Below are positions 1-64,000 of a stretch of DNA of 64,000 nt, in pieces. Source of the DNA: Bacteroidia bacterium (lineage in GTDB: Bacteria > Bacteroidota > Ignavibacteria > SZUA-365); NCBI GenBank assembly GCA_027493955.1, contig JAOSJT010000001.1, positions 1 to 64,000 of the forward strand. Reading direction: 5' to 3'. Position 1 is the first letter of the stretch, and the number at the start of each line of letters is the position of its first letter. A program made the translations under genes and the position numbers. The notes beneath the pieces are model-generated. The model did not search any database. It saw only the letters and a program-made list of their open reading frames with translations, and had not been told where the DNA came from.

Positions 1-691
1 CGGACGTCAACGCCGGATATTTCCGTATTTCGATGCGCCAACCCTGATCTTCGGTGAGATGCCAGTGCAGACGGTTCATCTTCAGCAAAGCGAGCATATC
101 GATGGTGCGTTTGATGAAATCCACATCCATGAAATGCCGGCAGCAGTCCAGCAACAGTCCGCGCCAGGGGAAACGAGGAATATCCTGCACTGTAGCCGAG
201 GGGACGGTCCATGCCTTCACGGTGTCCCGACCGGCGGGTGATTCAAAACGCGCCGGCAGGAGCTGGCGCAGCGTCATGACGGCATAGAACGCCCCGGCCT
301 CGGAAGGCGCCGAAATGCGTATGCCGGCGGGGTATACACGCAGTGCGTATGCCTCGGGGGAGACCTCCGCGTTTGCTTCCATGCGCGAGAAGACGATGCT
401 GCCCGGGGCCGCGCTTTCGCGAGGTGCGCGAACGACGGTTGGTCTGAAGGGCGAGACCTGCGCTATCATCCCGGCAAGAAATTCGGCGCTGCTGAGCGGT
501 GCGTGCGCACCGGTATCCACGACGATGACCGTTTTCTCGGTGATGGAAAACGCGCCCGGTTGTATGATGGCCCTCGCCGGCCTCGGTATGAGCGGCGCTT
601 CCGGCGGCGGTGCCGGGGTAGGACCCTGTGCAAGCGCAGCCACGGAAAGCCACAGGAGGACTATTGTACAGGAAAGAGCGTTACGCATCAT
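1..691 (-). CDS. Beta-N-acetylhexosaminidase, GH20 (N-terminal part, runs off window start)
   Basis: The reading frame is open from an ATG at 689-691 to the window edge (230 codons). It starts with a signal peptide (MMRNALSCTIVLLWLSVAALA) and a GH20b-like N-terminal domain. It then enters the GH20 barrel with the family strings RGLLLDCCRHF and LKMNRLHWHLTEDQGWRIEI. Family knowledge: GH20 enzymes remove terminal GlcNAc/GalNAc from glycans or chitin oligomers using a neighbouring Asp-Glu pair, which lies beyond the window. It begins two bases after the stop of the CBM9-like gene, so the two are probably co-transcribed with the GH92 gene as a glycan-degrading set. A Cys-Cys replaces the usual V-S in LD-V-S-RHF. 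The identification is firm; substrate is not. Confidence 0.93.
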   Translation of the reverse strand, partial: MMRNALSCTIVLLWLSVAALAQGPTPAPPPEAPLIPRPARAIIQPGAFSITEKTVIVVDTGAHAPLSSAEFLAGMIAQVSPFRPTVVRAPRESAAPGSIVFSRMEANAEVSPEAYALRVYPAGIRISAPSEAGAFYAVMTLRQLLPARFESPAGRDTVKAWTVPSATVQDIPRFPWRGLLLDCCRHFMDVDFIKRTIDMLALLKMNRLHWHLTEDQGWRIEIRKYPALTS

Positions 692-692
692 A

Positions 693-1871
693 TCAGCGGA
701 CGATTTTATCGAAAGCGATGGAACGTGACAGTTCGGAATCCTGTGTTATCGCGAGCAGTACCCAGGTTTTACTGTCCATACGCTCGTCGGCGAGCACGGA
801 GTATTCGGCTTTCCATCCGTTGTGTGTCGGGGTGAGCACAGGCACCCATTCGTCTATGCGCAGGGAATCCGAGATCATCCCGAGCTCGACGAAGCTCTTC
901 GCCCAACGCTTGTGTTTTTTAAGAAAATCTTTCTGTGCCCAATAGATGCGGTGCAGCGACATGATGTAGGGATATTGCTTGTCGGCGGTGAAATCCGCGC
1001 AGTCCTTCGTGCTGTTCACGAAGCGCACCCAGCCCCATTTCTCGGGCCTGTGCATGTCCACGACCCCTTGCGGCGACCACACCCAGTTATCTTCGCTGCT
1101 CCCCGGTACTTTTTCGTAGCGACCGCCCTTCACATCGTGCCGCCATTGGACGCGGGAAAAATTCACGCGCCAGGTCTTTCCGGCGAACGACGGTTTTTTC
1201 TCTCCGTGGCGATCGAACGCGCTCCAGGGTATAGCCACTTCCGCAGTCCATCCCCGATCGGTATCGGATGGATCGTTTAAAGTCCCCTGCACATGCACCG
1301 CGCTGAGCAATCCCTTGATGTCCCAGCTGTTGTCCGCAGGTCCGCCGTCGCGGTAGGGCTTGGGCAGGAAGAGATCCCACACCGTATTCAGGGCGTTCAT
1401 CTCGAATTCGTAGTAATAATGATTTTTGCCGGAAGGGTTGATGAATATTTCGAAATCATTGTCGTGAAAGATGACGGCGTCCCGCTCGGTCAGGGTCCCC
1501 CATACATGCGGCTCGTCCATTTCGGCGAAAAAGTAAAAATAGCTGTCGTCCCACAGCATCTTGACGCGGGTGCGGAATCGCGGCTTCGCTTTGCCCTCGC
1601 CCTGGATGTCCACGAAATCCTCGGTCCACGGCGCGGTACCCCAGGCAGCTTCATCCATTTTTCCGTCAACGGTGATTTTCCCGCTCGCTTTCAGACAACA
1701 GTAAGTGTGGGGCACGATGGTATAGTAGGGCTCGTCGGGAACGGCGTTGAGCGCGACCAGGGAAATCCGCGGTGCTTGCCGGGGTGTTTCGATGCCGCCC
1801 CGCATGGGTGCGGAGTCCGCAACCAGGAATGAAGCAAGCAGGAGATGAAAAAATAATGGGAGCAGAGGCAT
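693..1871 (-). CDS. Secreted CBM9-like carbohydrate-binding protein
   Basis: 392 aa with a signal peptide (MPLLPLFFHLLLASFLVADS). Residues about 55-290 match the family 9 carbohydrate-binding-like fold seen in many Bacteroidota proteins: KITVDGKMDEAAW, then MLWDDSYFYFFAEMDEPHVW, DNDFEIFINP and GWTAEVAIPW. The last 100 residues are family-typical (NWVWSPQGVVDMHRPEKWGWV) and have no catalytic motif that I recognise. An AGGAGA Shine-Dalgarno sits six bases before the ATG at 1871. It lies between GH92 and GH20 genes on the same strand, so a role in binding or presenting glycans at the surface is inferred from fold and context only. Confidence 0.85.
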   Translation of the reverse strand: MPLLPLFFHLLLASFLVADSAPMRGGIETPRQAPRISLVALNAVPDEPYYTIVPHTYCCLKASGKITVDGKMDEAAWGTAPWTEDFVDIQGEGKAKPRFRTRVKMLWDDSYFYFFAEMDEPHVWGTLTERDAVIFHDNDFEIFINPSGKNHYYYEFEMNALNTVWDLFLPKPYRDGGPADNSWDIKGLLSAVHVQGTLNDPSDTDRGWTAEVAIPWSAFDRHGEKKPSFAGKTWRVNFSRVQWRHDVKGGRYEKVPGSSEDNWVWSPQGVVDMHRPEKWGWVRFVNSTKDCADFTADKQYPYIMSLHRIYWAQKDFLKKHKRWAKSFVELGMISDSLRIDEWVPVLTPTHNGWKAEYSVLADERMDSKTWVLLAITQDSELSRSIAFDKIVR

Positions 1872-1886
1872 CGTATTCTCCTGAAT

Positions 1887-4800
1887 TTACTGTTGTGTGC
1901 TCCACAAGGACGACGGTTGCGGCCCCATGACAAAATGCAATGTACCACCACGCATGATGTCTTCGTGGCGTATCCAGGGATGCTCCAGGGGATTGCCGTT
2001 CAACGTCGCTGCCTGAATATAGACGTTTTCCGGAGTGTTGTTCTCGGCTTCGATGGTAAATACCTTGTCGTCACCCACATCGATGATCACGCGGTCAAGC
2101 ACGGGACTGCCGATGTCATACACGCCGCCGCAGGGATTGACGGGATAGAAACCCATCGCGCTGAAGACGTACCAGGCGGACATCTGTCCGCAATCTTCAT
2201 TTCCGATAAGTCCATCCGGTTGATCGTGATACATCTCGCGCATGATGCGGCGGACGAGGCGCTGCGTTTTCCACGGTTGCCCGGCGCGATTGTAGAGATA
2301 TGCGATGTGATGGCTGGGCTCGTTGCCGTGTGCATACATGCCGATCAGGCCTGTGACGTCACCGGTTGCGCCCGTGCCCTCCAGATCCGAACTCTGCTCG
2401 AACAGCGAATCCAGCTTTGCGCAGAATTTTTCCCGTCCGCCCATCAGCCCGATCAGTCCGTCCACGTCGTGCGGAACGAACCAGGTGTACTGCCATGCGT
2501 TGCCTTCGGTGTATTCGTGCTGCTTGAGCGTGGAGAAGCGTGGATTGAACGGCGTGCGCCACGACCCGTCGAGATTCCGTCCGCGCATGAAACCGAGATC
2601 GGTATCGAACAGAGAGCGGTAGTATTGCGAGCGGTCGGTAAACCGCTGCGCGTCTGCGTGTTGACCAAGCAGGGTCGCGGTTTGTGCGATGCACCAGTCA
2701 TCGTACGCATACTCAAGAGTTTTCGAAACGGACTCGTTTTCCTTATCGGCAGGAATGTATCGCGGCGTGCTCTGCGGGCGCAGCGTGAAGCGTATCGTTT
2801 CGTTTCTTCCTGCATCGTCACGTACTTCAAGGTGTGCGGCACGTTCTTCGCGCGTTGCCTTCATCGGCGTTGTGATGATGTTCAGACCCGGGTACAATGT
2901 CGATGTGGCCGTAATGCCGGCATCGCTGGTTACCGTGATCATCGTTGGCTGGCCGAGATGCTCCATGCACACGCGTGCGAACTGCAGCGGCCCGTCCTTG
3001 CCTTGCGCCGAACCGACATCGGTGGCCGCAAAGCGACGGCCGGAAAAACTGTGCTTGAACGTCATCACCCAATCCTGGCTTCCTGCGCGTTCGCCCTCGA
3101 GCCGGAGCGACAACGGCCGCCCGCTGTCGAACATGCCCTTGGGCAGTATCAGCGTCATGGTACCGAAAAGGTCGCCGAATTCGTCCACCATGTCCGCAGC
3201 AAAATGCAGGACGGCGCCGTTCCCCTGCGCGGTCACGACGGAGCTGTCCGCCGTACGCGGTGTGCGGAAAGAAAGAATCTCGCGGCCGTTCACCGACAGG
3301 GTGAAGAGATTTCCACCCTTATTGGTGGACATGCCTGCGAGCCAGGCGAGAGCGATGGCACCATCGCCGGCTTCCGCGGGCACGACCGCGCTGCGCCACA
3401 CAATGGGCATTGCTTCATAAGTCGCTCGGGTCAGGAGGGCCTCATGCGCATCCGGATGGGAGGAATGATAGCCCAGGGTAGCGCCCGATTCCTCCGAAGC
3501 GAAACCGCTGATCACTGTGGTGATACCGGTCCAGTCCAGTGTGGAAAGAAGCGTGCGCCTGTTGTTGTTCGAGAGCACGGAGTCCACATCCAGTTCCGAT
3601 GCCATCGAATAGAATTTCAGGCCGCCTTTCTCCTGCTCCGCGCTGGCTTTCATCGCCTTCAGCGCCTTGTTCGCGTCGATGCCTTCGATCCCTTTGAGTA
3701 AAGCATCGGCGATGACGGGCACGGAGTGATAGCCGATCATGCAATTCGTTTCGTTCGCATGCAGCGTCCACACCGGCAACTGACCGCTCTCATCGTAAAA
3801 GGCCAGCATGGATCGCACCCAATGCGTGACCAGCCCGGGGTTGAGAATGGTGAACAGCGGATGCAGCGCGCGGAAGGTGTCCCAGAGCGAAAATATCGTG
3901 TAATGCTCGTACCCCTCCGCGCTGTGCACACTGTCGTCTCCGCCGCGATAGCGTCCGTCGGTGTCGCTGTACAGCGCCGGAGCGAGCATGCAATGATAGA
4001 GCGCCGTCGTGAACGTGCGTCGCATCGCGTCGTCTTCCGCCGCGAAGCTGATTTGAGACAAAGCGTCGTCCCACTGTCGCCGCGCCTGCCAGCGCGCCTG
4101 GTCGAAGTCGTCGAAGTAGTCCGCCTCGGCGCGCAGATTTTCCAGGGCGTTTTCCACGCTCACGGACGAGATGCCGACCTTGACGAGCAGGGGATGCTGT
4201 GTCGCTGCGCGACCGAACGACAGAACCGCCAGCGCCGAGCGTCCGCTGAATTCATGCGAAGAACTGACGCGCCTGCCGTCCTCGCCATTTGTCACCGCGA
4301 GCACAGGCGCCGAAAACTGTGCCGCGAAATACACTCGCTGTAATGGCGCCCAGCCGCTGGAAACACGGTACCCCGTGAGGAGACGATCGTCAACCATCCG
4401 CATACCGCTCTCCACCGTACGGTCGTCCTGCCCGTATCCGAGGTCCACGATAATGCGTGCGGAGTCGCTTACGGGAAAGGTATAACGATGGAGCCCGCAG
4501 CGACGTGTGGTCGTGAGTTCCACAAGAATGTCATTATCCAGAAGGCGGACCTTGTAGTATCCGGGCGAGGCTTCCTCCCGATCATGAGAAAACGGCGAGC
4601 GATAGGTTCTGTCCACACTGCGCCAGGACGTCGTGGGCATGAACAGGATATCTCCGAGATCCGCGCAACCGGTACCGCTCAGATGCGTATGGCTGAAGCC
4701 GATGAGTGCCGTGTCGGAATAATGATAGCCCGAGCACCAATCCCACCCTTTTTTACCGGCATCGGGACTGAGCTGCACCATGCCGAAAGGTACAGTGGCG

Positions 4801-4937
4801 CCGGGATACGTGTGTCCATGCGCTCCCGTGCCGATGAAGGGATTCACGTACTCCACCGCCGACGACTGCGCGGTCAGAAAGAACGTCGGAATGCACAGGA
4901 GACTTGCTGTGATAAGGATTGGTCTGAAATATCGCAT
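1887..4937 (-). CDS. GH92 alpha-1,2-mannosidase with large internal insertion
   Basis: 1016 aa from the ATG at 4935-4937 (a GTG two codons upstream is possible), with signal peptide MRYFRPILITASLLC. The N-terminal beta-sandwich opens with YVNPFIGTGAHGHTYPGA, the GH92 hallmark, followed by FSHTHLSGTGC. The helical barrel has YIPADKENESVSKTLEYAYDDW (from Tyr727), TEGNAWQYTWFVPHD (Glu811, equivalent to the proposed acid Glu) and GNEDCGQMSAWYVFSAMGFY. GH92 enzymes are Ca-dependent exo-alpha-mannosidases. The odd feature is an insertion of about 282 residues (about 444-725) between GLKFY and RYIPADKE, which are nearly adjacent in normal GH92 proteins. Without it the protein is about 735 aa, the usual size. 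Probably cotranscribed with the CBM9-like and GH20 genes. Confidence 0.95.
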   Translation of the reverse strand: MRYFRPILITASLLCIPTFFLTAQSSAVEYVNPFIGTGAHGHTYPGATVPFGMVQLSPDAGKKGWDWCSGYHYSDTALIGFSHTHLSGTGCADLGDILFMPTTSWRSVDRTYRSPFSHDREEASPGYYKVRLLDNDILVELTTTRRCGLHRYTFPVSDSARIIVDLGYGQDDRTVESGMRMVDDRLLTGYRVSSGWAPLQRVYFAAQFSAPVLAVTNGEDGRRVSSSHEFSGRSALAVLSFGRAATQHPLLVKVGISSVSVENALENLRAEADYFDDFDQARWQARRQWDDALSQISFAAEDDAMRRTFTTALYHCMLAPALYSDTDGRYRGGDDSVHSAEGYEHYTIFSLWDTFRALHPLFTILNPGLVTHWVRSMLAFYDESGQLPVWTLHANETNCMIGYHSVPVIADALLKGIEGIDANKALKAMKASAEQEKGGLKFYSMASELDVDSVLSNNNRRTLLSTLDWTGITTVISGFASEESGATLGYHSSHPDAHEALLTRATYEAMPIVWRSAVVPAEAGDGAIALAWLAGMSTNKGGNLFTLSVNGREILSFRTPRTADSSVVTAQGNGAVLHFAADMVDEFGDLFGTMTLILPKGMFDSGRPLSLRLEGERAGSQDWVMTFKHSFSGRRFAATDVGSAQGKDGPLQFARVCMEHLGQPTMITVTSDAGITATSTLYPGLNIITTPMKATREERAAHLEVRDDAGRNETIRFTLRPQSTPRYIPADKENESVSKTLEYAYDDWCIAQTATLLGQHADAQRFTDRSQYYRSLFDTDLGFMRGRNLDGSWRTPFNPRFSTLKQHEYTEGNAWQYTWFVPHDVDGLIGLMGGREKFCAKLDSLFEQSSDLEGTGATGDVTGLIGMYAHGNEPSHHIAYLYNRAGQPWKTQRLVRRIMREMYHDQPDGLIGNEDCGQMSAWYVFSAMGFYPVNPCGGVYDIGSPVLDRVIIDVGDDKVFTIEAENNTPENVYIQAATLNGNPLEHPWIRHEDIMRGGTLHFVMGPQPSSLWSTQQ

Positions 4938-5104
4938 GCTCACTCGCGGATATGAAGGCCCGAAAAGCGATTTAAAATTGCGAAAATCCGTACAAATAAA
5001 ATATCACTCGTCAATCTTTACGCTGGACGAAAGGCAAGGATGCGTCGGTGTGAACGGAGCAACTCTCCGTCCATCCCTCGTTCCACGCTCCTCACCTGCG
5101 TTGC

Positions 5105-5165
5105 TCCGATCCCGCGTTCTTACCTTTTCACCGTTTCACCATTTCACCTTTTCACGAAATCACGT
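5105..5165. repeat. CCTTTTCAC-type low-complexity repeat (single arm)
   Basis: Runs of TTTTCACC/TTTCACC units (five in about 50 bases) between the GH92 and ettA genes. The same unit recurs at 20925-21013 and 40397-40558, where a complementary GGTGAAAA arm is also present. The rest of the gap 4938-5218 is A+T-rich close to GH92 and holds no other feature that I can support. Confidence 0.7.
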
Positions 5166-5218
5166 CTTCAGCACGATTTTTATGCAACAGAATTCGTAAA
5201 TCGTAAGTAGTAATTCGT

Positions 5219-6892
<1,674 letters not shown>

Positions 6893-7074
6893 GTACGTGA
6901 ACCGTTGTTGTGAAAAATGAAAGATACGGCGGCGGACGTGATCGGTGAAAGTGCGGGTTGAGACGAGACGATCCGACGCCTCCCCCATCCCTGTCGGACA
7001 TTCAGATCGGACTAGCCAGAAAACCGATTTGCTTCGTATCTTGCATTGATATCGGATGAACCGGAGTCCTGGGT

Positions 7075-8304
7075 ATGAAAAAACTTCTCATTCTTGGAGC
7101 GGGCACGGCGGGAACGCTGATGCTGAATAAATTGCACGACCTGCTCGATCTCGATCAATGGCAGCTCACCATCGTGGATCAGTTCGAAAGTCATTACTAT
7201 CAACCGGGGTTTCTCTTTATCCCCTTCGGCGTGTATACACGCAAGGACGTGGTCAAGCCCAAACGTGATTTCTTTCCGCCCGGAGCAGAGGTGATCATGT
7301 CGCGCATCGAGCGTATCGAACCGGAGCAGCGACGCGTCCTGCTCTCGAATTCGGTGGTGCTTAATTACGACGTGCTGATCATCGCAACCGGTGCCAGGAT
7401 AACGCCGGCGGAAACGGAAGGCCTGCTCGGCGATCAATGGTTCAAATCCATTTTCGATTTCTATACGATCGAAGGTGCATGCGCTCTCGCGGACTTCTTC
7501 AGGCATTGGGAGGGCGGCAGGCTTGTGGTGAACGTCGCCGAAATGCCCATCAAATGTCCCGTGGCGCCGCTGGAATTTGCTTTCCTCGCGGATTGGTGGT
7601 TCACCGAGCGCGGCATGAGGAACAGCGTTGATATACATTTCGTCACTCCGCTCCCCGGCGCCTTCACCAAGCCACGCGCCTCCGCGGTGCTGGGCGACAT
7701 TCTCGGAAAAAAGAACATCGGTCTGACCACGGAGTTCAACATTGGTCGCGTGGATAACGAGAAGAAAACCATTGTGTCCTGGGACGACACCGAAATTCCT
7801 TTCGACGTGCTCGTCAGCATACCTACGAATATGGGTGACGCGGCGATCGAACGGTCAGGGATGGGTGACGAGCTGAATTTCATTCCCACGAACAAAGCCA
7901 CTCTGCAATCCCTGGAACATGAAAATATTTTCGTCATCGGTGATGCCACGAATCTACCGAGCTCCAAGGCCGGTTCGGTAGCGCATTTTCAGGCGGATAT
8001 TCTGTGCGAGAATCTTCTGAGCTTCATCGACGAGCGTCCCATGCGCGGGCGCTTCGACGGGCACGCGAATTGCTTCATCGAATCCGGCTTCGGCAAGGGA
8101 ATACTGATCGATTTCAACTACGACACGGAACCACTTCCCGGAAAATTCCCTCTGCCCGGTATCGGGCCGTTTTCTTTGCTCGAGGAAACGGAGATGAATC
8201 ATTACGGCAAAATCATGTTCCGCTGGATGTACTGGAATTTCCTGCTGAAAGGCAAGGAACTGCCGATCGAATCGCATATGTCCATGTATGGCAAAAGGCT
8301 GTAA
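7075..8304 (+). CDS. Sulfide:quinone oxidoreductase-like FAD flavoprotein
   Basis: 409 aa. The N-terminal Rossmann FAD site is LLILGAGTAGTLMLNKL; the second nucleotide motif is YDVLIIATGARITP and the C-terminal FAD motif NIFVIGDATNLPSSKAGSVAHF. The DQFESHYYQPGFLFIPFG block is typical of SQR and SQR-like membrane flavoproteins. A cysteine lies in MPIKCPVAPLEF, the position used by SQR for sulfur transfer. Only one other cysteine (HANCFIESGFGKG) follows, so the usual redox pair looks altered, and the exact SQR type is uncertain. It is first of four tightly packed genes ending with DsrE and TusE proteins, which supports oxidation of sulfide to protein-bound sulfane sulfur with electrons passed to quinone. 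Confidence 0.87.
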   Translation: MKKLLILGAGTAGTLMLNKLHDLLDLDQWQLTIVDQFESHYYQPGFLFIPFGVYTRKDVVKPKRDFFPPGAEVIMSRIERIEPEQRRVLLSNSVVLNYDVLIIATGARITPAETEGLLGDQWFKSIFDFYTIEGACALADFFRHWEGGRLVVNVAEMPIKCPVAPLEFAFLADWWFTERGMRNSVDIHFVTPLPGAFTKPRASAVLGDILGKKNIGLTTEFNIGRVDNEKKTIVSWDDTEIPFDVLVSIPTNMGDAAIERSGMGDELNFIPTNKATLQSLEHENIFVIGDATNLPSSKAGSVAHFQADILCENLLSFIDERPMRGRFDGHANCFIESGFGKGILIDFNYDTEPLPGKFPLPGIGPFSLLEETEMNHYGKIMFRWMYWNFLLKGKELPIESHMSMYGKRL

Positions 8305-8305
8305 G

Positions 8306-9028
8306 ATGGAGGACAACGAACGGCTTCAGCGACAAATCGACGAGGTCAACGGCAAGCTCGACCTCATTCTGGGGGAACTCGCGTTGCAGCGACGGCACCG
8401 CCAGGAAATGCAGGATCTTCAGGACGATCTCATGCGCGTCGCGCGCGACATGTATCACGTCACTGTGCGCGAGCTCGAGAATATTCACGATGAAGTGAGC
8501 ACCGGCGATATCGCCTATCTGCTCAAGAAGCTGCTGCGCAATGTGAACAACATCACCGCGGCCTTCGAACAGATGGAAAGCATCCGCGGGTTTCTTGAGG
8601 ATTTCGCTCCGGTTTCACGCCAGCTGTCGCTCGACCTTATGCGAAAGCTTCACGAAGTGGAGCAGAAGGGCTACTTCGATTTCATGCGCGAGTTGTTCGC
8701 TGTGGCCGAAAGGGTGGTGACCACCTACAATGCCGACGACGTCCGTCGACTCGGTGAGAACATTGTCACGATACTCGACACGGTCAAAAACCTGACGCAG
8801 CCGGAAATGCTGCGCGGAGTCAACAACGCCCTGAATGTGTACAGCAACCTCGACATCGTCGTCGCAGAGGATAAATCCCTCCTAAAACTTCTGCGTGAAA
8901 TCAACACACCGGAAGCCCGCCGCGGCCTGGCGTTCATGATAGAATTTCTCAAAAAACTCACACCCGCCGCCGGGGACCCCTCAACGATTCTTCCACACGA
9001 CAATACACCCCAACAGCAGGAGCATTGA
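8306..9028 (+). CDS. DUF1641 family helical protein
   Basis: 240 aa from the ATG at 8306, one base after the sqr stop, with AAAAGG in front; an in-frame ATG at 8288 is an alternative. It has an N-terminal coiled-coil (MEDNERLQRQIDEVNGKLDLIL), then a mostly helical DUF1641 region (LGENIVTILDTVKNLTQPEML, TPEARRGLAFMIEFLKKL). DUF1641 proteins are of unknown function and recur beside SQR-like flavoproteins and formate dehydrogenase genes. No catalytic motif or signal peptide is visible. The stop overlaps the next start (TGATG), so translational coupling within the sulfur operon is likely. Confidence 0.88.
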   Translation: MEDNERLQRQIDEVNGKLDLILGELALQRRHRQEMQDLQDDLMRVARDMYHVTVRELENIHDEVSTGDIAYLLKKLLRNVNNITAAFEQMESIRGFLEDFAPVSRQLSLDLMRKLHEVEQKGYFDFMRELFAVAERVVTTYNADDVRRLGENIVTILDTVKNLTQPEMLRGVNNALNVYSNLDIVVAEDKSLLKLLREINTPEARRGLAFMIEFLKKLTPAAGDPSTILPHDNTPQQQEH

Positions 9029-9345
9029 TGGAAACACGTGAATTCGCAGGGAAAGCAATCGCACTCGATGCGGACGGCCACATGGCGAATCGCGCCGAGT
9101 GGACCGAAGAAATCGCGGCCGCGATCGCAGCGGACGAAGGCATAGCGGAACTGACGCCGCGTCACTGGCTGGTGATCAATTTCATGCGTAAGGCTTTCGA
9201 CGAAAAAGGCGACGCGCCGTCCATCCGCCGCCTCACCAAGGAGAGCGGTGTAGACACCAAGGAACTCTACGATCTGTTTCCGAAAGGTCCTGCGAGGAAG
9301 GCCGCGAAAATCGCCGGTCTCCCGAAACCCACAGGTTGCATTTAA
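9028..9345 (+). CDS. tusE: TusE/DsrC family sulfur-carrier protein
   Basis: 105 aa. The conserved C-terminal arm GLPKPTGCI carries the near-terminal cysteine that accepts sulfur in TusE/DsrC; WLVINFMRKAFDEKGDAPSIRRLTKE is the family core. This is the only cysteine in the protein, so it is TusE-like (one Cys) and cannot form the two-Cys disulfide of dissimilatory DsrC. In TusBCDE systems the carrier hands persulfide onward to tRNA thiolation; beside SQR it more likely receives sulfane sulfur made from sulfide. The start ATG overlaps the DUF1641 stop. The precise acceptor is inferred. Confidence 0.92.
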   Translation: METREFAGKAIALDADGHMANRAEWTEEIAAAIAADEGIAELTPRHWLVINFMRKAFDEKGDAPSIRRLTKESGVDTKELYDLFPKGPARKAAKIAGLPKPTGCI

Positions 9346-9365
9346 CTATTTCAGGAGCTCAGCAC

Positions 9366-9833
9366 ATGGCGGAACCCATTGAAAAAGTATCCATCATCGT
9401 TTCGCGCGGCTCGCTCGACGGTGTATATCCTGGCCTGATCATGGCCAACGGCGCCCGTATGGAGGGTATTGAAGCAACCTTGTTCTTTACTTTTTTTGGT
9501 CTCGACGCCATCATCAACAAGCGCATGGACAAGATCAAGGTGGCCACAGTCGGGAATCCGGGGATGCATCTGCCGACCATACTCGGCGCCATCCCGGGAA
9601 TGTCGGCATTTGCCACTGCGCAGATGAAAAAGGAAATGGAAAAACTCGACATTCCCCCGGTCCGTGAGTTCATCGAGATGATTCACGATGCCGGTTGCCG
9701 TCTCTACGGCTGCAAGGCTTCCGTTGACATGTTCCATTTGACCAAAGCGGATTTTTGTCCGCAGGTCGACGATATCATTTCCGTGGGACAGTTCTACGAG
9801 ATGTCTGCCGGAGCCCAGATCATCTTTACCTGA
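9366..9833 (+). CDS. DsrE/DsrF/DrsH-like sulfurtransferase (DsrE2 type)
   Basis: 155 aa, start ATG at 9366 behind AGGAGC. It begins KVSIIVSRGSLDGVYPGLIMANGA, typical of the cytoplasmic peroxiredoxin-like DsrE2 fold (PF13686 type). The probable sulfur-binding cysteines are in DAGCRLYGCKASVDMF, with another in ADFCPQVDD. Family members bind persulfide and pass it to TusA/DsrC-type carriers. It closes the SQR operon and is followed by a strong terminator at 9859-9888, consistent with a four-gene transcript. Confidence 0.9.
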   Translation: MAEPIEKVSIIVSRGSLDGVYPGLIMANGARMEGIEATLFFTFFGLDAIINKRMDKIKVATVGNPGMHLPTILGAIPGMSAFATAQMKKEMEKLDIPPVREFIEMIHDAGCRLYGCKASVDMFHLTKADFCPQVDDIISVGQFYEMSAGAQIIFT

Positions 9834-9858
9834 TCCGAGTACGCCATTGACGCAAACA

Positions 9859-9888
9859 TGCCGCGGGTAACACCGCGGTTTTTTTTTA
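9859..9888 (+). terminator. Rho-independent terminator of the SQR operon
   Basis: CCGCGG-GTAACA-CCGCGG hairpin followed by a run of about nine T, 25 bases after the dsrE stop. The remaining gap to 10105 shows nothing clear. Confidence 0.85.
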
Positions 9889-10105
9889 TCATCCGGAGAC
9901 GCATGTCTGCTTTCGCCCGAACTCCTTGTTCCTCGCGCGAATCACGTAATGTAAAGCCGTACTTGAGAAGCGTGACGTTCACGTGAAAGCTTCATAGTCT
10001 CACCTGTTGGCCACAGCCGCATCCGCGCGATCCGTAGCGGACGCAGCGTTTCGTCCTGATCGGAGTCGCCATGGCGGGATCGTGGTGCCCCGTTTTTCAA
10101 ACGAC

Positions 10106-11683
10106 TCATCGCGTGCTCTGCAGTTCGTGAATTTTCCTGAACAACAGATCGCGGGCGAACTCGGTGAAACGGCCCGGCTTCCGGAAACCCGATACGAATG
10201 GCACATCCGGAACACCCACGGGTGTGTGCAGGATTTCGTAGTGACCGCGGCTATGCAGGAACACACTGCGCTGCATGTCTTCGCGCATTTCGGGGACATC
10301 GAACACCAGTTCAGCTTTATCGCCGATGGATTCCATGGTGTGGTACTGGTCATCCGTGGTAAGGAGTGCGCTTCGGACCGGTGTGCCGTCGCCATCATGC
10401 GCCTGATGGAGGGGAACGACGGTTTTCTTCAGAACGAGGTCGTTGCCAAAATCGATGGCGACCCAATCCACTTCCCAGAAGTGGCGCCCGAATTCGAGTT
10501 TTACCTCGGCATAGCCGTCGGGCGTTGGAGAGACGGGAAGCTCCAGCACATCGTGCCGCATTGCGAGCGGACCGGCAATGTTGAAGTAGTCCCGCAGTTC
10601 CCAGCTCTGGTCATTCCGCACAGAAACGGCGATCGGTATGTGCTGATCGCGCGACCAGGCGAGCAATTTTTCCGCTTCGGCCGTTTTCTGCTGTTCGACC
10701 CATGCGCCGTACGTGCTGCCGAAATGCTCGTAGAACGCACTCAGAGTATAGTCCAGCCAGAAGCAGTTCTTTGCGCGTATGAGCAGCTTTGCGCGCTGTG
10801 CGTCCGCGGGGCAGGGAAAGCGCAGGACCACGCCGTCAACCAGCGGACCATGTTTCTGAATTCTGCTGTCATAGGGCCGCCCGTCCTCGTAGCGCACGAG
10901 CCCGAGTACATCTTCACCTTCAAGACTGACGGCGGATGCAGGAGCAACGGGCTCCGCGCTCGCATGGATTTGGCCATACTTGTCGATAAACGTGCGGACG
11001 CCTTCGGGATGATCGATGACCCACAGCTCGGCAAGGTTCGTATGCTGAACCTCGCGAACCTCGTTGGTCAGTCGAACGCGGTACTGCTCGTCCACCGCGC
11101 GCAGGTGGGGCAGATGCAGGTAGTCGTCCCGTTCAATCGGGGGATATATCGCACCGCTGTAAATTTCTCCCTCGAGCCGCGTACCTGTGCTGTCGTACGC
11201 ATAGACGAAGGGACAGGACTTTTTCGTTGCGAGTGCGATAGCCGAGACAAGAACCAAAAAACCAAGCAGGCCAAGAAACACGTTTGCTGCGACAGCCCCC
11301 GGTCTCGGTTCATCAAATTCCGCTTTGACTATCGCCCGCTGCGGGATGTGCAGCACCTGTTGCGTAGTGTTCAGACCGTACGATGAATCGACATGCACCC
11401 TGTAGGTGCGGGTATCGCTCATCCTCTGGTTGTCCTTGTAATACCGTGTCGTTCCGTCGACATTGCGGGTACTCACGCGGGAGAAGAGCAGCGTGTCCCC
11501 CCTGATGACCGGGTAGAAGATCGGATACTCTTGACCGCGATAGACCAGTGTCCCGCTGCCTTCGGATATGAGTGTCTCCGGATCGTACTGTACCTCCACG
11601 CGGTTATACGTGGAGCAGGCGTGCAGCAGCGCAAGCGAAAGCAGTATGCACCATGCACGCAGATTTTTGTGAGTGAAGAACAT
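10106..11683 (-). CDS. Uncharacterised outer-membrane-type lipoprotein
   Basis: 525 aa from the ATG at 11681-11683; GGAGG six bases upstream decides this start over the ATG four codons earlier. The N-terminus is a lipoprotein signal with lipobox LALLHACS. A hydrophobic segment at about residues 140-165 (VAANVFLGLLGFLVLVSAIALA) is followed by a large soluble region (YDSTGTRLEGEIYSGAIYPP, then FRKPGRFTEFARDLLFRKIHEL). The start YRGQEYPIFYPVIRGDTLLF resembles short beta-rich lipoprotein domains. I do not recognise a family. A sigma70-like promoter at 11956-11984 would give it a leader of about 265 bases. Confidence 0.8.
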   Translation of the reverse strand: MFFTHKNLRAWCILLSLALLHACSTYNRVEVQYDPETLISEGSGTLVYRGQEYPIFYPVIRGDTLLFSRVSTRNVDGTTRYYKDNQRMSDTRTYRVHVDSSYGLNTTQQVLHIPQRAIVKAEFDEPRPGAVAANVFLGLLGFLVLVSAIALATKKSCPFVYAYDSTGTRLEGEIYSGAIYPPIERDDYLHLPHLRAVDEQYRVRLTNEVREVQHTNLAELWVIDHPEGVRTFIDKYGQIHASAEPVAPASAVSLEGEDVLGLVRYEDGRPYDSRIQKHGPLVDGVVLRFPCPADAQRAKLLIRAKNCFWLDYTLSAFYEHFGSTYGAWVEQQKTAEAEKLLAWSRDQHIPIAVSVRNDQSWELRDYFNIAGPLAMRHDVLELPVSPTPDGYAEVKLEFGRHFWEVDWVAIDFGNDLVLKKTVVPLHQAHDGDGTPVRSALLTTDDQYHTMESIGDKAELVFDVPEMREDMQRSVFLHSRGHYEILHTPVGVPDVPFVSGFRKPGRFTEFARDLLFRKIHELQSTR

Positions 11684-11955
11684 ATTCGCCTCCATTCTGG
11701 CTCTGTTTCGTACCGCCGATGCGCTCCGGCGTTCACGAAATCAGATGTGTGATTCTATCGCATCAGGAGTGCGGAGGCCGCATCGTACGAGTTTGCGAAA
11801 ATGCGATCTCGCCGCCTCTCGTAGTGCCTGACGGACTGAATCCAGTGAATGTATCTCGATCATGCATGACGCATGAAGAGAGCGCGGTATATTGCCCGTC
11901 ACCCGGGTGCGGGGGTCAGGAGCGGGAAGATAGGGTCTGGTAATCGAACAACTTC
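11684..11955 (-). other. Long leader region of the lipoprotein gene
   Basis: About 265 bases separate the promoter at 11956-11984 from the start at 11683. No ORF or riboswitch that I recognise is present. It could hold regulatory RNA structure, but I see no named motif. Confidence 0.3.
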
Positions 11956-11984
11956 AGTATACCTCTCGATATCGATACGGTCAA
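11956..11984 (-). promoter_or_regulatory. Sigma70-like promoter for the lipoprotein gene
   Basis: On the minus strand TTGACC, 17 bases, TATACT. Spacing is ideal and both boxes are close to consensus. The predicted transcript starts near 11949. Confidence 0.6.
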
Positions 11985-11987
11985 TGG

Positions 11988-12029
11988 GTGGTAGCACCTA
12001 TTTTTATATTTTTCCCTGGTGCTGACCAC
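11988..12029. promoter_or_regulatory. Long imperfect hairpin with A+T-rich loop
   Basis: GTGGTAGCACC pairs with GGTGCTGACCAC (11 pairs, one bulged G) around a 19-base T-rich loop. It lies just upstream (minus sense) of the lipoprotein promoter and 117 bases before cotH. The rest of 12030-12146 shows no clear promoter. Confidence 0.45.
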
Positions 12030-12146
12030 GCTGAATCCAGGATGACCCCCGCTTCGGTCACATCTGAAATGGTGTGCGCCAGGTAACAGATTGTGCTGCG
12101 ATGTGTCAATTAACGGTAAACCGAATGTTCGACAGAAGGAAACGGT

Positions 12147-13763
12147 GTGTCCATCATCAACTCTCGCATTCCTCCTTTCGCAGCGGCCCTCGTGATCGCG
12201 ATTTGTCCTTGTGGGAATCCGCTGCTCTCACAAACACACGAACCGCTACCCCTGCCGCACGTACGCATTGACACCCATGGCCGGACTATACCCGACGATC
12301 CGAAAATCAACGCGCGAATGGAAATCTTTGCCGTGCCTGATTCTTCGATCTCCGGTGGAATCGAGCGCGTGTACGACGGACCGATAGGCATCGAACTGCG
12401 CGGGACCTCCTCTTTGGGGTGGCCGAAAAAACAGTATGGCGTCAAAACGCGCGGTGCCGATGGCAAGAGTATCAGCGTTTCGCTCCTCGGTCTCCCGGAA
12501 GAGGAAGACTGGATTCTGAGCGCGCCCTACACAGATCGCAGCGCTTTGCGCGACGCGCTCGCCTGTACGCTGGCGCGTGACATGGGATGGTACGCAAGCC
12601 GCTTCCGTTACTGCGAACTCACGCTGAATGGCTTGTATCAGGGTGTGTATTTACTGATGGAGAAAATCAAACGCGACGGTAAACGAGTCGACATCGCAAA
12701 ACTTTCGGCGCAGGACAATGATGGTGATGCCGTGACGGGCGGCTACATCCTGAAATTCGATTACATCGATGCGGACGAGGTAGGATTCTACGGTGCCGCC
12801 GATTCCCCGGGCTCCTTTCTCTACATCCATGTCTATCCCGAGGCGACGGACATCACTCCGTCGCAGCGCGGATACATTCAGGATTTCATACGGAGCTTTG
12901 AAGCGGTGATGCATTCTCCGCAGGCATCGGACGCACTCAATGGATACGCAACGTATATCGATGTCGCATCCTTCGTGGATTATCTCCTTCTCACGGAACT
13001 CACGAACAACATCGACGGCTACATCCGGAGCTGCTACATGCACAAGGACAGGGACAGCAGCGGAGGGAAGCTGACGATGGGGCCGGTGTGGGATTTCAAT
13101 TATTCGATGGGGGCGGCGCATGAACGCGGCGGGCGCTTCTCCGACGGCTGGCGTATTCATCGCAATCAGGTTCCGTTCTGGTGGCATGTGCTGCTGCGCG
13201 ACACGGCGTTCGTCGCCCGGCTCGGCGCCCGATGGGCGGAACTCAGGAGTACACTGTTCGACGAACATCGCCTCTTTTCCTGGATCGATTCGGTGACACA
13301 GGTCATCCGTCCCGCGTTGACCCGCGATCATGCGCTGTGGCGTTCCTTCGATACCTACATCTGGCTCGATGCCTGGCGCAGCCGCGGCATCGATGAGGAG
13401 GCGGATTTCCTGAAATCCTGGCTGCACGACAGACTGCGCTGGATAGATGCACATCTCCCCGGCATAACGCAATGGCGTCCCGCACCGGAAGTCGACGCGC
13501 TCCACCGTTTGCTTTCGGTGTACCCGCAACCGTGCGGCGATATCCTGCATTCGGAATTTACTCTTGGCATGTATGGCAATGTCTCACTTTCGGTCGTCGA
13601 CCTCTTTGGTCGAAAGCGCGTGTCTGCCTCTGCGGGTATACTGGGGATCGGAGGGCATAGCGCCTCGCTGAACCTGAACGGACTTGCCACGGGTGTGTAT
13701 GTGTTGCGGCTGCATGTCGGGTCGGAAATCGTCGACGCCCGCACCATTACAATAACACGATGA
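12147..13763 (+). CDS. CotH kinase family protein with T9SS sorting tail
   Basis: 538 aa starting at GTG 12147, behind AGAAGGA. A signal peptide is followed by the CotH core: YDGPIGIELRGTSSLGWPKKQYGVK, EEDWILSAPYTDRSALRDALAC, NGLYQGVYLLMEKIKRDGKRVDI and the metal-site strand TMGPVWDFNYSMG. CotH proteins are atypical secreted kinases; Bacillus CotH phosphorylates spore-coat proteins. Residues from about 450 (LLSVYPQPCGDILH) to the end (GVYVLRLHVGSEIVDARTITITR) form a T9SS CTD, so the protein should be exported to the surface. The outer-membrane-protein candidate follows by seven bases and is probably co-transcribed. Confidence 0.92.
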   Translation: MSIINSRIPPFAAALVIAICPCGNPLLSQTHEPLPLPHVRIDTHGRTIPDDPKINARMEIFAVPDSSISGGIERVYDGPIGIELRGTSSLGWPKKQYGVKTRGADGKSISVSLLGLPEEEDWILSAPYTDRSALRDALACTLARDMGWYASRFRYCELTLNGLYQGVYLLMEKIKRDGKRVDIAKLSAQDNDGDAVTGGYILKFDYIDADEVGFYGAADSPGSFLYIHVYPEATDITPSQRGYIQDFIRSFEAVMHSPQASDALNGYATYIDVASFVDYLLLTELTNNIDGYIRSCYMHKDRDSSGGKLTMGPVWDFNYSMGAAHERGGRFSDGWRIHRNQVPFWWHVLLRDTAFVARLGARWAELRSTLFDEHRLFSWIDSVTQVIRPALTRDHALWRSFDTYIWLDAWRSRGIDEEADFLKSWLHDRLRWIDAHLPGITQWRPAPEVDALHRLLSVYPQPCGDILHSEFTLGMYGNVSLSVVDLFGRKRVSASAGILGIGGHSASLNLNGLATGVYVLRLHVGSEIVDARTITITR

Positions 13764-13770
13764 GGTTATT

Positions 13771-14430
13771 GTGAAGCTCCCGAAGCCCACGATACTTTTT
13801 CTTGTCATAGCATGCACCTTGCAGATGATGCCGGACTTGCAGGCACAGTGGATGCTGCGCCTGGATGCGGGACTGCTGCAGGGTAACGCGATCGTCGGAC
13901 CGGCGTCCGCGGATCTTACCGAAGCAGCCCGCACAGGTGTACTGCTGGGCGGCGGAGTTGAAGTACCGGCTACAACGCGACTTACCGTCTCGTTGGAGGC
14001 GGCCTGGAGGGAACGGGGCGTCTACCGCTACTATCGTGAGCAGATGGTGGAGGAGCACCGCTATCGGTGTGTGGACGCTTCCGCGGTGCTGCGCTGGTCG
14101 CCGGCGGATGGTGCACTGCGTCCGCATGCGCTGCTGGGAGCGGGACTGAGCTTCATACTCGATGCCCTTGTACAGTTCGGCTTTCATGAGCACTTCAATT
14201 TCATTCAGGGAACGGACGGGATACGCACGACCGTGCCCTTCGTCGTGCTTGGAGCCGGATTGCGGTATCAGCTGCCCGGTGCTCCCACCGTGGGAGTCGA
14301 GGGCGCCTGGCAGCCCTTCTTGTCGGATATCTACAGAAATGCTGCGGCGGGCGGACATTCGTTCAAGGCGCGCGATGTGCTGGTGTCTTTCTCGATCGCG
14401 CTGCCGCTTGGTGTCGAGGATCGGGATTGA
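13771..14430 (+). CDS. Predicted outer-membrane beta-barrel protein
   Basis: 219 aa starting at GTG 13771 with TGAGG upstream. The N-terminus is a signal peptide (ILFLVIACTLQMMPDLQAQ). The rest alternates short amphipathic strands separated by Gly/Asp/Glu turns (WMLRLDAGLLQGNAIVG, LLGGGVEVPATTRLTVSLEAAW, PHALLGAGLSFILDALV) and ends with DVLVSFSIALPLGVEDRD, the pattern of small porin-like or OmpA-type barrels. No specific family is recognised. It follows cotH by seven bases. Confidence 0.72.
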   Translation: MKLPKPTILFLVIACTLQMMPDLQAQWMLRLDAGLLQGNAIVGPASADLTEAARTGVLLGGGVEVPATTRLTVSLEAAWRERGVYRYYREQMVEEHRYRCVDASAVLRWSPADGALRPHALLGAGLSFILDALVQFGFHEHFNFIQGTDGIRTTVPFVVLGAGLRYQLPGAPTVGVEGAWQPFLSDIYRNAAAGGHSFKARDVLVSFSIALPLGVEDRD

Positions 14431-14620
14431 GCGGGTGCGTCGCACCGCGAGACCAGCGCGACTGCGAGAGATCGCCCTCCTCCTCCGAAACTCCACGATC
14501 ATGCCCTACAACCGCTGTCCGTCCACCTTTGTCCGGCCGCCTAGCTCCACAGCATTGAATTCCGTTGATGCGCTGCGTACTTTTTCCTGTTGAATTCCAC
14601 TCACCCGAAAGGAACACGCA

Positions 14621-15082
14621 ATGACTTCATACATCCCCGAAGGCTGGGGCACGATGTCGCCCTACCTCGTCATGAAAAACGCCGCCGCGGCCATCGATTT
14701 CTATGTCGCCGCCTTCGACGCGGAGATACTCTCCCGCATGAACATGCCGGATGGCGGTGTGGGGCACGCCGAACTACAAATCGGTAATTCGAAATTCATG
14801 CTCGCGGACGAATTCCCGGATCAGGGATATCTGGGTCCGGAATCCATCGGCGGGACGCCGGTGAGTTTTATGCTGTACGTGCAGAATGTGGATGCCGTGT
14901 TCGCGCGCGCCGTCGCCGCCGGAGCCACGGCGCTGCGTCCGGTGGAGGATCAGTTCTACGGCGACCGCGTCGGTTCGGTGAAGGACCCTGCCGGTCACAT
15001 CTGGTCCATCGCCACGCATATCGAGGATGTGCCCTCGGATGAAATTGACCGGCGATTCAGGGAGATGATGAGCGGGCAGTGA
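14621..15082 (+). CDS. VOC family (glyoxalase/bleomycin-resistance-like) protein
   Basis: 153 aa of the PhnB/YdeM-like branch: PYLVMKNAAAAIDFYVAAFDAE, GHAELQIGNSKFMLADEFPD, PVSFMLYVQNVDAVFARAVAAGA and FYGDRVGSVKDPAGHIWSIATHIEDV. This fold provides paired beta-alpha-beta-beta-beta units holding a metal, with a His (GHAEL) and a Glu/Asp typical of the site. Reaction unknown. AAGGAA lies ahead of the ATG. It appears to be a single-gene unit. Confidence 0.88.
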   Translation: MTSYIPEGWGTMSPYLVMKNAAAAIDFYVAAFDAEILSRMNMPDGGVGHAELQIGNSKFMLADEFPDQGYLGPESIGGTPVSFMLYVQNVDAVFARAVAAGATALRPVEDQFYGDRVGSVKDPAGHIWSIATHIEDVPSDEIDRRFREMMSGQ

Positions 15083-15162
15083 ATATGATGCAATGACAAG
15101 GATTGCCTCACCGAGCTCCGGAGGCTGAGGGTATCCGCCGAGCCGGTTCGTAGAGTGGCTGC

Positions 15163-15198
15163 AAAAAAATCGGCGCGGGGTATGTACCCGCGCCGATT
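15163..15198 (-). terminator. Terminator of the DUF1501 gene
   Basis: Perfect 12-bp stem AATCGGCGCGGG / CCCGCGCCGATT with a T-run on the minus strand, about 30 bases after the DUF1501 stop. Confidence 0.88.
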
Positions 15199-15226
15199 CT
15201 GATATCCTGCTGCGTAGTATGGTGAG

Positions 15227-16819
15227 TTACTTCACCACCACCAGACTCCGTGTCTCCACGGCGTTCGAGGTTTGCAGGCGATAGAGATAGGTGCCAGCGG
15301 GCAACTGCGAAGCGACGAATTGCGCTTCATGAACACCCGGCGGCAGGGCGCCGTCCACGAGGGTTTTCACAAGCCGCCCCTGAATGTTGTACACGGACAG
15401 CTTTGTCTGCCCGCCCGGCACGCTGAAACGGATATTCGTCACAGCACCCGCGGTGAGCGACACGGGATTCGGGTAATTCTGCTCCAGCGCGAATCCCGCC
15501 GGCACACCGCCGCGGCTTACGCTCACGGGTGCCTGCACGAACAGCGGCAGGGTTTCCCATTCGCCCTTCAAAATCAGAGCGCTGTCCGAACGCCGCACAC
15601 CGAACCACTGTTCGAGCACGCTGGCGTAGGTTTGCTTGAAATCATACTGCTGCTTGATGTCGCCGTTGCGGTCCAGATCCGAGAGATTGGGGTTGTCGCC
15701 GTAGATACCACCGTGGACCTCCGGTCCGACGAACAACATCGGCGCAGCGGTGCCGTGGTCGGTCCCCGCAGTACCGTTCGCATCCACGCGGCGACCGAAC
15801 TCGGAAATCGTCATCACCGCTACGCGGTCCTGCACACCGAAGAGCTTCAGATCGTCGAAGAAGGCGGCGATGGCGTTCGAAAGATTGCCCAGCAACTGTG
15901 TATGCCGCGGAGTGCTGCCGCTGTCCTGCTGCGCGTGCGTGTCGTAACCCTTCTGCGACACAACGTAAATCGGTGTTTCCAGTCCGCCCGCGATGAGGCG
16001 CGCCACGATTTTCAGGCGCTCGGCCACATCGTTGCCGGTCGGATAGACGTTGTTGTTCGTTACCGTGTTCGCGGCATCGCGGACGGGACGCGCGTACTGA
16101 TTCGCCTCGAGTGCGATGTTGCGGATGTATTCCAACTCGAGCCCCGCGGGAGTGCTTGTATCCGGCGGATCGCCGCCACTGATGTCCGTGCCGGAGATGA
16201 TGCGGTAGAAGGTCTCGGGATCGTAAATGGCCATGCTCATGCCCATGGCGTGACCCTGCATCATCAGCGACGTTGTGGTGCCGATTTCGATGGCGAGCGG
16301 ATGCTCGGGTGTGACCGACGGATCGGGATAGCCGGGGAAGCGATGGTCGAGATAGCGGCCGAGCCAGCCGTCTTCCAGAAAGGTGTTCTGATCCACGGGG
16401 GAATTGTTGTTGCTTCCGGTGAACCAAATGTCCGTTGAACGGAAATGCGAACGATTGGGATTTGCGTAACCCACATTCTGTACCACGGCAACCTGGCCGT
16501 CTTTGTACAGGCGATCAATACCGGTGAGCGCGGGATGGAAGCCCAGCGTGTCGTTGATACGCAGGGAATTGGTGATTGCCAGACTCCCGCGCGCATTGTG
16601 GTACAGGCTGTCTTCAAAAGGGACAATGGTGTTCAGTCCGTCGTTGCCGCCATCGAGTTGTATGACGACGAGTACACGCCCGGTGCCGGCGGACATCGCC
16701 GCACGGGCAAGCGAAGGTGCGTTTGCATAGGCCTTGACCGCGAAGGGGTCGAACATGCCGATGGTGCTGGTCACCACGCCGGCCGCGATGCCGGTTTTGA
16801 CGAAGTCTCTGCGTTTCAT
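15227..16819 (-). CDS. DUF1501 secreted protein with Tat-like signal and T9SS tail
   Basis: 530 aa from ATG at 16817-16819. The N-terminus MKRRDFVKTGIAAGVVTSTIG has a twin-arginine pattern (RRDFVK). The body is DUF1501, distantly related to sulfatase/alkaline phosphatase folds: VLVVIQLDGGNDGLNTIVPFED, GFHPALTGIDRLYKDGQVAVVQNVGY, MTISEFGRRVDANGTAGTDHGTAAPMLFVG. From about residue 445 (FALEQNYPNPVSL) to LPAGTYLYRLQTSNAVETRSLVVVK is a T9SS CTD. It lies 32 bases after the DUF1800 gene; DUF1501/DUF1800 pairs are common in Planctomycetota and Bacteroidota and their job is unknown. A Tat signal together with a T9SS tail is unusual. Confidence 0.93.
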   Translation of the reverse strand: MKRRDFVKTGIAAGVVTSTIGMFDPFAVKAYANAPSLARAAMSAGTGRVLVVIQLDGGNDGLNTIVPFEDSLYHNARGSLAITNSLRINDTLGFHPALTGIDRLYKDGQVAVVQNVGYANPNRSHFRSTDIWFTGSNNNSPVDQNTFLEDGWLGRYLDHRFPGYPDPSVTPEHPLAIEIGTTTSLMMQGHAMGMSMAIYDPETFYRIISGTDISGGDPPDTSTPAGLELEYIRNIALEANQYARPVRDAANTVTNNNVYPTGNDVAERLKIVARLIAGGLETPIYVVSQKGYDTHAQQDSGSTPRHTQLLGNLSNAIAAFFDDLKLFGVQDRVAVMTISEFGRRVDANGTAGTDHGTAAPMLFVGPEVHGGIYGDNPNLSDLDRNGDIKQQYDFKQTYASVLEQWFGVRRSDSALILKGEWETLPLFVQAPVSVSRGGVPAGFALEQNYPNPVSLTAGAVTNIRFSVPGGQTKLSVYNIQGRLVKTLVDGALPPGVHEAQFVASQLPAGTYLYRLQTSNAVETRSLVVVK

Positions 16820-16851
16820 AACTGTGTCCTCGATTCGTTGTGGTGATGGCT

Positions 16852-18444
16852 TCAGCAGAGTTGCGACTCGCTCAGGCGCAGGATGGCCTTGAGCAAATCC
16901 TTGATGTGTCCGTCCGCGCCGGGAAGGTTGATATTCCACTCATATTCCGGCGCTCCGGCGAGCAGTTTGTCGAGCAGAATTTCGAATTGATTCGTGCTCA
17001 GTTTGAGCGGCACCATGTAGGCCAGCAGATCGGATATCATCTGTCGCGCGTTGTTCGGATCGGACAGGGTGGAAACAAAGGCAACCGGGTCAACGCTGAA
17101 TTTCGGGGTGGGGCGCATGGTGCCGAGTACGAGCTCGTCCGCCACCGACCAGCGGCTCGCGAGACGGCTGGCACTGATCCAGTTGCGATACCCGGGCCAA
17201 CCCTTGACGTTGGGAGCTTCGAGGAGTTGCAAGCCGAGCGCGGTGCACACCTGATAGATGTAGCGCACGTTCGTCGTGGAAATATTCATCTGCCGGATAC
17301 TGCCGATGTAATACTCCATGGGCGACGTTACGTGCGCACCGATGTTGGCGGTTTCGAAGAAATGCTCGCTCTTGAGCAGTGTTTCGAGAACCGGACGGAT
17401 CACCCAGTTGTTTGCGATGAGAATGTCCGCAAGCTGTGTGATGATGGTTTCATCGGCGATTTCATACACGAATTCGCGATACAGTTTGCGACAGATGAAC
17501 CCCGCCACTTCACGCGGATGCTCTTCGAAAATGATATCCACGATGTCCGCATACCCCCAATTTCCTGTGCGGCCCATGAAGGTTTTGTCCGTGCTGTCGT
17601 AACGGTTGGCGATGAAGGCGGCTTCGCTCTGATGGTACTTTTTGGTGCCGACGGGACTGGTGCCGGTTTCTTTCAGTGTCCATCCGGTGAGTGCGCGTGC
17701 GGCCTGCTTGATGTCCTCTTCGGTATAACCGTTGCCTTCGCCAAGTGTGTGGAGTTCCATCAACTCGCGCGCATAATTTTCGTTCGGGCGCTGCCGCGTG
17801 TTGTACCACCCATCGAGATAGATCAGCATGGCCGGGGAAATGGTCACGTCCTTGACCATTTGTTTGAAATTCCCGAGCATGTTCTTTCTGAACAAATCGA
17901 TGAACCAGTAGTTGAATTGCGGCTGCCGTACGGTGGTGGATTCCGTGGCCCAATGATCGTGCCAGAACAGCGTTATTTTTTCCCGGATGGAGCGGTCCTG
18001 ATTCAGGAGCAGTCCCGTCCACCAGTCGCGCATCTCCGCCATGCGTTCGTTGTTCGTTCTGTCGTTGTTGGTGTTGTCGTACCAGTACTCCTCAGTGACC
18101 CAGCTGCCCGGTGGGTTCGGTGCGGCTGTGTCGGCGAGCAGGAGGTCCACCATCTGCGCCGGGGTCTTGGTAAGAGCGAAGTCGATGTCGCTCCGCGTCG
18201 CACCGAACATGGTTCTGCGCAGGAGGTATCCGGCGCGCTGGCGGTCCCAGGGCTTTTCCGGAGAAGGGGTGTACGGGGTAAGGCCCGCCGTGACAAGACG
18301 GGGCAGGGCAAGCGGCTCCGGCAGACCCTTGAGACTGGCGTCGCGTTCGGCGAGCACGCGCGCGTGGACGCGTGCGGCATCGGCGTGCGCCGCCATCCCG
18401 CCGCCGGTGCGGCTCTGTGATGGGACACTGGCACGAGGTTCCAT
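16852..18444 (-). CDS. DUF1800 family protein
   Basis: 530 aa from ATG at 18442-18444, chosen because AGGAAG lies five bases upstream; an open extension to 18693 looks non-coding. DUF1800 motifs: AGYLLRRTMFGATRSDIDFAL, WWTGLLLNQDRSIREKITLFWHDHW, PNENYARELMELHTLGEGNGYTEEDIKQAARALTGW and AFICRKLYREFVYE-like (GFICRKLYREFV). ENYARELMELHTLG is the signature of the family. No classical signal peptide is visible, unlike its DUF1501 partner. Function is unknown; co-occurrence with DUF1501 suggests a shared extracellular or periplasmic complex. Confidence 0.92.
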   Translation of the reverse strand: MEPRASVPSQSRTGGGMAAHADAARVHARVLAERDASLKGLPEPLALPRLVTAGLTPYTPSPEKPWDRQRAGYLLRRTMFGATRSDIDFALTKTPAQMVDLLLADTAAPNPPGSWVTEEYWYDNTNNDRTNNERMAEMRDWWTGLLLNQDRSIREKITLFWHDHWATESTTVRQPQFNYWFIDLFRKNMLGNFKQMVKDVTISPAMLIYLDGWYNTRQRPNENYARELMELHTLGEGNGYTEEDIKQAARALTGWTLKETGTSPVGTKKYHQSEAAFIANRYDSTDKTFMGRTGNWGYADIVDIIFEEHPREVAGFICRKLYREFVYEIADETIITQLADILIANNWVIRPVLETLLKSEHFFETANIGAHVTSPMEYYIGSIRQMNISTTNVRYIYQVCTALGLQLLEAPNVKGWPGYRNWISASRLASRWSVADELVLGTMRPTPKFSVDPVAFVSTLSDPNNARQMISDLLAYMVPLKLSTNQFEILLDKLLAGAPEYEWNINLPGADGHIKDLLKAILRLSESQLC

Positions 18445-18778
18445 AGTGGCTTCCTGATTATTCTGAAATGGCGGCAGGCAATTAATAGCAGACATGATAT
18501 GTCCGAAAACGGAAATAGTCAAGTGGCTGCATTTGCCAGGTGCGGAACGGTCAAGGTGCGGAGTGGGGTTCGGGGAAAAAAGATGGACAGCGGTACGCTC
18601 GAAAATGTTACATCCGTCCTCTCGGCATTCCTCGCGGCACACGCTGCGGCAAAGCCGACGCGGATGCGCACGGGACGGTGCCGCGTGCATCAATAGTAGT
18701 TCCCGCCAACGACGCGGGCGCTATTCTCTGAAATCATCGTTACCTTGCATCAGGAAAAACCGACAGGAGTACACCCCC
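18445..18778. other. Divergent intergenic region DUF1800 / pdxB
   Basis: 334 bases between divergent genes. I see no terminator, repeat or convincing consensus promoter; a weak TACCTTGC box near 18751 precedes pdxB without a matching -35. Confidence 0.3.
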
Positions 18779-19942
18779 ATGCGCATCGCCGCCGACATCA
18801 ACATTCCATGCATTGAAATAGCCCTCGACGGGGTGGGTGAACTCCGCCGCTTCGACTCCCGCAATCCGGATGAACTGCGTGCTGCGCTCCGCGGCGCGGA
18901 TGCTCTGCTCTGCCGCTCCACGATCCGTGTCAATGAGGAACTGCTCCGCGACAGTAATGTGCGCTTCGTCGCTACCGCGACGTCCGGAGTGGAGCATCTC
19001 GACATCGCGGCGCTGGAAGCCAGAGGAATTACCGTCGCGTCCGCCGCGGGAAGCAACGCGCGTTCCGTGGCTGATTGGCTTACCGCATCGCTCTTTTTCC
19101 TTCGAAGTGATTCGTTGCTCATGTTCGAAGGAGCAAGCATCGGCATCGTGGGCGTGGGCCACGTCGGGAAGGCGGTGTACCATGCGGCCAAAGCCCTCGG
19201 ACTCTCCGTCGTCCTCAATGACCCGCCGAGGGAACAGCGAGGCGAAAAACCCATACCGGGCGAAAATATCGTGTTTTCCTCGTTCGACCGCGCGCTCGAC
19301 TGCGACATCCTGACCCTGCACGTGCCTCTCGAACGCGGCGGTCCCTTCCCCACGTATCAGATGATGGATATGGCGCAATTCAACCGATTGGGCGACGGCG
19401 GCATCTTTATCAATGCCGCACGCGGTGACGTCATGCGTTCCGACGCAGCCCTGCTCTACGCCGACGGGGGAGACATTATCGTGCTGGACGTCTATCCGAA
19501 TGAACCCGACATCAATCCGGCCTTTCTCAAACAGGGACACATCGTGACCGCGCATATCGCCGGCCACTCCTACGACGCCAAACTCCTCGGCACCCAAATG
19601 GTGTACGACGCTCTGTTTGCCTGGATGGGACGCGTCCCGCGCTGGAGGCATGAGGCCCATCTTCCCGACCTGCAACCGGTATCGTTCAGCGGCCGCGATG
19701 CCTTCAGTCCTTTCGACGAAGTGTATGACGTCACGCGGCAGATTTACGACATCTTCGATGATTACTCACCGATGTTCGGTATGTACTTCGAGGCACCCGA
19801 ACACCGCGTTGCGTATTTCGAACGCATCCGCGCCGAGTATCGCGTCCGCAGGGAGTTCCACCGCGCCACGGTGAAAGCCGGCAGTCTGTCGCGCGATGCC
19901 TGCGATATACTCGGAGAACTCGGCTTCCGTATCGAGCCGTAG
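18779..19942 (+). CDS. pdxB: 4-phosphoerythronate dehydrogenase
   Basis: 387 aa starting at ATG 18779 (AGGAG upstream). 2-hydroxyacid dehydrogenase fold: VRFVATATSGVEHLDIAALEARGI, NAD-binding GIVGVGHVGKAVYHAAKALG, LTLHVPLERGGPFPTYQMMD and FINAARGDVMRSDAALLYADG, then HIAGHSYDAK, with the catalytic His. The extra C-terminal dimerisation domain (from about residue 295) is typical of PdxB and sets it apart from SerA/D-lactate dehydrogenases. PdxB oxidises 4-phosphoerythronate in the DXP-dependent pyridoxal phosphate pathway. No other pdx gene is in the window. Confidence 0.92.
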   Translation: MRIAADINIPCIEIALDGVGELRRFDSRNPDELRAALRGADALLCRSTIRVNEELLRDSNVRFVATATSGVEHLDIAALEARGITVASAAGSNARSVADWLTASLFFLRSDSLLMFEGASIGIVGVGHVGKAVYHAAKALGLSVVLNDPPREQRGEKPIPGENIVFSSFDRALDCDILTLHVPLERGGPFPTYQMMDMAQFNRLGDGGIFINAARGDVMRSDAALLYADGGDIIVLDVYPNEPDINPAFLKQGHIVTAHIAGHSYDAKLLGTQMVYDALFAWMGRVPRWRHEAHLPDLQPVSFSGRDAFSPFDEVYDVTRQIYDIFDDYSPMFGMYFEAPEHRVAYFERIRAEYRVRREFHRATVKAGSLSRDACDILGELGFRIEP

Positions 19943-19980
19943 CGCGCACTCCGTCGCTCCGGGCACGCCGCCCGCAACCT

Positions 19981-20021
19981 TTCCTCCTCCTCGTGCATCC
20001 AACGGGTATGTAACGGAGGAA
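19981..20021 (+). promoter_or_regulatory. Possible SD-sequestering hairpin before DUF1858 gene
   Basis: TTCCTCC at 19981-19987 is fully complementary to GGAGGAA at 20015-20021, which is the Shine-Dalgarno of the gene starting at 20025. Folding would hide the ribosome-binding site. Confidence 0.35.
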
Positions 20022-20024
20022 CGT

Positions 20025-20267
20025 ATGTCTCTCGAAATAACACACGACACGATAATCGAAGATCTGGTAAGCGCATATCCCAAATCCGTGGTCTACCTCA
20101 TGGATCACGGCATTCGCTGTCTGCGTTGTGGTGAACCGATCTGGGGTACGCTTGCCTCGGCCATGGAGGAGAAAAACATTCCGGTCGAACGCCAACACGA
20201 ACTCGTGCAGGGACTTCGGGACTACCTCCTCCAGGCCAGCTCTCAAGACACAGGAAAAGACGCATGA
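20025..20267 (+). CDS. DUF1858 domain small protein
   Basis: 80 aa. It begins ITHDTIIEDLVSAYPKSVVYLMDHGIRCLRCGEPIWGTLASAM, the DUF1858 pattern, in which a CxxC-type pair (here C-L-R-C) follows a helix. GGAGGAA eight bases before ATG sets the start; an open extension upstream is inside pdxB and is not used. DUF1858 domains occur alone or fused to hybrid-cluster and ScdA/RIC-like proteins; they may bind metal or a redox cofactor. The stop overlaps the start of the TlpA-like gene (ATGA), so the two are coupled and could form a thiol-redox pair. Confidence 0.86.
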   Translation: MSLEITHDTIIEDLVSAYPKSVVYLMDHGIRCLRCGEPIWGTLASAMEEKNIPVERQHELVQGLRDYLLQASSQDTGKDA

Positions 20268-20869
20268 AAAACGTACAAAAAAAGCGCCCATCCTCTTCGC
20301 AGAAATCGTCCGGAGGGATAAGCCCCTTCGCCTGGGTGATCACCGGCTTCGCGGTGGTGATCGTCGCGATACTCGTCATCGATAAATTACACGAAGCGGA
20401 ACCCACGACCATACAGCGGCCCGCGGCTGGTGTACAGCAGGGGCAGCAGGGAGGCATGGGCTCCGCGCCGGCCTTTGAACTCCCGGATATTCGTGGCAAG
20501 AAAAAATCGCTCGATGCCTACAAGGGCAAGGTCGTCATGCTGAATTTCTGGGCGACATGGTGCGGACCCTGCAAGCAGGAAATTCCCGATTTCATCGAAT
20601 TGCAAAAAGAGTACCGGGACCAGGGTTTCGAAATTGTCGGTCTCTCGCTCGATCAGCCCGGACAGGAAGACGTTGTCAAACGCTTCGTCAGGGAAAAGGG
20701 CATCAACTATGACGTGCTCTTCGACAATGGCTCTGTCGCTCAGGCCTACGGCGGTGTCCGCAGCATCCCCACCACCTTTCTGATCAACAGGGACGGCGAA
20801 ATCGTCAGCTCCAAAGTCGGCCTGCAGCCCAAATCCGCCTGGGCCACCGCGATCGAAGCACTGTTATAG
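20264..20869 (+). CDS. TlpA/ResA-like membrane-anchored thiol-disulfide oxidoreductase
   Basis: 201 aa. One N-terminal membrane segment (FAWVITGFAVVIVAILVID) anchors a periplasmic thioredoxin domain. The active site is NFWATWCGPCKQEI (CGPC) and the cis-Pro loop is VRSIPTTFLINRDGEIV. Family members reduce disulfides in apocytochromes or other envelope proteins, or act as general peroxiredoxin-like reductants. Overlaps the DUF1858 stop by four bases. Confidence 0.93.
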   Translation: MKNVQKKRPSSSQKSSGGISPFAWVITGFAVVIVAILVIDKLHEAEPTTIQRPAAGVQQGQQGGMGSAPAFELPDIRGKKKSLDAYKGKVVMLNFWATWCGPCKQEIPDFIELQKEYRDQGFEIVGLSLDQPGQEDVVKRFVREKGINYDVLFDNGSVAQAYGGVRSIPTTFLINRDGEIVSSKVGLQPKSAWATAIEALL

Positions 20870-20924
20870 CCTGTCCGCCCCAAGCGCATGTGAGTCGCTG
20901 AGACGGGATGAACCGTGATCGTGA

Positions 20925-21013
20925 AGAGGTAAAGGGTGAAGGGTAAAGAGTAAAGAGTAAAGGGATCCTTTTCGTAACCATTTCACCTTTTCACCCTTTC
21001 ACCCTTTCACCAT
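20925..21013. repeat. Two-armed purine/pyrimidine repeat (GTGAAGG / CCTTTCA units)
   Basis: A purine-rich arm (GGTAAAG, GGTGAAG, AGTAAAG units of seven bases) is followed by about 20 bases and a pyrimidine arm of TTTCACC units. The arms are partly complementary. Same design as 40397-40558. Confidence 0.7.
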
Positions 21014-21025
21014 CCCCCCCGCGAT

Positions 21026-21053
21026 TTGTTCACATCTCTCTCGTCGCTACATT
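21026..21053 (+). promoter_or_regulatory. Putative promoter of the threonine dehydratase-like gene
   Basis: TTGTTC, 16 bases, TACATT, 35 bases before the start at 21088. Confidence 0.4.
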
Positions 21054-21087
21054 TCCTTCCGAAGCAGATACAACATCCGGGAGCGGT

Positions 21088-22059
21088 ATGGAAGAATTGC
21101 TCACACGTGAAGACCTTGAAGCGGCAGCGGAGCGCATCCGTCCCTTCGTTCATCGCACTCCCGTACTGACCTGCTCCGCTATCGATGCGCTGTGTGACGC
21201 GTCGCTGTTTTTTAAATGCGAAAACTTCCAGAAAGTGGGTGCTTTCAAGTTTCGCGGAGCGACCAATGCCGTGCGTACACTCGGTGATGCGGAGGCGCGG
21301 CACGGTGTCGCCACGCATTCTTCGGGCAATCACGCTGCCGCACTGGCGCTTGCCGCGCGCATGCGGGGAATTCCGGCGTACATTGTCATGCCCGAAAATG
21401 CCCCGGCGATAAAGAAGGCCGCCGTCGCGGGCTACGGAGCGCATATCACCTACTGCGCGCCGACCTTGCAGGCCCGCGAGGAAACGCTCGGAGAAGTATT
21501 GGCCGCAACCGGCGCGGCAGAAGTCCATCCGTACAACGACCTTCGTGTCATTGCCGGACAGTCCACCGCCGCGTGCGAACTGCTGGAGGACGTTCCGCAG
21601 CTCGACACCGTCATGACGCCCGTCGGGGGTGGCGGCCTGCTCAGCGGGAGCGCACTCGCGGCCTTTCATTTTTCCCCTGCCTCCTCCGTGATTGCCGCGG
21701 AGCCGGAGGGCGCCGACGACGCGGCCCGAAGCTTCCGGGCCGGGCATATCATTCCCTCCGTGCAGCCGAAGACCATTGCAGACGGTCTGCTCACGTCGCT
21801 CGGATCCCATACCTTTGCGATCATTTCCCGCTATGTCCGTGATATCGTCACCGTGGACGACAAGGCCATTATCGCGGCCATGCGCCTGGTGTGGGAGCGC
21901 ATGAAAATCGTCATCGAGCCGTCTGCCGCTGTACCGCTCGCAGCTGTTCTGCAGGGTATGGTCGACACAGCCGGCAAACGTATTGGCATCATTTTCTCAG
22001 GCGGCAACTGCGATCTCGATCACCTGCCCTGGGCGGACAAGCGCGCAGGGGCACTATGA
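21088..22059 (+). CDS. PLP-dependent threonine dehydratase / serine racemase-like enzyme
   Basis: 323 aa, fold type II PLP enzyme. FFKCENFQKVGAFKFRGA holds the Schiff-base lysine, SSGNHAAALALAARMRGI the substrate-binding loop, and VGGGGLLSGSALA the phosphate-binding glycine loop; the C-terminal FSGGNCDLDHL is typical. It has no regulatory ACT domain, so it is the short catabolic threonine/serine deaminase or serine racemase type. The two activities cannot be told apart by eye. It overlaps the next gene by four bases (ATGA). Confidence 0.9.
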   Translation: MEELLTREDLEAAAERIRPFVHRTPVLTCSAIDALCDASLFFKCENFQKVGAFKFRGATNAVRTLGDAEARHGVATHSSGNHAAALALAARMRGIPAYIVMPENAPAIKKAAVAGYGAHITYCAPTLQAREETLGEVLAATGAAEVHPYNDLRVIAGQSTAACELLEDVPQLDTVMTPVGGGGLLSGSALAAFHFSPASSVIAAEPEGADDAARSFRAGHIIPSVQPKTIADGLLTSLGSHTFAIISRYVRDIVTVDDKAIIAAMRLVWERMKIVIEPSAAVPLAAVLQGMVDTAGKRIGIIFSGGNCDLDHLPWADKRAGAL

Positions 22060-22772
22060 CGTCTGCATACGACGCCCTGTTTCTGGATGCGGACGACACC
22101 ATCCTCGACTATCCCGCCGCGGAGCGCGCGGCCTTTACCGCCACCGTCGCCGCCTTTGGACTGCCTGCCGGCGATCTCTGCTATCACGCTTACCGGAAGC
22201 ACAACTCGGCCGTATGGAGCGCGTTCGAACAGGGAGGTATCAGCGCGGACGCCTTGAAAGTGGAGCGCTTTCGTCGCCTGCTGGAGGAGTGCGGTGTTCA
22301 TGACGGAGATCCCGCGGCGATGAGCGCGCACTACCTCGAGGTGCTGGCGGAGCAGACGCACATGCTACCCGGAGCCGAACCTGCCCTCCGGGTGCTCGCA
22401 CAGAACTGGCCGCTCGTGCTCGTGACAAACGGACTCAGTGCAGTGCAGCGACGCCGCTTTGCACTTTCCGGAATAGACCGGCACTTCCGCATGATCCTGA
22501 TTTCGGAAGAACTGGGGATTGCCAAACCCGATCCGGCCATTTTCGCACCCGCAATGGATGCCCTCGGACTCGATGTCTCACGCGTCCTGTTCATCGGCGA
22601 CAGCGTCAGCAGCGATATGCCTGCCGCCGCCAATGCCGGAATGGACTTCTGTTGGATCAACCCCGACCGGCTCGATCATCCGGAGAGTTTTTCTCCCCGA
22701 TATATCATCGGCTCCCTTGCGGATCTTCCCGACCTTTTACAGCGGCAGGCGGTGACAAATGACAAAGGATAA
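22056..22772 (+). CDS. HAD hydrolase, YjjG-like nucleotidase
   Basis: 238 aa starting inside the previous stop. HAD motif I is LFLDADDTILDY (second Asp present), motif II LVLVTNGLSAVQRRRF, motif III Lys in GIAKPDPAIFAPAM, motif IV FIGDSVSSDMPAAANAGM. A helical cap between motifs I and II and the strong match to YjjG-type proteins suggest a pyrimidine nucleotide house-cleaning 5'-nucleotidase; substrate remains inferred. Overlaps the SDR gene by 14 bases. Confidence 0.9.
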   Translation: MTSAYDALFLDADDTILDYPAAERAAFTATVAAFGLPAGDLCYHAYRKHNSAVWSAFEQGGISADALKVERFRRLLEECGVHDGDPAAMSAHYLEVLAEQTHMLPGAEPALRVLAQNWPLVLVTNGLSAVQRRRFALSGIDRHFRMILISEELGIAKPDPAIFAPAMDALGLDVSRVLFIGDSVSSDMPAAANAGMDFCWINPDRLDHPESFSPRYIIGSLADLPDLLQRQAVTNDKG

Positions 22773-23526
22773 AAACATCCTCATTATTGGTGCCTCGCGC
22801 GGCATCGGCGCCGCGGTGCTGGAAGAGTATGCGCGCAGCGGTGCGCATATCTACGCCGCCTCACGTGATACGGCGGCGCTGGATGCCGTCGCGGAACGAA
22901 GCGGCACGCAAGGTACTGCGATGCGGACGGCCGCCTGCGACGTCGCGCAACCCGATCAGATCCGGAAAGTCGTGGAAATGGGGAAGGACTTCCTCGGCCG
23001 CATCGACGTATTTCTGTACAACGCGGGTGTGGGAGGTCCCGCCTGGATGCGGAATTTCAGCGCCCAGGATACGGAGCGGGTGTTCGCGGTCAACTTTCAC
23101 GGTCTCGCGGTGGCGCTCGAATGCGCCATTCCGTTGCTGCGCGAACAGGGAGGGGGTGTGTTCGCAGGTGTCGGCAGCCTGGCGGACGTACGCGGGTATC
23201 CAGGGACGGCGGCGTATTGCGCGTCGAAAGCCGCGGCGGCCATTCTCCTCGAATCCGCACGCGTGGAGCTGCGTCCCCTCGGAATTCACGTGCTCACCGT
23301 GCGTCCCGGTTTCGTGCGCACTGCGATGACGGCGATGAATGAATTTCACATGCCCTTCATGCTTGAACCCGAACGCGCGGCCCGTATCATCATCCGCGGC
23401 ATCGCCCGCCGCAAAAGCGTCATTCAGTTCCCCTGGCAGATCGCGCTTGCCACCCGTATTATCCGCATCCTGCCGAATGCCTTGTTCGACATGACGGCAC
23501 GAAAAGCCCGTACGGGGAAGTCGTGA
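22759..23526 (+). CDS. Short-chain dehydrogenase/reductase (SDR)
   Basis: 255 aa. Cofactor motif IIGASRGIGAAVLEEYARSGA, NAG motif FLYNAGVGGPAW, catalytic Ser in GVGSLADVRGYPGTAAYCASKAA with the Y-x-x-x-K motif YCASK. RPGFVRTAM follows, as in classical SDRs. The substrate is unknown. It is the last gene of a three-gene overlapping group, and its TGA stop lies inside the first unit of the following GTGAATC array. Confidence 0.9.
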   Translation: MTKDKNILIIGASRGIGAAVLEEYARSGAHIYAASRDTAALDAVAERSGTQGTAMRTAACDVAQPDQIRKVVEMGKDFLGRIDVFLYNAGVGGPAWMRNFSAQDTERVFAVNFHGLAVALECAIPLLREQGGGVFAGVGSLADVRGYPGTAAYCASKAAAAILLESARVELRPLGIHVLTVRPGFVRTAMTAMNEFHMPFMLEPERAARIIIRGIARRKSVIQFPWQIALATRIIRILPNALFDMTARKARTGKS

Positions 23527-23642
23527 ATCGTGAATCGTGAAACGTGAATCGTGAATCGTGAATCGTGAATCGTGAATCGTGAATCGTGAAACGTGAATCG
23601 TGAATCGTTAAACGTTTAACGTTTAACGTTTAACGTTTAACG
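23521..23642. repeat. Heptamer arrays GTGAATC and GTTTAAC
   Basis: About 13 tandem GTGAATC units (a few GTGAAAC) pass through GTTAAAC into five GTTTAAC units. The first unit contains the SDR stop codon. Unit length is seven bases throughout. Confidence 0.95.
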
Positions 23643-23652
23643 GCACATCCAT

Positions 23653-23681
23653 TTGCTTCTCACGCCGTTTTTCCCTACATT
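23653..23681 (+). promoter_or_regulatory. Promoter of tRNA-Ala
   Basis: TTGCTT, 17 bases, TACATT, ending nine bases before the tRNA. Confidence 0.6.
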
Positions 23682-23690
23682 AAATTCTCC

Positions 23691-23763
23691 GGGGCAGTAG
23701 CTCAGTTGGGAGAGCGCTACATTCGCATTGTAGAGGTCGAGGGTTCGACTCCCTTCTGCTCCA
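23691..23763 (+). tRNA. tRNA-Ala (anticodon CGC)
   Basis: 73-base cloverleaf. The acceptor stem GGGGCAG/CTGCTCC contains the G3-U70 pair that marks alanine tRNAs. The anticodon stem CTACA/TGTAG holds loop TTCGCAT with anticodon CGC; the T arm is GAGGG-TTCGACT-CCCTT with one mismatch-tolerant pair. Discriminator A is at 23763 and CCA is not encoded. Confidence 0.96.
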
Positions 23764-23856
23764 CAACACTGGTTGAACGTTCTGGTTGATCAAAAGTGAA
23801 AACACTCCGCATACTTACGGGATCACGAAAGACACCAGCGCCGGACACAACACTGT

Positions 23857-23884
23857 AAGTGCATCACACTGGTGCACTTTTTTT
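23857..23884 (+). terminator. Terminator or attenuator abutting the Nif3 gene start
   Basis: AAGTGCA-N9-TGCACTT hairpin followed by seven T. The T-run directly touches the ATG at 23885. It may end the tRNA-Ala transcript. Confidence 0.7.
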
Positions 23885-24919
23885 ATGCAATCCGTCGCTG
23901 ACATCCTCAACACACTGCTGCGCTGGGCTCCGTCCGAGCTCGCCTGGGAGAAGGACAACATCGGCCTCCTTGTGGGATCGCCACGGGCCAGGGTGACACG
24001 CGTCCTTGTCTGCCTTGACATCACCGAACATGTGATCGCCGAAGCCGTTGATCGGGGCGCGGACCTCATCGTGGCGCATCATCCCGTGATCTTCCGTCCC
24101 CTCTACGCCCTTCGCACCGATAATCCGCAGGGACGCATGCTCGGCGCGCTGTTGCGCAACGGAATCGCCGTTATCGCGATGCATACCAACGCCGACGCCG
24201 CGCCGAACGGACTGAATCATGCTCTCGCCGCCCGGCTGGATCTCGTGAATCAGCGTCCGCTCGAGCCCGCACGCGACCAGATGCGGCGCGTCGAGTTCCG
24301 TCTCACGGCGGAGCAGGCAGATGCGGATATGCTCGGTAGACTTCTGAAGGACGAGGACATCGAATCCTGGTATACGCAGCACACCCTGGAGGGAACGTTG
24401 TTGCTCGTCGTGGACGGGCAAAAAAATGCCGTCAGCCGTGTGCGCGATCTCGTGAACGAGGCATTCGGCGCTGCCGTGCTCTCGCAGCGTAGCTTTGTGC
24501 AGGAACGTACGCACCCCGCGGCCGGAATCGGGATCGTCGGCGACCTTCCCGCAGCGATGGAGGCGGATACCTTTCTGGAGTTTGTCAAGCAGCGTCTCGG
24601 GTGTGAACGACTGCGCGTCACGCCTGCCATTCAGGGAGCGCAGATTCAGCGTGTAGCCGTGTGCGGCGGGGCGGGATCGTCCTACGTGCGCGCGGCCATC
24701 GCCTCAGGAGCACAGTGCTTCGTCACCGGCGACCTCACGCATCATACCTTTCTGGACTATGGCGGAGACATACTTCTCGTGGATGCGGGGCATTTCGAGA
24801 CGGAGCAGGTGTTCGTGGAACTTTGCGCCAAAGTTCTCGAATCCGCCTCTTTCCAAGACAGTGAAAAAATCTCTATCTTACAAGTTAGAACCAATACGAA
24901 TCCCGTGCGGTTCGTGTAA
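23885..24919 (+). CDS. Nif3-like dinuclear metal centre protein (DUF34)
   Basis: 344 aa from ATG 23885. Typical Nif3/YbgI strings: WEKDNIGLLVGSPRARVTRVLVCLDIT, the metal-binding LIVAHHPVIFRPLYAL, NADAAPNGLNHALA, then a PII-like insertion and the C-terminal metal half VAVCGGAGSSYVRAAIASGAQCFVTGDLTHHTFLDY and DAGHFETEQVF. The family forms toroidal hexamers with two metals per subunit; function is debated. No Shine-Dalgarno precedes the start; the bases before ATG are the T-run of a hairpin. An upstream in-frame start at 23786 reads through the hairpin and looks less likely. The zinc-ribbon protein gene follows by 19 bases, a common pairing. Confidence 0.93.
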   Translation: MQSVADILNTLLRWAPSELAWEKDNIGLLVGSPRARVTRVLVCLDITEHVIAEAVDRGADLIVAHHPVIFRPLYALRTDNPQGRMLGALLRNGIAVIAMHTNADAAPNGLNHALAARLDLVNQRPLEPARDQMRRVEFRLTAEQADADMLGRLLKDEDIESWYTQHTLEGTLLLVVDGQKNAVSRVRDLVNEAFGAAVLSQRSFVQERTHPAAGIGIVGDLPAAMEADTFLEFVKQRLGCERLRVTPAIQGAQIQRVAVCGGAGSSYVRAAIASGAQCFVTGDLTHHTFLDYGGDILLVDAGHFETEQVFVELCAKVLESASFQDSEKISILQVRTNTNPVRFV

Positions 24920-24938
24920 ATGAACAACAGGAGTCCCC

Positions 24939-25664
24939 TTGAAAAGCAAGCTTCAATCCTTGTATCTTCTGCAGATTCTCGATACGGAACTTGATGAATT
25001 GCGCGAATTGCGCGGCGATCTTCCCGACACCGTCAATCAGATGGAAGAGCAGCTTCGCTTTGTGGAACAACGTATCGAAGAATGCGATGCCGCACTGAAG
25101 AAAGGGGCCGTTGACCGCGCGATGAAGGAGCAGGTTTCTCTCGAACTCATCGCCAAGATCGAAAAGTATCGCGGACAGCAGCTCGAAGTGCACAATAACA
25201 AGGAATATGATGCGCTGACGCGCGAAATGGAAGTCGCGGAAAATACCATTTCCACCTACGAGGCCGAAATCGAGGCGTATGCCGACCAGGCCGAACAGAT
25301 CAAAGCCAGCAAGATACAGTTCGAAGGGCAGCGGGAAGTTCTGCTCAAGGAACTCGAAGACAAACGGGAGGAGCTTCGTGAAATCCTCTCGACGACAGCC
25401 CAGGAGGAAGAACTGCTGGTAGGCCAGCGCGAAACTGCGCTTGCGAACATCACCGACGACGATTTCGTGCAGTACTCCCGTATCCGTGGTGCGAAAAACG
25501 GCAAGGCCGTCGCGCCCATCCGCCGCGGCTCGTGCAGCGGCTGTTATAATATTGTTCCCCCGCAGCGCATCCTGGAAATCAAGAAAAACGACAGGATGTT
25601 CATCTGCGAGCATTGCGGCCGCATTCTCGTCTCCGAAGAGATTGCGACCGATACCAAACGCTGA
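24939..25664 (+). CDS. Coiled-coil C4-type zinc-ribbon protein
   Basis: 241 aa starting at TTG 24939 behind ACAGGAG. About 170 residues of continuous coiled coil (LDTELDELRELRGDL through LREILSTTAQEEELLVGQ) lead to a C-terminal zinc ribbon with C-S-G-C and C-E-H-C pairs (GSCSGCYNIVPPQ, FICEHCGRILV). This family (CdsZ/DUF164-like) is found next to Nif3 genes in many phyla; it is thought to bind nucleic acid, function unknown. rnpB starts immediately after. Confidence 0.9.
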   Translation: MKSKLQSLYLLQILDTELDELRELRGDLPDTVNQMEEQLRFVEQRIEECDAALKKGAVDRAMKEQVSLELIAKIEKYRGQQLEVHNNKEYDALTREMEVAENTISTYEAEIEAYADQAEQIKASKIQFEGQREVLLKELEDKREELREILSTTAQEEELLVGQRETALANITDDDFVQYSRIRGAKNGKAVAPIRRGSCSGCYNIVPPQRILEIKKNDRMFICEHCGRILVSEEIATDTKR

Positions 25665-25667
25665 GAG

Positions 25668-26064
25668 CGGGTCTCATGTCCGTCGGGCAGTCGCCTCTGC
25701 TTCGGCAGGGGAGGAAAGTCCGAACTCCGCAGGGCAGGGTGCCGGATAACGTCCGGGCGTCGAAAGGCGACGGAAAGTGCAACAGAAAACATTCCGCCCC
25801 GATCCGTCGGGGTAAGGTTGAAATGGTGCGGTAAGAGCGCACCGGCAGTCTGGTAACAGGCTGGCCTGGCAAACCCCACCCGGAGCAAGACCATGTAGGA
25901 GTATCGTCTCAGGAGCTGCGTTGCCCGCGCAGTGTCCGCTTCGGCGAACCGGTACTCGGGTAGGTCGCACGAATCCCGCGGTAACGCTGGATCCAGATAG
26001 ATGGCTGCCTCGTCCCGCCTGGCGGGATAGACAGAATTCGGCTTACAGACGGGCGTGAGACCCC
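25668..26064 (+). ncRNA. rnpB: RNase P RNA (class A)
   Basis: The catalytic-core sequences are clear: GAGGAAAGTCCGAACTCC, GGGCAGGGTGCCGGATAACG, GAAAGTGCAACAGAAA near the 5' half and AGACAGAATTCGGCTTACAG at the 3' end. The outermost helix P1 pairs GGGTCTCA (25669-25676) with TGAGACCC (26056-26063). It is the RNA subunit that matures tRNA 5' ends. It lies just after the zinc-ribbon gene and before recJ, and the region has no real protein gene. Confidence 0.97.
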
Positions 26065-26133
26065 TGATATTAGAAATGAAATTTGAAGAGTTGAGAAAAT
26101 GTGTATAAATCATATTAAAAAAAGGAACAATTC

Positions 26134-27903
26134 ATGGACGCCAGATGGAGTATCAGGCCCCCCGGGGAACCTGACAAGGTCCGTCGGCTGGTTGAGGAAA
26201 TTCATGTACCAGAAGTCATCGCATCGATCCTGATTTCTCGAGGGATCGAGGATTACGAGTCCGCAAAGGCGTTTTTCCGCCCTTCCCTCGACCAGCTCCA
26301 CAACCCCTTCCTCATGCACGACATGGAGAAGGCGGTGCAGCGCGTTGTCGCCGCTCGGGACAAGCAGGAAAATATCCTGGTCTACGGCGATTATGACGTG
26401 GATGGGACCAACAGCGCAAGTCTTCTCTTCCTCTTCCTTCGCCGTATCGGTTGTAAAGTCGAGGTCTACATCCCCGACCGCATGAGCGAGGGCTACGGCA
26501 TTTCCGAAGCGGGTATTGATTACGCGGCGGGCATCGGTACGTCGCTGCTCATTTCCATTGACTGCGGTATCACCGCCGTCACGCAGGTGGAATACGCCAA
26601 AACCCGCGAAATAGACGTGATCATCTGCGATCACCACGAACCGGGCCCCGAAATACCCGATGCCTATGCGGTGCTCGATCCGCTCAAACCGAAGGACAGC
26701 TACCCCTTCAAGTACCTGTCCGGTGCCGGAGTCGGCTTCAAGCTCATTCAGGGGCTCGCCGAATATTTCTCCGACAGAGAACTGCCCTACGAGTATCTCG
26801 ATTTCGTCGCCATCGCGGCGGCAGCTGATATCGTGCCCATGGTCGGGGAAAACCGCATCCTCGTGTACTACGGGCTCAAGATTATCAACGAATCACCGCG
26901 CGCGGGCATTAAGGCGCTGATGGAGTCGTCCAACCTGCGCTACGGCAATCTCACCGCCCAGCAAATAGTGTTCGTGATGGCGCCGCGCATCAATGCCGTG
27001 GGACGCCTCGGGGATGCGACGCGTGCGGTGGAACTGCTGACCTGCGACGAGGAGGGACGCGCGCGCGAATGCGCTCTCATCCTTGAAGAGGAGAACCGCA
27101 ACCGGCGCGTCATTGATGAAGAAACCTTCAATCATGCGTCACTGGTGGCGGAGCAGTATCTCGACGGCGACGAACGGCGCCCGATCGTCCTGCACGGAGG
27201 CGAGTGGCACCCGGGCGTGATCGGCATCGTCGCGTCGCGCCTGGTGGAAAAATTCTACCGGCCCACCGTGCTGCTGACCACGATAGATGGCGTCGCCAAG
27301 GGTTCGGCCCGCAGCATTCTGAATTTCAACATTTATGAGGCGCTGCGCCGCTGCGAGCATCTGTTGCTGCAGTTCGGCGGCCATAAGTACGCGGCCGGCC
27401 TCGCGCTGGAGATCAGCAAGATCGAGGAATTCCGCGCCTGCTTCAATGCCGTGGCGGAGGAAATGCTGGACGACGACATGCTGACGCATGAAATCGTCGC
27501 CGATGCCATGATACGCCTTGCTGATATCACGCCGCGCTTTTTCCGCATTCTCAAACAGTTCGCACCGTTCGGACCGGGCAACATGCGTCCGATTTTCTTT
27601 TCCAACGGTGTGGAGGTGTTCGGCTCACCGCGCGTGGTGGGGCGCGACCATCTCAAACTCAAGGTGCGGCAGGACGCCATCGTCTTCGATTGTATCGGAT
27701 TCGGTCTGGGTTCGAAACTCGGCGGGATCAAGGATACCGGTGCGCTGGTGGATATCCTTTTCACCATTGAGGAAAATTCCTGGAACGGCAACGTTTTCCC
27801 GCAGCTCAAGCTGCGCGACATACGGCCGGCGAATACGGAACGTACGCAAAGCGAAATACTTGAACGCGCTCGCGCCATGTACGCGAACGACGGGGTCGCC
27901 TGA
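26134..27903 (+). CDS. recJ: Single-stranded-DNA-specific exonuclease RecJ
   Basis: 589 aa, AAGGA before the ATG. DHH motifs: NILVYGDYDVDGTNSASLL (DYDVDG), ISIDCGITA, CDHHEPGPEIPDAYAVLDPLK (DHH) and DFVAIAAAADIVPMVGENR. DHHA1 part: HPGVIGIVASRLVEKFYRP, GSARSILNFNIYEAL, FGGHKYAAGL; then the RecJ OB domain. RecJ degrades ssDNA 5' to 3' in RecF-pathway recombination and mismatch repair. It sits upstream of yebC-ruvC-ruvA, which suits a DNA-repair neighbourhood. Confidence 0.97.
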   Translation: MDARWSIRPPGEPDKVRRLVEEIHVPEVIASILISRGIEDYESAKAFFRPSLDQLHNPFLMHDMEKAVQRVVAARDKQENILVYGDYDVDGTNSASLLFLFLRRIGCKVEVYIPDRMSEGYGISEAGIDYAAGIGTSLLISIDCGITAVTQVEYAKTREIDVIICDHHEPGPEIPDAYAVLDPLKPKDSYPFKYLSGAGVGFKLIQGLAEYFSDRELPYEYLDFVAIAAAADIVPMVGENRILVYYGLKIINESPRAGIKALMESSNLRYGNLTAQQIVFVMAPRINAVGRLGDATRAVELLTCDEEGRARECALILEEENRNRRVIDEETFNHASLVAEQYLDGDERRPIVLHGGEWHPGVIGIVASRLVEKFYRPTVLLTTIDGVAKGSARSILNFNIYEALRRCEHLLLQFGGHKYAAGLALEISKIEEFRACFNAVAEEMLDDDMLTHEIVADAMIRLADITPRFFRILKQFAPFGPGNMRPIFFSNGVEVFGSPRVVGRDHLKLKVRQDAIVFDCIGFGLGSKLGGIKDTGALVDILFTIEENSWNGNVFPQLKLRDIRPANTERTQSEILERARAMYANDGVA

Positions 27904-28008
27904 GGTCGCGACAGCGGGTCGGGTCCTCGCACGATATTCCGTGTCGGTGCGCGGTGCAATGGTTACAATGATACACGTACACAATACAGAGCAATTCTGG
28001 AGGATTTC

Positions 28009-28752
28009 ATGTCTGGTCACTCGAAATGGGCCACCATCAAGCGGGCCAAGGGCGCGAAAGATGCCGCACGCGGCAAGCTCTTCGGTCGCATCATCAAGGA
28101 AATAACGATTGCCGCGCGCGATGGCGGCGGCGATCCCGACGGCAATCCGCGCCTGCGCCTGGCCATAGACAAGGCGAAGGGCTCGAATATGCCGCAGGAC
28201 AATATCAAGCGCGCCATTCAGCGCGGCACGGGCGAACTCGAAGGAATGAGTTTCGACGAGATCACCTACGAGGGCTACGGTCCCGGCGGTATCGCCTTTA
28301 TCGTGGAAACGATTACCGACAACAAAAACCGCACCGTCGCGGAAATCCGCCACCTGTTCTCCAAGAACAACGGCAACCTGGCCGAAAACGGCGCCGTGTC
28401 CTGGAAATTCAGCCGCAAAGGCGTCGTCACCATTCCGAAAAAGTACGCCGAGGATGATCTGATGATGATCGCTCTCGACGCCGGAGCGGAGGACATGACC
28501 GTGGAAGACGACAGCTTCGAAATCGTCTGCGATCCCGCAAGCTTTGAAGCGGTGAAGACCGCGCTGGAAAGCAACAGCATCGAAATCACCGAAGCCGAAG
28601 TGCAGATGGTGCCGCAAAACACCACCAAGGTCGAAGGCAAGGACGCCGAAGGTGTGCTCCGCCTGGTCGAAGCACTCGAAGACCACGACGACGTGCAGAA
28701 CGTCTACGCCGATTTCGATATCGACGCGGACGTCATGGCATCCATGCAATAG
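28009..28752 (+). CDS. YebC/PmpR family protein (TACO1-like)
   Basis: 247 aa beginning MSGHSKWATIKRAKGAKDAARGKLF, the family signature, with NPRLRLAIDKAKGSNMPQDNIKRAI and YEGYGPGGIAFIVETITDNKNRT. Usually annotated as a transcription regulator; members of the family are now also linked to translation of proline stretches. It stands six bases before ruvC, the classic yebC-ruvC-ruvA order, so these three are probably one operon. Confidence 0.96.
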   Translation: MSGHSKWATIKRAKGAKDAARGKLFGRIIKEITIAARDGGGDPDGNPRLRLAIDKAKGSNMPQDNIKRAIQRGTGELEGMSFDEITYEGYGPGGIAFIVETITDNKNRTVAEIRHLFSKNNGNLAENGAVSWKFSRKGVVTIPKKYAEDDLMMIALDAGAEDMTVEDDSFEIVCDPASFEAVKTALESNSIEITEAEVQMVPQNTTKVEGKDAEGVLRLVEALEDHDDVQNVYADFDIDADVMASMQ

Positions 28753-28758
28753 CGAGCC

Positions 28759-29295
28759 ATGCTCATTCTCGGGGTCGATCCGGGTTCGCTGGTCACCGGC
28801 TATGGTGTCATCGATGCAAAGGGACGGAAATTCCGTCGTCTGACATCGGGCGTTATCACCATGAAACCCACCGACACCGTACCGATCCGTTTGCGCACCG
28901 TATACGACGCGCTGATCGGCATCATCGACACCTGGCATCCCGACGAATTCTGCATCGAGACCGCTTTTTACGGAAAGAACGTCCAATCCACGCTCAAGCT
29001 CGGCCACGTCCGCGGCGTGGCCCTGCTTGCCGCTGTGCATCGCGAGCTTGCGATATCGGAGTACTCTCCGCGCGAAGTGAAACGCGCTGTGACCGGATCC
29101 GGCGCCGCGGCCAAGCAGCAGGTCGAGTACATGATCAAGGTGCTTCTCAACATCAGCGAAGATTTCAGGCGCTCTGACGAAGCCGACGGCCTGGCACTCG
29201 CCGTGTGTCATGCCATGCATTTGCGCACCCCTCGCAGCGGCGGCAACACCTGGGAGGCTTTTATCCGTGAACATCCCGACAGGGTGAAACGATGA
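28759..29295 (+). CDS. ruvC: Holliday junction resolvase RuvC
   Basis: 178 aa. Acidic catalytic residues: Asp in LILGVDPGSLVTGYGVI, Glu in FCIETAFYGKNVQSTLKLGHVRG, and the C-terminal pair in SDEADGLALAVCHA. RNase H fold; it cuts Holliday junctions moved by RuvAB. Overlaps ruvA by four bases. No ruvB is in the window. Confidence 0.97.
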   Translation: MLILGVDPGSLVTGYGVIDAKGRKFRRLTSGVITMKPTDTVPIRLRTVYDALIGIIDTWHPDEFCIETAFYGKNVQSTLKLGHVRGVALLAAVHRELAISEYSPREVKRAVTGSGAAAKQQVEYMIKVLLNISEDFRRSDEADGLALAVCHAMHLRTPRSGGNTWEAFIREHPDRVKR

Positions 29296-29882
29296 TAGAA
29301 TTTCTTCACGGCACATTGGTGGCGAAAGAGCCCGTGTCCGTCGTCATAGACGTGCATGGCATCGGCTTTAGCGTCAGTATTTCGCTTTCCACCTACGACG
29401 CCCTTCCCGCTCCCGGGCAGGAGTTGCGCCTGCTCACGCATCTGCACGTGCGCGAAGACGCCATGCAGCTTTTCGGGTTTTCCAATGTCGAAGAGCGCGC
29501 GTTATTCCTTCAGCTACAGACCATCAGCGGTATAGGTGCCCGCACCGCGCTGGGCATACTTTCCGGCATCAGTCCCTCCGAACTCCGCAGCCGCGTGCTT
29601 TCGGGCGATGTTCCCGCACTCACGCGCATACCCGGCATAGGGAAAAAAACCGCCGAGCGCATCATCGTCGAACTCCGCGACACCTTCTCCCGCAGCTCTT
29701 CCGGCCTTTCTGTGGACGGCGGCGCCGCGATGTCCCTCCGCGACGAAGCCCTCCTGGCCCTGCAAGCCCTCGGTTACGCCCGCCAGAACGCCGAAAAGGC
29801 CGTCGCCGAAGTGCTGCGCGGCGGATCCGCCACCACCCCCGGCGAAGTGGTGAAGCAGGCGCTGAAAGTGCTGAATGTCTGA
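29292..29882 (+). CDS. ruvA: Holliday junction branch-migration protein RuvA
   Basis: 196 aa. OB-fold domain I (MIEFLHGTLVAKEPVSVVIDVHGIGFSVSI), two helix-hairpin-helix motifs (LQTISGIGARTALGILSG and LTRIPGIGKKTAERIIVEL), then a C-terminal domain III that contacts RuvB (DEALLALQALGYARQNAEKAV). It tetramerises on four-way junctions and recruits the RuvB motor. Confidence 0.97.
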   Translation: MIEFLHGTLVAKEPVSVVIDVHGIGFSVSISLSTYDALPAPGQELRLLTHLHVREDAMQLFGFSNVEERALFLQLQTISGIGARTALGILSGISPSELRSRVLSGDVPALTRIPGIGKKTAERIIVELRDTFSRSSSGLSVDGGAAMSLRDEALLALQALGYARQNAEKAVAEVLRGGSATTPGEVVKQALKVLNV

Positions 29883-29924
29883 AAGTCGTTGATTTATAAG
29901 CAGTTAAAATTTTTTCATAAACTC

Positions 29925-29953
29925 TTGCTTTAAGAAAATCGCTTATGTATATT
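29925..29953 (+). promoter_or_regulatory. Sigma70-like promoter for candidate small RNA 1
   Basis: TTGCTT, exactly 17 bases, TATATT, 43 bases after the ruvA stop; no gene follows, only the hairpin at 29977-30021. Confidence 0.6.
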
Positions 29954-29959
29954 GTATCT

Positions 29960-30021
29960 GCATTCACTGTTTCCGTGAGCCGGCCCTAGTCACCTCCTCA
30001 GCTTTGGCCGGCTCTTTTTTT
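29960..30021 (+). ncRNA. Candidate small RNA 1 with anti-Shine-Dalgarno loop
   Basis: A transcript from the promoter at 29925-29953 would start near 29960 and end at a hairpin (GAGCCGGCC 29977-29985 / GGCCGGCTC 30006-30014) with seven T, giving about 60 bases. The loop is 20 bases, far longer than normal terminator loops, and shows TCACCTCCT at 29990-29998, the same nine bases as the 16S rRNA 3' end. It could pair with ribosome-binding sites. The plain alternative is a ruvA terminator with a chance promoter. Confidence 0.42.
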
Positions 30022-30390
30022 GTCCCGCCGTTCCAGTAATCATACAGTATAATATTTAGTACGCCATATTAATCCGCTTCGATCTCTCTGAAACGGCGCA
30101 ATGAGCATAGCGTTGAGGACAGCTCCTGACTTCGTCAGCGCGGCGCACTGGCACGGATGACCATATCGTTTGCTGGAAATAGCGAAGCCCCTGTCTCGAA
30201 TCGCCCCGGCATCATGATCTTCAGCACAACAAACTACAGGATTTCAGGCATCGCAGACTCTCTCTGCGTCTTTGCGCCGGGCCCGGAGCGTGGCTTCGCC
30301 GGGCCCTGAGCGAAGCCGATGGGACGCTCAGCCACGGTCGAAGGGTTGCGTCTTTGCGTTAATTCACCTTCCCAAGGTACAAAGCGGGCG
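30022..30390. other. Non-coding gap with a REP-like palindrome
   Basis: No credible gene. 30273-30345 holds G+C-rich imperfect palindromes built on CTGAGCGAAGCC and GGTCGAAGGG strings, similar to the one at 54912-54985 and to interspersed palindromes common in bacterial genomes. Confidence 0.45.
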
Positions 30391-30456
30391 TTTTATGATC
30401 CTCCAACATCAATGAGTCCCGCGTACATCCGCTCCCATCGGTTTCCATCCGCGCAC
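30391..30456. repeat. 66-bp direct repeat, copy 1
   Basis: Runs from TTTTATGATCC to ATCCGCGCAC. It matches copy 2 at 30515-30580 with about ten mismatches; the core TACATCCGCTCCCAT and CCATCCGCGCAC are identical. Confidence 0.85.
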
Positions 30457-30514
30457 GTATCCTGAAGAATGTGGGCGATTCATGAACCTCCCACATTCGG
30501 TGGCAAAGATGGTG

Positions 30515-30580
30515 TTTTATGAACCACCTATATCAATGAGCCCCGCGTACATCCGCTCCCATTCGTGTCCATCCGCGCAC
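30515..30580. repeat. 66-bp direct repeat, copy 2
   Basis: Second copy, offset by 124 bases. Both copies include ATCAATGAG(T/C)CCCGCGTACATCC. No transposase or terminal inverted repeat is visible around them. Confidence 0.85.
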
Positions 30581-30720
30581 CTGTCCCGGCGCTTGCTCGG
30601 CGCCCGCTCATAGCGGTTATGACCGTCACCAACGCGCGATAGAAATTTTTTTTCCCCGCGAGGGAATGTTTTGCCGTTTCATGTGTCATCCATGGTAACC
30701 GTACTTCACCGGAGGGCTGC

Positions 30721-33102
30721 ATGAAATTTCTGAGCGCTTGCATCGTACTGCTGGGACTGCTGATCTGCGATCTGTCGGCGCAGAACAAGGCGGTGTTCGA
30801 TATTGATGACGAAACAACCTTTCAGGACGCGGGCCAGGGAAACGACGCGCTGCGCAAAGGCACCGGCGCGACGACGGACAGGGCCGCGTTGGGTAATGCC
30901 TTCACCGCGGCGACGCTGCTGCGTGGGGCGTATTTCACCTTCGGCACGACGGGCGGCAGCTCCGGCTCGCGCCTGGACGACAACTGCCAGCTTACCTACG
31001 GGCATCCCTATGCGCTGACTTCTTTCGTCGAGTTTTTCTGGGACGGCGTGTGGCGGAAAGCCGATGTCTTTTTCTCGGGTGACGAGCAGCGCATCGTTCC
31101 GGGACAGGACAGCCTACGGCTGGAGCTTCTCAAATCCGGCGTCTGTCACCTGAGCGTCCTCATTCGCCATTCGGCGCAGGACGGTACGCTGAGCATCGAG
31201 GCGCAACTGCGGAATCTCGATACCGCGCCGCATCAGGGTGCGCTGGCGATACAGCTCGATCCTGCCCCGGGGTCGTTGGGGCGACGCGGGGTCTTCCTCG
31301 CCGGCATTCCCGTGCAGCGCGATACGCTTCTCACCGCAGCCGAACTTTCCGCCGGCCTCTTGCTGTACGAACGCGCGCAGGCGGATGCCAGCGGACTGAA
31401 AGCCGCTGTTTCCTGGCCGATGACGGCACCGGATCAGTTGCGCATAGCGAACTGGCAGCCGGCGCTCGGACCGGTGTTCAATCCGGCGGATCCGCGTCCG
31501 CGGCAACTCTTCGATGTCGTACTCCGCGCGGAATGGCGGAGCGCCACGCTGCAAGCGTCCGACGCGGTCGATGCCGCGCTCGCGCTCTCCCTGCCGCAAC
31601 CGGATTTTCCGGCCGGGGCTTTCATGCGTTTCGATCTGCCCACCGCGCTGGAACTGGACAAGGGCGCGCTGTTTCCGAGGGAATTCCCCGTGATGGTCGA
31701 AACGTACAATGGTGATACCGCGCCGTTCGACAATGCGAAACTGCGCATCGTCAGCGCGTCGGATATCCTTGCGCCCACAACCTCGCTGTGGGGTGTTGCC
31801 GCGGCCGCGAAGGACTTCGGCTATACCAGGGCGACGTTCAGAAGCAACGAGATCTACGAGGAGGAAGTCGTGCCCGTCACCTTCTATTGCGACATGGGAG
31901 GAGCTACGCTGGACAGCGTCACGCGCAACGTGTACATTCCCGCGGTGGCGCTCGCGGACACGGGGCTGATCATCGCCGTGGACACGGTGGACACCGGACT
32001 TCTGCCGGTGATGACGATGTATTTCGGAATCAACGACGCATGGACGAATGTGCCCGTCACCGCCGTGCGCAAGGAACACGTCTGGCTGTGGGAAAACGGC
32101 AACCGCATCCGCGATTTTATTCTGGAGAAGGATGCCAGAAGCGGCGTCAATGCGGTGGATGTCGTGTTCGCGCTGGATGTGACCGGCAGCATGTCGGGTG
32201 AAATCGCCGCGGTGCGCGACAACATCCACGCCTTCACCAATGAACTGACGGAGAAGGGCATCAGCTTCCGACTTGGTCTGGTCACCTTTTACGACACGAT
32301 CGGGGATGTTCTTCCTCTGACGCCCGACGTCTCCGTCTTCCAGAGTTGGGTGGCGAAGCAGGTGGCGAGCGGCGGCGGCGATGCGCCCGAGAATTCGCTC
32401 GAAGCTCTCCGCCAGGCCACGCTTATGGACTTCCGCCCTCAAGCCCATCGCCTCATTGTCTGGATCACCGATGAAGACTATCACGAAGGCAATGTGGTGA
32501 CGCCGCTCACGGTCAAGCAGGTGCTGGAAATGCTCCTGAACAAGGCCATCACCGTGCATGCCATCGGCGCAGTGCATCGCAAGCAGCGTTACGACCGCAT
32601 CACGGAGCCGACCGGCGGCCTCTTCTTCGATATCAACGGAAATTTCCGTGATATTCTGCTCGATATTTCGCGCTTCAACGTCAGTACGCTGTATCAGCTG
32701 CGCTATGTATCCCCGCTTCCGGACACCACCGCACGGCGTGTGGATATCGAAGTGCATTTCGCCGGGAAGGGAGGAGCCGCTTCCTGGCAATCGCCGTCGC
32801 CCCCGCAGGTGGCAGCGGAAGGTGTTCTCGAATGCTATCCCAACCCCTTCAATCCCGCCGTGACCCTGCTGCTCCGCAATGCCGCCGGCAGCAGCGGTTG
32901 GCTGTCCGTCATGGACGGCAACGGCCGGGAGGTGGAGCGCTTCGCTGTGGACGGCCTGCGCGACGAGTACCGCTTCGTCTGGGACGTGCGTGACCGCGGC
33001 GCCGCGCCGCGCGCGTCCGGCGTGTATTTCATCCATACGCAATTGCGACGGGAAGGCGGCCCCTGGGTGCGCGGTACCGCCAGCGTCGTGTACACCAAAT
33101 AG
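30721..33102 (+). CDS. Secreted VWA-domain protein with T9SS tail
   Basis: 793 aa, GGAGGG before the ATG, signal peptide MKFLSACIVLLGLLICDLSA. Residues about 1-470 are beta-rich without a family that I recognise. A von Willebrand A domain spans about 478-650: DVVFALDVTGSMSGEIAAVRDN holds the MIDAS (D-x-T-x-S-x-S order D-V-T-G-S-M-S), followed by VTFYDTIGDVLPL, GGGDAPENSLEAL and LIVWITDEDYHEG. The tail ECYPNPFNPAVTLLL to GTASVVYTK is a T9SS CTD. It is 15 bases upstream of another VWA gene, so the pair is an operon of surface-exposed adhesion or metal-dependent ligand-binding proteins. Confidence 0.9.
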   Translation: MKFLSACIVLLGLLICDLSAQNKAVFDIDDETTFQDAGQGNDALRKGTGATTDRAALGNAFTAATLLRGAYFTFGTTGGSSGSRLDDNCQLTYGHPYALTSFVEFFWDGVWRKADVFFSGDEQRIVPGQDSLRLELLKSGVCHLSVLIRHSAQDGTLSIEAQLRNLDTAPHQGALAIQLDPAPGSLGRRGVFLAGIPVQRDTLLTAAELSAGLLLYERAQADASGLKAAVSWPMTAPDQLRIANWQPALGPVFNPADPRPRQLFDVVLRAEWRSATLQASDAVDAALALSLPQPDFPAGAFMRFDLPTALELDKGALFPREFPVMVETYNGDTAPFDNAKLRIVSASDILAPTTSLWGVAAAAKDFGYTRATFRSNEIYEEEVVPVTFYCDMGGATLDSVTRNVYIPAVALADTGLIIAVDTVDTGLLPVMTMYFGINDAWTNVPVTAVRKEHVWLWENGNRIRDFILEKDARSGVNAVDVVFALDVTGSMSGEIAAVRDNIHAFTNELTEKGISFRLGLVTFYDTIGDVLPLTPDVSVFQSWVAKQVASGGGDAPENSLEALRQATLMDFRPQAHRLIVWITDEDYHEGNVVTPLTVKQVLEMLLNKAITVHAIGAVHRKQRYDRITEPTGGLFFDINGNFRDILLDISRFNVSTLYQLRYVSPLPDTTARRVDIEVHFAGKGGAASWQSPSPPQVAAEGVLECYPNPFNPAVTLLLRNAAGSSGWLSVMDGNGREVERFAVDGLRDEYRFVWDVRDRGAAPRASGVYFIHTQLRREGGPWVRGTASVVYTK

Positions 33103-33117
33103 AGGAAGGAGGACATC

Positions 33118-35151
33118 ATGCGACATCTCATTCATTGCGCTGTTCTGTTGCTGCTGTTCACCGCGACGCTCGCGGCGGACGGCCTGCTTGTGTCTTCGAC
33201 GCCCTCGTACCCGTCCACGCTGCTCCGCAACCGTATGACGCGGGTGACGGTGCACATCTCCGGTCTCGTGGCCGAAACAGTGGTGGATCAGGAATTCGTC
33301 AACGATTGGTCAAAAACCACGGACGCCGTGTATGCGTTTCCCATGCCCGCGGACGCGCGTCCCACCGCCCTGTACTATTGGAGGCATGACACGCTGTTTC
33401 AGGCCGTTCTGCGTGTGCAGGAGCAGGTGATCACTCCCGGCACCGGCGAGGGCGACGTGCCCGCAGCCATCAATTCCTACATAGGAAAAAACGGCCTCAA
33501 AATCGAGCTAAAGGGTATCGAGCCCTGGACGGTACAGCGGGTGGAACTGCACTATCTCTCCCTCTGCGATTTCAGCGCCGGTGAAGGAAGCTACAGCTAT
33601 CCCCTGGCCTCGGGTAACTTCATCCGGCATCCGTTGGAGCTGGTGGAATTCCGGCTGACGCTCGACGCGGGTGCTCCGGTGGAGGACTACGTTCTTCACT
33701 GTGAGGGTGAGCTGAACGAGGAGCGTCCGCACCCGGACACGCTGCGCTTGCACGGCAGTGCGTCAAAGTCGTACATCACCTCGGATATCACCTTCTCCTG
33801 GCGCACACGCGCGGATACGCTGGCGGTGGAATTCTTTTCCGACAAAGCGGACACCGCAGACGGGTATTATGCGCTGCTGGTTCGTCCGCCGGATGTGCCG
33901 CCCGCGAGCGGTGTCACGCGTCGGAATGTGGTGTTCTGTCTCGAGCGCTCCTCCCGCATGTACGGCATCGCGCTGGAGCAGAGCAAGAATGCGCTGCTGC
34001 GAGCGATGGACGGATTGAGCAGGAGCGACGCATTCAATATCGTCGCTTTCGAGAGCAGCATGTCCTCCGCCTTCCCGGCACTGGTGACGGCCGACTCCGC
34101 CAACAAGGACATCGCCCGCGCGTTTGTCTCCGCACTCACAGCGCGCGGCGGCAGCCAGTTGGAGCAGGCCATGGCCGTCTCCATGGGAATGCTCACCGAC
34201 GGCAGCGCGCGTAATTTCCTCATCGCCATCGGTACCGGACGCGCCGCGCTGACACCCGAAGACGTATCGGCGATGAATACCGCCCGCGCAAGTGTGATAA
34301 TGATAGGCATGGGCACGGATGCGGACCGCTCGCGTCTCGAGCTGATCGCCGCGCGCAACGGCGGGTATGCGCGTATTCTGCCGGTGAGCGCGGCCATGGG
34401 TCCGGAGATGGAGCGCGTCCTGCGTTCCTTCGACCGCCTCGTGTTGCGCGACGTCATAGTGGAATATCCCGAGATCAATATTTACGGCATACAGCCCGCT
34501 CCGCATCCGTCCATCTTTGCGGGCATGCCCGTGCTCACGGCCGGCCGGTATCGCAACGCCGGACCCTCGTCCATGACGCTCGCGGGAGAGGGCCCGCTGG
34601 GTTTCCGCGATTATACTTTCCGTGTGCAGTTCGCGGAGGCGGAGCATCGCGGACTTGCCGCTAAAATCTGGGCAAAGCTCATGATAGACGCGATGGAAAG
34701 GGAGATTGATGTGTACGGACCGCGGCAAACACTCAAGGACAGTCTCATCGCGGTCAGTCTCGCTTCCGGCATACGTTGCCGCTACACCGCGTACATCGCG
34801 GATTATGTGAACGTCGTCGCCGGTCTCGAAGACGAGGACGGGCCACCGCCGCTCCCTGGCGAGACCACGCGCATCATCGGCAATTATCCCAATCCTTTCA
34901 ATCCCGCGACCGTCATTCAGGTCTACATCGCTGCGGATCGCGGCGCGGGCGAGCCGCTGTTCCTGGCCATTTACGACATGCTCGGGCGTCTCGTCCGTCT
35001 CATAGATCTTTCGCGGTACGCACCCGGTCTGCACACGGTGCACTTCGACGGCCGCGACGCGCGGGGTAACGCGCTGCCCAGCGGCAGTTACACCCTTGTG
35101 CTCAGCGGTACTCGTGTGTACGGCAGCCGCACCATGCTTCTGCTGAAATAG
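33118..35151 (+). CDS. Secreted VIT/VWA protein with degenerate MIDAS and T9SS tail
   Basis: 677 aa, signal peptide MRHLIHCAVLLLLFTATLAA. Residues about 40-210 form a VIT (inter-alpha-trypsin) domain (HISGLVAETVVDQEFVNDWSKTTDAVYAFPMP). A VWA domain follows, but the MIDAS motif reads CLERSSRMYG, where D-x-S-x-S is expected (Asp to Glu, last Ser to Arg), so metal binding is doubtful. Around residue 585, IIGNYPNPFNPATVIQV begins a T9SS CTD ending LPSGSYTLVLSGTRVYGSRTMLLLK. The upstream gene keeps an intact MIDAS, so the two may be functionally split. Confidence 0.9.
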   Translation: MRHLIHCAVLLLLFTATLAADGLLVSSTPSYPSTLLRNRMTRVTVHISGLVAETVVDQEFVNDWSKTTDAVYAFPMPADARPTALYYWRHDTLFQAVLRVQEQVITPGTGEGDVPAAINSYIGKNGLKIELKGIEPWTVQRVELHYLSLCDFSAGEGSYSYPLASGNFIRHPLELVEFRLTLDAGAPVEDYVLHCEGELNEERPHPDTLRLHGSASKSYITSDITFSWRTRADTLAVEFFSDKADTADGYYALLVRPPDVPPASGVTRRNVVFCLERSSRMYGIALEQSKNALLRAMDGLSRSDAFNIVAFESSMSSAFPALVTADSANKDIARAFVSALTARGGSQLEQAMAVSMGMLTDGSARNFLIAIGTGRAALTPEDVSAMNTARASVIMIGMGTDADRSRLELIAARNGGYARILPVSAAMGPEMERVLRSFDRLVLRDVIVEYPEINIYGIQPAPHPSIFAGMPVLTAGRYRNAGPSSMTLAGEGPLGFRDYTFRVQFAEAEHRGLAAKIWAKLMIDAMEREIDVYGPRQTLKDSLIAVSLASGIRCRYTAYIADYVNVVAGLEDEDGPPPLPGETTRIIGNYPNPFNPATVIQVYIAADRGAGEPLFLAIYDMLGRLVRLIDLSRYAPGLHTVHFDGRDARGNALPSGSYTLVLSGTRVYGSRTMLLLK

Positions 35152-35498
35152 TCCGGAGGAGGAGGAGAGTCCTCCATGGTTACGGCGTCCCGTCCACGCG
35201 GCGGGGCGCCGTTTGTTCATGACGAGGGTGGGGACAAAAGGAGGTATGCCGGTGACATACGCTGTCAGCAAAAGGGCTGCCGCAGGACCTGTCGGGAAGC
35301 GATGGGTGCCCGGCGGCTGTACTGTCGCATCGGGTCGGCAGCTCCCTGTGGCGGGGCGGGGCAGCGTTCACACCGCTCTCATCACCGGTCTTCCACCGCA
35401 CAACGAAGGATATCCTGTCGCGTGCCCGTGCGGCAGGTCCGCATCGCTACGCCCTCTGAATTACGGCGTACCGAATTACGGCGTACTCTCCTCCGATA
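35152..35498. other. Intergenic region with terminator and no clear gene
   Basis: Apart from the terminator at 35183-35217, overlapping short ORFs here have no family features, signal or ribosome-binding site. A 15-base direct duplication GAATTACGGCGTACC/T lies just before 35490. Confidence 0.4.
35183..35217 (+). terminator. Terminator after the VIT/VWA gene
   Basis: CGGCGTCCC / GGGGCGCCG stem (one G-U pair) followed by TTTGTT. Confidence 0.65.
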
Positions 35499-35526
35499 TT
35501 GATATCGGATGAAAATCACGTATATT
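35499..35526 (+). promoter_or_regulatory. Promoter of the 74-aa protein gene
   Basis: TTGATA, 16 bases, TATATT, 74 bases before the start at 35600. Confidence 0.5.
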
Positions 35527-35599
35527 ACAGCGTACCCTCACGCGCGGCGTAGCACACCGCATTCCTTCCATCGCAAAAAAAAAGAAGCGAGAAGAAACC

Positions 35600-35824
35600 A
35601 TGGCAGCAACACGACGTGCCAAATACGTGTTTGTGGAAATCACGGACGACCGGGGGCAGGTGTACGAGATCACACTCGACTACATCACCTGGGGCAACAT
35701 GAAGAGGGAAGAGCGCTTGCAGACGCTCTCCGCCAAAATCAAAAAAGGCGCCAATCTCAGTTCCTATCAGTTCAAATACATTTTCAAGCAGGAACCCGTC
35801 GTCCCGAAAAAAGGTCGGAAATAA
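35600..35824 (+). CDS. Small conserved-looking basic protein of unknown function
   Basis: 74 aa, GAGAAG ahead of the ATG and a good promoter upstream. Sequence begins MAATRRAKYVFVEITDDRGQ and is rich in Lys/Arg (KIKKGANLSS, VPKKGRK), with no signal peptide and no Cys. The size and charge could suit a nucleic-acid- or ribosome-associated protein, but I recognise no family. It ends 250 bases before the left boundary of the tRNA-Val element. Confidence 0.65.
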   Translation: MAATRRAKYVFVEITDDRGQVYEITLDYITWGNMKREERLQTLSAKIKKGANLSSYQFKYIFKQEPVVPKKGRK

Positions 35825-36080
35825 GCGGAGTCCCTCGTCATCCACTCTCCGGTGAAGCGACGCGGCATTCCGCGCTCCGTATCCCGCGCCGGCCAGTCCT
35901 CCCGCCTGCACGCCCGCAGGCCCGTGCGCGCGGAAGGCATCTGTAGCCGTACACGCCCAATGGCGTGACGTTCGCCTTCGCATGCGCCCCCGGCCGCTCT
36001 CCCGTCCCGGACTGCCCCATGTTCCGTTTGGTACACGCGGTGCAAACCGCAGGATAGCCGTGGCTGTGAAAACAGAATCC

Positions 36081-36105
36081 CCCGTAACAAGCAGTTGCGG
36101 GGGAC
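36081..36105 (-). terminator. Original tRNA-Val terminator, left of the integrated element
   Basis: CCCCCGTAAC / GTTGCGGGGG, a 10-bp stem (one G-U) with loop AAGCA. It lies eight bases beyond the tRNA 3' fragment, the same place as the terminator beside the intact tRNA, so it is likely the ancestral one displaced by integration. Confidence 0.5.
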
Positions 36106-36112
36106 TTTCCTG

Positions 36113-36166
36113 TGGACGCAGTAGGATTTGAACCTACGACCTCACGCGTGTGAAGCGTGCGCTCTG
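36113..36166 (-). repeat. attL: 54-bp duplicate of the tRNA-Val 3' portion
   Basis: Identical over all 54 bases to 40277-40330, the 3' part of the intact tRNA-Val (T arm, variable loop, anticodon arm and acceptor 3' strand). After 36166 similarity stops, so it is not a functional tRNA. This is the normal footprint of tyrosine-recombinase integration into a tRNA 3' end. Confidence 0.93.
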
Positions 36167-36261
36167 CCGCTGTAAGTGCTCTGATCACAACAACGTAGGG
36201 TTGCTCGGATGGCCGCTACCGGTAACACGGCCATTACCTACGCGCTGTACACGGCGCTTGA

Positions 36262-36444
36262 TTCCCTGAAACCATCCACTTGCACTCCCTTCGCCACACG
36301 TTCGCTCCGTGGCTTGTACAGGGCGGCGTATCACTGTTTCAGGTAGGACGCCTCCTTGGACACACGGACTCCAAGACCACCGAGTTATACGCCCACCTGC
36401 AGCCGGAAACGATGCATGATGTGATGGGGCGGAACAATTTGTAG
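36262..36444 (+). pseudogene. Tyrosine recombinase (integrase), C-terminal remnant
   Basis: The frame after a TGA at 36259-36261 reads LHSLRHTFAPWLVQGG, then VSLFQVGRLLGHTDSKTTEL and YAHLQPETMHDVMGRNNL, stop. This includes the H-x-x-R box (HSLR), the LGH box and the nucleophile Tyr in ELYAHL of XerC/D-type integrases. The N-terminal and central parts are missing; no start codon exists. It lies about 95 bases inside attL, where an integrase gene is normally found, and explains the tRNA duplication. Confidence 0.92.
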
Positions 36445-36646
36445 CTCGAGCGTTTATGCAGGACAAAACAGACATAACATATCCGATATACCTTGATACC
36501 AACACCCCTTATTCGTATTATGACACAAGAATCTCATATCCGCACTCAGCTTCGTTCAATACTCAGTCAGTGTCCAATGAACCAACCATGTATTCAAGTT
36601 GATACTGGCGCTTGTGGAATACCCAAACATCAAAGCAGGTAAAACC

Positions 36647-37036
36647 ATGAAAAAAATCACTCTCGTACTGCTTGGTAGCTGTCTTGCAATCATTTTTATG
36701 ATCGGATGCTCGACCACGAACTACATTGGTGCGAATATCACCAAACCGACGATGCTCAATGGTACCTCAGCATTGAGTCAGAAATCCACTGTCATCAAGA
36801 GCTTTGCCATCGAGGAATACTCGTCGTGGTATTTCTGGGGTTTACACATTGCACGAGATGCTGACCTAAATACGACAATCACTGACGAAATTGCAGCTGT
36901 CGACGGTGATGCTGTAATCAACCTCAAGATTCAACAAACATTAACCGTTAAAGATTATTTTCTCAGTCTGTTTACCTTCGGAATCTGGACTCGACGCACC
37001 TCGTTCATCACCGGCGATGTGATAAAATACAACTAA
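36647..37036 (+). CDS. Small lipoprotein of unknown function (island cargo)
   Basis: 129 aa starting at ATG 36647; signal with lipobox LAIIFMIGCSTT. The mature part is KPTMLNGTSALSQKSTVIK, then SSWYFWGLHIARD, TTITDEIAAVDGDAVINLKI and DYFLSLFTFGIWTRRTSF. The EIAAVDGDAVINLKI stretch resembles small TRL-like/YbjP-type lipoproteins with repeated short strands, but the family call is weak. The gene and its upstream region are clearly A+T-richer than neighbours, consistent with acquisition on the element. Confidence 0.72.
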   Translation: MKKITLVLLGSCLAIIFMIGCSTTNYIGANITKPTMLNGTSALSQKSTVIKSFAIEEYSSWYFWGLHIARDADLNTTITDEIAAVDGDAVINLKIQQTLTVKDYFLSLFTFGIWTRRTSFITGDVIKYN

Positions 37037-37194
37037 AGGCAGGCCAATTCGTCCCGGTTGCTTATTTCCAGTTGTTCGTAACTGCTCTACCATTCGGAAG
37101 GGCCTTTCCTGTAACAGCATAACCGATGTTGCTATCGCCCCTGCGGTAAAGTCATATTTGCCGCAGGGAGCTGCAGAGATCATCGCCGTAGATT

Positions 37195-37443
37195 TTGCCC
37201 CGCAAGGGAAGCGGAGTTCGAAAAACAACGTTCGAATTCTACCAGTCCGGGCGGGATGTGGTCAGCGTGCTGGTCACCGATCTGCTCGGCAGAGTTGTCA
37301 TCACCGCCGTCGACAACGCGGAGTTTCCGGCAGGCACGCATGTGCTCCCGCTGTATGTCGCGGATCTTCCGACGGGCATCTATCTGCTGCAGCTGCGCGG
37401 CGGAGGCGATGTGCGAACGCGGAGGATACTGGTGCTGCGATGA
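37195..37443 (+). pseudogene. Orphan T9SS C-terminal sorting domain fragment
   Basis: Only the end of a secreted protein remains: TTFEFYQSGRDVVSVLVTDL, LLGRVVITAVDNAEFPAGTH and PTGIYLLQLRGGGDVRTRRI, a T9SS CTD (LLGR, then GIYLLQL and a basic final strand). No signal peptide or body is upstream, so this is the 3' remnant of a cargo gene deleted or cut during decay of the element. Confidence 0.82.
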
Positions 37444-37965
37444 CGCAGCCGATCTGTCTTACGAAAAAGGAGACTCGTTGTCATCAGGACGTCAGCACGG
37501 GAGTCGCTGCCTGCCAAGAGTGATGCCCGGCTCCGCTGTGCTTTCCCATACCAGGTCAGTCGAAGAGCCCTCGCACGAGGGCTTTTCGATGAGGCCTCCG
37601 GGAATCTGCTCCCCTGAGACTGCGCGATGGACAGCACACAGCGTCACAGGTTACCATGACGAGGGACGTGTGCATCCTGTTTCAGCCGGAAATGATCGAT
37701 GAGTGCAGGGGAGATAGAGACCGTAAAATGCTGGCGAATGTCGATCAGGAAAGATCTTGATTTTAATTATTTTCTCGTTGCTATTGCATCTCGCTCAGCT
37801 GCGTTGTATAATTGGGAGTCAAAATATCCCAATTCAGAGCAATCCGGGCAACGGCCTTCACTGTGGTCCTACCCGGGGCATCTACAAGGCCACAGGCGGC
37901 TACGTGCTTTTTGCAGCCATGCAGCCACTTGGGAATCCATGTACCCATTTTTACAGGAGACTCAC
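37444..37965. other. Island gap with terminator-like hairpin
   Basis: A short hairpin AGCCCTC-GCAC-GAGGGCT with TTTT lies at 37566-37586. An open frame from 37699 runs into the secreted-protein gene but its extra N-terminus is not signal-like. Nothing else is supported. Confidence 0.5.
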
Positions 37966-38448
37966 ATGTCTATCATACACAAAAGCATTTCTTTCGCGGC
38001 CGGTATTGCGTTGTTCGCATTAGTGCTCGGTTTTTCCGCCAGTGCTCAGAGCATGGGAAAAAGCGCGAAGATACCCTACGGTATCACCATCAACTTCTGC
38101 AACTTTGAATTGATCGAAACGACAGGCAACCTGAACATCGTCTCCAGCTTTGAGCAGGACGAGAATGGCTGCATCAAAGCGAAGTTCCATCTCAACACGC
38201 AGAACGTCCGTGGAGTGGGTCTCGACACGGGCGACGAGTACCGCATTATCGATATCAGTAACCAGAAGGTATCGGACGTCACCCTCTGCGAAGGTTGTAC
38301 GATAGACATTGATTTTGTGGGGACCTGGAGGGTGATCGCGAAGGACGGTACGTCCTACATTGTGCACCAGGTCGCCACAGTGCGCATCGATATCTGCACC
38401 AATGAGTTCAGCATCACGAACAAGCATCTTTCGGTTGATTGCATATAA
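37966..38448 (+). CDS. Secreted protein of unknown function (island cargo)
   Basis: 160 aa from ATG 37966 behind AGGAGA. Signal peptide IALFALVLGFSASAQ; mature region YGITINFCNFELIETTGNLN, GTWRVIAKDGTSYIVHQVA, with four cysteines (NFC, NGC, LCEGC) and C-terminal VDIC-like VRIDICTNEFSITN. The pattern is that of a small beta-rich secreted protein; the family is unknown. It is followed by a clear terminator. Confidence 0.75.
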   Translation: MSIIHKSISFAAGIALFALVLGFSASAQSMGKSAKIPYGITINFCNFELIETTGNLNIVSSFEQDENGCIKAKFHLNTQNVRGVGLDTGDEYRIIDISNQKVSDVTLCEGCTIDIDFVGTWRVIAKDGTSYIVHQVATVRIDICTNEFSITNKHLSVDCI

Positions 38449-38481
38449 CAGGAACGACATTCCTTCCCGCGGAAACATCAG

Positions 38482-38506
38482 GCGTCCCTTTCGGGGGACG
38501 CTTTTT
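38482..38506 (+). terminator. Terminator after the island secreted-protein gene
   Basis: GCGTCCC-TTTCG-GGGGACGC stem followed by TTTTT. Confidence 0.85.
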
Positions 38507-38615
38507 GTATTTACGCGTCAACACACGCCAGGCAGGTCGTCGCAGCTTCGGTTTATTATGGATACGCGTGGTGATATGTACAGACGTGCAAGGGTCAGAA
38601 GTCTGGGATGCTCGG

Positions 38616-38959
38616 ATGTCGAAGCTGAAATGGTATCTCCTGCTCATCGCGCCCGCCCTGCTCACCACCCGGGGCGCCCGGGGGCAGGTGGGATCGCCGC
38701 ATTCCGGGCTCCCGATGAATTTCAATACCGCCGTCACGCAGTGCGCGCATTCCCTCGCGTCCGCAACTCGATTCCGTGCGCACGGGATACGGCATTCGCA
38801 GCATCATCAACCTTGCCAAGGACGCACTGCCGCGTGGCCGTTGCGGGCGTAGACCCCTGCGAGGCCTACCGCGAAGCCCGTCGTTTCGGCTTCAATCCCC
38901 GGCTCGCGAAACTCCGCGCGTGGATCGGCTGCGAGGAGGGAGAGGAGAAAAGGAAGTGA
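38616..38959 (+). pseudogene. Frameshifted secreted-protein remnant
   Basis: Starts with a credible signal peptide (MSKLKWYLLLIAPALLTTRG) at 38616, but the frame soon loses sense. Plausible coding continues in other frames: VRTGYGIRSIINLAKDAL near 38776, then GVDPCEAYREARRFGFNPRL and LAKLRAWIGCEEG to the TGA at 38957-38959. At least two frameshifts would be needed. The family is not recognised. Between 38960 and 39115 I see only a short palindrome-containing stretch. Confidence 0.4.
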
Positions 38960-39115
38960 GCGTACCTAAGGCGCTGCGCGACCCGGCAACCGCTGTTTCG
39001 CGATGATGGAATGAGCAGCGCGCCCGGAGCGAAGGGAAGCACGGAGCTTTGCTGCCGGGTAAAGAAAAAACCCCCGGAACCGACAGGTGCCGAGGGTTAC
39101 AGTCAGTGGATTCCG

Positions 39116-39631
39116 TTACAGCAAGTCCTGAAAAGCAGCGTTCGCGGTACTGATCGGAAGGTAAAGGTGATCGACGTCATCTTCAAGACTGCTGAACCCG
39201 AACCGCATATAAAATCTCCTCGCGTGTTCATCTATCGCATCAACTTCCAGCGCGTAGACGCCGATGTCTGCCGACAGCCGTGCGATGCGGCGGACCGCAT
39301 CCACCAAAAGGTACAGACCAAAGTGCCTCCCTTGGTGAGCGGCGGAAACCGCCAATCTGCCTATCCTCGCCGTCGGGACAGGGTGTCGAGGCAGTCTCTT
39401 CCTGAGATTCTCCGGAAGATGGCGAAGATCTATGTGAGACATGCTTATCGTGTAGTACCCCAGGATTCCGGTCTCATCCCGGAAGTGCAGAACCCGGGTG
39501 CCGCTCACGTTCTGTTCCCTATGTCGTAGCGCGCGCTCATGCAGAAATGCGTTCAGCGACGCCACACCGCAATCGAAAGCACCGCGATCGAACGTCCTCG
39601 CCAGCTTCGAAATACGGAGTTCAGAATCCAT
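39116..39631 (-). CDS. GNAT acetyltransferase toxin (TacT-like)
   Basis: 171 aa. Begins ELRISKLARTFDRGAFDCGVASLNAFL, the usual start of TacT/AtaT-type toxins, with GTRVLHFRDETGILGYYTIS and the acetyl-CoA loop ARIGRLAVSAAHQGRHFGLYLL (Q-G-R-H-F-G), then EVDAIDEHARRFYMRFGF with the catalytic Tyr region. Such toxins acetylate the amino group of charged tRNAs and stop translation. It overlaps the DUF1778 antitoxin gene by 11 bases, antitoxin first. It probably stabilised the integrative element. Confidence 0.93.
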   Translation of the reverse strand: MDSELRISKLARTFDRGAFDCGVASLNAFLHERALRHREQNVSGTRVLHFRDETGILGYYTISMSHIDLRHLPENLRKRLPRHPVPTARIGRLAVSAAHQGRHFGLYLLVDAVRRIARLSADIGVYALEVDAIDEHARRFYMRFGFSSLEDDVDHLYLPISTANAAFQDLL

Positions 39632-39923
39632 CTGAATCCGTAATGTTCTTCAGGTATTCCCGCACCGCTGATTTCAGCGCTTTGTTCGGTTTTGGGGGAT
39701 TCTCGAGAAGGGCTATGAATTTCTCGGCATCCGTCCGCGACAGTACTGTCGTCTGATGTTCCCGAATCACCGCATGGGCAGCCGGCAGGCTGTTCGCGAG
39801 CAGGAAGCTCGTAAGAGAATGGCCGGAGACGGCGGCGGCCTCCTCGAGCAGACTTTTCTGCTCCGGATCGAGCCGGATATCTATCCGAAGCTTTCTGGTA
39901 CGTATTGATGTGGCGGGTTTCAT
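39621..39923 (-). CDS. DUF1778 antitoxin (TacA-like)
   Basis: 100 aa from ATG at 39921-39923, AGGAAAG upstream. The N-terminal ribbon-helix-helix is KLRIDIRLDPEQKSLLEEAAAVSGHSLTSFLL; the C-terminal tail LSRTDAEKFIALLENPPKPNK is the toxin-neutralising segment of the family. These antitoxins wrap the GNAT toxin and repress the shared promoter. The stop overlaps the toxin start. Confidence 0.94.
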   Translation of the reverse strand: MKPATSIRTRKLRIDIRLDPEQKSLLEEAAAVSGHSLTSFLLANSLPAAHAVIREHQTTVLSRTDAEKFIALLENPPKPNKALKSAVREYLKNITDSDGF

Positions 39924-40241
39924 TGTTCTTTCCTGAAAGGGTGTAGCGTAATACCTGCACATTGCCGTGCCGCGCGGACGGAGTGCGATTCAACTCCGGG
40001 CCTCACGTTCGTACGGAAAAATTCCGTACAGATTACGGCTTTAAGGATAATGTACAGCAGCAGTCCGTACAATGCAAGGCCAATCCAGTATGCCCGGAAT
40101 TCATGATCCGCAGAAGCAGGCGAAATTCTCCTGAGGTTGACCGTTCCCGTACTTACAGCCAGAGTGGTCGGGAGGCAATTCGTGCGGATGCAATATTTCG
40201 ATCCGATTCCAAAAGCACGCAATACATCAGGTAAAACGAAT
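39924..40241. other. Upstream region of the toxin-antitoxin pair
   Basis: Probably holds the TA promoter on the minus strand. A 100-aa minus-strand frame (to 40222) has one hydrophobic stretch (YWIGLALYGLLLYIILKA) but no credible start signal; it may be a relic of a membrane protein. Confidence 0.3.
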
Positions 40242-40264
40242 AAACCCCCGCGATGCGGGGGTTT
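40242..40264. terminator. Bidirectional terminator beside tRNA-Val
   Basis: AAACCCCCGC-GAT-GCGGGGGTTT perfect stem. It lies just past the tRNA-Val 3' end on the element side. Confidence 0.85.
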
Positions 40265-40273
40265 ACCGTTGTT

Positions 40274-40351
40274 TGGTGGACGCAGTAGGATTTGAACCTA
40301 CGACCTCACGCGTGTGAAGCGTGCGCTCTGGACCAGCTGAGCTATGCGTCC
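40274..40351 (-). tRNA. tRNA-Val (anticodon CAC)
   Basis: Acceptor stem GGACGCA/TGCGTCC, D arm GCTC-GAGC, anticodon stem CACGC/GCGTG with loop TTCACAC (anticodon CAC), T arm GTAGG-TTCAAAT-CCTAC; discriminator A and encoded CCA (40274-40276 on the minus strand). Its 3' portion is the attachment site of the integrated element. Confidence 0.96.
40277..40330 (-). repeat. attR: tRNA-Val side of the 54-bp repeat
   Basis: Identical to 36113-36166. This copy completes the functional tRNA. Confidence 0.9.
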
Positions 40352-40363
40352 GTAGAGCATTGC

Positions 40364-40392
40364 AATATAGGCCGGTTTTCGCGGAAACGCAA
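40364..40392 (-). promoter_or_regulatory. Promoter of tRNA-Val
   Basis: TTGCGT, 17 bases, TATATT on the minus strand, 12 bases before the tRNA. Confidence 0.6.
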
Positions 40393-40396
40393 ATCG

Positions 40397-40558
40397 CGGA
40401 TGTGGTGAAAAGGGGAGAAGGTGAAAAGGGGAAAAGGTGAAAAGGTGAAAAACGTACCATATTACTCCTTTTCACCTTTTCACGATCCCCCCACCTTTTC
40501 ACCTTTTTTCCTTTTCACCTTTTCACGATCCCTCCACCTTTTCACGATCCTCCCCGGG
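40397..40558. repeat. Two-armed GGTGAAAA / TTTTCACC repeat
   Basis: The purine arm ends with GTGAAAAGGTGAAAA, followed by about 20 bases and TTTTCACCTTTTCAC, its exact 15-base reverse complement; more TTTTCACC and CACGATCC units follow. The arms can form a long hairpin. Same design as 20925-21013, with a single arm at 5105-5165. Confidence 0.85.
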
Positions 40559-40589
40559 AACTATCCCGCTCCTCTCTGTGGTTATACAA

Positions 40590-40617
40590 ACATGTACATA
40601 TACATCTATCTACATGT
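40590..40617. promoter_or_regulatory. Putative ArsR-family operator
   Basis: ACATGTA-N14-TACATGT, a perfect inverted repeat ending six bases before the arsR ATG. A TATACA box at 40584-40589 abuts it, so repressor binding would block transcription. Autoregulation is inferred. Confidence 0.55.
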
Positions 40618-40623
40618 GTGACT

Positions 40624-40935
40624 ATGACCTCAATTGCGATACATCAGGAAGAACAGGCAGTGCTGGATAATGCGGCCTCTATGCTGCGGGCCGTGGCGCA
40701 TCCGGCGCGTATGGCCATTATCGAAATGCTGGACTTCGGCCGCCGGCTGAATGTCACGGAACTGTTCGAAGCCCTGGGCATGGAACAGGCGGTGATGTCG
40801 CATCACCTCGCACTGCTGCGGGACCGCAATGTGCTGCGGCAGGAACGCGAAGGCAAGCATGTGTTCTACTCATTGCGCCATCCGCGGCTGGTGGAAATCG
40901 TCCGCTGCGTCCGCGATTGCTGTACGGAGAACTGA
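40624..40935 (+). CDS. ArsR/SmtB-family repressor of the persulfide operon
   Basis: 103 aa from ATG 40624 (GTG 40618 possible). Winged-helix ArsR core: MLRAVAHPARMAIIEMLDF, LFEALGMEQAVMSHHLALLRDRNVLRQEREGKHVFYSL. C-terminal RCVRDCC contributes the only cysteines. Classical ArsR metal sites are absent. In SqrR/BigR relatives two cysteines in different helices form a tetrasulfide; here all are in one C-terminal cluster, so sensing of persulfide by this cluster would be a variant. Overlaps the TauE gene (TGATG). Confidence 0.88.
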   Translation: MTSIAIHQEEQAVLDNAASMLRAVAHPARMAIIEMLDFGRRLNVTELFEALGMEQAVMSHHLALLRDRNVLRQEREGKHVFYSLRHPRLVEIVRCVRDCCTEN

Positions 40936-41735
40936 TGGCGGAAACAGCCGGCTTCGTGGCCGCAATAGCCATCGGCCTCTCTCTGGGCATCATCGGCGGA
41001 GGCGGATCCATTCTCACCGTGCCCGTGCTGGTGTATCTCTTCGGTACCGCGCCGACACCCGCCACCGCGTATTCGCTGTTCGTGGTCGGCGTGACGGCGC
41101 TTGTGGGAGCGGTCGCTTCCATGCGGCAGGAGCTGGTCAGCTATCGCACAGCGCTGGTGTTCGGTATTCCGTCCATTCTCGCGGTGTACGCCACGCGCAG
41201 CATACTGGTACCGGCCATTCCGACGGAGTTGTTCTCGCTCGGCGCTGTGACCGTGACGCGCGATCTGCTGCTCATGCTGCTCTTCGCCGTACTCATGCTC
41301 GCCGCGTCGGTGTCCATGATACGCAAAAGCGCCGTGGCAGAGGTCGGCGGAGAGGTCGTGTACAACTATCCCGTCATCCTGCTGGAAGGATTGCTCGTGG
41401 GCGTGCTCACGGGCCTGGTGGGCGCGGGCGGCGGCTTTCTCATCATTCCGGCGCTGGTGCTGTTCGCGCGTCTGCCGATGAAACTGGCGGTCGGTACCTC
41501 GCTGCTTATCATCGCGGCAAAATCGCTCATCGGTTTTACCGGCGATCTCGGCCGCATGCCGGTGGATTGGAGTTTTCTCCTTCTCTTCACCGCGCTCGCC
41601 ATCGCGGGCATTCTTCTCGGCAACCGCATCGCGCGGCGTATCAGCGCCGAACGGCTCAAGCCGGCCTTCGGCTGGTTCACGCTTGTCATGGGTACGGGCA
41701 TACTCGTTCGCGAACTCTTTTTCAACGCATTCTGA
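40935..41735 (+). CDS. TauE/SafE-family sulfite exporter
   Basis: 266 aa integral membrane protein with eight hydrophobic segments. Family repeats: GLSLGIIGGGGSILTVPVLVYLFG in the first half and VGVLTGLVGAGGGFLIIPALVLF in the second. PF01925 proteins export sulfite or other sulfur anions. It is coupled to arsR and followed by rhodanese and persulfide dioxygenase genes, so export of the sulfite product fits well. Confidence 0.92.
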   Translation: MAETAGFVAAIAIGLSLGIIGGGGSILTVPVLVYLFGTAPTPATAYSLFVVGVTALVGAVASMRQELVSYRTALVFGIPSILAVYATRSILVPAIPTELFSLGAVTVTRDLLLMLLFAVLMLAASVSMIRKSAVAEVGGEVVYNYPVILLEGLLVGVLTGLVGAGGGFLIIPALVLFARLPMKLAVGTSLLIIAAKSLIGFTGDLGRMPVDWSFLLLFTALAIAGILLGNRIARRISAERLKPAFGWFTLVMGTGILVRELFFNAF

Positions 41736-41762
41736 TCAACAACCATTTTCAAGGACACAGCA

Positions 41763-42116
41763 ATGTTCAACGATATACTCAACGTTCTCCGCGGCAATAA
41801 AACCGCGATCAACAACGTCAGCGGCGAGGAATTTCAACGCCTGATGCGGGAAGAAGACAACGCCCTCATCCTCGATGTGCGCACACCCGGTGAATTCGCC
41901 ATGGGGCATATCCCCGATGCGCGCAATATTGACATCTCCGGAAGAAATTTCTCCTCCGCCGTGGATGCGCTGGACCGCGACGCCACCGTGCTGCTGTACT
42001 GCCGCAGCGGCAGCCGCAGCTATCACGCGGGTGCCATGATGGCGCGCATGGGCTTCGGCAAGGTGTACAATCTTGCCGAAGGTCTCTTCGACTGGGACGC
42101 CGAACTCGTCCGCTGA
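41763..42116 (+). CDS. Single-domain rhodanese sulfurtransferase
   Basis: 117 aa. ILDVRTPGEFAMGHIPDARNI is the CH2A-like motif and LLYCRSGSRSYHAGAMMARMG the active-site loop with Cys (CRSGSRS). It would move sulfane sulfur to or from glutathione-like thiols or the dioxygenase fusion downstream. Third gene of the arsR operon. Confidence 0.94.
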   Translation: MFNDILNVLRGNKTAINNVSGEEFQRLMREEDNALILDVRTPGEFAMGHIPDARNIDISGRNFSSAVDALDRDATVLLYCRSGSRSYHAGAMMARMGFGKVYNLAEGLFDWDAELVR

Positions 42117-42164
42117 CACACACACGATTACGACAACACGATACAATGTACAGGAGTAAAGACT

Positions 42165-43583
42165 ATGTTTTTCCAGCATATCTATGAGCGCGGACTCGCC
42201 CAGGCGAGCTATCTTGTCGGCTGCCAGGCCACCGGCGAAGCCATCGTCATCGATCCCCGCCGCGATATCGACGAGTATCTCGAACTCGCCGAAAAGCACA
42301 GGCTGCGTATCACACATATTACCGAGACGCATATCCACGCGGACTTTCTGAGCGGTTCCCGCGAACTCGCCGCGGCCACGGGCGCGACCATGTACCTTTC
42401 CGATGAAGGCGGCGCGGATTGGCAGTATCAGTTCGAGCATGTCGGTCTGCGCGACGGGGATGTCATTTCCGTCGGCAATCTCCGCCTGCAGGTCATGCAC
42501 ACGCCGGGACATACGCCGGAGCACATCTCCTTTCTGCTCACCGACACACCCGCCGGTGATGTGCCGGTCATGATATTCACCGGAGATTTCGTTTTCGTCG
42601 GCGATGTCGGCCGCCCGGATTTGCTGGAGAAAGCGGCGGGCATACAGGGCACGCGCATACAAGGCGCGCGCGACATGTTCCATTCGCTCAAACGTTTCAA
42701 GGCCCTGCCGGATCACGTGCAGGTATGGCCGGCGCACGGCGCGGGTTCGGCCTGCGGCAAGGCGTTGGGCGCCGTTCCCAGTTCCACCGTGGGTTACGAG
42801 AAGCTCGTCAACTGGGCCCTGCGCATTGACGACGAGGAAACCTTCGTCAACGAATTGCTGGAGGGTCAGCCCGAGCCGCCGAAGTATTTCGCGATGATGA
42901 AGAAACTCAACAAGGTCGGTCCCGCCGTACTCGGAGGACTTCCGCATCCCGCGCGTTTCACCATAGCGCAATTCGATCAGGCCGTGAAGCAGAACGTCAC
43001 CATCGTGGATACGCGCGACAAACTGTCCTTTGCCGGCGGTCACTATCCGGGCAGCATCAATATTCAGGACAATACGGCATTCAGCACCTGGGCGGGGTGG
43101 ATGCTCAACTATGAGACGCCGTTCCTGCTCGTCGCCGCCGAGAGCCGTATCACGGAACTGACCAAAGCGCTCATACGCATCGGTCTCGACAACATCGCGG
43201 GCTATGTCACGGACATGGACCGCCTGGGCGACGCGGGCTATCCCATTCGCGTGCTCGAGCAGATCACCGTAGACGAACTGAACGAGAAGCGCGAACGCTA
43301 TCACGTGCTCGACGTGCGCGGCGAAACCGAGCATCTGGCCGGCCACATTCCCGGCGCGCTGCATGTGCATGCCGGGTATCTCGCGGATACGCTCGAACAG
43401 TTGCCGCGCGACGAAATGCTCGCGGTGCATTGCGTTTCGGGCGACCGTTCGAGCATTGCCTCCAGCTACCTTCTTTCGAAGGGCTTTACCAACGTCCGCA
43501 ACCTCACCTGCGGCTTCAACGGCTGGAAACAGCGCGGTTATGAAATCGTGCACGGCAGGGTTCCCGACGCGCAGACGGTGTAA
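42165..43583 (+). CDS. Persulfide dioxygenase-rhodanese fusion (MBL fold plus two rhodanese domains)
   Basis: 472 aa. Residues about 1-250 are a metallo-beta-lactamase fold of the ETHE1/CstB type: ITHITETHIHADFLSGSREL, MHTPGHTPEHISFLL, FTGDFVFVGDVGRPDL; the H-x-H-x-D motif ends in Phe, typical of single-iron dioxygenases that do not need the second metal site. First rhodanese domain (about 270-350) lacks the catalytic Cys (LLVAAESRITEL), the second (about 370-465) has it (AVHCVSGDRSSIA). CstB-type proteins oxidise persulfide to sulfite or thiosulfate. A terminator follows at 43603-43635. Confidence 0.94.
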   Translation: MFFQHIYERGLAQASYLVGCQATGEAIVIDPRRDIDEYLELAEKHRLRITHITETHIHADFLSGSRELAAATGATMYLSDEGGADWQYQFEHVGLRDGDVISVGNLRLQVMHTPGHTPEHISFLLTDTPAGDVPVMIFTGDFVFVGDVGRPDLLEKAAGIQGTRIQGARDMFHSLKRFKALPDHVQVWPAHGAGSACGKALGAVPSSTVGYEKLVNWALRIDDEETFVNELLEGQPEPPKYFAMMKKLNKVGPAVLGGLPHPARFTIAQFDQAVKQNVTIVDTRDKLSFAGGHYPGSINIQDNTAFSTWAGWMLNYETPFLLVAAESRITELTKALIRIGLDNIAGYVTDMDRLGDAGYPIRVLEQITVDELNEKRERYHVLDVRGETEHLAGHIPGALHVHAGYLADTLEQLPRDEMLAVHCVSGDRSSIASSYLLSKGFTNVRNLTCGFNGWKQRGYEIVHGRVPDAQTV

Positions 43584-43602
43584 CGGCCGACCTTCCCATG
43601 CA

Positions 43603-43635
43603 ACGGCCTCCCGCGCTTTGGTGGGGGGCCGTTTC
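43603..43635 (+). terminator. Terminator of the arsR-persulfide operon
   Basis: CGGCCTCCC / GGGGGGCCG stem, then TTTCC. Confidence 0.6.
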
Positions 43636-43670
43636 CGTATTGCGGCGATGGGGATTCGTGCCCATCTTAT

Positions 43671-44846
43671 ATGTTGATTTGTTTCAATCTCCGGTCATTT
43701 CTCATGTCGCCGCTTTTCCTCCGCACCTTGCTCTTTTTCTGTATCACGTTGACCCTGTCTGCACCGGACACGAGGTCGCAATCCGCGGCCGAGGCCGGCG
43801 GTGACAGTCTGGACGTCAAACTGGGGCAAATGCTCATGGTTGGTTTTCGGGGCATCACCGCTTCACCCGGTAGTCCCATCATGAACGATATCGAGCGCCT
43901 GCATCTTGGCGGGGTGATACTGTTCGATTTCGACGTGGAGCAGAAGAAATACGGGCGCAATATCGTTTCGCCGCAGCAGTTGCGCTATCTCACGGAAGCG
44001 TTGAAGGAGCAGGCAGCGCTGCCGCTGCTCGTCGCAGTGGATCAGGAAGGAGGTTTGGTCGCACGGCTCAAGCAAAAGGCGGGTTTCCCCCGCAATGTGT
44101 CGCAGGCCGATCTGGGGGAAATGGACAACGATGACAGCACGCTGTACTACGCCGGCGTCACGGCCCGCTCGCTCGCGGTTGTCGGCGTGAACCAGAATTT
44201 CGCGCCCGTGCTCGACGTCAATATCAACAAAAACAATCCGGTGATCGGCAAGCTCGGCCGGAGTTTTTCCTCCGATCCGGCTATCGTGGCGAAGCACGGC
44301 GCACTGATGGTGCGCGCGCATCGCGAGGCGCGCGTGCTTACCGCCGTCAAGCATTTCCCTGGCCACGGCAGTTCGCGCAGCGATTCCCATCTGGGGCTCG
44401 TGGATGTCAGCGATACCTGGAGCAGAAAGGAACTGCAACCGTTTCAGGATCTCATACGCCAGGGCCTCTGCGACATGGTGATGACGGCGCACATTTTCAA
44501 CAGCAAGCTCGACCCGGACTGGCCCGCAACCCTGTCGCAGAAAACCATCACCGGTCTGCTCCGCGGTGAGATGAAATTCGATGGTGTGGTGATTTCCGAC
44601 GACATGAACATGAAGGCCATTTCGGATCATTACGGACTCGAGACGGCGGTACGGCAGGCGGTGAACGCCGGCGTGGATATTCTTCTCTTCGGGAATAACG
44701 GCTATGAATTCGTACCGGATCTCCCGTCCCGCGCTCATGCCGCTCTCAAGGCGCTGGTGCTGAAAGGCGACATACCGCGGGAACGCATAGAACAATCCTA
44801 TGCGCGCATCATGGAACTCAAGAAGCGGCTGAAGCCCGCACCCTGA
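43671..44846 (+). CDS. nagZ: GH3 beta-N-acetylhexosaminidase (NagZ-like), exported
   Basis: 391 aa; a start at Met12 (43704, MSPLFLRTLLFF) is also possible. Signal peptide followed by the NagZ-type barrel: LGQMLMVGFRG, PLLVAVDQEGGLVARLKQ, APVLDVNINKNNPVIGKLGRSF, VLTAVKHFPGHGSSRSDSHLG (His/Asp loop that acts as general acid) and the nucleophile Asp in GVVISDDMNMKAI. NagZ removes GlcNAc from muropeptides. The exported form suggests periplasmic or outer-surface action. Confidence 0.92.
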   Translation: MLICFNLRSFLMSPLFLRTLLFFCITLTLSAPDTRSQSAAEAGGDSLDVKLGQMLMVGFRGITASPGSPIMNDIERLHLGGVILFDFDVEQKKYGRNIVSPQQLRYLTEALKEQAALPLLVAVDQEGGLVARLKQKAGFPRNVSQADLGEMDNDDSTLYYAGVTARSLAVVGVNQNFAPVLDVNINKNNPVIGKLGRSFSSDPAIVAKHGALMVRAHREARVLTAVKHFPGHGSSRSDSHLGLVDVSDTWSRKELQPFQDLIRQGLCDMVMTAHIFNSKLDPDWPATLSQKTITGLLRGEMKFDGVVISDDMNMKAISDHYGLETAVRQAVNAGVDILLFGNNGYEFVPDLPSRAHAALKALVLKGDIPRERIEQSYARIMELKKRLKPAP

Positions 44847-44986
44847 GCTCCGGCGACAGCGGAGGGTGGGACAGTACCCGGACGGCTGCACGGGAGGGGA
44901 AGCGCGGCGCATCCCGCCGCGTTCACGAAATGCTTTGTGTGACAGAGCGTCGCCGCCCCGCAACGGGGGGAAATCCCCGGTACTCA

Positions 44987-45015
44987 TTGCGAGACCGCGG
45001 CAAATCCGCTATACT
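44987..45015 (+). promoter_or_regulatory. Promoter of the TPR gene
   Basis: TTGCGA, exactly 17 bases, TATACT, 30 bases before the start at 45045. Confidence 0.6.
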
Positions 45016-45044
45016 TGATGCTATGCAAACGATTGGTTGTAACG

Positions 45045-46913
45045 ATGTACAGATATAGACTTTTCCTCCTTGCGATCACACTGCTTCATTTGAGCGGGGG
45101 CGGAGCATTTGCCCAACTGAGCGACGAGGTGAACACACTGCGCCTCGCGCAGACCTATGAACAGGGCGGCAAACATGAGGAAGCCCTGCGCTACTACCAG
45201 CGCCTCCTCGCCGAGCGGCCCTCGAACTCCGCGTATTTCGATGGAGTACGACGCACGCTGACGACGCTCAAGCGCTACGACGAAGCCCTGAGCGCCCTGA
45301 ATGACCGCCTGCGCGTGTTTCCGAACGAAGAGCAACTCTATGTGCACCGCGGCGGACTGTACATGCTGCGGGACAGAAAAGACAGCGCGCGTGCCGACTG
45401 GGATAAAGCGATTTCCATAAACCCGAAAAATTCGCAGGTGTACAGTCTTATCGCGGACCATTGCCTCAATGCGCGTCTGTACGACGAAGCGGTGAACTAT
45501 CTGCGCAGCGGCCGCAAGGCGCTCAACGCGCCGCAGTTGTTCACCTTCGAGATCGCGCGCGCCTGCGCGATGAACATGAACATTGATTGCTCGATGGACG
45601 AGTATCTGCAATACCTGCGCACCGTGCCGCAGGCGCTGTATCAGATTCAGCAGCATATCTCCATGTTTTCCGACATTCCCGACGCTTTCGAAACCGCTGT
45701 GCGCCGCTGCCGCGCGGCGGTGAAGGAGCATTCCGGTGATATCACCCTGCGCTTCCTGCTCTCGTGGATGTATCAGGAACGCAAGGATTACGCGATGGCC
45801 CTGGATGTGATCAAGGATATTGACAAACTGAACAATGCCGGAGGCATGGAAATCCTGCGCTTCGCCGGCAGAGCGTACGACGACGGCGCCTTCCGCGTCG
45901 CGGCGGACGCCTACAAACACATCACCGAAGAGTATCGCAACGCCAATTTTCTGCCGCAGGTGGATTACCAGTATGCGCGTTGCATCGAGGCCTTGCAGGA
46001 ACAGGCCGCATTGCCGGAAGATCTATTACCCGCGTCCGGCACTCGCTATCCGAGCACGGAGGCGGTGGCCTCGTATCAGGGCGCGATAGCGCTGTATGAG
46101 GAAGTGGCGCGCAAATGGGCGGGACAACCGGTGGCGAGCGAAAGTCTGTACCGCATCGGCTATATCAAGTTCCGTCATTTCGGCGATAATGACGGTGCGC
46201 TGGAAATCCTCCGCGGAATTTCCGCGGCCCGTCGCACGGTGTTCGGCAAAGCCGACGCCGATGTGCTCATCGGCGATATACTCATTGCCAAGGGGGATCT
46301 CGACGGAGCCCTCACACAATACACCTCCGTGCTGCAGTCGCCACAACTGGAGAGAAGCAGCAGGAACAGCGTCTGGTTCAAGATCGCCGAGGTGCATTTT
46401 TTCAAGGGCGAATTCGATACGGCGCTTGTGGAACTCGGACCGCTCACCGAGGACGTGCAGGTGGATATCGCCAACGATGCTCTGGAACTCAGTGCTCTCA
46501 TGCAGCAGTATCGCATGCCGGGGGAAGTGCCGCTGCAACGTTTCGCGCGCGCCCGTCTCGCCGAACGGCAGAACAAGTTCGCCGAGGCCGAAGCCCTGTT
46601 GGCCGACATCATCGAGCAATACTCGTCGAACGACATCGTGGATCTTGCCTATCTGGAACGCGCGGAGGTGCTCGGGACGATGCAGCGTTTCGATGATGCC
46701 GCCGCGATGTACCGCGATTTCCTCGCAAAACGGGACGAGAGTTTTCTCCGCGACCGGGGACTGTACCTGCTCGCGGAAATCACCGAATTGCGGCTCAACG
46801 ACACCGCCACCGCGCTGACGCTGTACCAGCAACTGCTGGACGCGCACCCCTACTCGCAATTTGCCCCGCAGGCGCGGGCGCATATCGTTCGACTTCGCAA
46901 AGGAAATTCCTGA
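45045..46913 (+). CDS. Exported TPR-repeat protein
   Basis: 622 aa from ATG 45045. Signal peptide YRLFLLAITLLHLSGGGAFAQ, then many TPR-like helical pairs: LAQTYEQGGKHEEALRYYQRLL, ALSALNDRLRVFPNEEQLYVHRG, FFKGEFDTALVELGPL, FAEAEALLADIIEQYS and LYQQLLDAHPYSQFAPQARAH. Such periplasmic TPR proteins act as scaffolds or peptidoglycan/outer membrane assembly factors. Its TGA overlaps the following ATG, so it is coupled to the AsnB-family protein. Confidence 0.9.
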   Translation: MYRYRLFLLAITLLHLSGGGAFAQLSDEVNTLRLAQTYEQGGKHEEALRYYQRLLAERPSNSAYFDGVRRTLTTLKRYDEALSALNDRLRVFPNEEQLYVHRGGLYMLRDRKDSARADWDKAISINPKNSQVYSLIADHCLNARLYDEAVNYLRSGRKALNAPQLFTFEIARACAMNMNIDCSMDEYLQYLRTVPQALYQIQQHISMFSDIPDAFETAVRRCRAAVKEHSGDITLRFLLSWMYQERKDYAMALDVIKDIDKLNNAGGMEILRFAGRAYDDGAFRVAADAYKHITEEYRNANFLPQVDYQYARCIEALQEQAALPEDLLPASGTRYPSTEAVASYQGAIALYEEVARKWAGQPVASESLYRIGYIKFRHFGDNDGALEILRGISAARRTVFGKADADVLIGDILIAKGDLDGALTQYTSVLQSPQLERSSRNSVWFKIAEVHFFKGEFDTALVELGPLTEDVQVDIANDALELSALMQQYRMPGEVPLQRFARARLAERQNKFAEAEALLADIIEQYSSNDIVDLAYLERAEVLGTMQRFDDAAAMYRDFLAKRDESFLRDRGLYLLAEITELRLNDTATALTLYQQLLDAHPYSQFAPQARAHIVRLRKGNS

Positions 46914-48172
46914 TGACACGTACCTTCATCATACTCGTATTTCTGCTTTCGTTCGGACGCGCGCAGGCGCAGCAGAGCATACTGATTCCCATGGACCTGC
47001 AGCAAACCGATCACCTCAAGGCCTACGGGCTCGTGTACTGGGTGCTGACCCGCAGCGTGGATGTGAACTGGCTGCTCAATTATCGCGGCGGCAGCTTCCT
47101 CATGGTGCATTATCCCTTTATCGAGCAGGAATGCCGTATCCGCGGTATTACGTTCTCCTCCATTGACGGATCCGCCGCCGCGCAAATCATCGCCGAAGTG
47201 GAGGGACCGGATTCCAACACCGAACTGGTTCGGCTTGAAAAAGCGCCGAAAATCGCCGTGTACGTTCCGCCCAATTTCCAGCCCTGGGACGATGCCGTGA
47301 CGCTTGCCATGGAATATGCGGAAGTGCCCTACGACAAGGTCTGGGACGAGGATGTTCTCAAAGGCAAACTGGCCGAATATGACTGGCTGCATTTGCATCA
47401 CGAGGATTTCACCGGACAGTACGGCAAGTTTTACGGGCAGTTCGCGACGTTTCCGTGGTACATCCAGCAGGTCGCCATCAACGAGTCCATGGCAAAGCGC
47501 CTCGGTTTCGGCAAGGTGAGCGAAATGAAAAAGGCGGTGGCTCGCGCCATCCGGGATTATGTTGGCGGTGGGGGCTTCATGTTCGCGATGTGCTCCGCCA
47601 CGGACACCTTCGACATCGCATTGTCCGCGCACGGCACGGACATCTGCGATATCATGTTCGACGGAGACGCGCCGGACGCGGACTGCCAGGCACAGCTGGA
47701 TTATTCGCAGACCTTCGCCTTCACCGATTTCAAGCTCGTGATGAATCCGTATGAGTACGAGTTCAGCGATATCGATATGACGCCCGCCCTCGGAGGGAAT
47801 CCGAATACGGACTATTTTACCCTGTTTTCATTTTCAGCGAAGTACGACCCCGTCCCCACCATGCTGACGCAGAACCATGTGAATGTCGTCCAGGGCTTCC
47901 TCGGCCAGACCACGGCGTTTCGCAAGGAGCTGGTCAAGAAATACGTCACCATTCTCGGAGAGAAAGACGGCGCCGGCGAAGTGAAGTATCTGCACGGCAA
48001 CTACGGCCGCGGCACCTTCACCTGGTTCGGCGGGCATGATCCGGAAGATTATCAGCACAGGGTGGGGGATCCGCCGACGGATCTGTCTCTGCATAAAAGC
48101 AGTCCCGGCTACCGGCTCATTCTCAACAATATTCTCTTTCCCGCTGCAAAGAAAAAACAGCAGAAAACCTGA
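46913..48172 (+). CDS. Exported 'asparagine synthetase B' family protein (function unknown)
   Basis: 419 aa with signal peptide RTFIILVFLLSFGRAQAQ. Starts ILIPMDLQQTDHLKAYGLVYWVL, the hallmark of a Bacteroidota/FCB family long named asparagine synthetase B although it has no synthetase or glutaminase domain visible here. Other blocks: VPPNFQPWDDAVTLAMEYAEVPYDKVWD, WLHLHHEDFTGQYGKFYGQF, GGGGFMFAMCSATDTFDIAL and the C-terminal WFGGHDPEDYQH. The central part resembles class I glutamine-amidotransferase-like folds (Cys in MCSATD). True activity unknown. Pairs with the TPR gene and with miaE, which starts at the next base after its stop. Confidence 0.85.
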   Translation: MTRTFIILVFLLSFGRAQAQQSILIPMDLQQTDHLKAYGLVYWVLTRSVDVNWLLNYRGGSFLMVHYPFIEQECRIRGITFSSIDGSAAAQIIAEVEGPDSNTELVRLEKAPKIAVYVPPNFQPWDDAVTLAMEYAEVPYDKVWDEDVLKGKLAEYDWLHLHHEDFTGQYGKFYGQFATFPWYIQQVAINESMAKRLGFGKVSEMKKAVARAIRDYVGGGGFMFAMCSATDTFDIALSAHGTDICDIMFDGDAPDADCQAQLDYSQTFAFTDFKLVMNPYEYEFSDIDMTPALGGNPNTDYFTLFSFSAKYDPVPTMLTQNHVNVVQGFLGQTTAFRKELVKKYVTILGEKDGAGEVKYLHGNYGRGTFTWFGGHDPEDYQHRVGDPPTDLSLHKSSPGYRLILNNILFPAAKKKQQKT

Positions 48173-48748
48173 ATGCTCAATCTGCAATGCGACAGCAATC
48201 CCGAATGGGTGCGCGCTGCCATCGACGATCTCGATGTGCTGCTGAGCGATCATGTGCACTGCGAGAAAAAGGCCGCGGCCGCCGCGCTCAGTTTTATCAA
48301 CCGCTATCCCGGACGTACAGCGCTGGTCAGCGCGATGACCGTGCACGCGCGGGAAGAACTCGAGCATTTTGATCGCGTGCACGATGTTCTTCGAGGGCGG
48401 CAATCCGTCCTGCTGCACGATACACCCGATCCTTACGTAAACCGGCTCCTGGCGTTGATCCGCAAAGGGGAGCCGCAGCGCGAGCTGGACTCTCTGATCT
48501 GCGCGGCGCTGATCGAGGCGCGCTCCTGCGAGCGCTTTCAGTTGCTCATCGACGCCTTGCCGCCGTGCGAGGAGCGCCGTCTTTTCGAGGAACTGATGCC
48601 GTCCGAAGCCCGTCATTACGCCATGTTCATGGAACACGCCCGTACCGCCGCCGGCGCGGCCGAGACGGACCGACGCCTCGGTGAACTTGCGACGCTTGAA
48701 GCGGACATCGTTCGGGCCTTGCCCAACGAAGCGCGTATGCACGGGTAG
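48173..48748 (+). CDS. miaE: tRNA-(ms2io6A)-hydroxylase MiaE
   Basis: 191 aa di-iron ferritin-like protein. Ligand blocks DHVHCEKKAAAAALSF, MTVHAREELEHFDRVHDVL, ALIEARSCERFQLL and SEARHYAMFMEHA supply the Glu/His residues (E, E-x-x-H). MiaE hydroxylates 2-methylthio-N6-isopentenyladenosine at tRNA position 37. It starts directly after the AsnB-family stop. The stop codon is inside the first unit of the next repeat array. Confidence 0.95.
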   Translation: MLNLQCDSNPEWVRAAIDDLDVLLSDHVHCEKKAAAAALSFINRYPGRTALVSAMTVHAREELEHFDRVHDVLRGRQSVLLHDTPDPYVNRLLALIRKGEPQRELDSLICAALIEARSCERFQLLIDALPPCEERRLFEELMPSEARHYAMFMEHARTAAGAAETDRRLGELATLEADIVRALPNEARMHG

Positions 48749-48875
48749 CGGGTAGCGGAGAGCGGAGAGCGGAGAGCAGAGAGCGGAGAGCGGAGAGGAG
48801 AGAGCGGAGAGCGGAGAGCAGAGAGCAGAGAGCGGAGAGCGGAGAGCAGAGAGCGGAGAGCGGAGAGCGGAGAGA
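48746..48875. repeat. Heptamer array GCGGAGA
   Basis: About 17 units of GCGGAGA/GCAGAGA with a few six- or eight-base variants; it begins at the miaE TAG codon (GTAGCGG GTAGCGG, then GCGGAGA). Confidence 0.95.
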
Positions 48876-48921
48876 ATGTCCGAAGAAGATACATAATTAC
48901 GAATAACAGCCTGGCTCCGAT

Positions 48922-49593
48922 ATGCGCGGGACGATGGTAGCAGGAAACAGTGACCAATGCGGGTCGTTGCAGAAGCGTTCGTCACGCAGAAACGTGCTCT
49001 CTGCTTTTCGCTCTCTGCTGTTCATTGCCATTCTGGTATCGACGGGACAGTATGCGATGGTCGGGCAGTTCCGTGAGATCCCACCGCCGATGCTGAGCGC
49101 GGCGACCGACAGTCTACCCATGCCGACGGATGTTGATGTACAACCGTCGACGGGAGAAAAGCTGCTGTGGCTTGCCGGGGCGTCAGCGGCGTTCTCGCTC
49201 TTCGATTATATCGGATTCAATATGGCGCGCACGGACGACGGTTCGCTCAAACTGTACCGCGTCATGCAGGTGCTGGTGCAGGCGGGGCTCACCTGGTTGT
49301 TGCACGAAATGGCGGGACTCGGCACCGCGGTGGCCTTCAACGTCGTGTGGTGGACCTGGGGTATGGACGCGCTGTATTATGTGTACACGGACATGTTCAA
49401 CGCGGGCGGCCACTGGGAGAGACGCGGTGCCTTCGAGCGGGCCATTCTCGGAAATCAGTGTACCTGGGCATGGTGGACACCGCTGGGGATTTCGCGCGGC
49501 ATGGACAACAAGCGTCCCATCGCTGGCGACGCCCTGATGGCGCAGATGGCGCTGGGTGCTGCCGCGGCGATCACGATCACCGTGACGTTCTGA
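48922..49593 (+). CDS. Uncharacterised integral membrane protein, paralogue A1
   Basis: 223 aa (ATG 48934 is an alternative start). Signal-like segment LLFIAILVSTGQYAMV, then membrane segments LLWLAGASAAFSLFDYIGF, VLVQAGLTWLLHEMAGLG, VAFNVVWWTWGMDALYYVY and ALMAQMALGAAAAITITVTF. Conserved with the gene at 52055 are GF-x-x-VR/AR, FN-VVWWTWG-x-DA, YT-x-x-FN-GG-W and DS/NK-RPIAGD. Function unknown; no enzyme motif is seen. It begins 47 bases after the heptamer array. Confidence 0.8.
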   Translation: MRGTMVAGNSDQCGSLQKRSSRRNVLSAFRSLLFIAILVSTGQYAMVGQFREIPPPMLSAATDSLPMPTDVDVQPSTGEKLLWLAGASAAFSLFDYIGFNMARTDDGSLKLYRVMQVLVQAGLTWLLHEMAGLGTAVAFNVVWWTWGMDALYYVYTDMFNAGGHWERRGAFERAILGNQCTWAWWTPLGISRGMDNKRPIAGDALMAQMALGAAAAITITVTF

Positions 49594-49895
49594 TTGCATT
49601 TCGGAAATACGCGTATTTATCTTTTACACCATCAATGCTCTTGCACGCGGGCACGCTACGACGGTATTTCGTATCACCTGCGCGCACGGGCCCTGCCGCT
49701 GTACCTCAGGGTTGCGCCTCGGCGCTGCGTTGCTGTGCGTCTCTGCGCACCCGGGAGTACAGGCGAGAAAATCTGAACCGGCCTTGCGCACGGCCTTTGC
49801 AGACTGTATTTTATCGGGAACGTAATTCAGACAAATTGTATCCGTAAACGATGCCCGTGTTCAGGGCTGCATTCGCCTCGTTGAAAGGATGTCGT
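49594..49895. other. Intergenic region after paralogue A1
   Basis: About 300 bases with no credible gene; a possible short palindrome (GGCCTTGCGCACGGCC) lies near 49780-49795 but the T-run after it is poor. Confidence 0.35.
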
Positions 49896-49920
49896 ATGAA
49901 TATTGAAAGGATGTCGTATG
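49875..49920 (+). repeat. Tandem duplication of a ribosome-binding site and start codon
   Basis: The 22-base unit TTGAAAGGATGTCGTATGAAT occurs twice (from 49881 and 49903). The second provides the AAGGA and ATG (49918) of the FG-GAP gene; the first opens a nine-codon leader frame 49896-49925 that overlaps the true start. Confidence 0.8.
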
Positions 49921-51228
49921 AATAGTTTCCGGTTTCTGCTTGCGCTCCTCCTGTTGGCGTTCGTCGGTCATTCGGTGAACGCGCAGATTGGTGTTTTGAA
50001 GGTCAAAAGCCTCGATCAGTCAACCCCCAAGCTGGGTGACGCCGCCGTACCGTTACGGCTTCAGGATATGGACCGCGATGGTACGCCCGAACTTGTCCTG
50101 CGCGGGCAAGGAACCTATTCCGCAGAGCTGAGCGGCGGGAATGGCACATGGGAACTCGATTATGTCTGGGCGGGCATGAGTGATCCGCGCTACCTCGGCG
50201 CATTGCGCATGACGGAGACCAGTGGTCCCGCAACCCATGGCGCGTTCATCGATGCCACCGGTTTTTACCTGTGCATGCTGAACAACAAGAATCCCGAACT
50301 GACGCGATACGAAGTGGTCACATCGGAGAATATGGAGTTTTTCACCATGCGTCGTCTCGGCTCCGGGCACGAGGTGGCGGTGATCGCGAACGGCGAAAAC
50401 CTCTATGTCATCGGCGCGACTGATCGTTTCCGCTCCCCGTCTGCCGCGGTGAAAAAACAAAGCGCTGCGACAGCTTCTCAGCTCGTGCAAAAATACACGG
50501 GTGCCGTCGGAGAGATGTTGGGTTACGATCCGCGAATGTTCCCCACCGAGGGAGCGTTTGATTACGACGGTGACGGTATTGACGAGTTGCCGTTACTCAA
50601 CCGCGATACGAACGGGATACCGACGGGACTCTCGATACTTGGCGGAGATTCCTTCGATGAAGTCTGGAGCTGGAAATTCCCCCCTGCATACCTCGAACGC
50701 ATCACCATGGGTTTTCATGGTTTCGCGGATGTGGATGATGATGGCATGAAGGAATTCTACTGCGGCGACAACATCATCGTGTCCCGGGACGGTAGCGTGC
50801 GTGAAGTTCGGGACAGATTCCGTATTCTGCACCTCCTCGACGTGGATGGAGACGGCGTCGTCGATATCGTCGGGCGGGATGAAGCGGAAAACAGAATCAT
50901 CGCACTGGGGAAAGGCACGTCAACGGCCGTGCACGCTCTGCCTGTACCCGGCCTCGCCACACTCCACGCACCGTATCCGAATCCCGGCCGGAGCGGCAGT
51001 ATGCTCTCGTTTACTCTGGCACATCCCGCACCCGTCAATCTTTCGCTGCACGACGCACTCGGACGTCGCGTACGGACCATCGCAACGGGTGTGTATGATC
51101 GGGGACGACATTATCTGGATTTCCCTGCATTGAATGACGCCGGGACGGAACTCGCCGCGGGAAGCTATACACTGATGCTATCCGTCGGGAGCGAAGTACT
51201 CCGCCGGGGTTTCATCATTACGCGCTGA
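49918..51228 (+). CDS. Secreted FG-GAP/VCBS-like repeat protein with T9SS tail
   Basis: 436 aa from ATG 49918 (AAGGA upstream). Signal peptide MNSFRFLLALLLLAFVGHSVNAQ. Calcium-binding D-x-D-x-D-G repeats: LQDMDRDGTPELVL, FDYDGDGIDELPLL, FADVDDDGMKEFYC, LDVDGDGVVDIVGR. The T9SS CTD runs from YPNPGRSGSMLSFTL to SYTLMLSVGSEVLRRGFIITR. Such seven-bladed repeat proteins are surface adhesins or binders. It precedes another D-x-D-x-D-G protein by 20 bases. Confidence 0.88.
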   Translation: MNSFRFLLALLLLAFVGHSVNAQIGVLKVKSLDQSTPKLGDAAVPLRLQDMDRDGTPELVLRGQGTYSAELSGGNGTWELDYVWAGMSDPRYLGALRMTETSGPATHGAFIDATGFYLCMLNNKNPELTRYEVVTSENMEFFTMRRLGSGHEVAVIANGENLYVIGATDRFRSPSAAVKKQSAATASQLVQKYTGAVGEMLGYDPRMFPTEGAFDYDGDGIDELPLLNRDTNGIPTGLSILGGDSFDEVWSWKFPPAYLERITMGFHGFADVDDDGMKEFYCGDNIIVSRDGSVREVRDRFRILHLLDVDGDGVVDIVGRDEAENRIIALGKGTSTAVHALPVPGLATLHAPYPNPGRSGSMLSFTLAHPAPVNLSLHDALGRRVRTIATGVYDRGRHYLDFPALNDAGTELAAGSYTLMLSVGSEVLRRGFIITR

Positions 51229-51248
51229 ACAGGAAGGAGATGATTACC

Positions 51249-51872
51249 ATGATACAGTACCGGACGTTTTCCATCGCATCAGTTTGCACACTGTCGCTCC
51301 TCGCGGGCACCCTCGTATTCTTTTCCGGCACAACCGCCCATGCCCAGCCGCTTCGGGTGGAACGCAGCATCAATGGTGTGCCCGACAATCCCTTTTCCTT
51401 CCTTGCCGCATCCATGCGGGAACAAGACCGGCTCGATTTCAACGGAGACGGTTACCCCGACCGCGTCTTCATCTCTTCGGATCCGGCCACAGGCGATGTC
51501 ATGCGTATCGTGGACGGTATGGTGCCAACGCGGGAGTGGATCATGCGGCTGGACGGCGATCCCGATTATCCGATAATTGTCGGCCGTCATTCACTGGTCG
51601 GTTTTTACAATCTGGATGGAGTGGTGTCGAATGAGAATCCCAAGGAATTGGTGTTTGCGTATCGGGTATTCCGGCCGCAGGCGTATCTCACGTATAGATT
51701 GGAGGACGTGATGGTCACCGGGTACAATGCGACGAACCCCACCGTACGGCCGCAGCCTCTCGGTATCATCGCCATCCTTATCGGTATCGTCGATAGCGAT
51801 CGTGATGGAAAAGACGAAGTCCTGACCTTCGATCCGGACAGGAAGGTGACGGAAATCTGGGGCGTCGAATAG
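51249..51872 (+). CDS. Small secreted calcium-loop protein
   Basis: 207 aa from ATG 51249, set by AGGAAGGAG nine bases upstream (ATG at 51240 is too close). Signal peptide YRTFSIASVCTLSLLAGTLVF; D-x-D-x-D-G loops LDFNGDGYPDRVFI and VDSDRDGKDEVLTF suggest one FG-GAP-like blade set, but no T9SS tail is present. The gene may be a truncated relative of the 49918 protein or a periplasmic partner. Confidence 0.75.
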   Translation: MIQYRTFSIASVCTLSLLAGTLVFFSGTTAHAQPLRVERSINGVPDNPFSFLAASMREQDRLDFNGDGYPDRVFISSDPATGDVMRIVDGMVPTREWIMRLDGDPDYPIIVGRHSLVGFYNLDGVVSNENPKELVFAYRVFRPQAYLTYRLEDVMVTGYNATNPTVRPQPLGIIAILIGIVDSDRDGKDEVLTFDPDRKVTEIWGVE

Positions 51873-51895
51873 TTTCGCCATTGGCTGTAATTTCG

Positions 51896-51923
51896 GGCCG
51901 GGTGCGATGAATGCGCCCGGCCT
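51896..51923 (+). terminator. Terminator after the small calcium-loop protein
   Basis: GGCCGGG-T-GCG / GCG-CCCGGCC stem with loop ATGAAT, followed by TGATTGTTT. Confidence 0.6.
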
Positions 51924-52054
51924 GATTGTTTCAGGGAGCGATGAGGATGTCGAACGCGGGCCGCTGCAACGATTGCAATTTCTGTGTTGTTTGTCTTTTC
52001 CCTGTATTTTATCCATGTTGCAACTGCGTCTCATGTGTGCACCAGAGGATAACG

Positions 52055-52717
52055 ATGATCGATGCCGCGAATCTCCGCTTTCGCAGAACCGGCGTCACCC
52101 GAAGCGCTCCGGATTCGGGTGGATGGAGGAACATGCTCTCTACCGTTGTGTTCCTGTGCGTCTTGTGCGGAAGCGCCGTGCAGGCGCAGGATATGCCGTT
52201 CGTTACAGGTGTTCAAGGGTCATCCGGGATGGACTCATTGCGGAGTGAAGCTCTCGCGACATCGACACCCGACGCTACGGAGAAGTTGCTGTGGCTTACC
52301 GGGGCAACGCTTTCCTATGCCATGTTCGACTATGTAGGCTTCAATCTCGTGCGCGATAACAGCTCCGCACTCCCATTCTTTCGGGTGATTCAGGCGCTCG
52401 TTCAGGCGGGCATCACCTGGATTTTGTATGAGAAACTCGGGCTGCCGACAGCTACGGCATTCAATCTTGTATGGTGGACGTGGGGTACGGACGCGATGTT
52501 TTACGGGTACACGGAACTCTTTAACGTTGGAGGAAGCTGGAAAGGCCGCGGGGTGTTCCGGTCGGACATACTGGATAACAATTGCAAATGGGCGTCCTGG
52601 ACGCCGGTAGGGATGCTACGCGGAATGGATTCGTCCAGACCCATCGCAGGAGACACTCTCCTTGCACAATTTCTTGTCGGAGCGGCGGCGGCGGTAACGA
52701 TCACTGTCACATTCTGA
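52055..52717 (+). CDS. Uncharacterised integral membrane protein, paralogue A2
   Basis: 220 aa from ATG 52055 (AGAGGATAACG upstream); a start at 52133 just before the signal-like LSTVVFLCVLCGSAVQAQ is possible. Clear paralogue of 48922-49593: LLWLTGATLSYAMFDYVGFN, ALVQAGITWILYEKLG, AFNLVWWTWGTDAMFYGYTELFN and DSSRPIAGDTLLAQFLVGAAAAVT. Identity to A1 is roughly half. Function unknown. The two copies bracket the FG-GAP genes. Confidence 0.8.
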   Translation: MIDAANLRFRRTGVTRSAPDSGGWRNMLSTVVFLCVLCGSAVQAQDMPFVTGVQGSSGMDSLRSEALATSTPDATEKLLWLTGATLSYAMFDYVGFNLVRDNSSALPFFRVIQALVQAGITWILYEKLGLPTATAFNLVWWTWGTDAMFYGYTELFNVGGSWKGRGVFRSDILDNNCKWASWTPVGMLRGMDSSRPIAGDTLLAQFLVGAAAAVTITVTF

Positions 52718-52815
52718 GGCGGCAAACGATCAGTTCCGGAGGAGGCGGGAGCTGGGATGGGTGTGACAGAAACATGCAACACGCACGTGTCGTCTATCTG
52801 AAGCCAATCGCGATG

Positions 52816-53328
52816 CTAACCCTCGCTCATCGCCACGATCTCTCCCACAATCCAGCGATGATAGTCCCGTTTGGGATAGTTCGCGTCCAGCGCGGGATCG
52901 CTGAAGCGCGAAGGTTCTATGTCGTGATGATAGAGGATGCGGCACTCCACGATAAAATCCGCCTCCTCGAAAACGGGTGCCCCGACGACGGATGCCGCGA
53001 CGGGAGTCAGCCCTGACGCGGCGATTTTATCACCATCCCTGCCGCTTCTGCTGCCGAGCAAGGACAAGGCATCTCGAAACATTTCAGGAAATGCGCAGAG
53101 CGTGAACGTCGGATAGCGTGTGATAAAATCAAAGGTGTGGCGGGTTGGTCGGACCACCACTTCTGCGATGGGCTTGTTCCACATGATGCCGAAGCCGCCC
53201 CAGGACACCGTCATGGTGTTGTACCGTTCCTCTGAGAAATCACCGGCGGTGAGCAGAAGCCAGCGATTGTTCCAGAGCGAGAAAATGTCACGTGAGAACG
53301 TGAAGGGATCGATGCGTTTCAGCGGCAT
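52816..53328 (-). CDS. Flavin reductase-like protein
   Basis: 170 aa, flavin-binding split-barrel of the flavin reductase-like family: WLLLTAGDFSEERYNTMTVSWGGFGIMWNKPIAEVVV, RPTRHTFDFITRYPTFTLCAFP and DGDKIAASGLTPV, with FIVECRILYHHDIEPSRF. Members bind FMN; partner enzyme is unknown. Its start is three bases after the IscU-like gene stop, so they may be one transcript. Confidence 0.9.
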   Translation of the reverse strand: MPLKRIDPFTFSRDIFSLWNNRWLLLTAGDFSEERYNTMTVSWGGFGIMWNKPIAEVVVRPTRHTFDFITRYPTFTLCAFPEMFRDALSLLGSRSGRDGDKIAASGLTPVAASVVGAPVFEEADFIVECRILYHHDIEPSRFSDPALDANYPKRDYHRWIVGEIVAMSEG

Positions 53329-53331
53329 GGA

Positions 53332-53739
53332 TCAGGCCACGGCTGATTGAGTGCGATACTGGGCGATCGCTTTTCGCAGGGTGTTTCGAGATGCTTCCGC
53401 ACACTCGTATTTGTTCAGCGGTATCGCGCCGAGAAAACCTACGATGTCGGCCACATCCAGCCGCTCCGCGTCGTCAATATGCATGCCGATGATCAACTCG
53501 GTCAACCCTGAAGCGGAGGCCTGAAGACCCGCGCAGCCCGCGTACTGAAACGCAGCGTCCCGGATAACGTCATCTTCAATACGCAGCCAGAGCTCAAGCA
53601 CGTCGCCGCAAGTGGCCTGATGCCGCGTCTGCGTGGAGGCGTGTTCAAGAACGCCGAGGTGCAGTTCGCGGTCGAGTACGTCGACCGCCTTCGGTGCGTA
53701 CCCGAGCGCGAGGAGAAATTCTTTCCGTTGTTCGTCCAT
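53332..53739 (-). CDS. IscU/NifU-like iron-sulfur scaffold protein
   Basis: 135 aa from ATG at 53737-53739; the longer open frame upstream overlaps the sucD promoter and is not used. Cysteine sites resemble NifU/IscU: ATCGDVLELWLRIEDDVI (C-G-D), FQYAGCAGLQASASGLTELI and NKYECAEASRNTL. The spacing and the A-x-A-S-A-S run are those of Fe-S scaffold folds; sequence is divergent from canonical IscU. It is divergent from sucD. Confidence 0.82.
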   Translation of the reverse strand: MDEQRKEFLLALGYAPKAVDVLDRELHLGVLEHASTQTRHQATCGDVLELWLRIEDDVIRDAAFQYAGCAGLQASASGLTELIIGMHIDDAERLDVADIVGFLGAIPLNKYECAEASRNTLRKAIAQYRTQSAVA

Positions 53740-53799
53740 GTTCGTCTCGTTGGAGCTGTGTACATCCTGCTCTTTTCGTGCTCTTTTCGCGCGGCGCGG

Positions 53800-53830
53800 T
53801 TGTTTCCTGCCGCGTGATGTGCTAGCTTTG
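53800..53830 (+). promoter_or_regulatory. Bacteroidota-type promoter of sucD
   Basis: TTG, 20 bases, TAGCTTTG, a perfect match to the TAnnTTTG -7 box of the Bacteroidota primary sigma factor, 48 bases before the sucD ATG. Confidence 0.7.
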
Positions 53831-53878
53831 TAAATGTAGCTGTTTTTCAGGAAAAATTGGTACTCGCGGAGCAAGAGC

Positions 53879-54793
53879 ATGAGCGTACTTATTGACAAGA
53901 AAAGCCGAGTCATCGTACAGGGATTCACGGGATCGGAAGGCACCTTTCACGCGCAACAGATGATCGACTACGGAACGAAGGTCGTCGGCGGAGTGACTCC
54001 GGGGAAGGGAGGCACCGAGCATCTCGGACTGCCCGTATTCAATACCGTCAAGGAAGCGGTGCAGAAGGTGAAAGCCGATGTCTCCGTCATTTTCGTACCG
54101 CCGGCAGGAGCCGCGGATGCGATCATGGAAGCCGCGGATGCGGGCATCGCGCTTATCGTGTGCATTACGGAAGGTATCCCGACCCGCGATATGGTGCGCG
54201 CGTTTGAGTTTGTACAAAGCAAGGGTGTGCGTCTCATCGGACCGAATTGTCCGGGAATCATTTCACCGGGAAAAGCCAAGGTCGGTATCATGCCCGGCTT
54301 TATTCACAAAAAAGGCCATGTCGGTGTCGTATCGCGCAGCGGAACGCTTACCTATGAAGCGGTCAAGCAGCTCACCGATCTCGGCATCGGCCAGTCCACC
54401 TGTATCGGTATCGGCGGCGATCCCGTCATTGGTACACAATTTATCGACGCCCTCAAGCTGTTCAACGATGATCCCGAAACCGACGCCGTGGTCATGATCG
54501 GAGAGATCGGCGGCACGGCGGAAGAAGAAGGCGCCGCGTATGTCAAAAAATCCATGACCAAGCCCGTGATCGGCTTCATCGCCGGCCGCACCGCTCCGCC
54601 GGGACGACGCATGGGCCATGCCGGCGCAATCATCGCCGGAGGCAAGGGCACCGCAGCAGAGAAAATGAAAGCCATGAAACGCGCGGGTATCCATGTCGTG
54701 GAAAATCCCGCCGTGATCGGTGTCACCGTCGCAAAAGCGCTGGGCCTTGAATCGCTCGGACAAACCCGTCCGCACGCTTCGGAAAAAGCATAA
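53879..54793 (+). CDS. sucD: Succinyl-CoA ligase, alpha subunit
   Basis: 304 aa. CoA-binding Rossmann domain ([35 protein letters not shown]) and ligase domain with [24 protein letters not shown], and the phospho-His loop [21 protein letters not shown]. It carries out substrate-level phosphorylation of ADP/GDP in the TCA cycle. No sucC is adjacent, which is unusual but seen in FCB genomes. A strong terminator follows. Confidence 0.96.
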
Positions 54794-54833
54794 AGCTGAA
54801 AGTTGAGAATTGACGTCCCGTTTGATCGGGCAG

Positions 54834-54862
54834 GGTAGAATCGAAAGATTCTACCTTTTTTT
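54834..54862 (+). terminator. sucD terminator
   Basis: GGTAGAATC-GAAA-GATTCTACC with seven T. Confidence 0.95.
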
Positions 54863-55158
54863 GTCAGACCTGGGCGGGATATCGCGTGTCCTGAAGAGGT
54901 GATGGCTGTACATGCCGGTCCCTTCGGCTTGGTAGAGCGTCCCTTCGGCTCCGCACAGGGACAGTCGAAGCCATGCTCAGGGACTGTACGCAGCGGGACC
55001 GTATGTCAGCCCCGACATGGACCATCATCCAACAGAGGCTGCTTGCGGGTGGGCACGCTCAGACGGCTCGATCAACGAATCCCTCCGCCGCAGACCGATT
55101 AACGATTTCCGATGCGAGTCTCGTCACCACCCACCAGCATCCTTGCAATGACCGATGT
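54863..55158. other. Non-coding gap with REP-like palindrome
   Basis: 54912-54985 has CCCTTCGGCTT, CAGGGACAGTCGAAGCC and CTCAGGGACTG strings that fold into G+C-rich imperfect hairpins, akin to 30273-30345. No gene is supported. Confidence 0.45.
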
Positions 55159-55707
55159 TCACCGTGATTTCACGAACATTTGCGTGAAATACAGCACACC
55201 GCTGCTGTTGCGCGCGACGCCGACGCCGGTAAGATCATAGTCGCCTTCGATATTCGCGGTGTGGGGACCGCTGTTCAGCCAACTGCTCACGGCCTGAGCG
55301 GCCGGGTCGGTGAAACCATAATTCGTCGAAACATTTTCCGCCGCCGCTCTGATCGGAATGCTCTGTGATACGGCGCTGTACCGCTGGTCAAAGCCGGCAT
55401 GCCCGAACGACACCGTGCCCGCAGCCATATTCGCACTGTGTGAGCGAACCTCCCGCGTGATCACGTCCGCCTGCACGAGCGCGGTCAGTCCCTTGGTAAC
55501 CCTGTGCTGATTGATAAGCAGCACGATCCGTGCTTCGATTTCCGCAACCGCGATTTGCGGTCCCGGGTCGACAGGCGGATCCTCATCGGAGCAGGAGAGA
55601 AGAATGCAACACAGCACCGTGAGCAGGAGAATGCGCCGCGACAGACCGCGTCGGTCGTGCGGCTTCACCGCGAGGGTGACAGCAGCCGGAGAGCTTCGAT
55701 ACATCAT
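55159..55707 (-). CDS. CAP/SCP-domain lipoprotein
   Basis: 182 aa. Membrane-directed N-terminus with lipobox ILLLTVLCCILLSCSD and a linker DEDPPVDPGP, then a CAP (SCP/PR-1) domain: INQHRVTKGLTALVQADVITREVRSHSANMAAGTVSFGHAGF, AAENVSTNYGFTDPAAQAVSSWLNSGPHTANIEGDYDLTGVGVAR, ending YFTQMFVK. The ENV, WLNSGPH and GVG motifs and the two His residues fit the CAP cavity. Function in bacteria is unclear. Possible earlier start; 15 codons upstream of the signal are poorly typical. Confidence 0.9.
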   Translation of the reverse strand: MMYRSSPAAVTLAVKPHDRRGLSRRILLLTVLCCILLSCSDEDPPVDPGPQIAVAEIEARIVLLINQHRVTKGLTALVQADVITREVRSHSANMAAGTVSFGHAGFDQRYSAVSQSIPIRAAAENVSTNYGFTDPAAQAVSSWLNSGPHTANIEGDYDLTGVGVARNSSGVLYFTQMFVKSR

Positions 55708-55859
55708 GAGGTCGGATCCAGGTGATACAGCGCGCCGGAAACAGAAACGACGCTATACCGACAACTTACGACATTGCGCGATAACATCTGCACACGCACG
55801 GCACAGGCATCTCCGGTGCCCGCGTCGTACGATCAGCCGCGAAGTATCGTCCACATCTG

Positions 55860-56336
55860 TCAATGCAGGTGCTGCTCGATGGAAGAGAGAGTGAGCAATT
55901 CATTACCGCTCTGAATTTGCGCATTGAAGCAGCCGACTCTGCTGCACAGGCCGATACAGTTGCCGAAGTCCGCGTTTGCGGTCAGAAATATGGCGATGAG
56001 ATCGGCTTCACAGCCGCATTGCCCGAATACCGGAAGCGTAACACCGCACTCGGGGCAGAGCAGGGTGAATATATCACCTTTTTCGAGCCGTACGCCGAGA
56101 GAAATCCGTGATTTGTCCCCATAGACAGGGCTCAAGGCAACCAGCCCGTCCTCATGGTCTTTCCTGACCCGCAGGAAGATTCCGTTGAACTGGTTGAATT
56201 GCGCTCGTTCGTTGATCAGATTGTGCCCTTGCTGGCAGTAACATTCCTGTACGACCAGGACATGCTTGCTTTCGCGGTAATCGGCGGGGAGTGGCGTTGG
56301 AAAAATCATCATCCCCTTCTTGTCGAAGATGCTCAT
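55860..56336 (-). CDS. Cysteine-rich protein of unknown function
   Basis: 158 aa, GGAGG six bases before ATG. Cysteine pairs ECYCQQGHN, LCPECGVTLP, GQCGCEADLI and GNCIGLCSRVGCFNAQI (about 11 Cys) suggest zinc or Fe-S sites; LLCPECGVTLP looks like a zinc-ribbon knuckle. The rest carries no signal peptide or known domain. It is preceded on the same strand by the candidate RNA 2 unit, whose terminator ends about 70 bases upstream. Confidence 0.75.
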   Translation of the reverse strand: MSIFDKKGMMIFPTPLPADYRESKHVLVVQECYCQQGHNLINERAQFNQFNGIFLRVRKDHEDGLVALSPVYGDKSRISLGVRLEKGDIFTLLCPECGVTLPVFGQCGCEADLIAIFLTANADFGNCIGLCSRVGCFNAQIQSGNELLTLSSIEQHLH

Positions 56337-56405
56337 GGCGGCCTCCGTTCCGATGGTGAAAGTTGTCGCATAGGGAAACTAGCGCGGAGGGACGCCAATA
56401 GCAAA

Positions 56406-56459
56406 TAAAAAAAAGAAGGGCCGCCTGTTACACAGGCGACCCCTCAGGAGGAGGAGGGA
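56406..56459 (-). ncRNA. Candidate small RNA 2 with CCUCC-rich 5' end
   Basis: From the promoter at 56466-56494 an RNA starting near 56459 would begin CCCTCCTCCTCCTGAGGGG (within 56441-56458) and end at a strong hairpin, GGGTCGCCTGT / ACAGGCGGCCC (56418-56442), with a T-rich tail at 56406-56417. About 54 bases. The C-rich tract is complementary to GGAGG Shine-Dalgarno sites. Alternative: an attenuator leader for the cysteine-rich gene at 56336. Confidence 0.5.
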
Positions 56460-56465
56460 GGATTC

Positions 56466-56494
56466 AATATAGCCAATCCGTTGTCAGAATCCAA
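56466..56494 (-). promoter_or_regulatory. Sigma70-like promoter for candidate small RNA 2
   Basis: TTGGAT, exactly 17 bases, TATATT on the minus strand, followed within seven bases by the C-rich tract. Confidence 0.6.
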
Positions 56495-56505
56495 ATTTTT
56501 TTCGA

Positions 56506-56532
56506 CATTTTTTTTCTCCGGTGAAAAAAATG
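56506..56532. terminator. A/T-stem hairpin after the carboxylase operon
   Basis: CATTTTTTTT / GTGAAAAAAATG palindrome with loop CTCCGGT, about 75 bases past the biotin-carrier stop. It could act as a terminator in either direction; stem stability is low. Confidence 0.4.
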
Positions 56533-56607
56533 CTGTTTCTGATCAACATTGGCCATTTTTCCGTGTATGGTCTATAGTACCGTCATCGCGGCGCGAGGGC
56601 CTTCAGC

Positions 56608-56919
56608 CTACTCGAACTCGATCAGCAGTTGATGTTTTTGGACACGATCGCCCTGCCGGACGAGAATCCGCTTGACGACGCCGTCACTGGGTGCCGAGAC
56701 GGAGTTTTTCATTTTCATGGCTTCAAGAATCAGAAGCGTGTCGCCCCATTTCACCCGCTGCCCCTGCGTCACGATGACGTCCACTACGACGCCGGGTATG
56801 AACGAAAGCAACTGCCTGGGATCCGGAACCACATAGGGCTTACGCCGCTCGAATTTCAGGGTATGCCGTGTTTCGTAGCGTGTGTCGTCTATTGTCAGTG
56901 TTTTCAGTTCGTCGCTCAT
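56608..56919 (-). CDS. Biotin carboxyl-carrier protein (carboxylase subunit)
   Basis: 103 aa. Biotinyl domain with the attachment motif LILEAMKMKNSV (Lys of M-K-M), followed by DGVVKRILVRQGDRVQKHQLLIEFE. It is the carrier subunit of the acyl-CoA carboxylase or decarboxylase encoded just upstream. Start ATG at 56919, three bases after the carboxyltransferase stop. Confidence 0.94.
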   Translation of the reverse strand: MSDELKTLTIDDTRYETRHTLKFERRKPYVVPDPRQLLSFIPGVVVDVIVTQGQRVKWGDTLLILEAMKMKNSVSAPSDGVVKRILVRQGDRVQKHQLLIEFE

Positions 56920-56921
56920 GG

Positions 56922-58466
56922 CTAAAACGGCGGGATGCCGTGTTTTTTGGTGGGACGGAGTTCTTGTTTGTTGCGCGAGATTTCAATCGCATGTATCAGG
57001 TATTCGCGGGTCTCGGCTGGACTGATCACGGCGTCGACGTGTCCGTTCGCGGCCGCAATGTACGGGTTGGCGAACTTGTCCGTGTATTCCTGCACTTTCT
57101 GCCTGCGCATTTCATCGGGATCCGTCGCGGCGGCGATTTCACCGCGGAAGATGATATTGGCTGCGCCTTCCGGACCCATGACGGCGATTTCTGCCGTAGG
57201 CCAGGCAAAGACGAAATCCGCCCCGAGATGGCGTGAGCACATGGCGATGTATCCGCCGCCGTAGGCCTTACGGATGATCACCGTCGTTTTCGGGACAGTT
57301 GCTTCGCTGTAGGCGTAGAGAATTTTCGCTCCGTGTCTGATAACGCCGGCATGTTCCTGATCCACCCCGGGAAGATAGCCGGGAAGATCGACAAAGGTGA
57401 TGAGAGGGATATTGAACGCGTCGCAAAAACGAATGAAACGCCCTGCCTTGTCCGAGGAATCCACATCGAGCACTCCCGCCAATACCAATGGCTGGTTTGC
57501 GACAATTCCCACGGTATCGCCGTTCATGCGGGCGAAGCCGACCACGATATTCGCAGCCCAGTGCTCCTGCACTTCAAAGAAGTCGGAATCGTCGCACACG
57601 GAACGAATGAGGTCGCGAACGTCGTAGGCCTTGCGCTGATCTGTCGGTACTATGGTTTCGACGTTATAGTCGGCGCGTGGTGGCTTAGCGGGGAAGGGAT
57701 CGGGTCGCTTGTTGTTGTTCCATGGAATAAACGTGACAAGTTTCTTGATCTGCTCGAAGCATTCCTGCTCGCTGCGTGCGAAGAAATGGGCGTTGCCGGT
57801 TATTTCGGTATGGACGCGCGCTCCGCCCAAATCCTCCATGGAAATGTCCTCGCCGAGTACGGTCTTGATTACCTCGGGACCGGTAATGAACATCTTCGAG
57901 ATCTTGTCCACCACGAACACGAAATCCGTCAACGCCGGCGAGTACACCGCGCCGCCGGCGCATGGACCGAGGATGACGGAAATCTGCGGGATGACGCCCG
58001 AAGCGAGGGTGTTGCGGAAGAAGATCTCTCCATATCCCGCCAGGGAGTTGACCCCTTCCTGAATGCGTGCACCGCCGGAGTCATTGATACCGATCAACGG
58101 CAGGCCGAGCTTCATCGCATGATCCATGATCTTGGTGATCTTGCGCGCGTGCATAAGGCCCAATGAGCCGCCGGCGACGGTGAAGTCCTGCGCGAAAATG
58201 CAGATGGGGAAGCCTTCGATTTTTCCCGTTCCCGTGATCACGCCGTCCGCGGGCAGCTGCTTTTTGTCCATATCAAAATCCTGACACTTGTGCTCGACGA
58301 AGAGGTCGTACTCGTGAAAGGTGTCATTGTCCAGGAGCGTCATGATACGGTCGCGGGCAGTGAGCTTACCCATGGAGACCTGCTTCTCTATGGCCTTCTC
58401 TCCGCCGCCCAGGATGGCTTTCGACTTGCGGCGAAAGAAATCCATTAATGATGATGCGAGTGACAT
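56922..58466 (-). CDS. Acyl-CoA carboxyltransferase (propionyl/methylmalonyl-CoA type)
   Basis: 514 aa, crotonase-fold carboxyltransferase: GKLTARDRIMTLLDNDTFHEYDLFVEH, QDFTVAGGSLGLMHARKITKIMDHAMK, GGARIQEGVNSLAGYGEIFFRNT, the oxyanion strings PQISVILGPCAGGAVYSPALTDF and LITFVDLPGYLPGVDQEHAGVIRHGAKILYAYSEATVPK. Matches PccB/MmdA; biotin carboxylase is not in the window, so it may be the transferase of a Na-pumping methylmalonyl-CoA decarboxylase or of propionyl-CoA carboxylase. Operon with the biotin carrier. Confidence 0.95.
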   Translation of the reverse strand: MSLASSLMDFFRRKSKAILGGGEKAIEKQVSMGKLTARDRIMTLLDNDTFHEYDLFVEHKCQDFDMDKKQLPADGVITGTGKIEGFPICIFAQDFTVAGGSLGLMHARKITKIMDHAMKLGLPLIGINDSGGARIQEGVNSLAGYGEIFFRNTLASGVIPQISVILGPCAGGAVYSPALTDFVFVVDKISKMFITGPEVIKTVLGEDISMEDLGGARVHTEITGNAHFFARSEQECFEQIKKLVTFIPWNNNKRPDPFPAKPPRADYNVETIVPTDQRKAYDVRDLIRSVCDDSDFFEVQEHWAANIVVGFARMNGDTVGIVANQPLVLAGVLDVDSSDKAGRFIRFCDAFNIPLITFVDLPGYLPGVDQEHAGVIRHGAKILYAYSEATVPKTTVIIRKAYGGGYIAMCSRHLGADFVFAWPTAEIAVMGPEGAANIIFRGEIAAATDPDEMRRQKVQEYTDKFANPYIAAANGHVDAVISPAETREYLIHAIEISRNKQELRPTKKHGIPPF

Positions 58467-58585
58467 TACGGGGAATTCTCCGAATTGTGAGAAATGGACA
58501 GTATGCCGGTGCCGGACTTTCAGCGGATCACAGGGGGTAAAACTCCTGTATAGACGTAGTCATGCCCTCTTCGTTGAGCGTGCAC

Positions 58586-60094
58586 TCAACGGAGAAGGAG
58601 CATGGATCGTGTCTGTGCGCCCGATGAACTATGAAGTGTGTACACATACACACCGCTGGGGAGCCCGGAGGCAAGGAAATGCACATCGTGATTTCCTTCT
58701 CTCAGAGTTCCGTTCACCAGTGTCGCAATGTGCTGTCCGTCCATGGCGTGAACGTCGAGACGGACGTACTGTGCGATGGGCAGATGAAAGGAGATGACGG
58801 TCGAGGGGTTGAATGGATTGGGATGATTATTCCGGAGTTGCGGCGCAGCGGACAATTGAACGGTTTTCAGATGCTGGTTACACATACTGTCCACCAGGAG
58901 TACGCCGTCATGCGCACGCGCGCGCGGGTTACCGGCATTGAAGCTCAGAGTGCGAATGCGAAGCGGGGCGTTGTTCGGTTCGTGCCAGAGACCAATACAC
59001 CGAAGCCGGAGGAGCACGCCGGTTCCGGATAGTGCGGGACCTCCATTGTCGCGGATGAGAATCTCGCCGGGACGGGAGAGGTCAACGCTCATGCTGTGCC
59101 CCTGCGTGAGCGTCCCTTCGCTGCTCCATCCGATGGGATACAGTAGATGGGGATCGTACTCCACATCCATGGCGAAGATCGTGGCGAGGGAGCCGCTGCG
59201 ATTCTGCGTCAGGAAGAGCGGGATTTCCACGAATTCCTGTGCGCGTGCATAGACCGTGTCGTTGAAACCCGCCGCAAGCGTTGTAACACCCACGCCGGTG
59301 AGACGAATCACGATCAGCGGTACATCGCTGTCGTTGGTGGTCAGCTCCAGTTGCGCATCCTTGCGGAAAATGCTTTGCGGAGCGAAGCGTATGCTCAGCG
59401 AGGCGCTGTCGCCGGGTTGTAACACCCATTGCGCCTGGGCTGTGAGCTGATACTGGTCGGCTTCGCTGCCCGTTATGCGGGGGTTGTCGATGCTCAGAGG
59501 GCCGTACCCGACGTTCCTGAAGGTCAGCACGGTGTCGCGGAAATCACCCAGTTCAACCTCGCCGAAATCTATGGCCGAGGTGTCAATGGCGATTTCCGGG
59601 GAGACGTTATACAGCTCGACCCGTATCATCCCCGTGTTGTCGGCGTGCCTGTCAATGGAAAAAGGTGGTTTGTCCTCGATGAACAATGCCGCGGGTGCAC
59701 CCAGCCCGGTGAACGGTACGCGATACGTGTAGGTGGAGCTCACGCCAGGCGGATTTATGCGCCCGGATATCGGTTGCCCGTTGATTAAAAAACCATTGGT
59801 GATAGAGGTGGAAAGACCGGGGAAACCGAATTCCCCCGGCGGAATGTCGCGATAATACGCGGCGTCCACGAGACCTATGCTATCTCCCTGCAAGGTACGC
59901 CAGAAGGAGAAGGTTCCGGAACAGATGAATTCGAAGCGCTTCTGTGCCGGAAGAAATTGCGTCTGCTTCGGAATCGTATCCACGGCGTACACGTCGATGG
60001 TCTCCATATAGAGCTGCGCCTGGCTTCTGCTCGGAAGAAACAGCGCCAAGGTACAACACAGCAGCGCGAGAGTATGGAAGCGATACGACATCAA
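58586..60094 (-). CDS. Secreted ASH/choice-of-anchor protein with T9SS tail
   Basis: 502 aa, signal peptide YRFHTLALLCCTLALFLPS. Centre: ASH/HYDIN-type Ig fold (IDTSAIDFGEVELGDFRDTVLTFRNVGYGPL, LTGVGVTTLAAGF). The next segment GFNDTVYARAQEFVEIPLFLTQNRSG resembles cohesin-like domains. C-terminal HPNPFNPSTVISFHL to GVYVYTLHSSSGAQTRSMLLLR is a T9SS CTD. No enzyme motif. It is 15 bases downstream of pyruvate kinase on the same strand. Confidence 0.88.
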   Translation of the reverse strand: MMSYRFHTLALLCCTLALFLPSRSQAQLYMETIDVYAVDTIPKQTQFLPAQKRFEFICSGTFSFWRTLQGDSIGLVDAAYYRDIPPGEFGFPGLSTSITNGFLINGQPISGRINPPGVSSTYTYRVPFTGLGAPAALFIEDKPPFSIDRHADNTGMIRVELYNVSPEIAIDTSAIDFGEVELGDFRDTVLTFRNVGYGPLSIDNPRITGSEADQYQLTAQAQWVLQPGDSASLSIRFAPQSIFRKDAQLELTTNDSDVPLIVIRLTGVGVTTLAAGFNDTVYARAQEFVEIPLFLTQNRSGSLATIFAMDVEYDPHLLYPIGWSSEGTLTQGHSMSVDLSRPGEILIRDNGGPALSGTGVLLRLRCIGLWHEPNNAPLRIRTLSFNAGNPRARAHDGVLLVDSMCNQHLKTVQLSAAPQLRNNHPNPFNPSTVISFHLPIAQYVRLDVHAMDGQHIATLVNGTLREGNHDVHFLASGLPSGVYVYTLHSSSGAQTRSMLLLR

Positions 60095-60109
60095 CGGACT
60101 TTCATTGAC

Positions 60110-61528
60110 CTACACCTTGCGTACTTCTAACATATTGGTCGGGCCTCTCTTGTGCAAGGGGGAGCCGATGGAGAAGACCACGAGAGCTCCGGCGTCCACA
60201 AGCCCGCGTTCCAGCAACAATTTGCGTACGGCCTCGATGCTGTATTCCTGGTCAGGCAGCGGAGGCAGAAATTCACCCTTTACGCCCCAGGTGAACGCCA
60301 GCCCCCGGAGCGTCGCCGCTGTGTCGCTCAACGCGAGTATGGGTGTGGATGGCCGGTACTTCGCTATGAGCCGGGCCGTATCTCCGGATCGGGTCAAGGT
60401 CACGATGGCGGCCGCTCCGATTTGCTGAGCAAGCCCGCAGGCCGCCTTGCCGATGGCGTCGGTCACATTGTGCCGTTCGTCGTCGGGGATGGCGTACTCC
60501 CGTTCGTGCTTTTCCTCCGAGGCCTCTATCGCCCGTATGATGCGATCCATATAGGTTACGGACGCGACCGGCCAGTCTCCGACGCTTGTTTCTCCGCTGA
60601 GCATCACGCAGTCGGTCCCGTCCAGCACGGCATTGGCCACGTCGCTGGCCTCGGCGCGTGTCGGCCGTGGTTGCGTGATCATGGATTCGAGCATCTGCGT
60701 GGCGGTGATCACGGGTTTTCCGTGCGCGTTGCACCGTCGAATGATGTGCTTCTGCAGCACGGGTACCTGCTCCGCCGGCATCTCCAGCCCGAGATCTCCA
60801 CGGGCAACCATGATTCCGTCCGCTTCACGGATGATATCCTCTATGTCCATGAAACCCTCCCATCGCTCGATCTTCGCAATAACGGGCACGTTGCGGCCGT
60901 GGTACTTCATGGCGCTCTGCAATTCGATGACGTCCCGCTCGGAGCGTACGAACGACAGGGCGACGGCATCCACTCCCGCACGCAGACCGAAATCGAGATC
61001 TTCGAGATCCTTCCTGCTTAGTGCCGGGGCCGAAATGGACGCCTTGGGCACGATTATGCCTTTGTTGCTTTTCAGGACACCGCCTTTGACCACCCGGGTA
61101 CGGATCTCCGTCGCGGTGACGTCGAGAATTTCCAGCGTGAGATATCCATCGTCCAGGAGCATGTGCTGTCCCGCCAGCACGTCCTCCGCCAACTGCGGAT
61201 AGGTTGTGCCGCACCGTTGCGCATTCCCGATGCCATCAAAATCCATTGCGATGGTGAAATCGCTGCCGTCTATGAGCTGCACACCGCCTTCAGGCATGGG
61301 GCCGGTACGAATCTTCGGACCCTGAAGATCCTGGAGAATTGCGAGCGGCGTTCCATGCTGCTCTGCAACGGCGCGGAGCCGCTCGATCATCTCCAGATGC
61401 TCCTCCCGCGACCCGTGTGAGAAATTGAGACGCGCGACATCCATCCCCGCATCCAGTAATTCTCTGATGCGCTCCTCACTCCGCGAAGCGGGGCCTATGG
61501 TGCAAATGATTTTTACCTTTCGTTGCAT
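60110..61528 (-). CDS. pyk: Pyruvate kinase
   Basis: 472 aa. KIICTIGPASRSEERIRELLDAGMDVARLNFSHGS, DLQGPKIRTG, IAKIERWEGFMDIEDIIREADGIMVARGDLGLEM (catalytic Lys and metal-binding Glu/Asp), KPVITATQMLESMITQPRPTRAEASDVANAVLDGTDCVMLSGETSVGDWP. Single standard PK without C-terminal extra domain. Makes ATP and pyruvate from phosphoenolpyruvate. The sirtuin gene is seven bases upstream. Confidence 0.97.
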   Translation of the reverse strand: MQRKVKIICTIGPASRSEERIRELLDAGMDVARLNFSHGSREEHLEMIERLRAVAEQHGTPLAILQDLQGPKIRTGPMPEGGVQLIDGSDFTIAMDFDGIGNAQRCGTTYPQLAEDVLAGQHMLLDDGYLTLEILDVTATEIRTRVVKGGVLKSNKGIIVPKASISAPALSRKDLEDLDFGLRAGVDAVALSFVRSERDVIELQSAMKYHGRNVPVIAKIERWEGFMDIEDIIREADGIMVARGDLGLEMPAEQVPVLQKHIIRRCNAHGKPVITATQMLESMITQPRPTRAEASDVANAVLDGTDCVMLSGETSVGDWPVASVTYMDRIIRAIEASEEKHEREYAIPDDERHNVTDAIGKAACGLAQQIGAAAIVTLTRSGDTARLIAKYRPSTPILALSDTAATLRGLAFTWGVKGEFLPPLPDQEYSIEAVRKLLLERGLVDAGALVVFSIGSPLHKRGPTNMLEVRKV

Positions 61529-61535
61529 GGCTGGG

Positions 61536-62303
61536 TCAGTCTCCTTCGTTTCTGATGTCCATCATCGTTTGGAGAATGGCCGGGAGCACTACCCCTGAAA
61601 GGAACGGAAGCTGTTCGTCCAGGGAAGGTGCGAGTCCTGTCGGCTCCGGATTTATTTCCACGGTGTATGCGCCGCTGCGATGCGCGAGACGCGGGAGGTC
61701 CGCTGCGGGATACACCAGTCCCGAGGTCCCGACGGAAAGGAATACATCACAGTCCACAGCGGCGGATTGGGCGAAACGCAATTCGTCCTCGGGCAAGGAC
61801 TCGCCGAACCAGACCACGCCCGGCCGGATCCATCCGCCGCAACTGCAACGCTGTGCGGTTTCCGTCGGGGGGGCCGCAGCGTCGTGATAGGGTATTCCGC
61901 ACGCGATACACCGGCTGTGTTCGATATTGCCATGCAGTTCGTGTACGTCCGGCGATCCCGCGCGACGGTGCAGGTTGTCGACATTTTGGGTTATCAGTGA
62001 AAAACGGGGGAAAACCTCCGGAAAAGCGGCCAACGCCCGGTGGCCGGCGTTGGGCTCCACGCCCGCTATCAGCGTGCGACGCCACGAGTACCAGCTCCAG
62101 ACCAGGTCCGGATCCTTTCTGAAGGCGCGCTCCGTGGCTAACTCCGTCGGATCGTATTGAGACCAGAGTCCACCGGCGCTGCGAAATGTCGGGACGCCGC
62201 TTTCGGCGGACACGCCTGCGCCTGTGAGAACGCAGACATGCCGCGCGCGACGAAGGCGCTGGATAAATGTCTCAGACAGTACCGGGGTGTGTGAGTGATT
62301 CAT
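61536..62303 (-). CDS. NAD-dependent protein deacylase (sirtuin, class III type)
   Basis: 255 aa. NAD site VCVLTGAGVSAESGVPTFR, catalytic His block FSLITQNVDNLHRRAGSPDVHELHGN, zinc Cys pairs SRCIACG and CSCGG, VWFGESLPEDEL, and late TSGLVYPAADLP. WYSWRR supplies the Y-x-x-R pair used by CobB/SIRT5-type enzymes to bind succinyl or malonyl lysines, so a desuccinylase is likely. It is directly upstream of pyk and downstream of the acylase gene, 16 bases from each side approximately. Confidence 0.94.
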   Translation of the reverse strand: MNHSHTPVLSETFIQRLRRARHVCVLTGAGVSAESGVPTFRSAGGLWSQYDPTELATERAFRKDPDLVWSWYSWRRTLIAGVEPNAGHRALAAFPEVFPRFSLITQNVDNLHRRAGSPDVHELHGNIEHSRCIACGIPYHDAAAPPTETAQRCSCGGWIRPGVVWFGESLPEDELRFAQSAAVDCDVFLSVGTSGLVYPAADLPRLAHRSGAYTVEINPEPTGLAPSLDEQLPFLSGVVLPAILQTMMDIRNEGD

Positions 62304-62318
62304 GCAGCAACTCCGGGG

Positions 62319-64000
62319 TCAATTCGTGAGGGAGAGACGTTTCCAGCCGGATCGCCGAACAGCCTCGACATTGATGACGAGGCGGTGCAACGCTCCCATG
62401 TGCCAGAATGCGGTGTGATCGGCATAATGCGGGCTGAATGGCTGCCCCGACTGTCCGCCCGGTATGACGATGTAACTGGAATCCGGTGAATTCAGATCCG
62501 CCACGAAACGCATGGATGCCGCGACACGTGCATCATACGGGCGCGAAATGGAGTACTCCGTGTTGTTCACGGTCGTGTTGGATCCGCCGATGCTGAAGGG
62601 ACCGATATTGAAGAGACGATCCAACGGTTTCTTTTCACCGAAAGGATGGCGGAACTCGATGGTGTGCAGTCTTCCCCAGTTCCATGTGTTCATATCCCTG
62701 CCGAGCGCGGTGCGAAGGTCGGTTACAGCGTCGGTAATACCCTTGACGAGGATGTGCCTCTTGCTCTCCCTCCCCGGTGTCCGGATATCGTCGAACCAGG
62801 TTTCCGTTGAGTCAGCAAGCAGGGTCGGAAGGACGCGCGTGACGATGTTTGCAACGAACGTGTAATTGTGAAACAGTGTGCTGTCCATCTCGTCTTCGAA
62901 GGTTCGACGCAGCACATGCGTCAACGCGGCATTGAAAATGGCGGCTTCGGCGGATGAGGTGTTCATGCGACAATCCCAGCGGGCCAGCAGATTCATAACC
63001 CGCGTGATGAGCAGCGGACGAGCCTTCCATGCGCGGAGGGCTCCTACGAAGGCACGTCGGAGAGTGTCCGCATAGGGTGATTGCACATCCATTTGCATCA
63101 GGCGGAAATCGTCCGGAGTGAACATGGCCTGTTCGCTGAGCATTTGATGGATGCGTTTCGCGCGCGAATCGTCTTCCCACAGAGAGGAGATGGGCACCGG
63201 AGAAGACGTTGGCACCTTGTTGTTCGCCGCGACGAGCATTCCCTCTTCGGGTTCGGCCAGGCGGGGAAGCTGCCCGGCCGGAACATAGCCCTGCCAGCTG
63301 TTCGCACCTTCCCAGCCCGCCGAGGGGAGCAGCGCTTGTCCTTTACCACGAATCGGCACACGACCGACAGCGAGACGAGCGATGACGCCGCTGGTGTCGG
63401 CGTAGATGATGTGTTGCGCGGGAACGCCAAATGTTGCGAACGAACTCTGAAATTCATTCCAGTTCCGCGCGTGGGCCGCACGGTACATTGCCAGAATCTC
63501 GTCGCTGGCTTCCTGTCCAGCCCAGCGCAGCGACACCGCAGTAGGGCCGCTGAAGCGGCTGGAATCGCGAATCACGTTCTGCAGCGGATACACGGGGGTG
63601 ATAATCGGTCCGCGCGGTGTTTGCCATGTGGTTTGCACGACAGGCAGACTGTCGCGAACAAAGATCGAATCGGTGAACACGCGCATGCCCACACTGCGAC
63701 CCGCATCGATGCAGGTCGAATCGCGATAGTTCACCCGCTCGGTGAAAAAATCAACGTCGTCCGCCATCAGATTTGTCATGCCCCAGGTCAGAACGGAATT
63801 GTGTCCGATGACGATACCGGGCACACCGGGGATCGTTACACCTCCCACATTCAATCCGGGAGCGGAGAGGTGCATGATATACCAACGGGAGGGTTGGCTG
63901 ATGAGCAAATGGGGATCATTTGCCAGCAAAGGTTTTCCGTTGACGCTCCGTGTTCCTGTAACAGCCCACGCATTGCTGCCGATCGCCGAACCTTGTGACG
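62319..64000 (-). CDS. Penicillin acylase family protein (N-terminal part beyond the window)
   Basis: Open from the window edge to the stop at 62319. The leading residues GSNAWAVTGTRSVNGKPL followed by LANDPHLLI are the start of the catalytic beta chain of penicillin/AHL acylases; the Ser of GSNAW is the autoprocessing nucleophile and lies at about 63980. Later blocks: NVGGVTIPGVPGIVIGHNSVLTWGMTNLMADDVDFFTER, SSYIVIPGGQSGQPFSPHYADHTAFWHMG. Family members remove acyl groups from lactams or signalling lactones; the substrate is not predictable here. Confidence 0.94.
   Translation of the reverse strand, partial: SQGSAIGSNAWAVTGTRSVNGKPLLANDPHLLISQPSRWYIMHLSAPGLNVGGVTIPGVPGIVIGHNSVLTWGMTNLMADDVDFFTERVNYRDSTCIDAGRSVGMRVFTDSIFVRDSLPVVQTTWQTPRGPIITPVYPLQNVIRDSSRFSGPTAVSLRWAGQEASDEILAMYRAAHARNWNEFQSSFATFGVPAQHIIYADTSGVIARLAVGRVPIRGKGQALLPSAGWEGANSWQGYVPAGQLPRLAEPEEGMLVAANNKVPTSSPVPISSLWEDDSRAKRIHQMLSEQAMFTPDDFRLMQMDVQSPYADTLRRAFVGALRAWKARPLLITRVMNLLARWDCRMNTSSAEAAIFNAALTHVLRRTFEDEMDSTLFHNYTFVANIVTRVLPTLLADSTETWFDDIRTPGRESKRHILVKGITDAVTDLRTALGRDMNTWNWGRLHTIEFRHPFGEKKPLDRLFNIGPFSIGGSNTTVNNTEYSISRPYDARVAASMRFVADLNSPDSSYIVIPGGQSGQPFSPHYADHTAFWHMGALHRLVINVEAVRRSGWKRLSLTN

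Follow-up and report, generated by a model that had tools for sequence, protein, structure and literature searches.

A predicted 55-nt small RNA with an anti-Shine-Dalgarno tract at its 5' end, conserved in a family of Ignavibacteria-like bacteria

Organization of the locus

The 64,000-nucleotide stretch of DNA analyzed in this work (the window) carries on its minus strand, between an accB-like gene and a gene for a cysteine-rich protein, a compact unit composed of a promoter, a C-rich tract and an intrinsic terminator (Table 1). A previous sequence-only reading had proposed TTGGAT, 17 bases and TATATT followed by a C-tract and a terminator, and all of these are present on the minus strand; the spacer between TTGGAT (56494-56489) and TATATT (56471-56466) is indeed 17 bases long, and GAAT lies between TATATT and the tract. 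The stem, which that reading had described as 11 bp, is predicted to comprise 14 pairs closed by a 3-base loop (-26.5 kcal/mol, z -5.6 vs shuffles), while its T-tail and its RNA of about 54 bases agree with the T8 run and the transcript of about 55 nt (about 56461 to 56407) predicted here. The C-tract stays single-stranded in every predicted fold, leaving a C-rich, CCUCC-containing sequence exposed in front of the hairpin. The unit is probably transcribed as a short RNA, and there is very probably a genuine regulatory-RNA gene of about 55 bases at 56407-56463.

Table 1. Coordinates of the unit, of its neighbors and of the second C-rich unit in the window.
Feature	Position	Strand	Basis and remarks
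-35-like element TTGGAT	56489..56494	(-)	sequence; TTGCTA at the same spacing in the relatives' ortholog
-10 element TATATT	56466..56471	(-)	sequence; TATATTTG in relatives, the TAnnTTTG form of the Bacteroidota -10 consensus (PMC7366714)
5' C-tract CCTCCCTCCTCCTCCT / CCUCCCUCCUCCUCCU, anti-SD-like putative seed with CCUCC	56446..56461	(-)	near-invariant CTCCCTCCCTCCCCCC in orthologs and paralogs
terminator hairpin, 14 pairs	56415..56445	(-)	predicted fold; compensated pairs across genomes
T8 tail of terminator	56407..56414	(-)	sequence
predicted sRNA, about 55 nt	56407..56463	(-)	start inferred near 56463-56459
promoter-like site TTGCTA-N17-TAGTTT of the Cys-rich gene	56376..56404	(-)	sequence; separate from the sRNA
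158-aa Cys-rich protein gene, downstream neighbor	55860..56336	(-)	no Pfam family; considered sRNA-independent
accB-like biotinyl carrier gene, upstream neighbor	56611..56919	(-)	Pfam PF00364; frozen synonymous sites
second conserved C-rich sRNA unit, other family	29925..30021	(+)	TTGCTT-N17-TATATT; 5' GCATTCACTGTTTCC; CACCTCCTC in terminator loop; downstream of ruvA

The downstream neighbor encodes a protein with CYCQQGH, CPECG and CGC motifs that is conserved in most of the family. Besides a free sRNA, the sequence-only reading had suggested that the unit might be an attenuator controlling this gene. The two do lie on the same strand, and of the eight genomes in which the gene was detected, seven have the unit directly upstream of it (in G003 the sRNA and the gene both end at contig edges). 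A role as leader or attenuator is nevertheless highly improbable: a separate promoter-like site adjoins the gene, promoter-like sites such as TTGACA-N17-TAAGTT precede it in relatives, and the interval between it and the sRNA ranges from about 100 to more than 300 bases. The gene was not detected in G006 or G007, both of which have the sRNA, copies of the unit elsewhere precede unrelated genes, and the predicted fold offers no competing antiterminator helix; the putative leader is not always accompanied by the gene. The Cys-rich gene was also considered as a partner of the sRNA and rejected, as it is missing near several copies.

Conservation and distribution

A nucleotide search of the relatives with the 161-base region returned no match except itself because the hairpin and the flanks differ between genomes; orthologs were located by synteny, with the Cys-rich protein gene and the biotinyl-protein gene (accB) as anchors. 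The unit lies directly behind accB in nine of the 11 other family genomes, in a layout of TTGCTA-N17-TATATTTGATCTCCCTCCCTCCCCCC-ATGGG-hairpin-CCCAT-T-tail with small changes among genomes, and is missing from this position in G001 and G004, and likewise in G012, which belongs to another family. The -35, the -10 and the C-tract (TATATTTGATCTCCCTCCCTCCCCCC) are near-invariant over several genera, being retained in 10 of the 12 family genomes (our own included, whose tract departs from that typical of the family), and TTG-N17-TATATT stands close before the RNA in 10 of the 12. Since the unit is conserved in other genera, we regard the observation as settled. Eight matching stretches occur in genome records labelled as Ignavibacteria or Bacteroidetes MAGs.

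Across the family genomes the interior of the hairpin varies with compensated base pairs while the C-tract stays fixed, which points to selection on the structure of the terminator hairpin that ends, with its U-tail, the 56407-56463 RNA. This bears on the suggestion that the element acts at the DNA level, where its G-rich template strand (GGGGGGAGGGAGGGAG) would fold into a quadruplex or form a site of pausing as transcription begins. In relatives the strand opposite the tract does have runs of at least three G, but in our own genome most runs are of two, the covariation of the hairpin is that of an RNA, and every tract is part of the transcribed RNA, with the promoter before it and the terminator after it; this explanation is extremely unlikely.

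In relatives the -35 of the sRNA lies inside the last codons of the upstream neighbor, accB; in our own genome some 110 bases separate the accB stop from the unit, which lies downstream of it and has a -35 of its own. Among the last nine codons of accB, four of the six that are invariant in amino acid are also invariant in codon, compared with one of 30 elsewhere (Fisher P=0.001); such frozen synonymous sites are expected if a promoter overlaps the coding sequence.

Outside the family, a pattern search of 391 genomes of the class gave scattered matches only, none with the GATCTCCCTCCC form, and a similar scatter was obtained with reversed-pattern controls. Beyond the family the covariance model likewise found weak matches only, mostly partial terminators, and at a permissive threshold no Rfam family came near its cut-off for this sRNA.

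Extra copies and a second unit

Searching with the covariance model revealed four extra copies, three of them in G006 and the fourth in G011. These paralogs have a different promoter (TTGAC-N17-TACGTT) and different hairpins, with an A seven bases past the -10, directly or one base before the tract, and they keep an identical CCCTCCCTCCCCCC-ATGGG, including the AUGGG stem base. In G007 a second copy, with its own TTGCGC-N17-TATATT, lies 226 bases behind the first. A copy in G006 and that in G011 precede the same uncharacterised membrane-protein-like gene (L159 1497-2030 and L162 757-1272; MSESREGKEV.../MSEAREGKGV...), and that copy is therefore itself syntenic.

Two of the G006 copies sit between divergent genes and are therefore not terminators of an upstream gene. 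These copies weigh on the view that the unit does no more than terminate the accB operon, its promoter and C-tract being fortuitous. Its position directly behind accB in most genomes fits such a role, and the hairpin can also end accB transcripts; a terminator, however, needs neither a near-invariant -35 and -10 nor a near-invariant 16-nt C-tract, and the synonymous sites over the -35 are frozen. We consider it very improbable that the unit is an accB terminator alone.

A census of 2.264 Mb of our own genome (43% of it) for a promoter (TTG, a spacer of 16-18, TAnnnT) combined with a C-tract and a terminator identified exactly two loci, the unit described above and one at 29974 (+), while 16 third-order Markov genomes of equal size gave one match in total. 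The second locus, at 29925-30021, occurs throughout the family (12 of 12 genomes) and in two further genomes of the order; its promoter and 5' end are near-invariant. Both units have TTG-N17-TATATT, a short RNA, a CCUCC tract, a terminator and conservation in the family, and comparison confirmed that they share the same -10 and the same 17-base spacing, as the sequence-only reading had noted; they differ in the place of the tract, which is the loop of the terminator at 29925 and the exposed 5' end in the unit at 56407-56463. The second unit is a separate RNA family, more widely conserved than the first. Almost every copy has an unchanged, unpaired 5' GCATTCACTGTTTCC (29925-30023, (+)), possibly a second seed.

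The earlier proposal that two such units in the window represent a recurring class holds in part: both are conserved and independent, and additional copies occur in relatives, although only two were found in 43% of our own genome. Taken together, the two units support a recurring class, if a small one. A further sRNA candidate, at about 123943 (-) of our own genome (locus L171), has TTGACA-N17-TATATT shortly before a terminator and no C-tract; GCACGTTCACTG in its 5' part bears a faint likeness to the 5' end of the 29925 unit.

Translation signals, Hfq and target searches

The 3' end of the organism's own 16S rRNA is GGATCACCTCCTTTCT, with the canonical CCTCC. A minority of genes (6.2%, vs 1.2% in a control stretch) is preceded by SD-like GGAGG, an enrichment of about fivefold before starts. 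Hfq (PF17209) was not found in the 12 family genomes and was detected in five genomes serving as positive controls; an Hfq-dependent sRNA would lack its partner protein in these genomes. The very probable sRNA gene has long been maintained in a single family of Ignavibacteria-like bacteria, in which Hfq, the usual helper protein, is missing.

Perfect GGGAGGGAG before ATG occurred 119 times in the 12 genomes as compared with 68 in a reversed control, a mild excess which yielded no coherent or sRNA-dependent set and no conserved target. The largest excess was in G004 (22 vs 3 in control), a genome without the sRNA behind accB, and is possibly due to relief from the sRNA or to chance. The best matches of a duplex-energy search in our own genome likewise formed no coherent set. 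One peptidase-like gene has a strong, conserved SD (GGGGAGGGA) that overlaps the end of the gene upstream; it was not taken as evidence.

Discussion

The reading that we favor, and hold to be probable, is that the unit encodes a stand-alone, Hfq-independent, trans-acting sRNA of about 55 nt whose 5' anti-SD tract blocks the SD sequences of mRNAs. The free short sRNA with an anti-SD tract of the sequence-only reading is supported by conservation, covariation and paralogs. In the mechanism proposed, the promoter would start the RNA directly before the C-tract of about 16 nt and the terminator would end it at once, producing an exposed C-rich seed followed by a protective hairpin and a U-tail. 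We infer that the tract acts as a seed, its CCUCC core, shared with the 3' end of 16S rRNA, being able to pair with GGAGG/GGGAGG SD sequences or other G-rich leader sequences; such pairing would block binding of the 30S subunit and lower the translation of SD-dependent mRNAs without Hfq. A different use of the same tract would be as a decoy, the C-rich RNA titrating a protein that binds C-rich RNA or mimicking the 16S 3' end (for example by global competition for SD sequences, or for an initiation or ribosomal protein) and not regulating single mRNAs. That the tract copies the anti-SD core, that it is repetitive, of low complexity and not matched to one target, and that some genomes have several copies would all be consistent with a decoy; no binding partner is known, however, and a CCUCC decoy would need less than a specific, near-invariant 16-mer, which makes it unlikely.

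Little is known, to our knowledge, of sRNAs outside the Proteobacteria and Firmicutes. Pairing of C-rich seeds with SD sequences is established for RoxS of B. subtilis (PMC8216469). Like RoxS/RsaE, FsrA and CsfG of the Firmicutes, short trans-acting sRNAs whose C-rich regions are directed at SDs or at G-rich sequences in leaders (PMC8216469), the predicted sRNA would act through a C-rich tract; it differs from them in belonging to another phylum, in having no Rfam match and in consisting of only one tract at the 5' extremity and a terminator, about 55 nt in all. In the alphaproteobacterial ar14/cuckoo RNAs (NfeR1, CcsR) CCUCCUCCC is constant while the stems diverge (PMC10746234, PMC3927594), a striking parallel to the constant anti-SD tract and diverging stem sequences seen here. 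Those RNAs, however, carry the motif in several hairpins, with CCUCCUCCC in each loop, whereas our sRNA has a single hairpin and one exposed 5' tract outside it; it scores 11.6 bits with the ar14 model against a cut-off of 58.8, and no DUF1127 gene, as is found at the CcsR locus, was seen beside the unit. In its probable mode of action it resembles both RoxS/FsrA and ar14/cuckoo, but it is a member of neither.

We tentatively propose, as a possibility that falls somewhat short of being probable, that this Ignavibacteria-like lineage without Hfq has a small class of sRNAs mimicking the anti-SD, with at least two unrelated families, one of them multicopy with two promoter types, which would, through their copy of the ribosomal anti-SD tract, regulate the SD-dependent genes collectively. 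As far as we know, Hfq is lacking in Bacteroidota-related bacteria, whose translation mostly does not depend on SD sequences. If true, a conserved minimal SD-directed sRNA in this branch would amount to a testable case of Hfq-free riboregulation of the minority of genes that use an SD.
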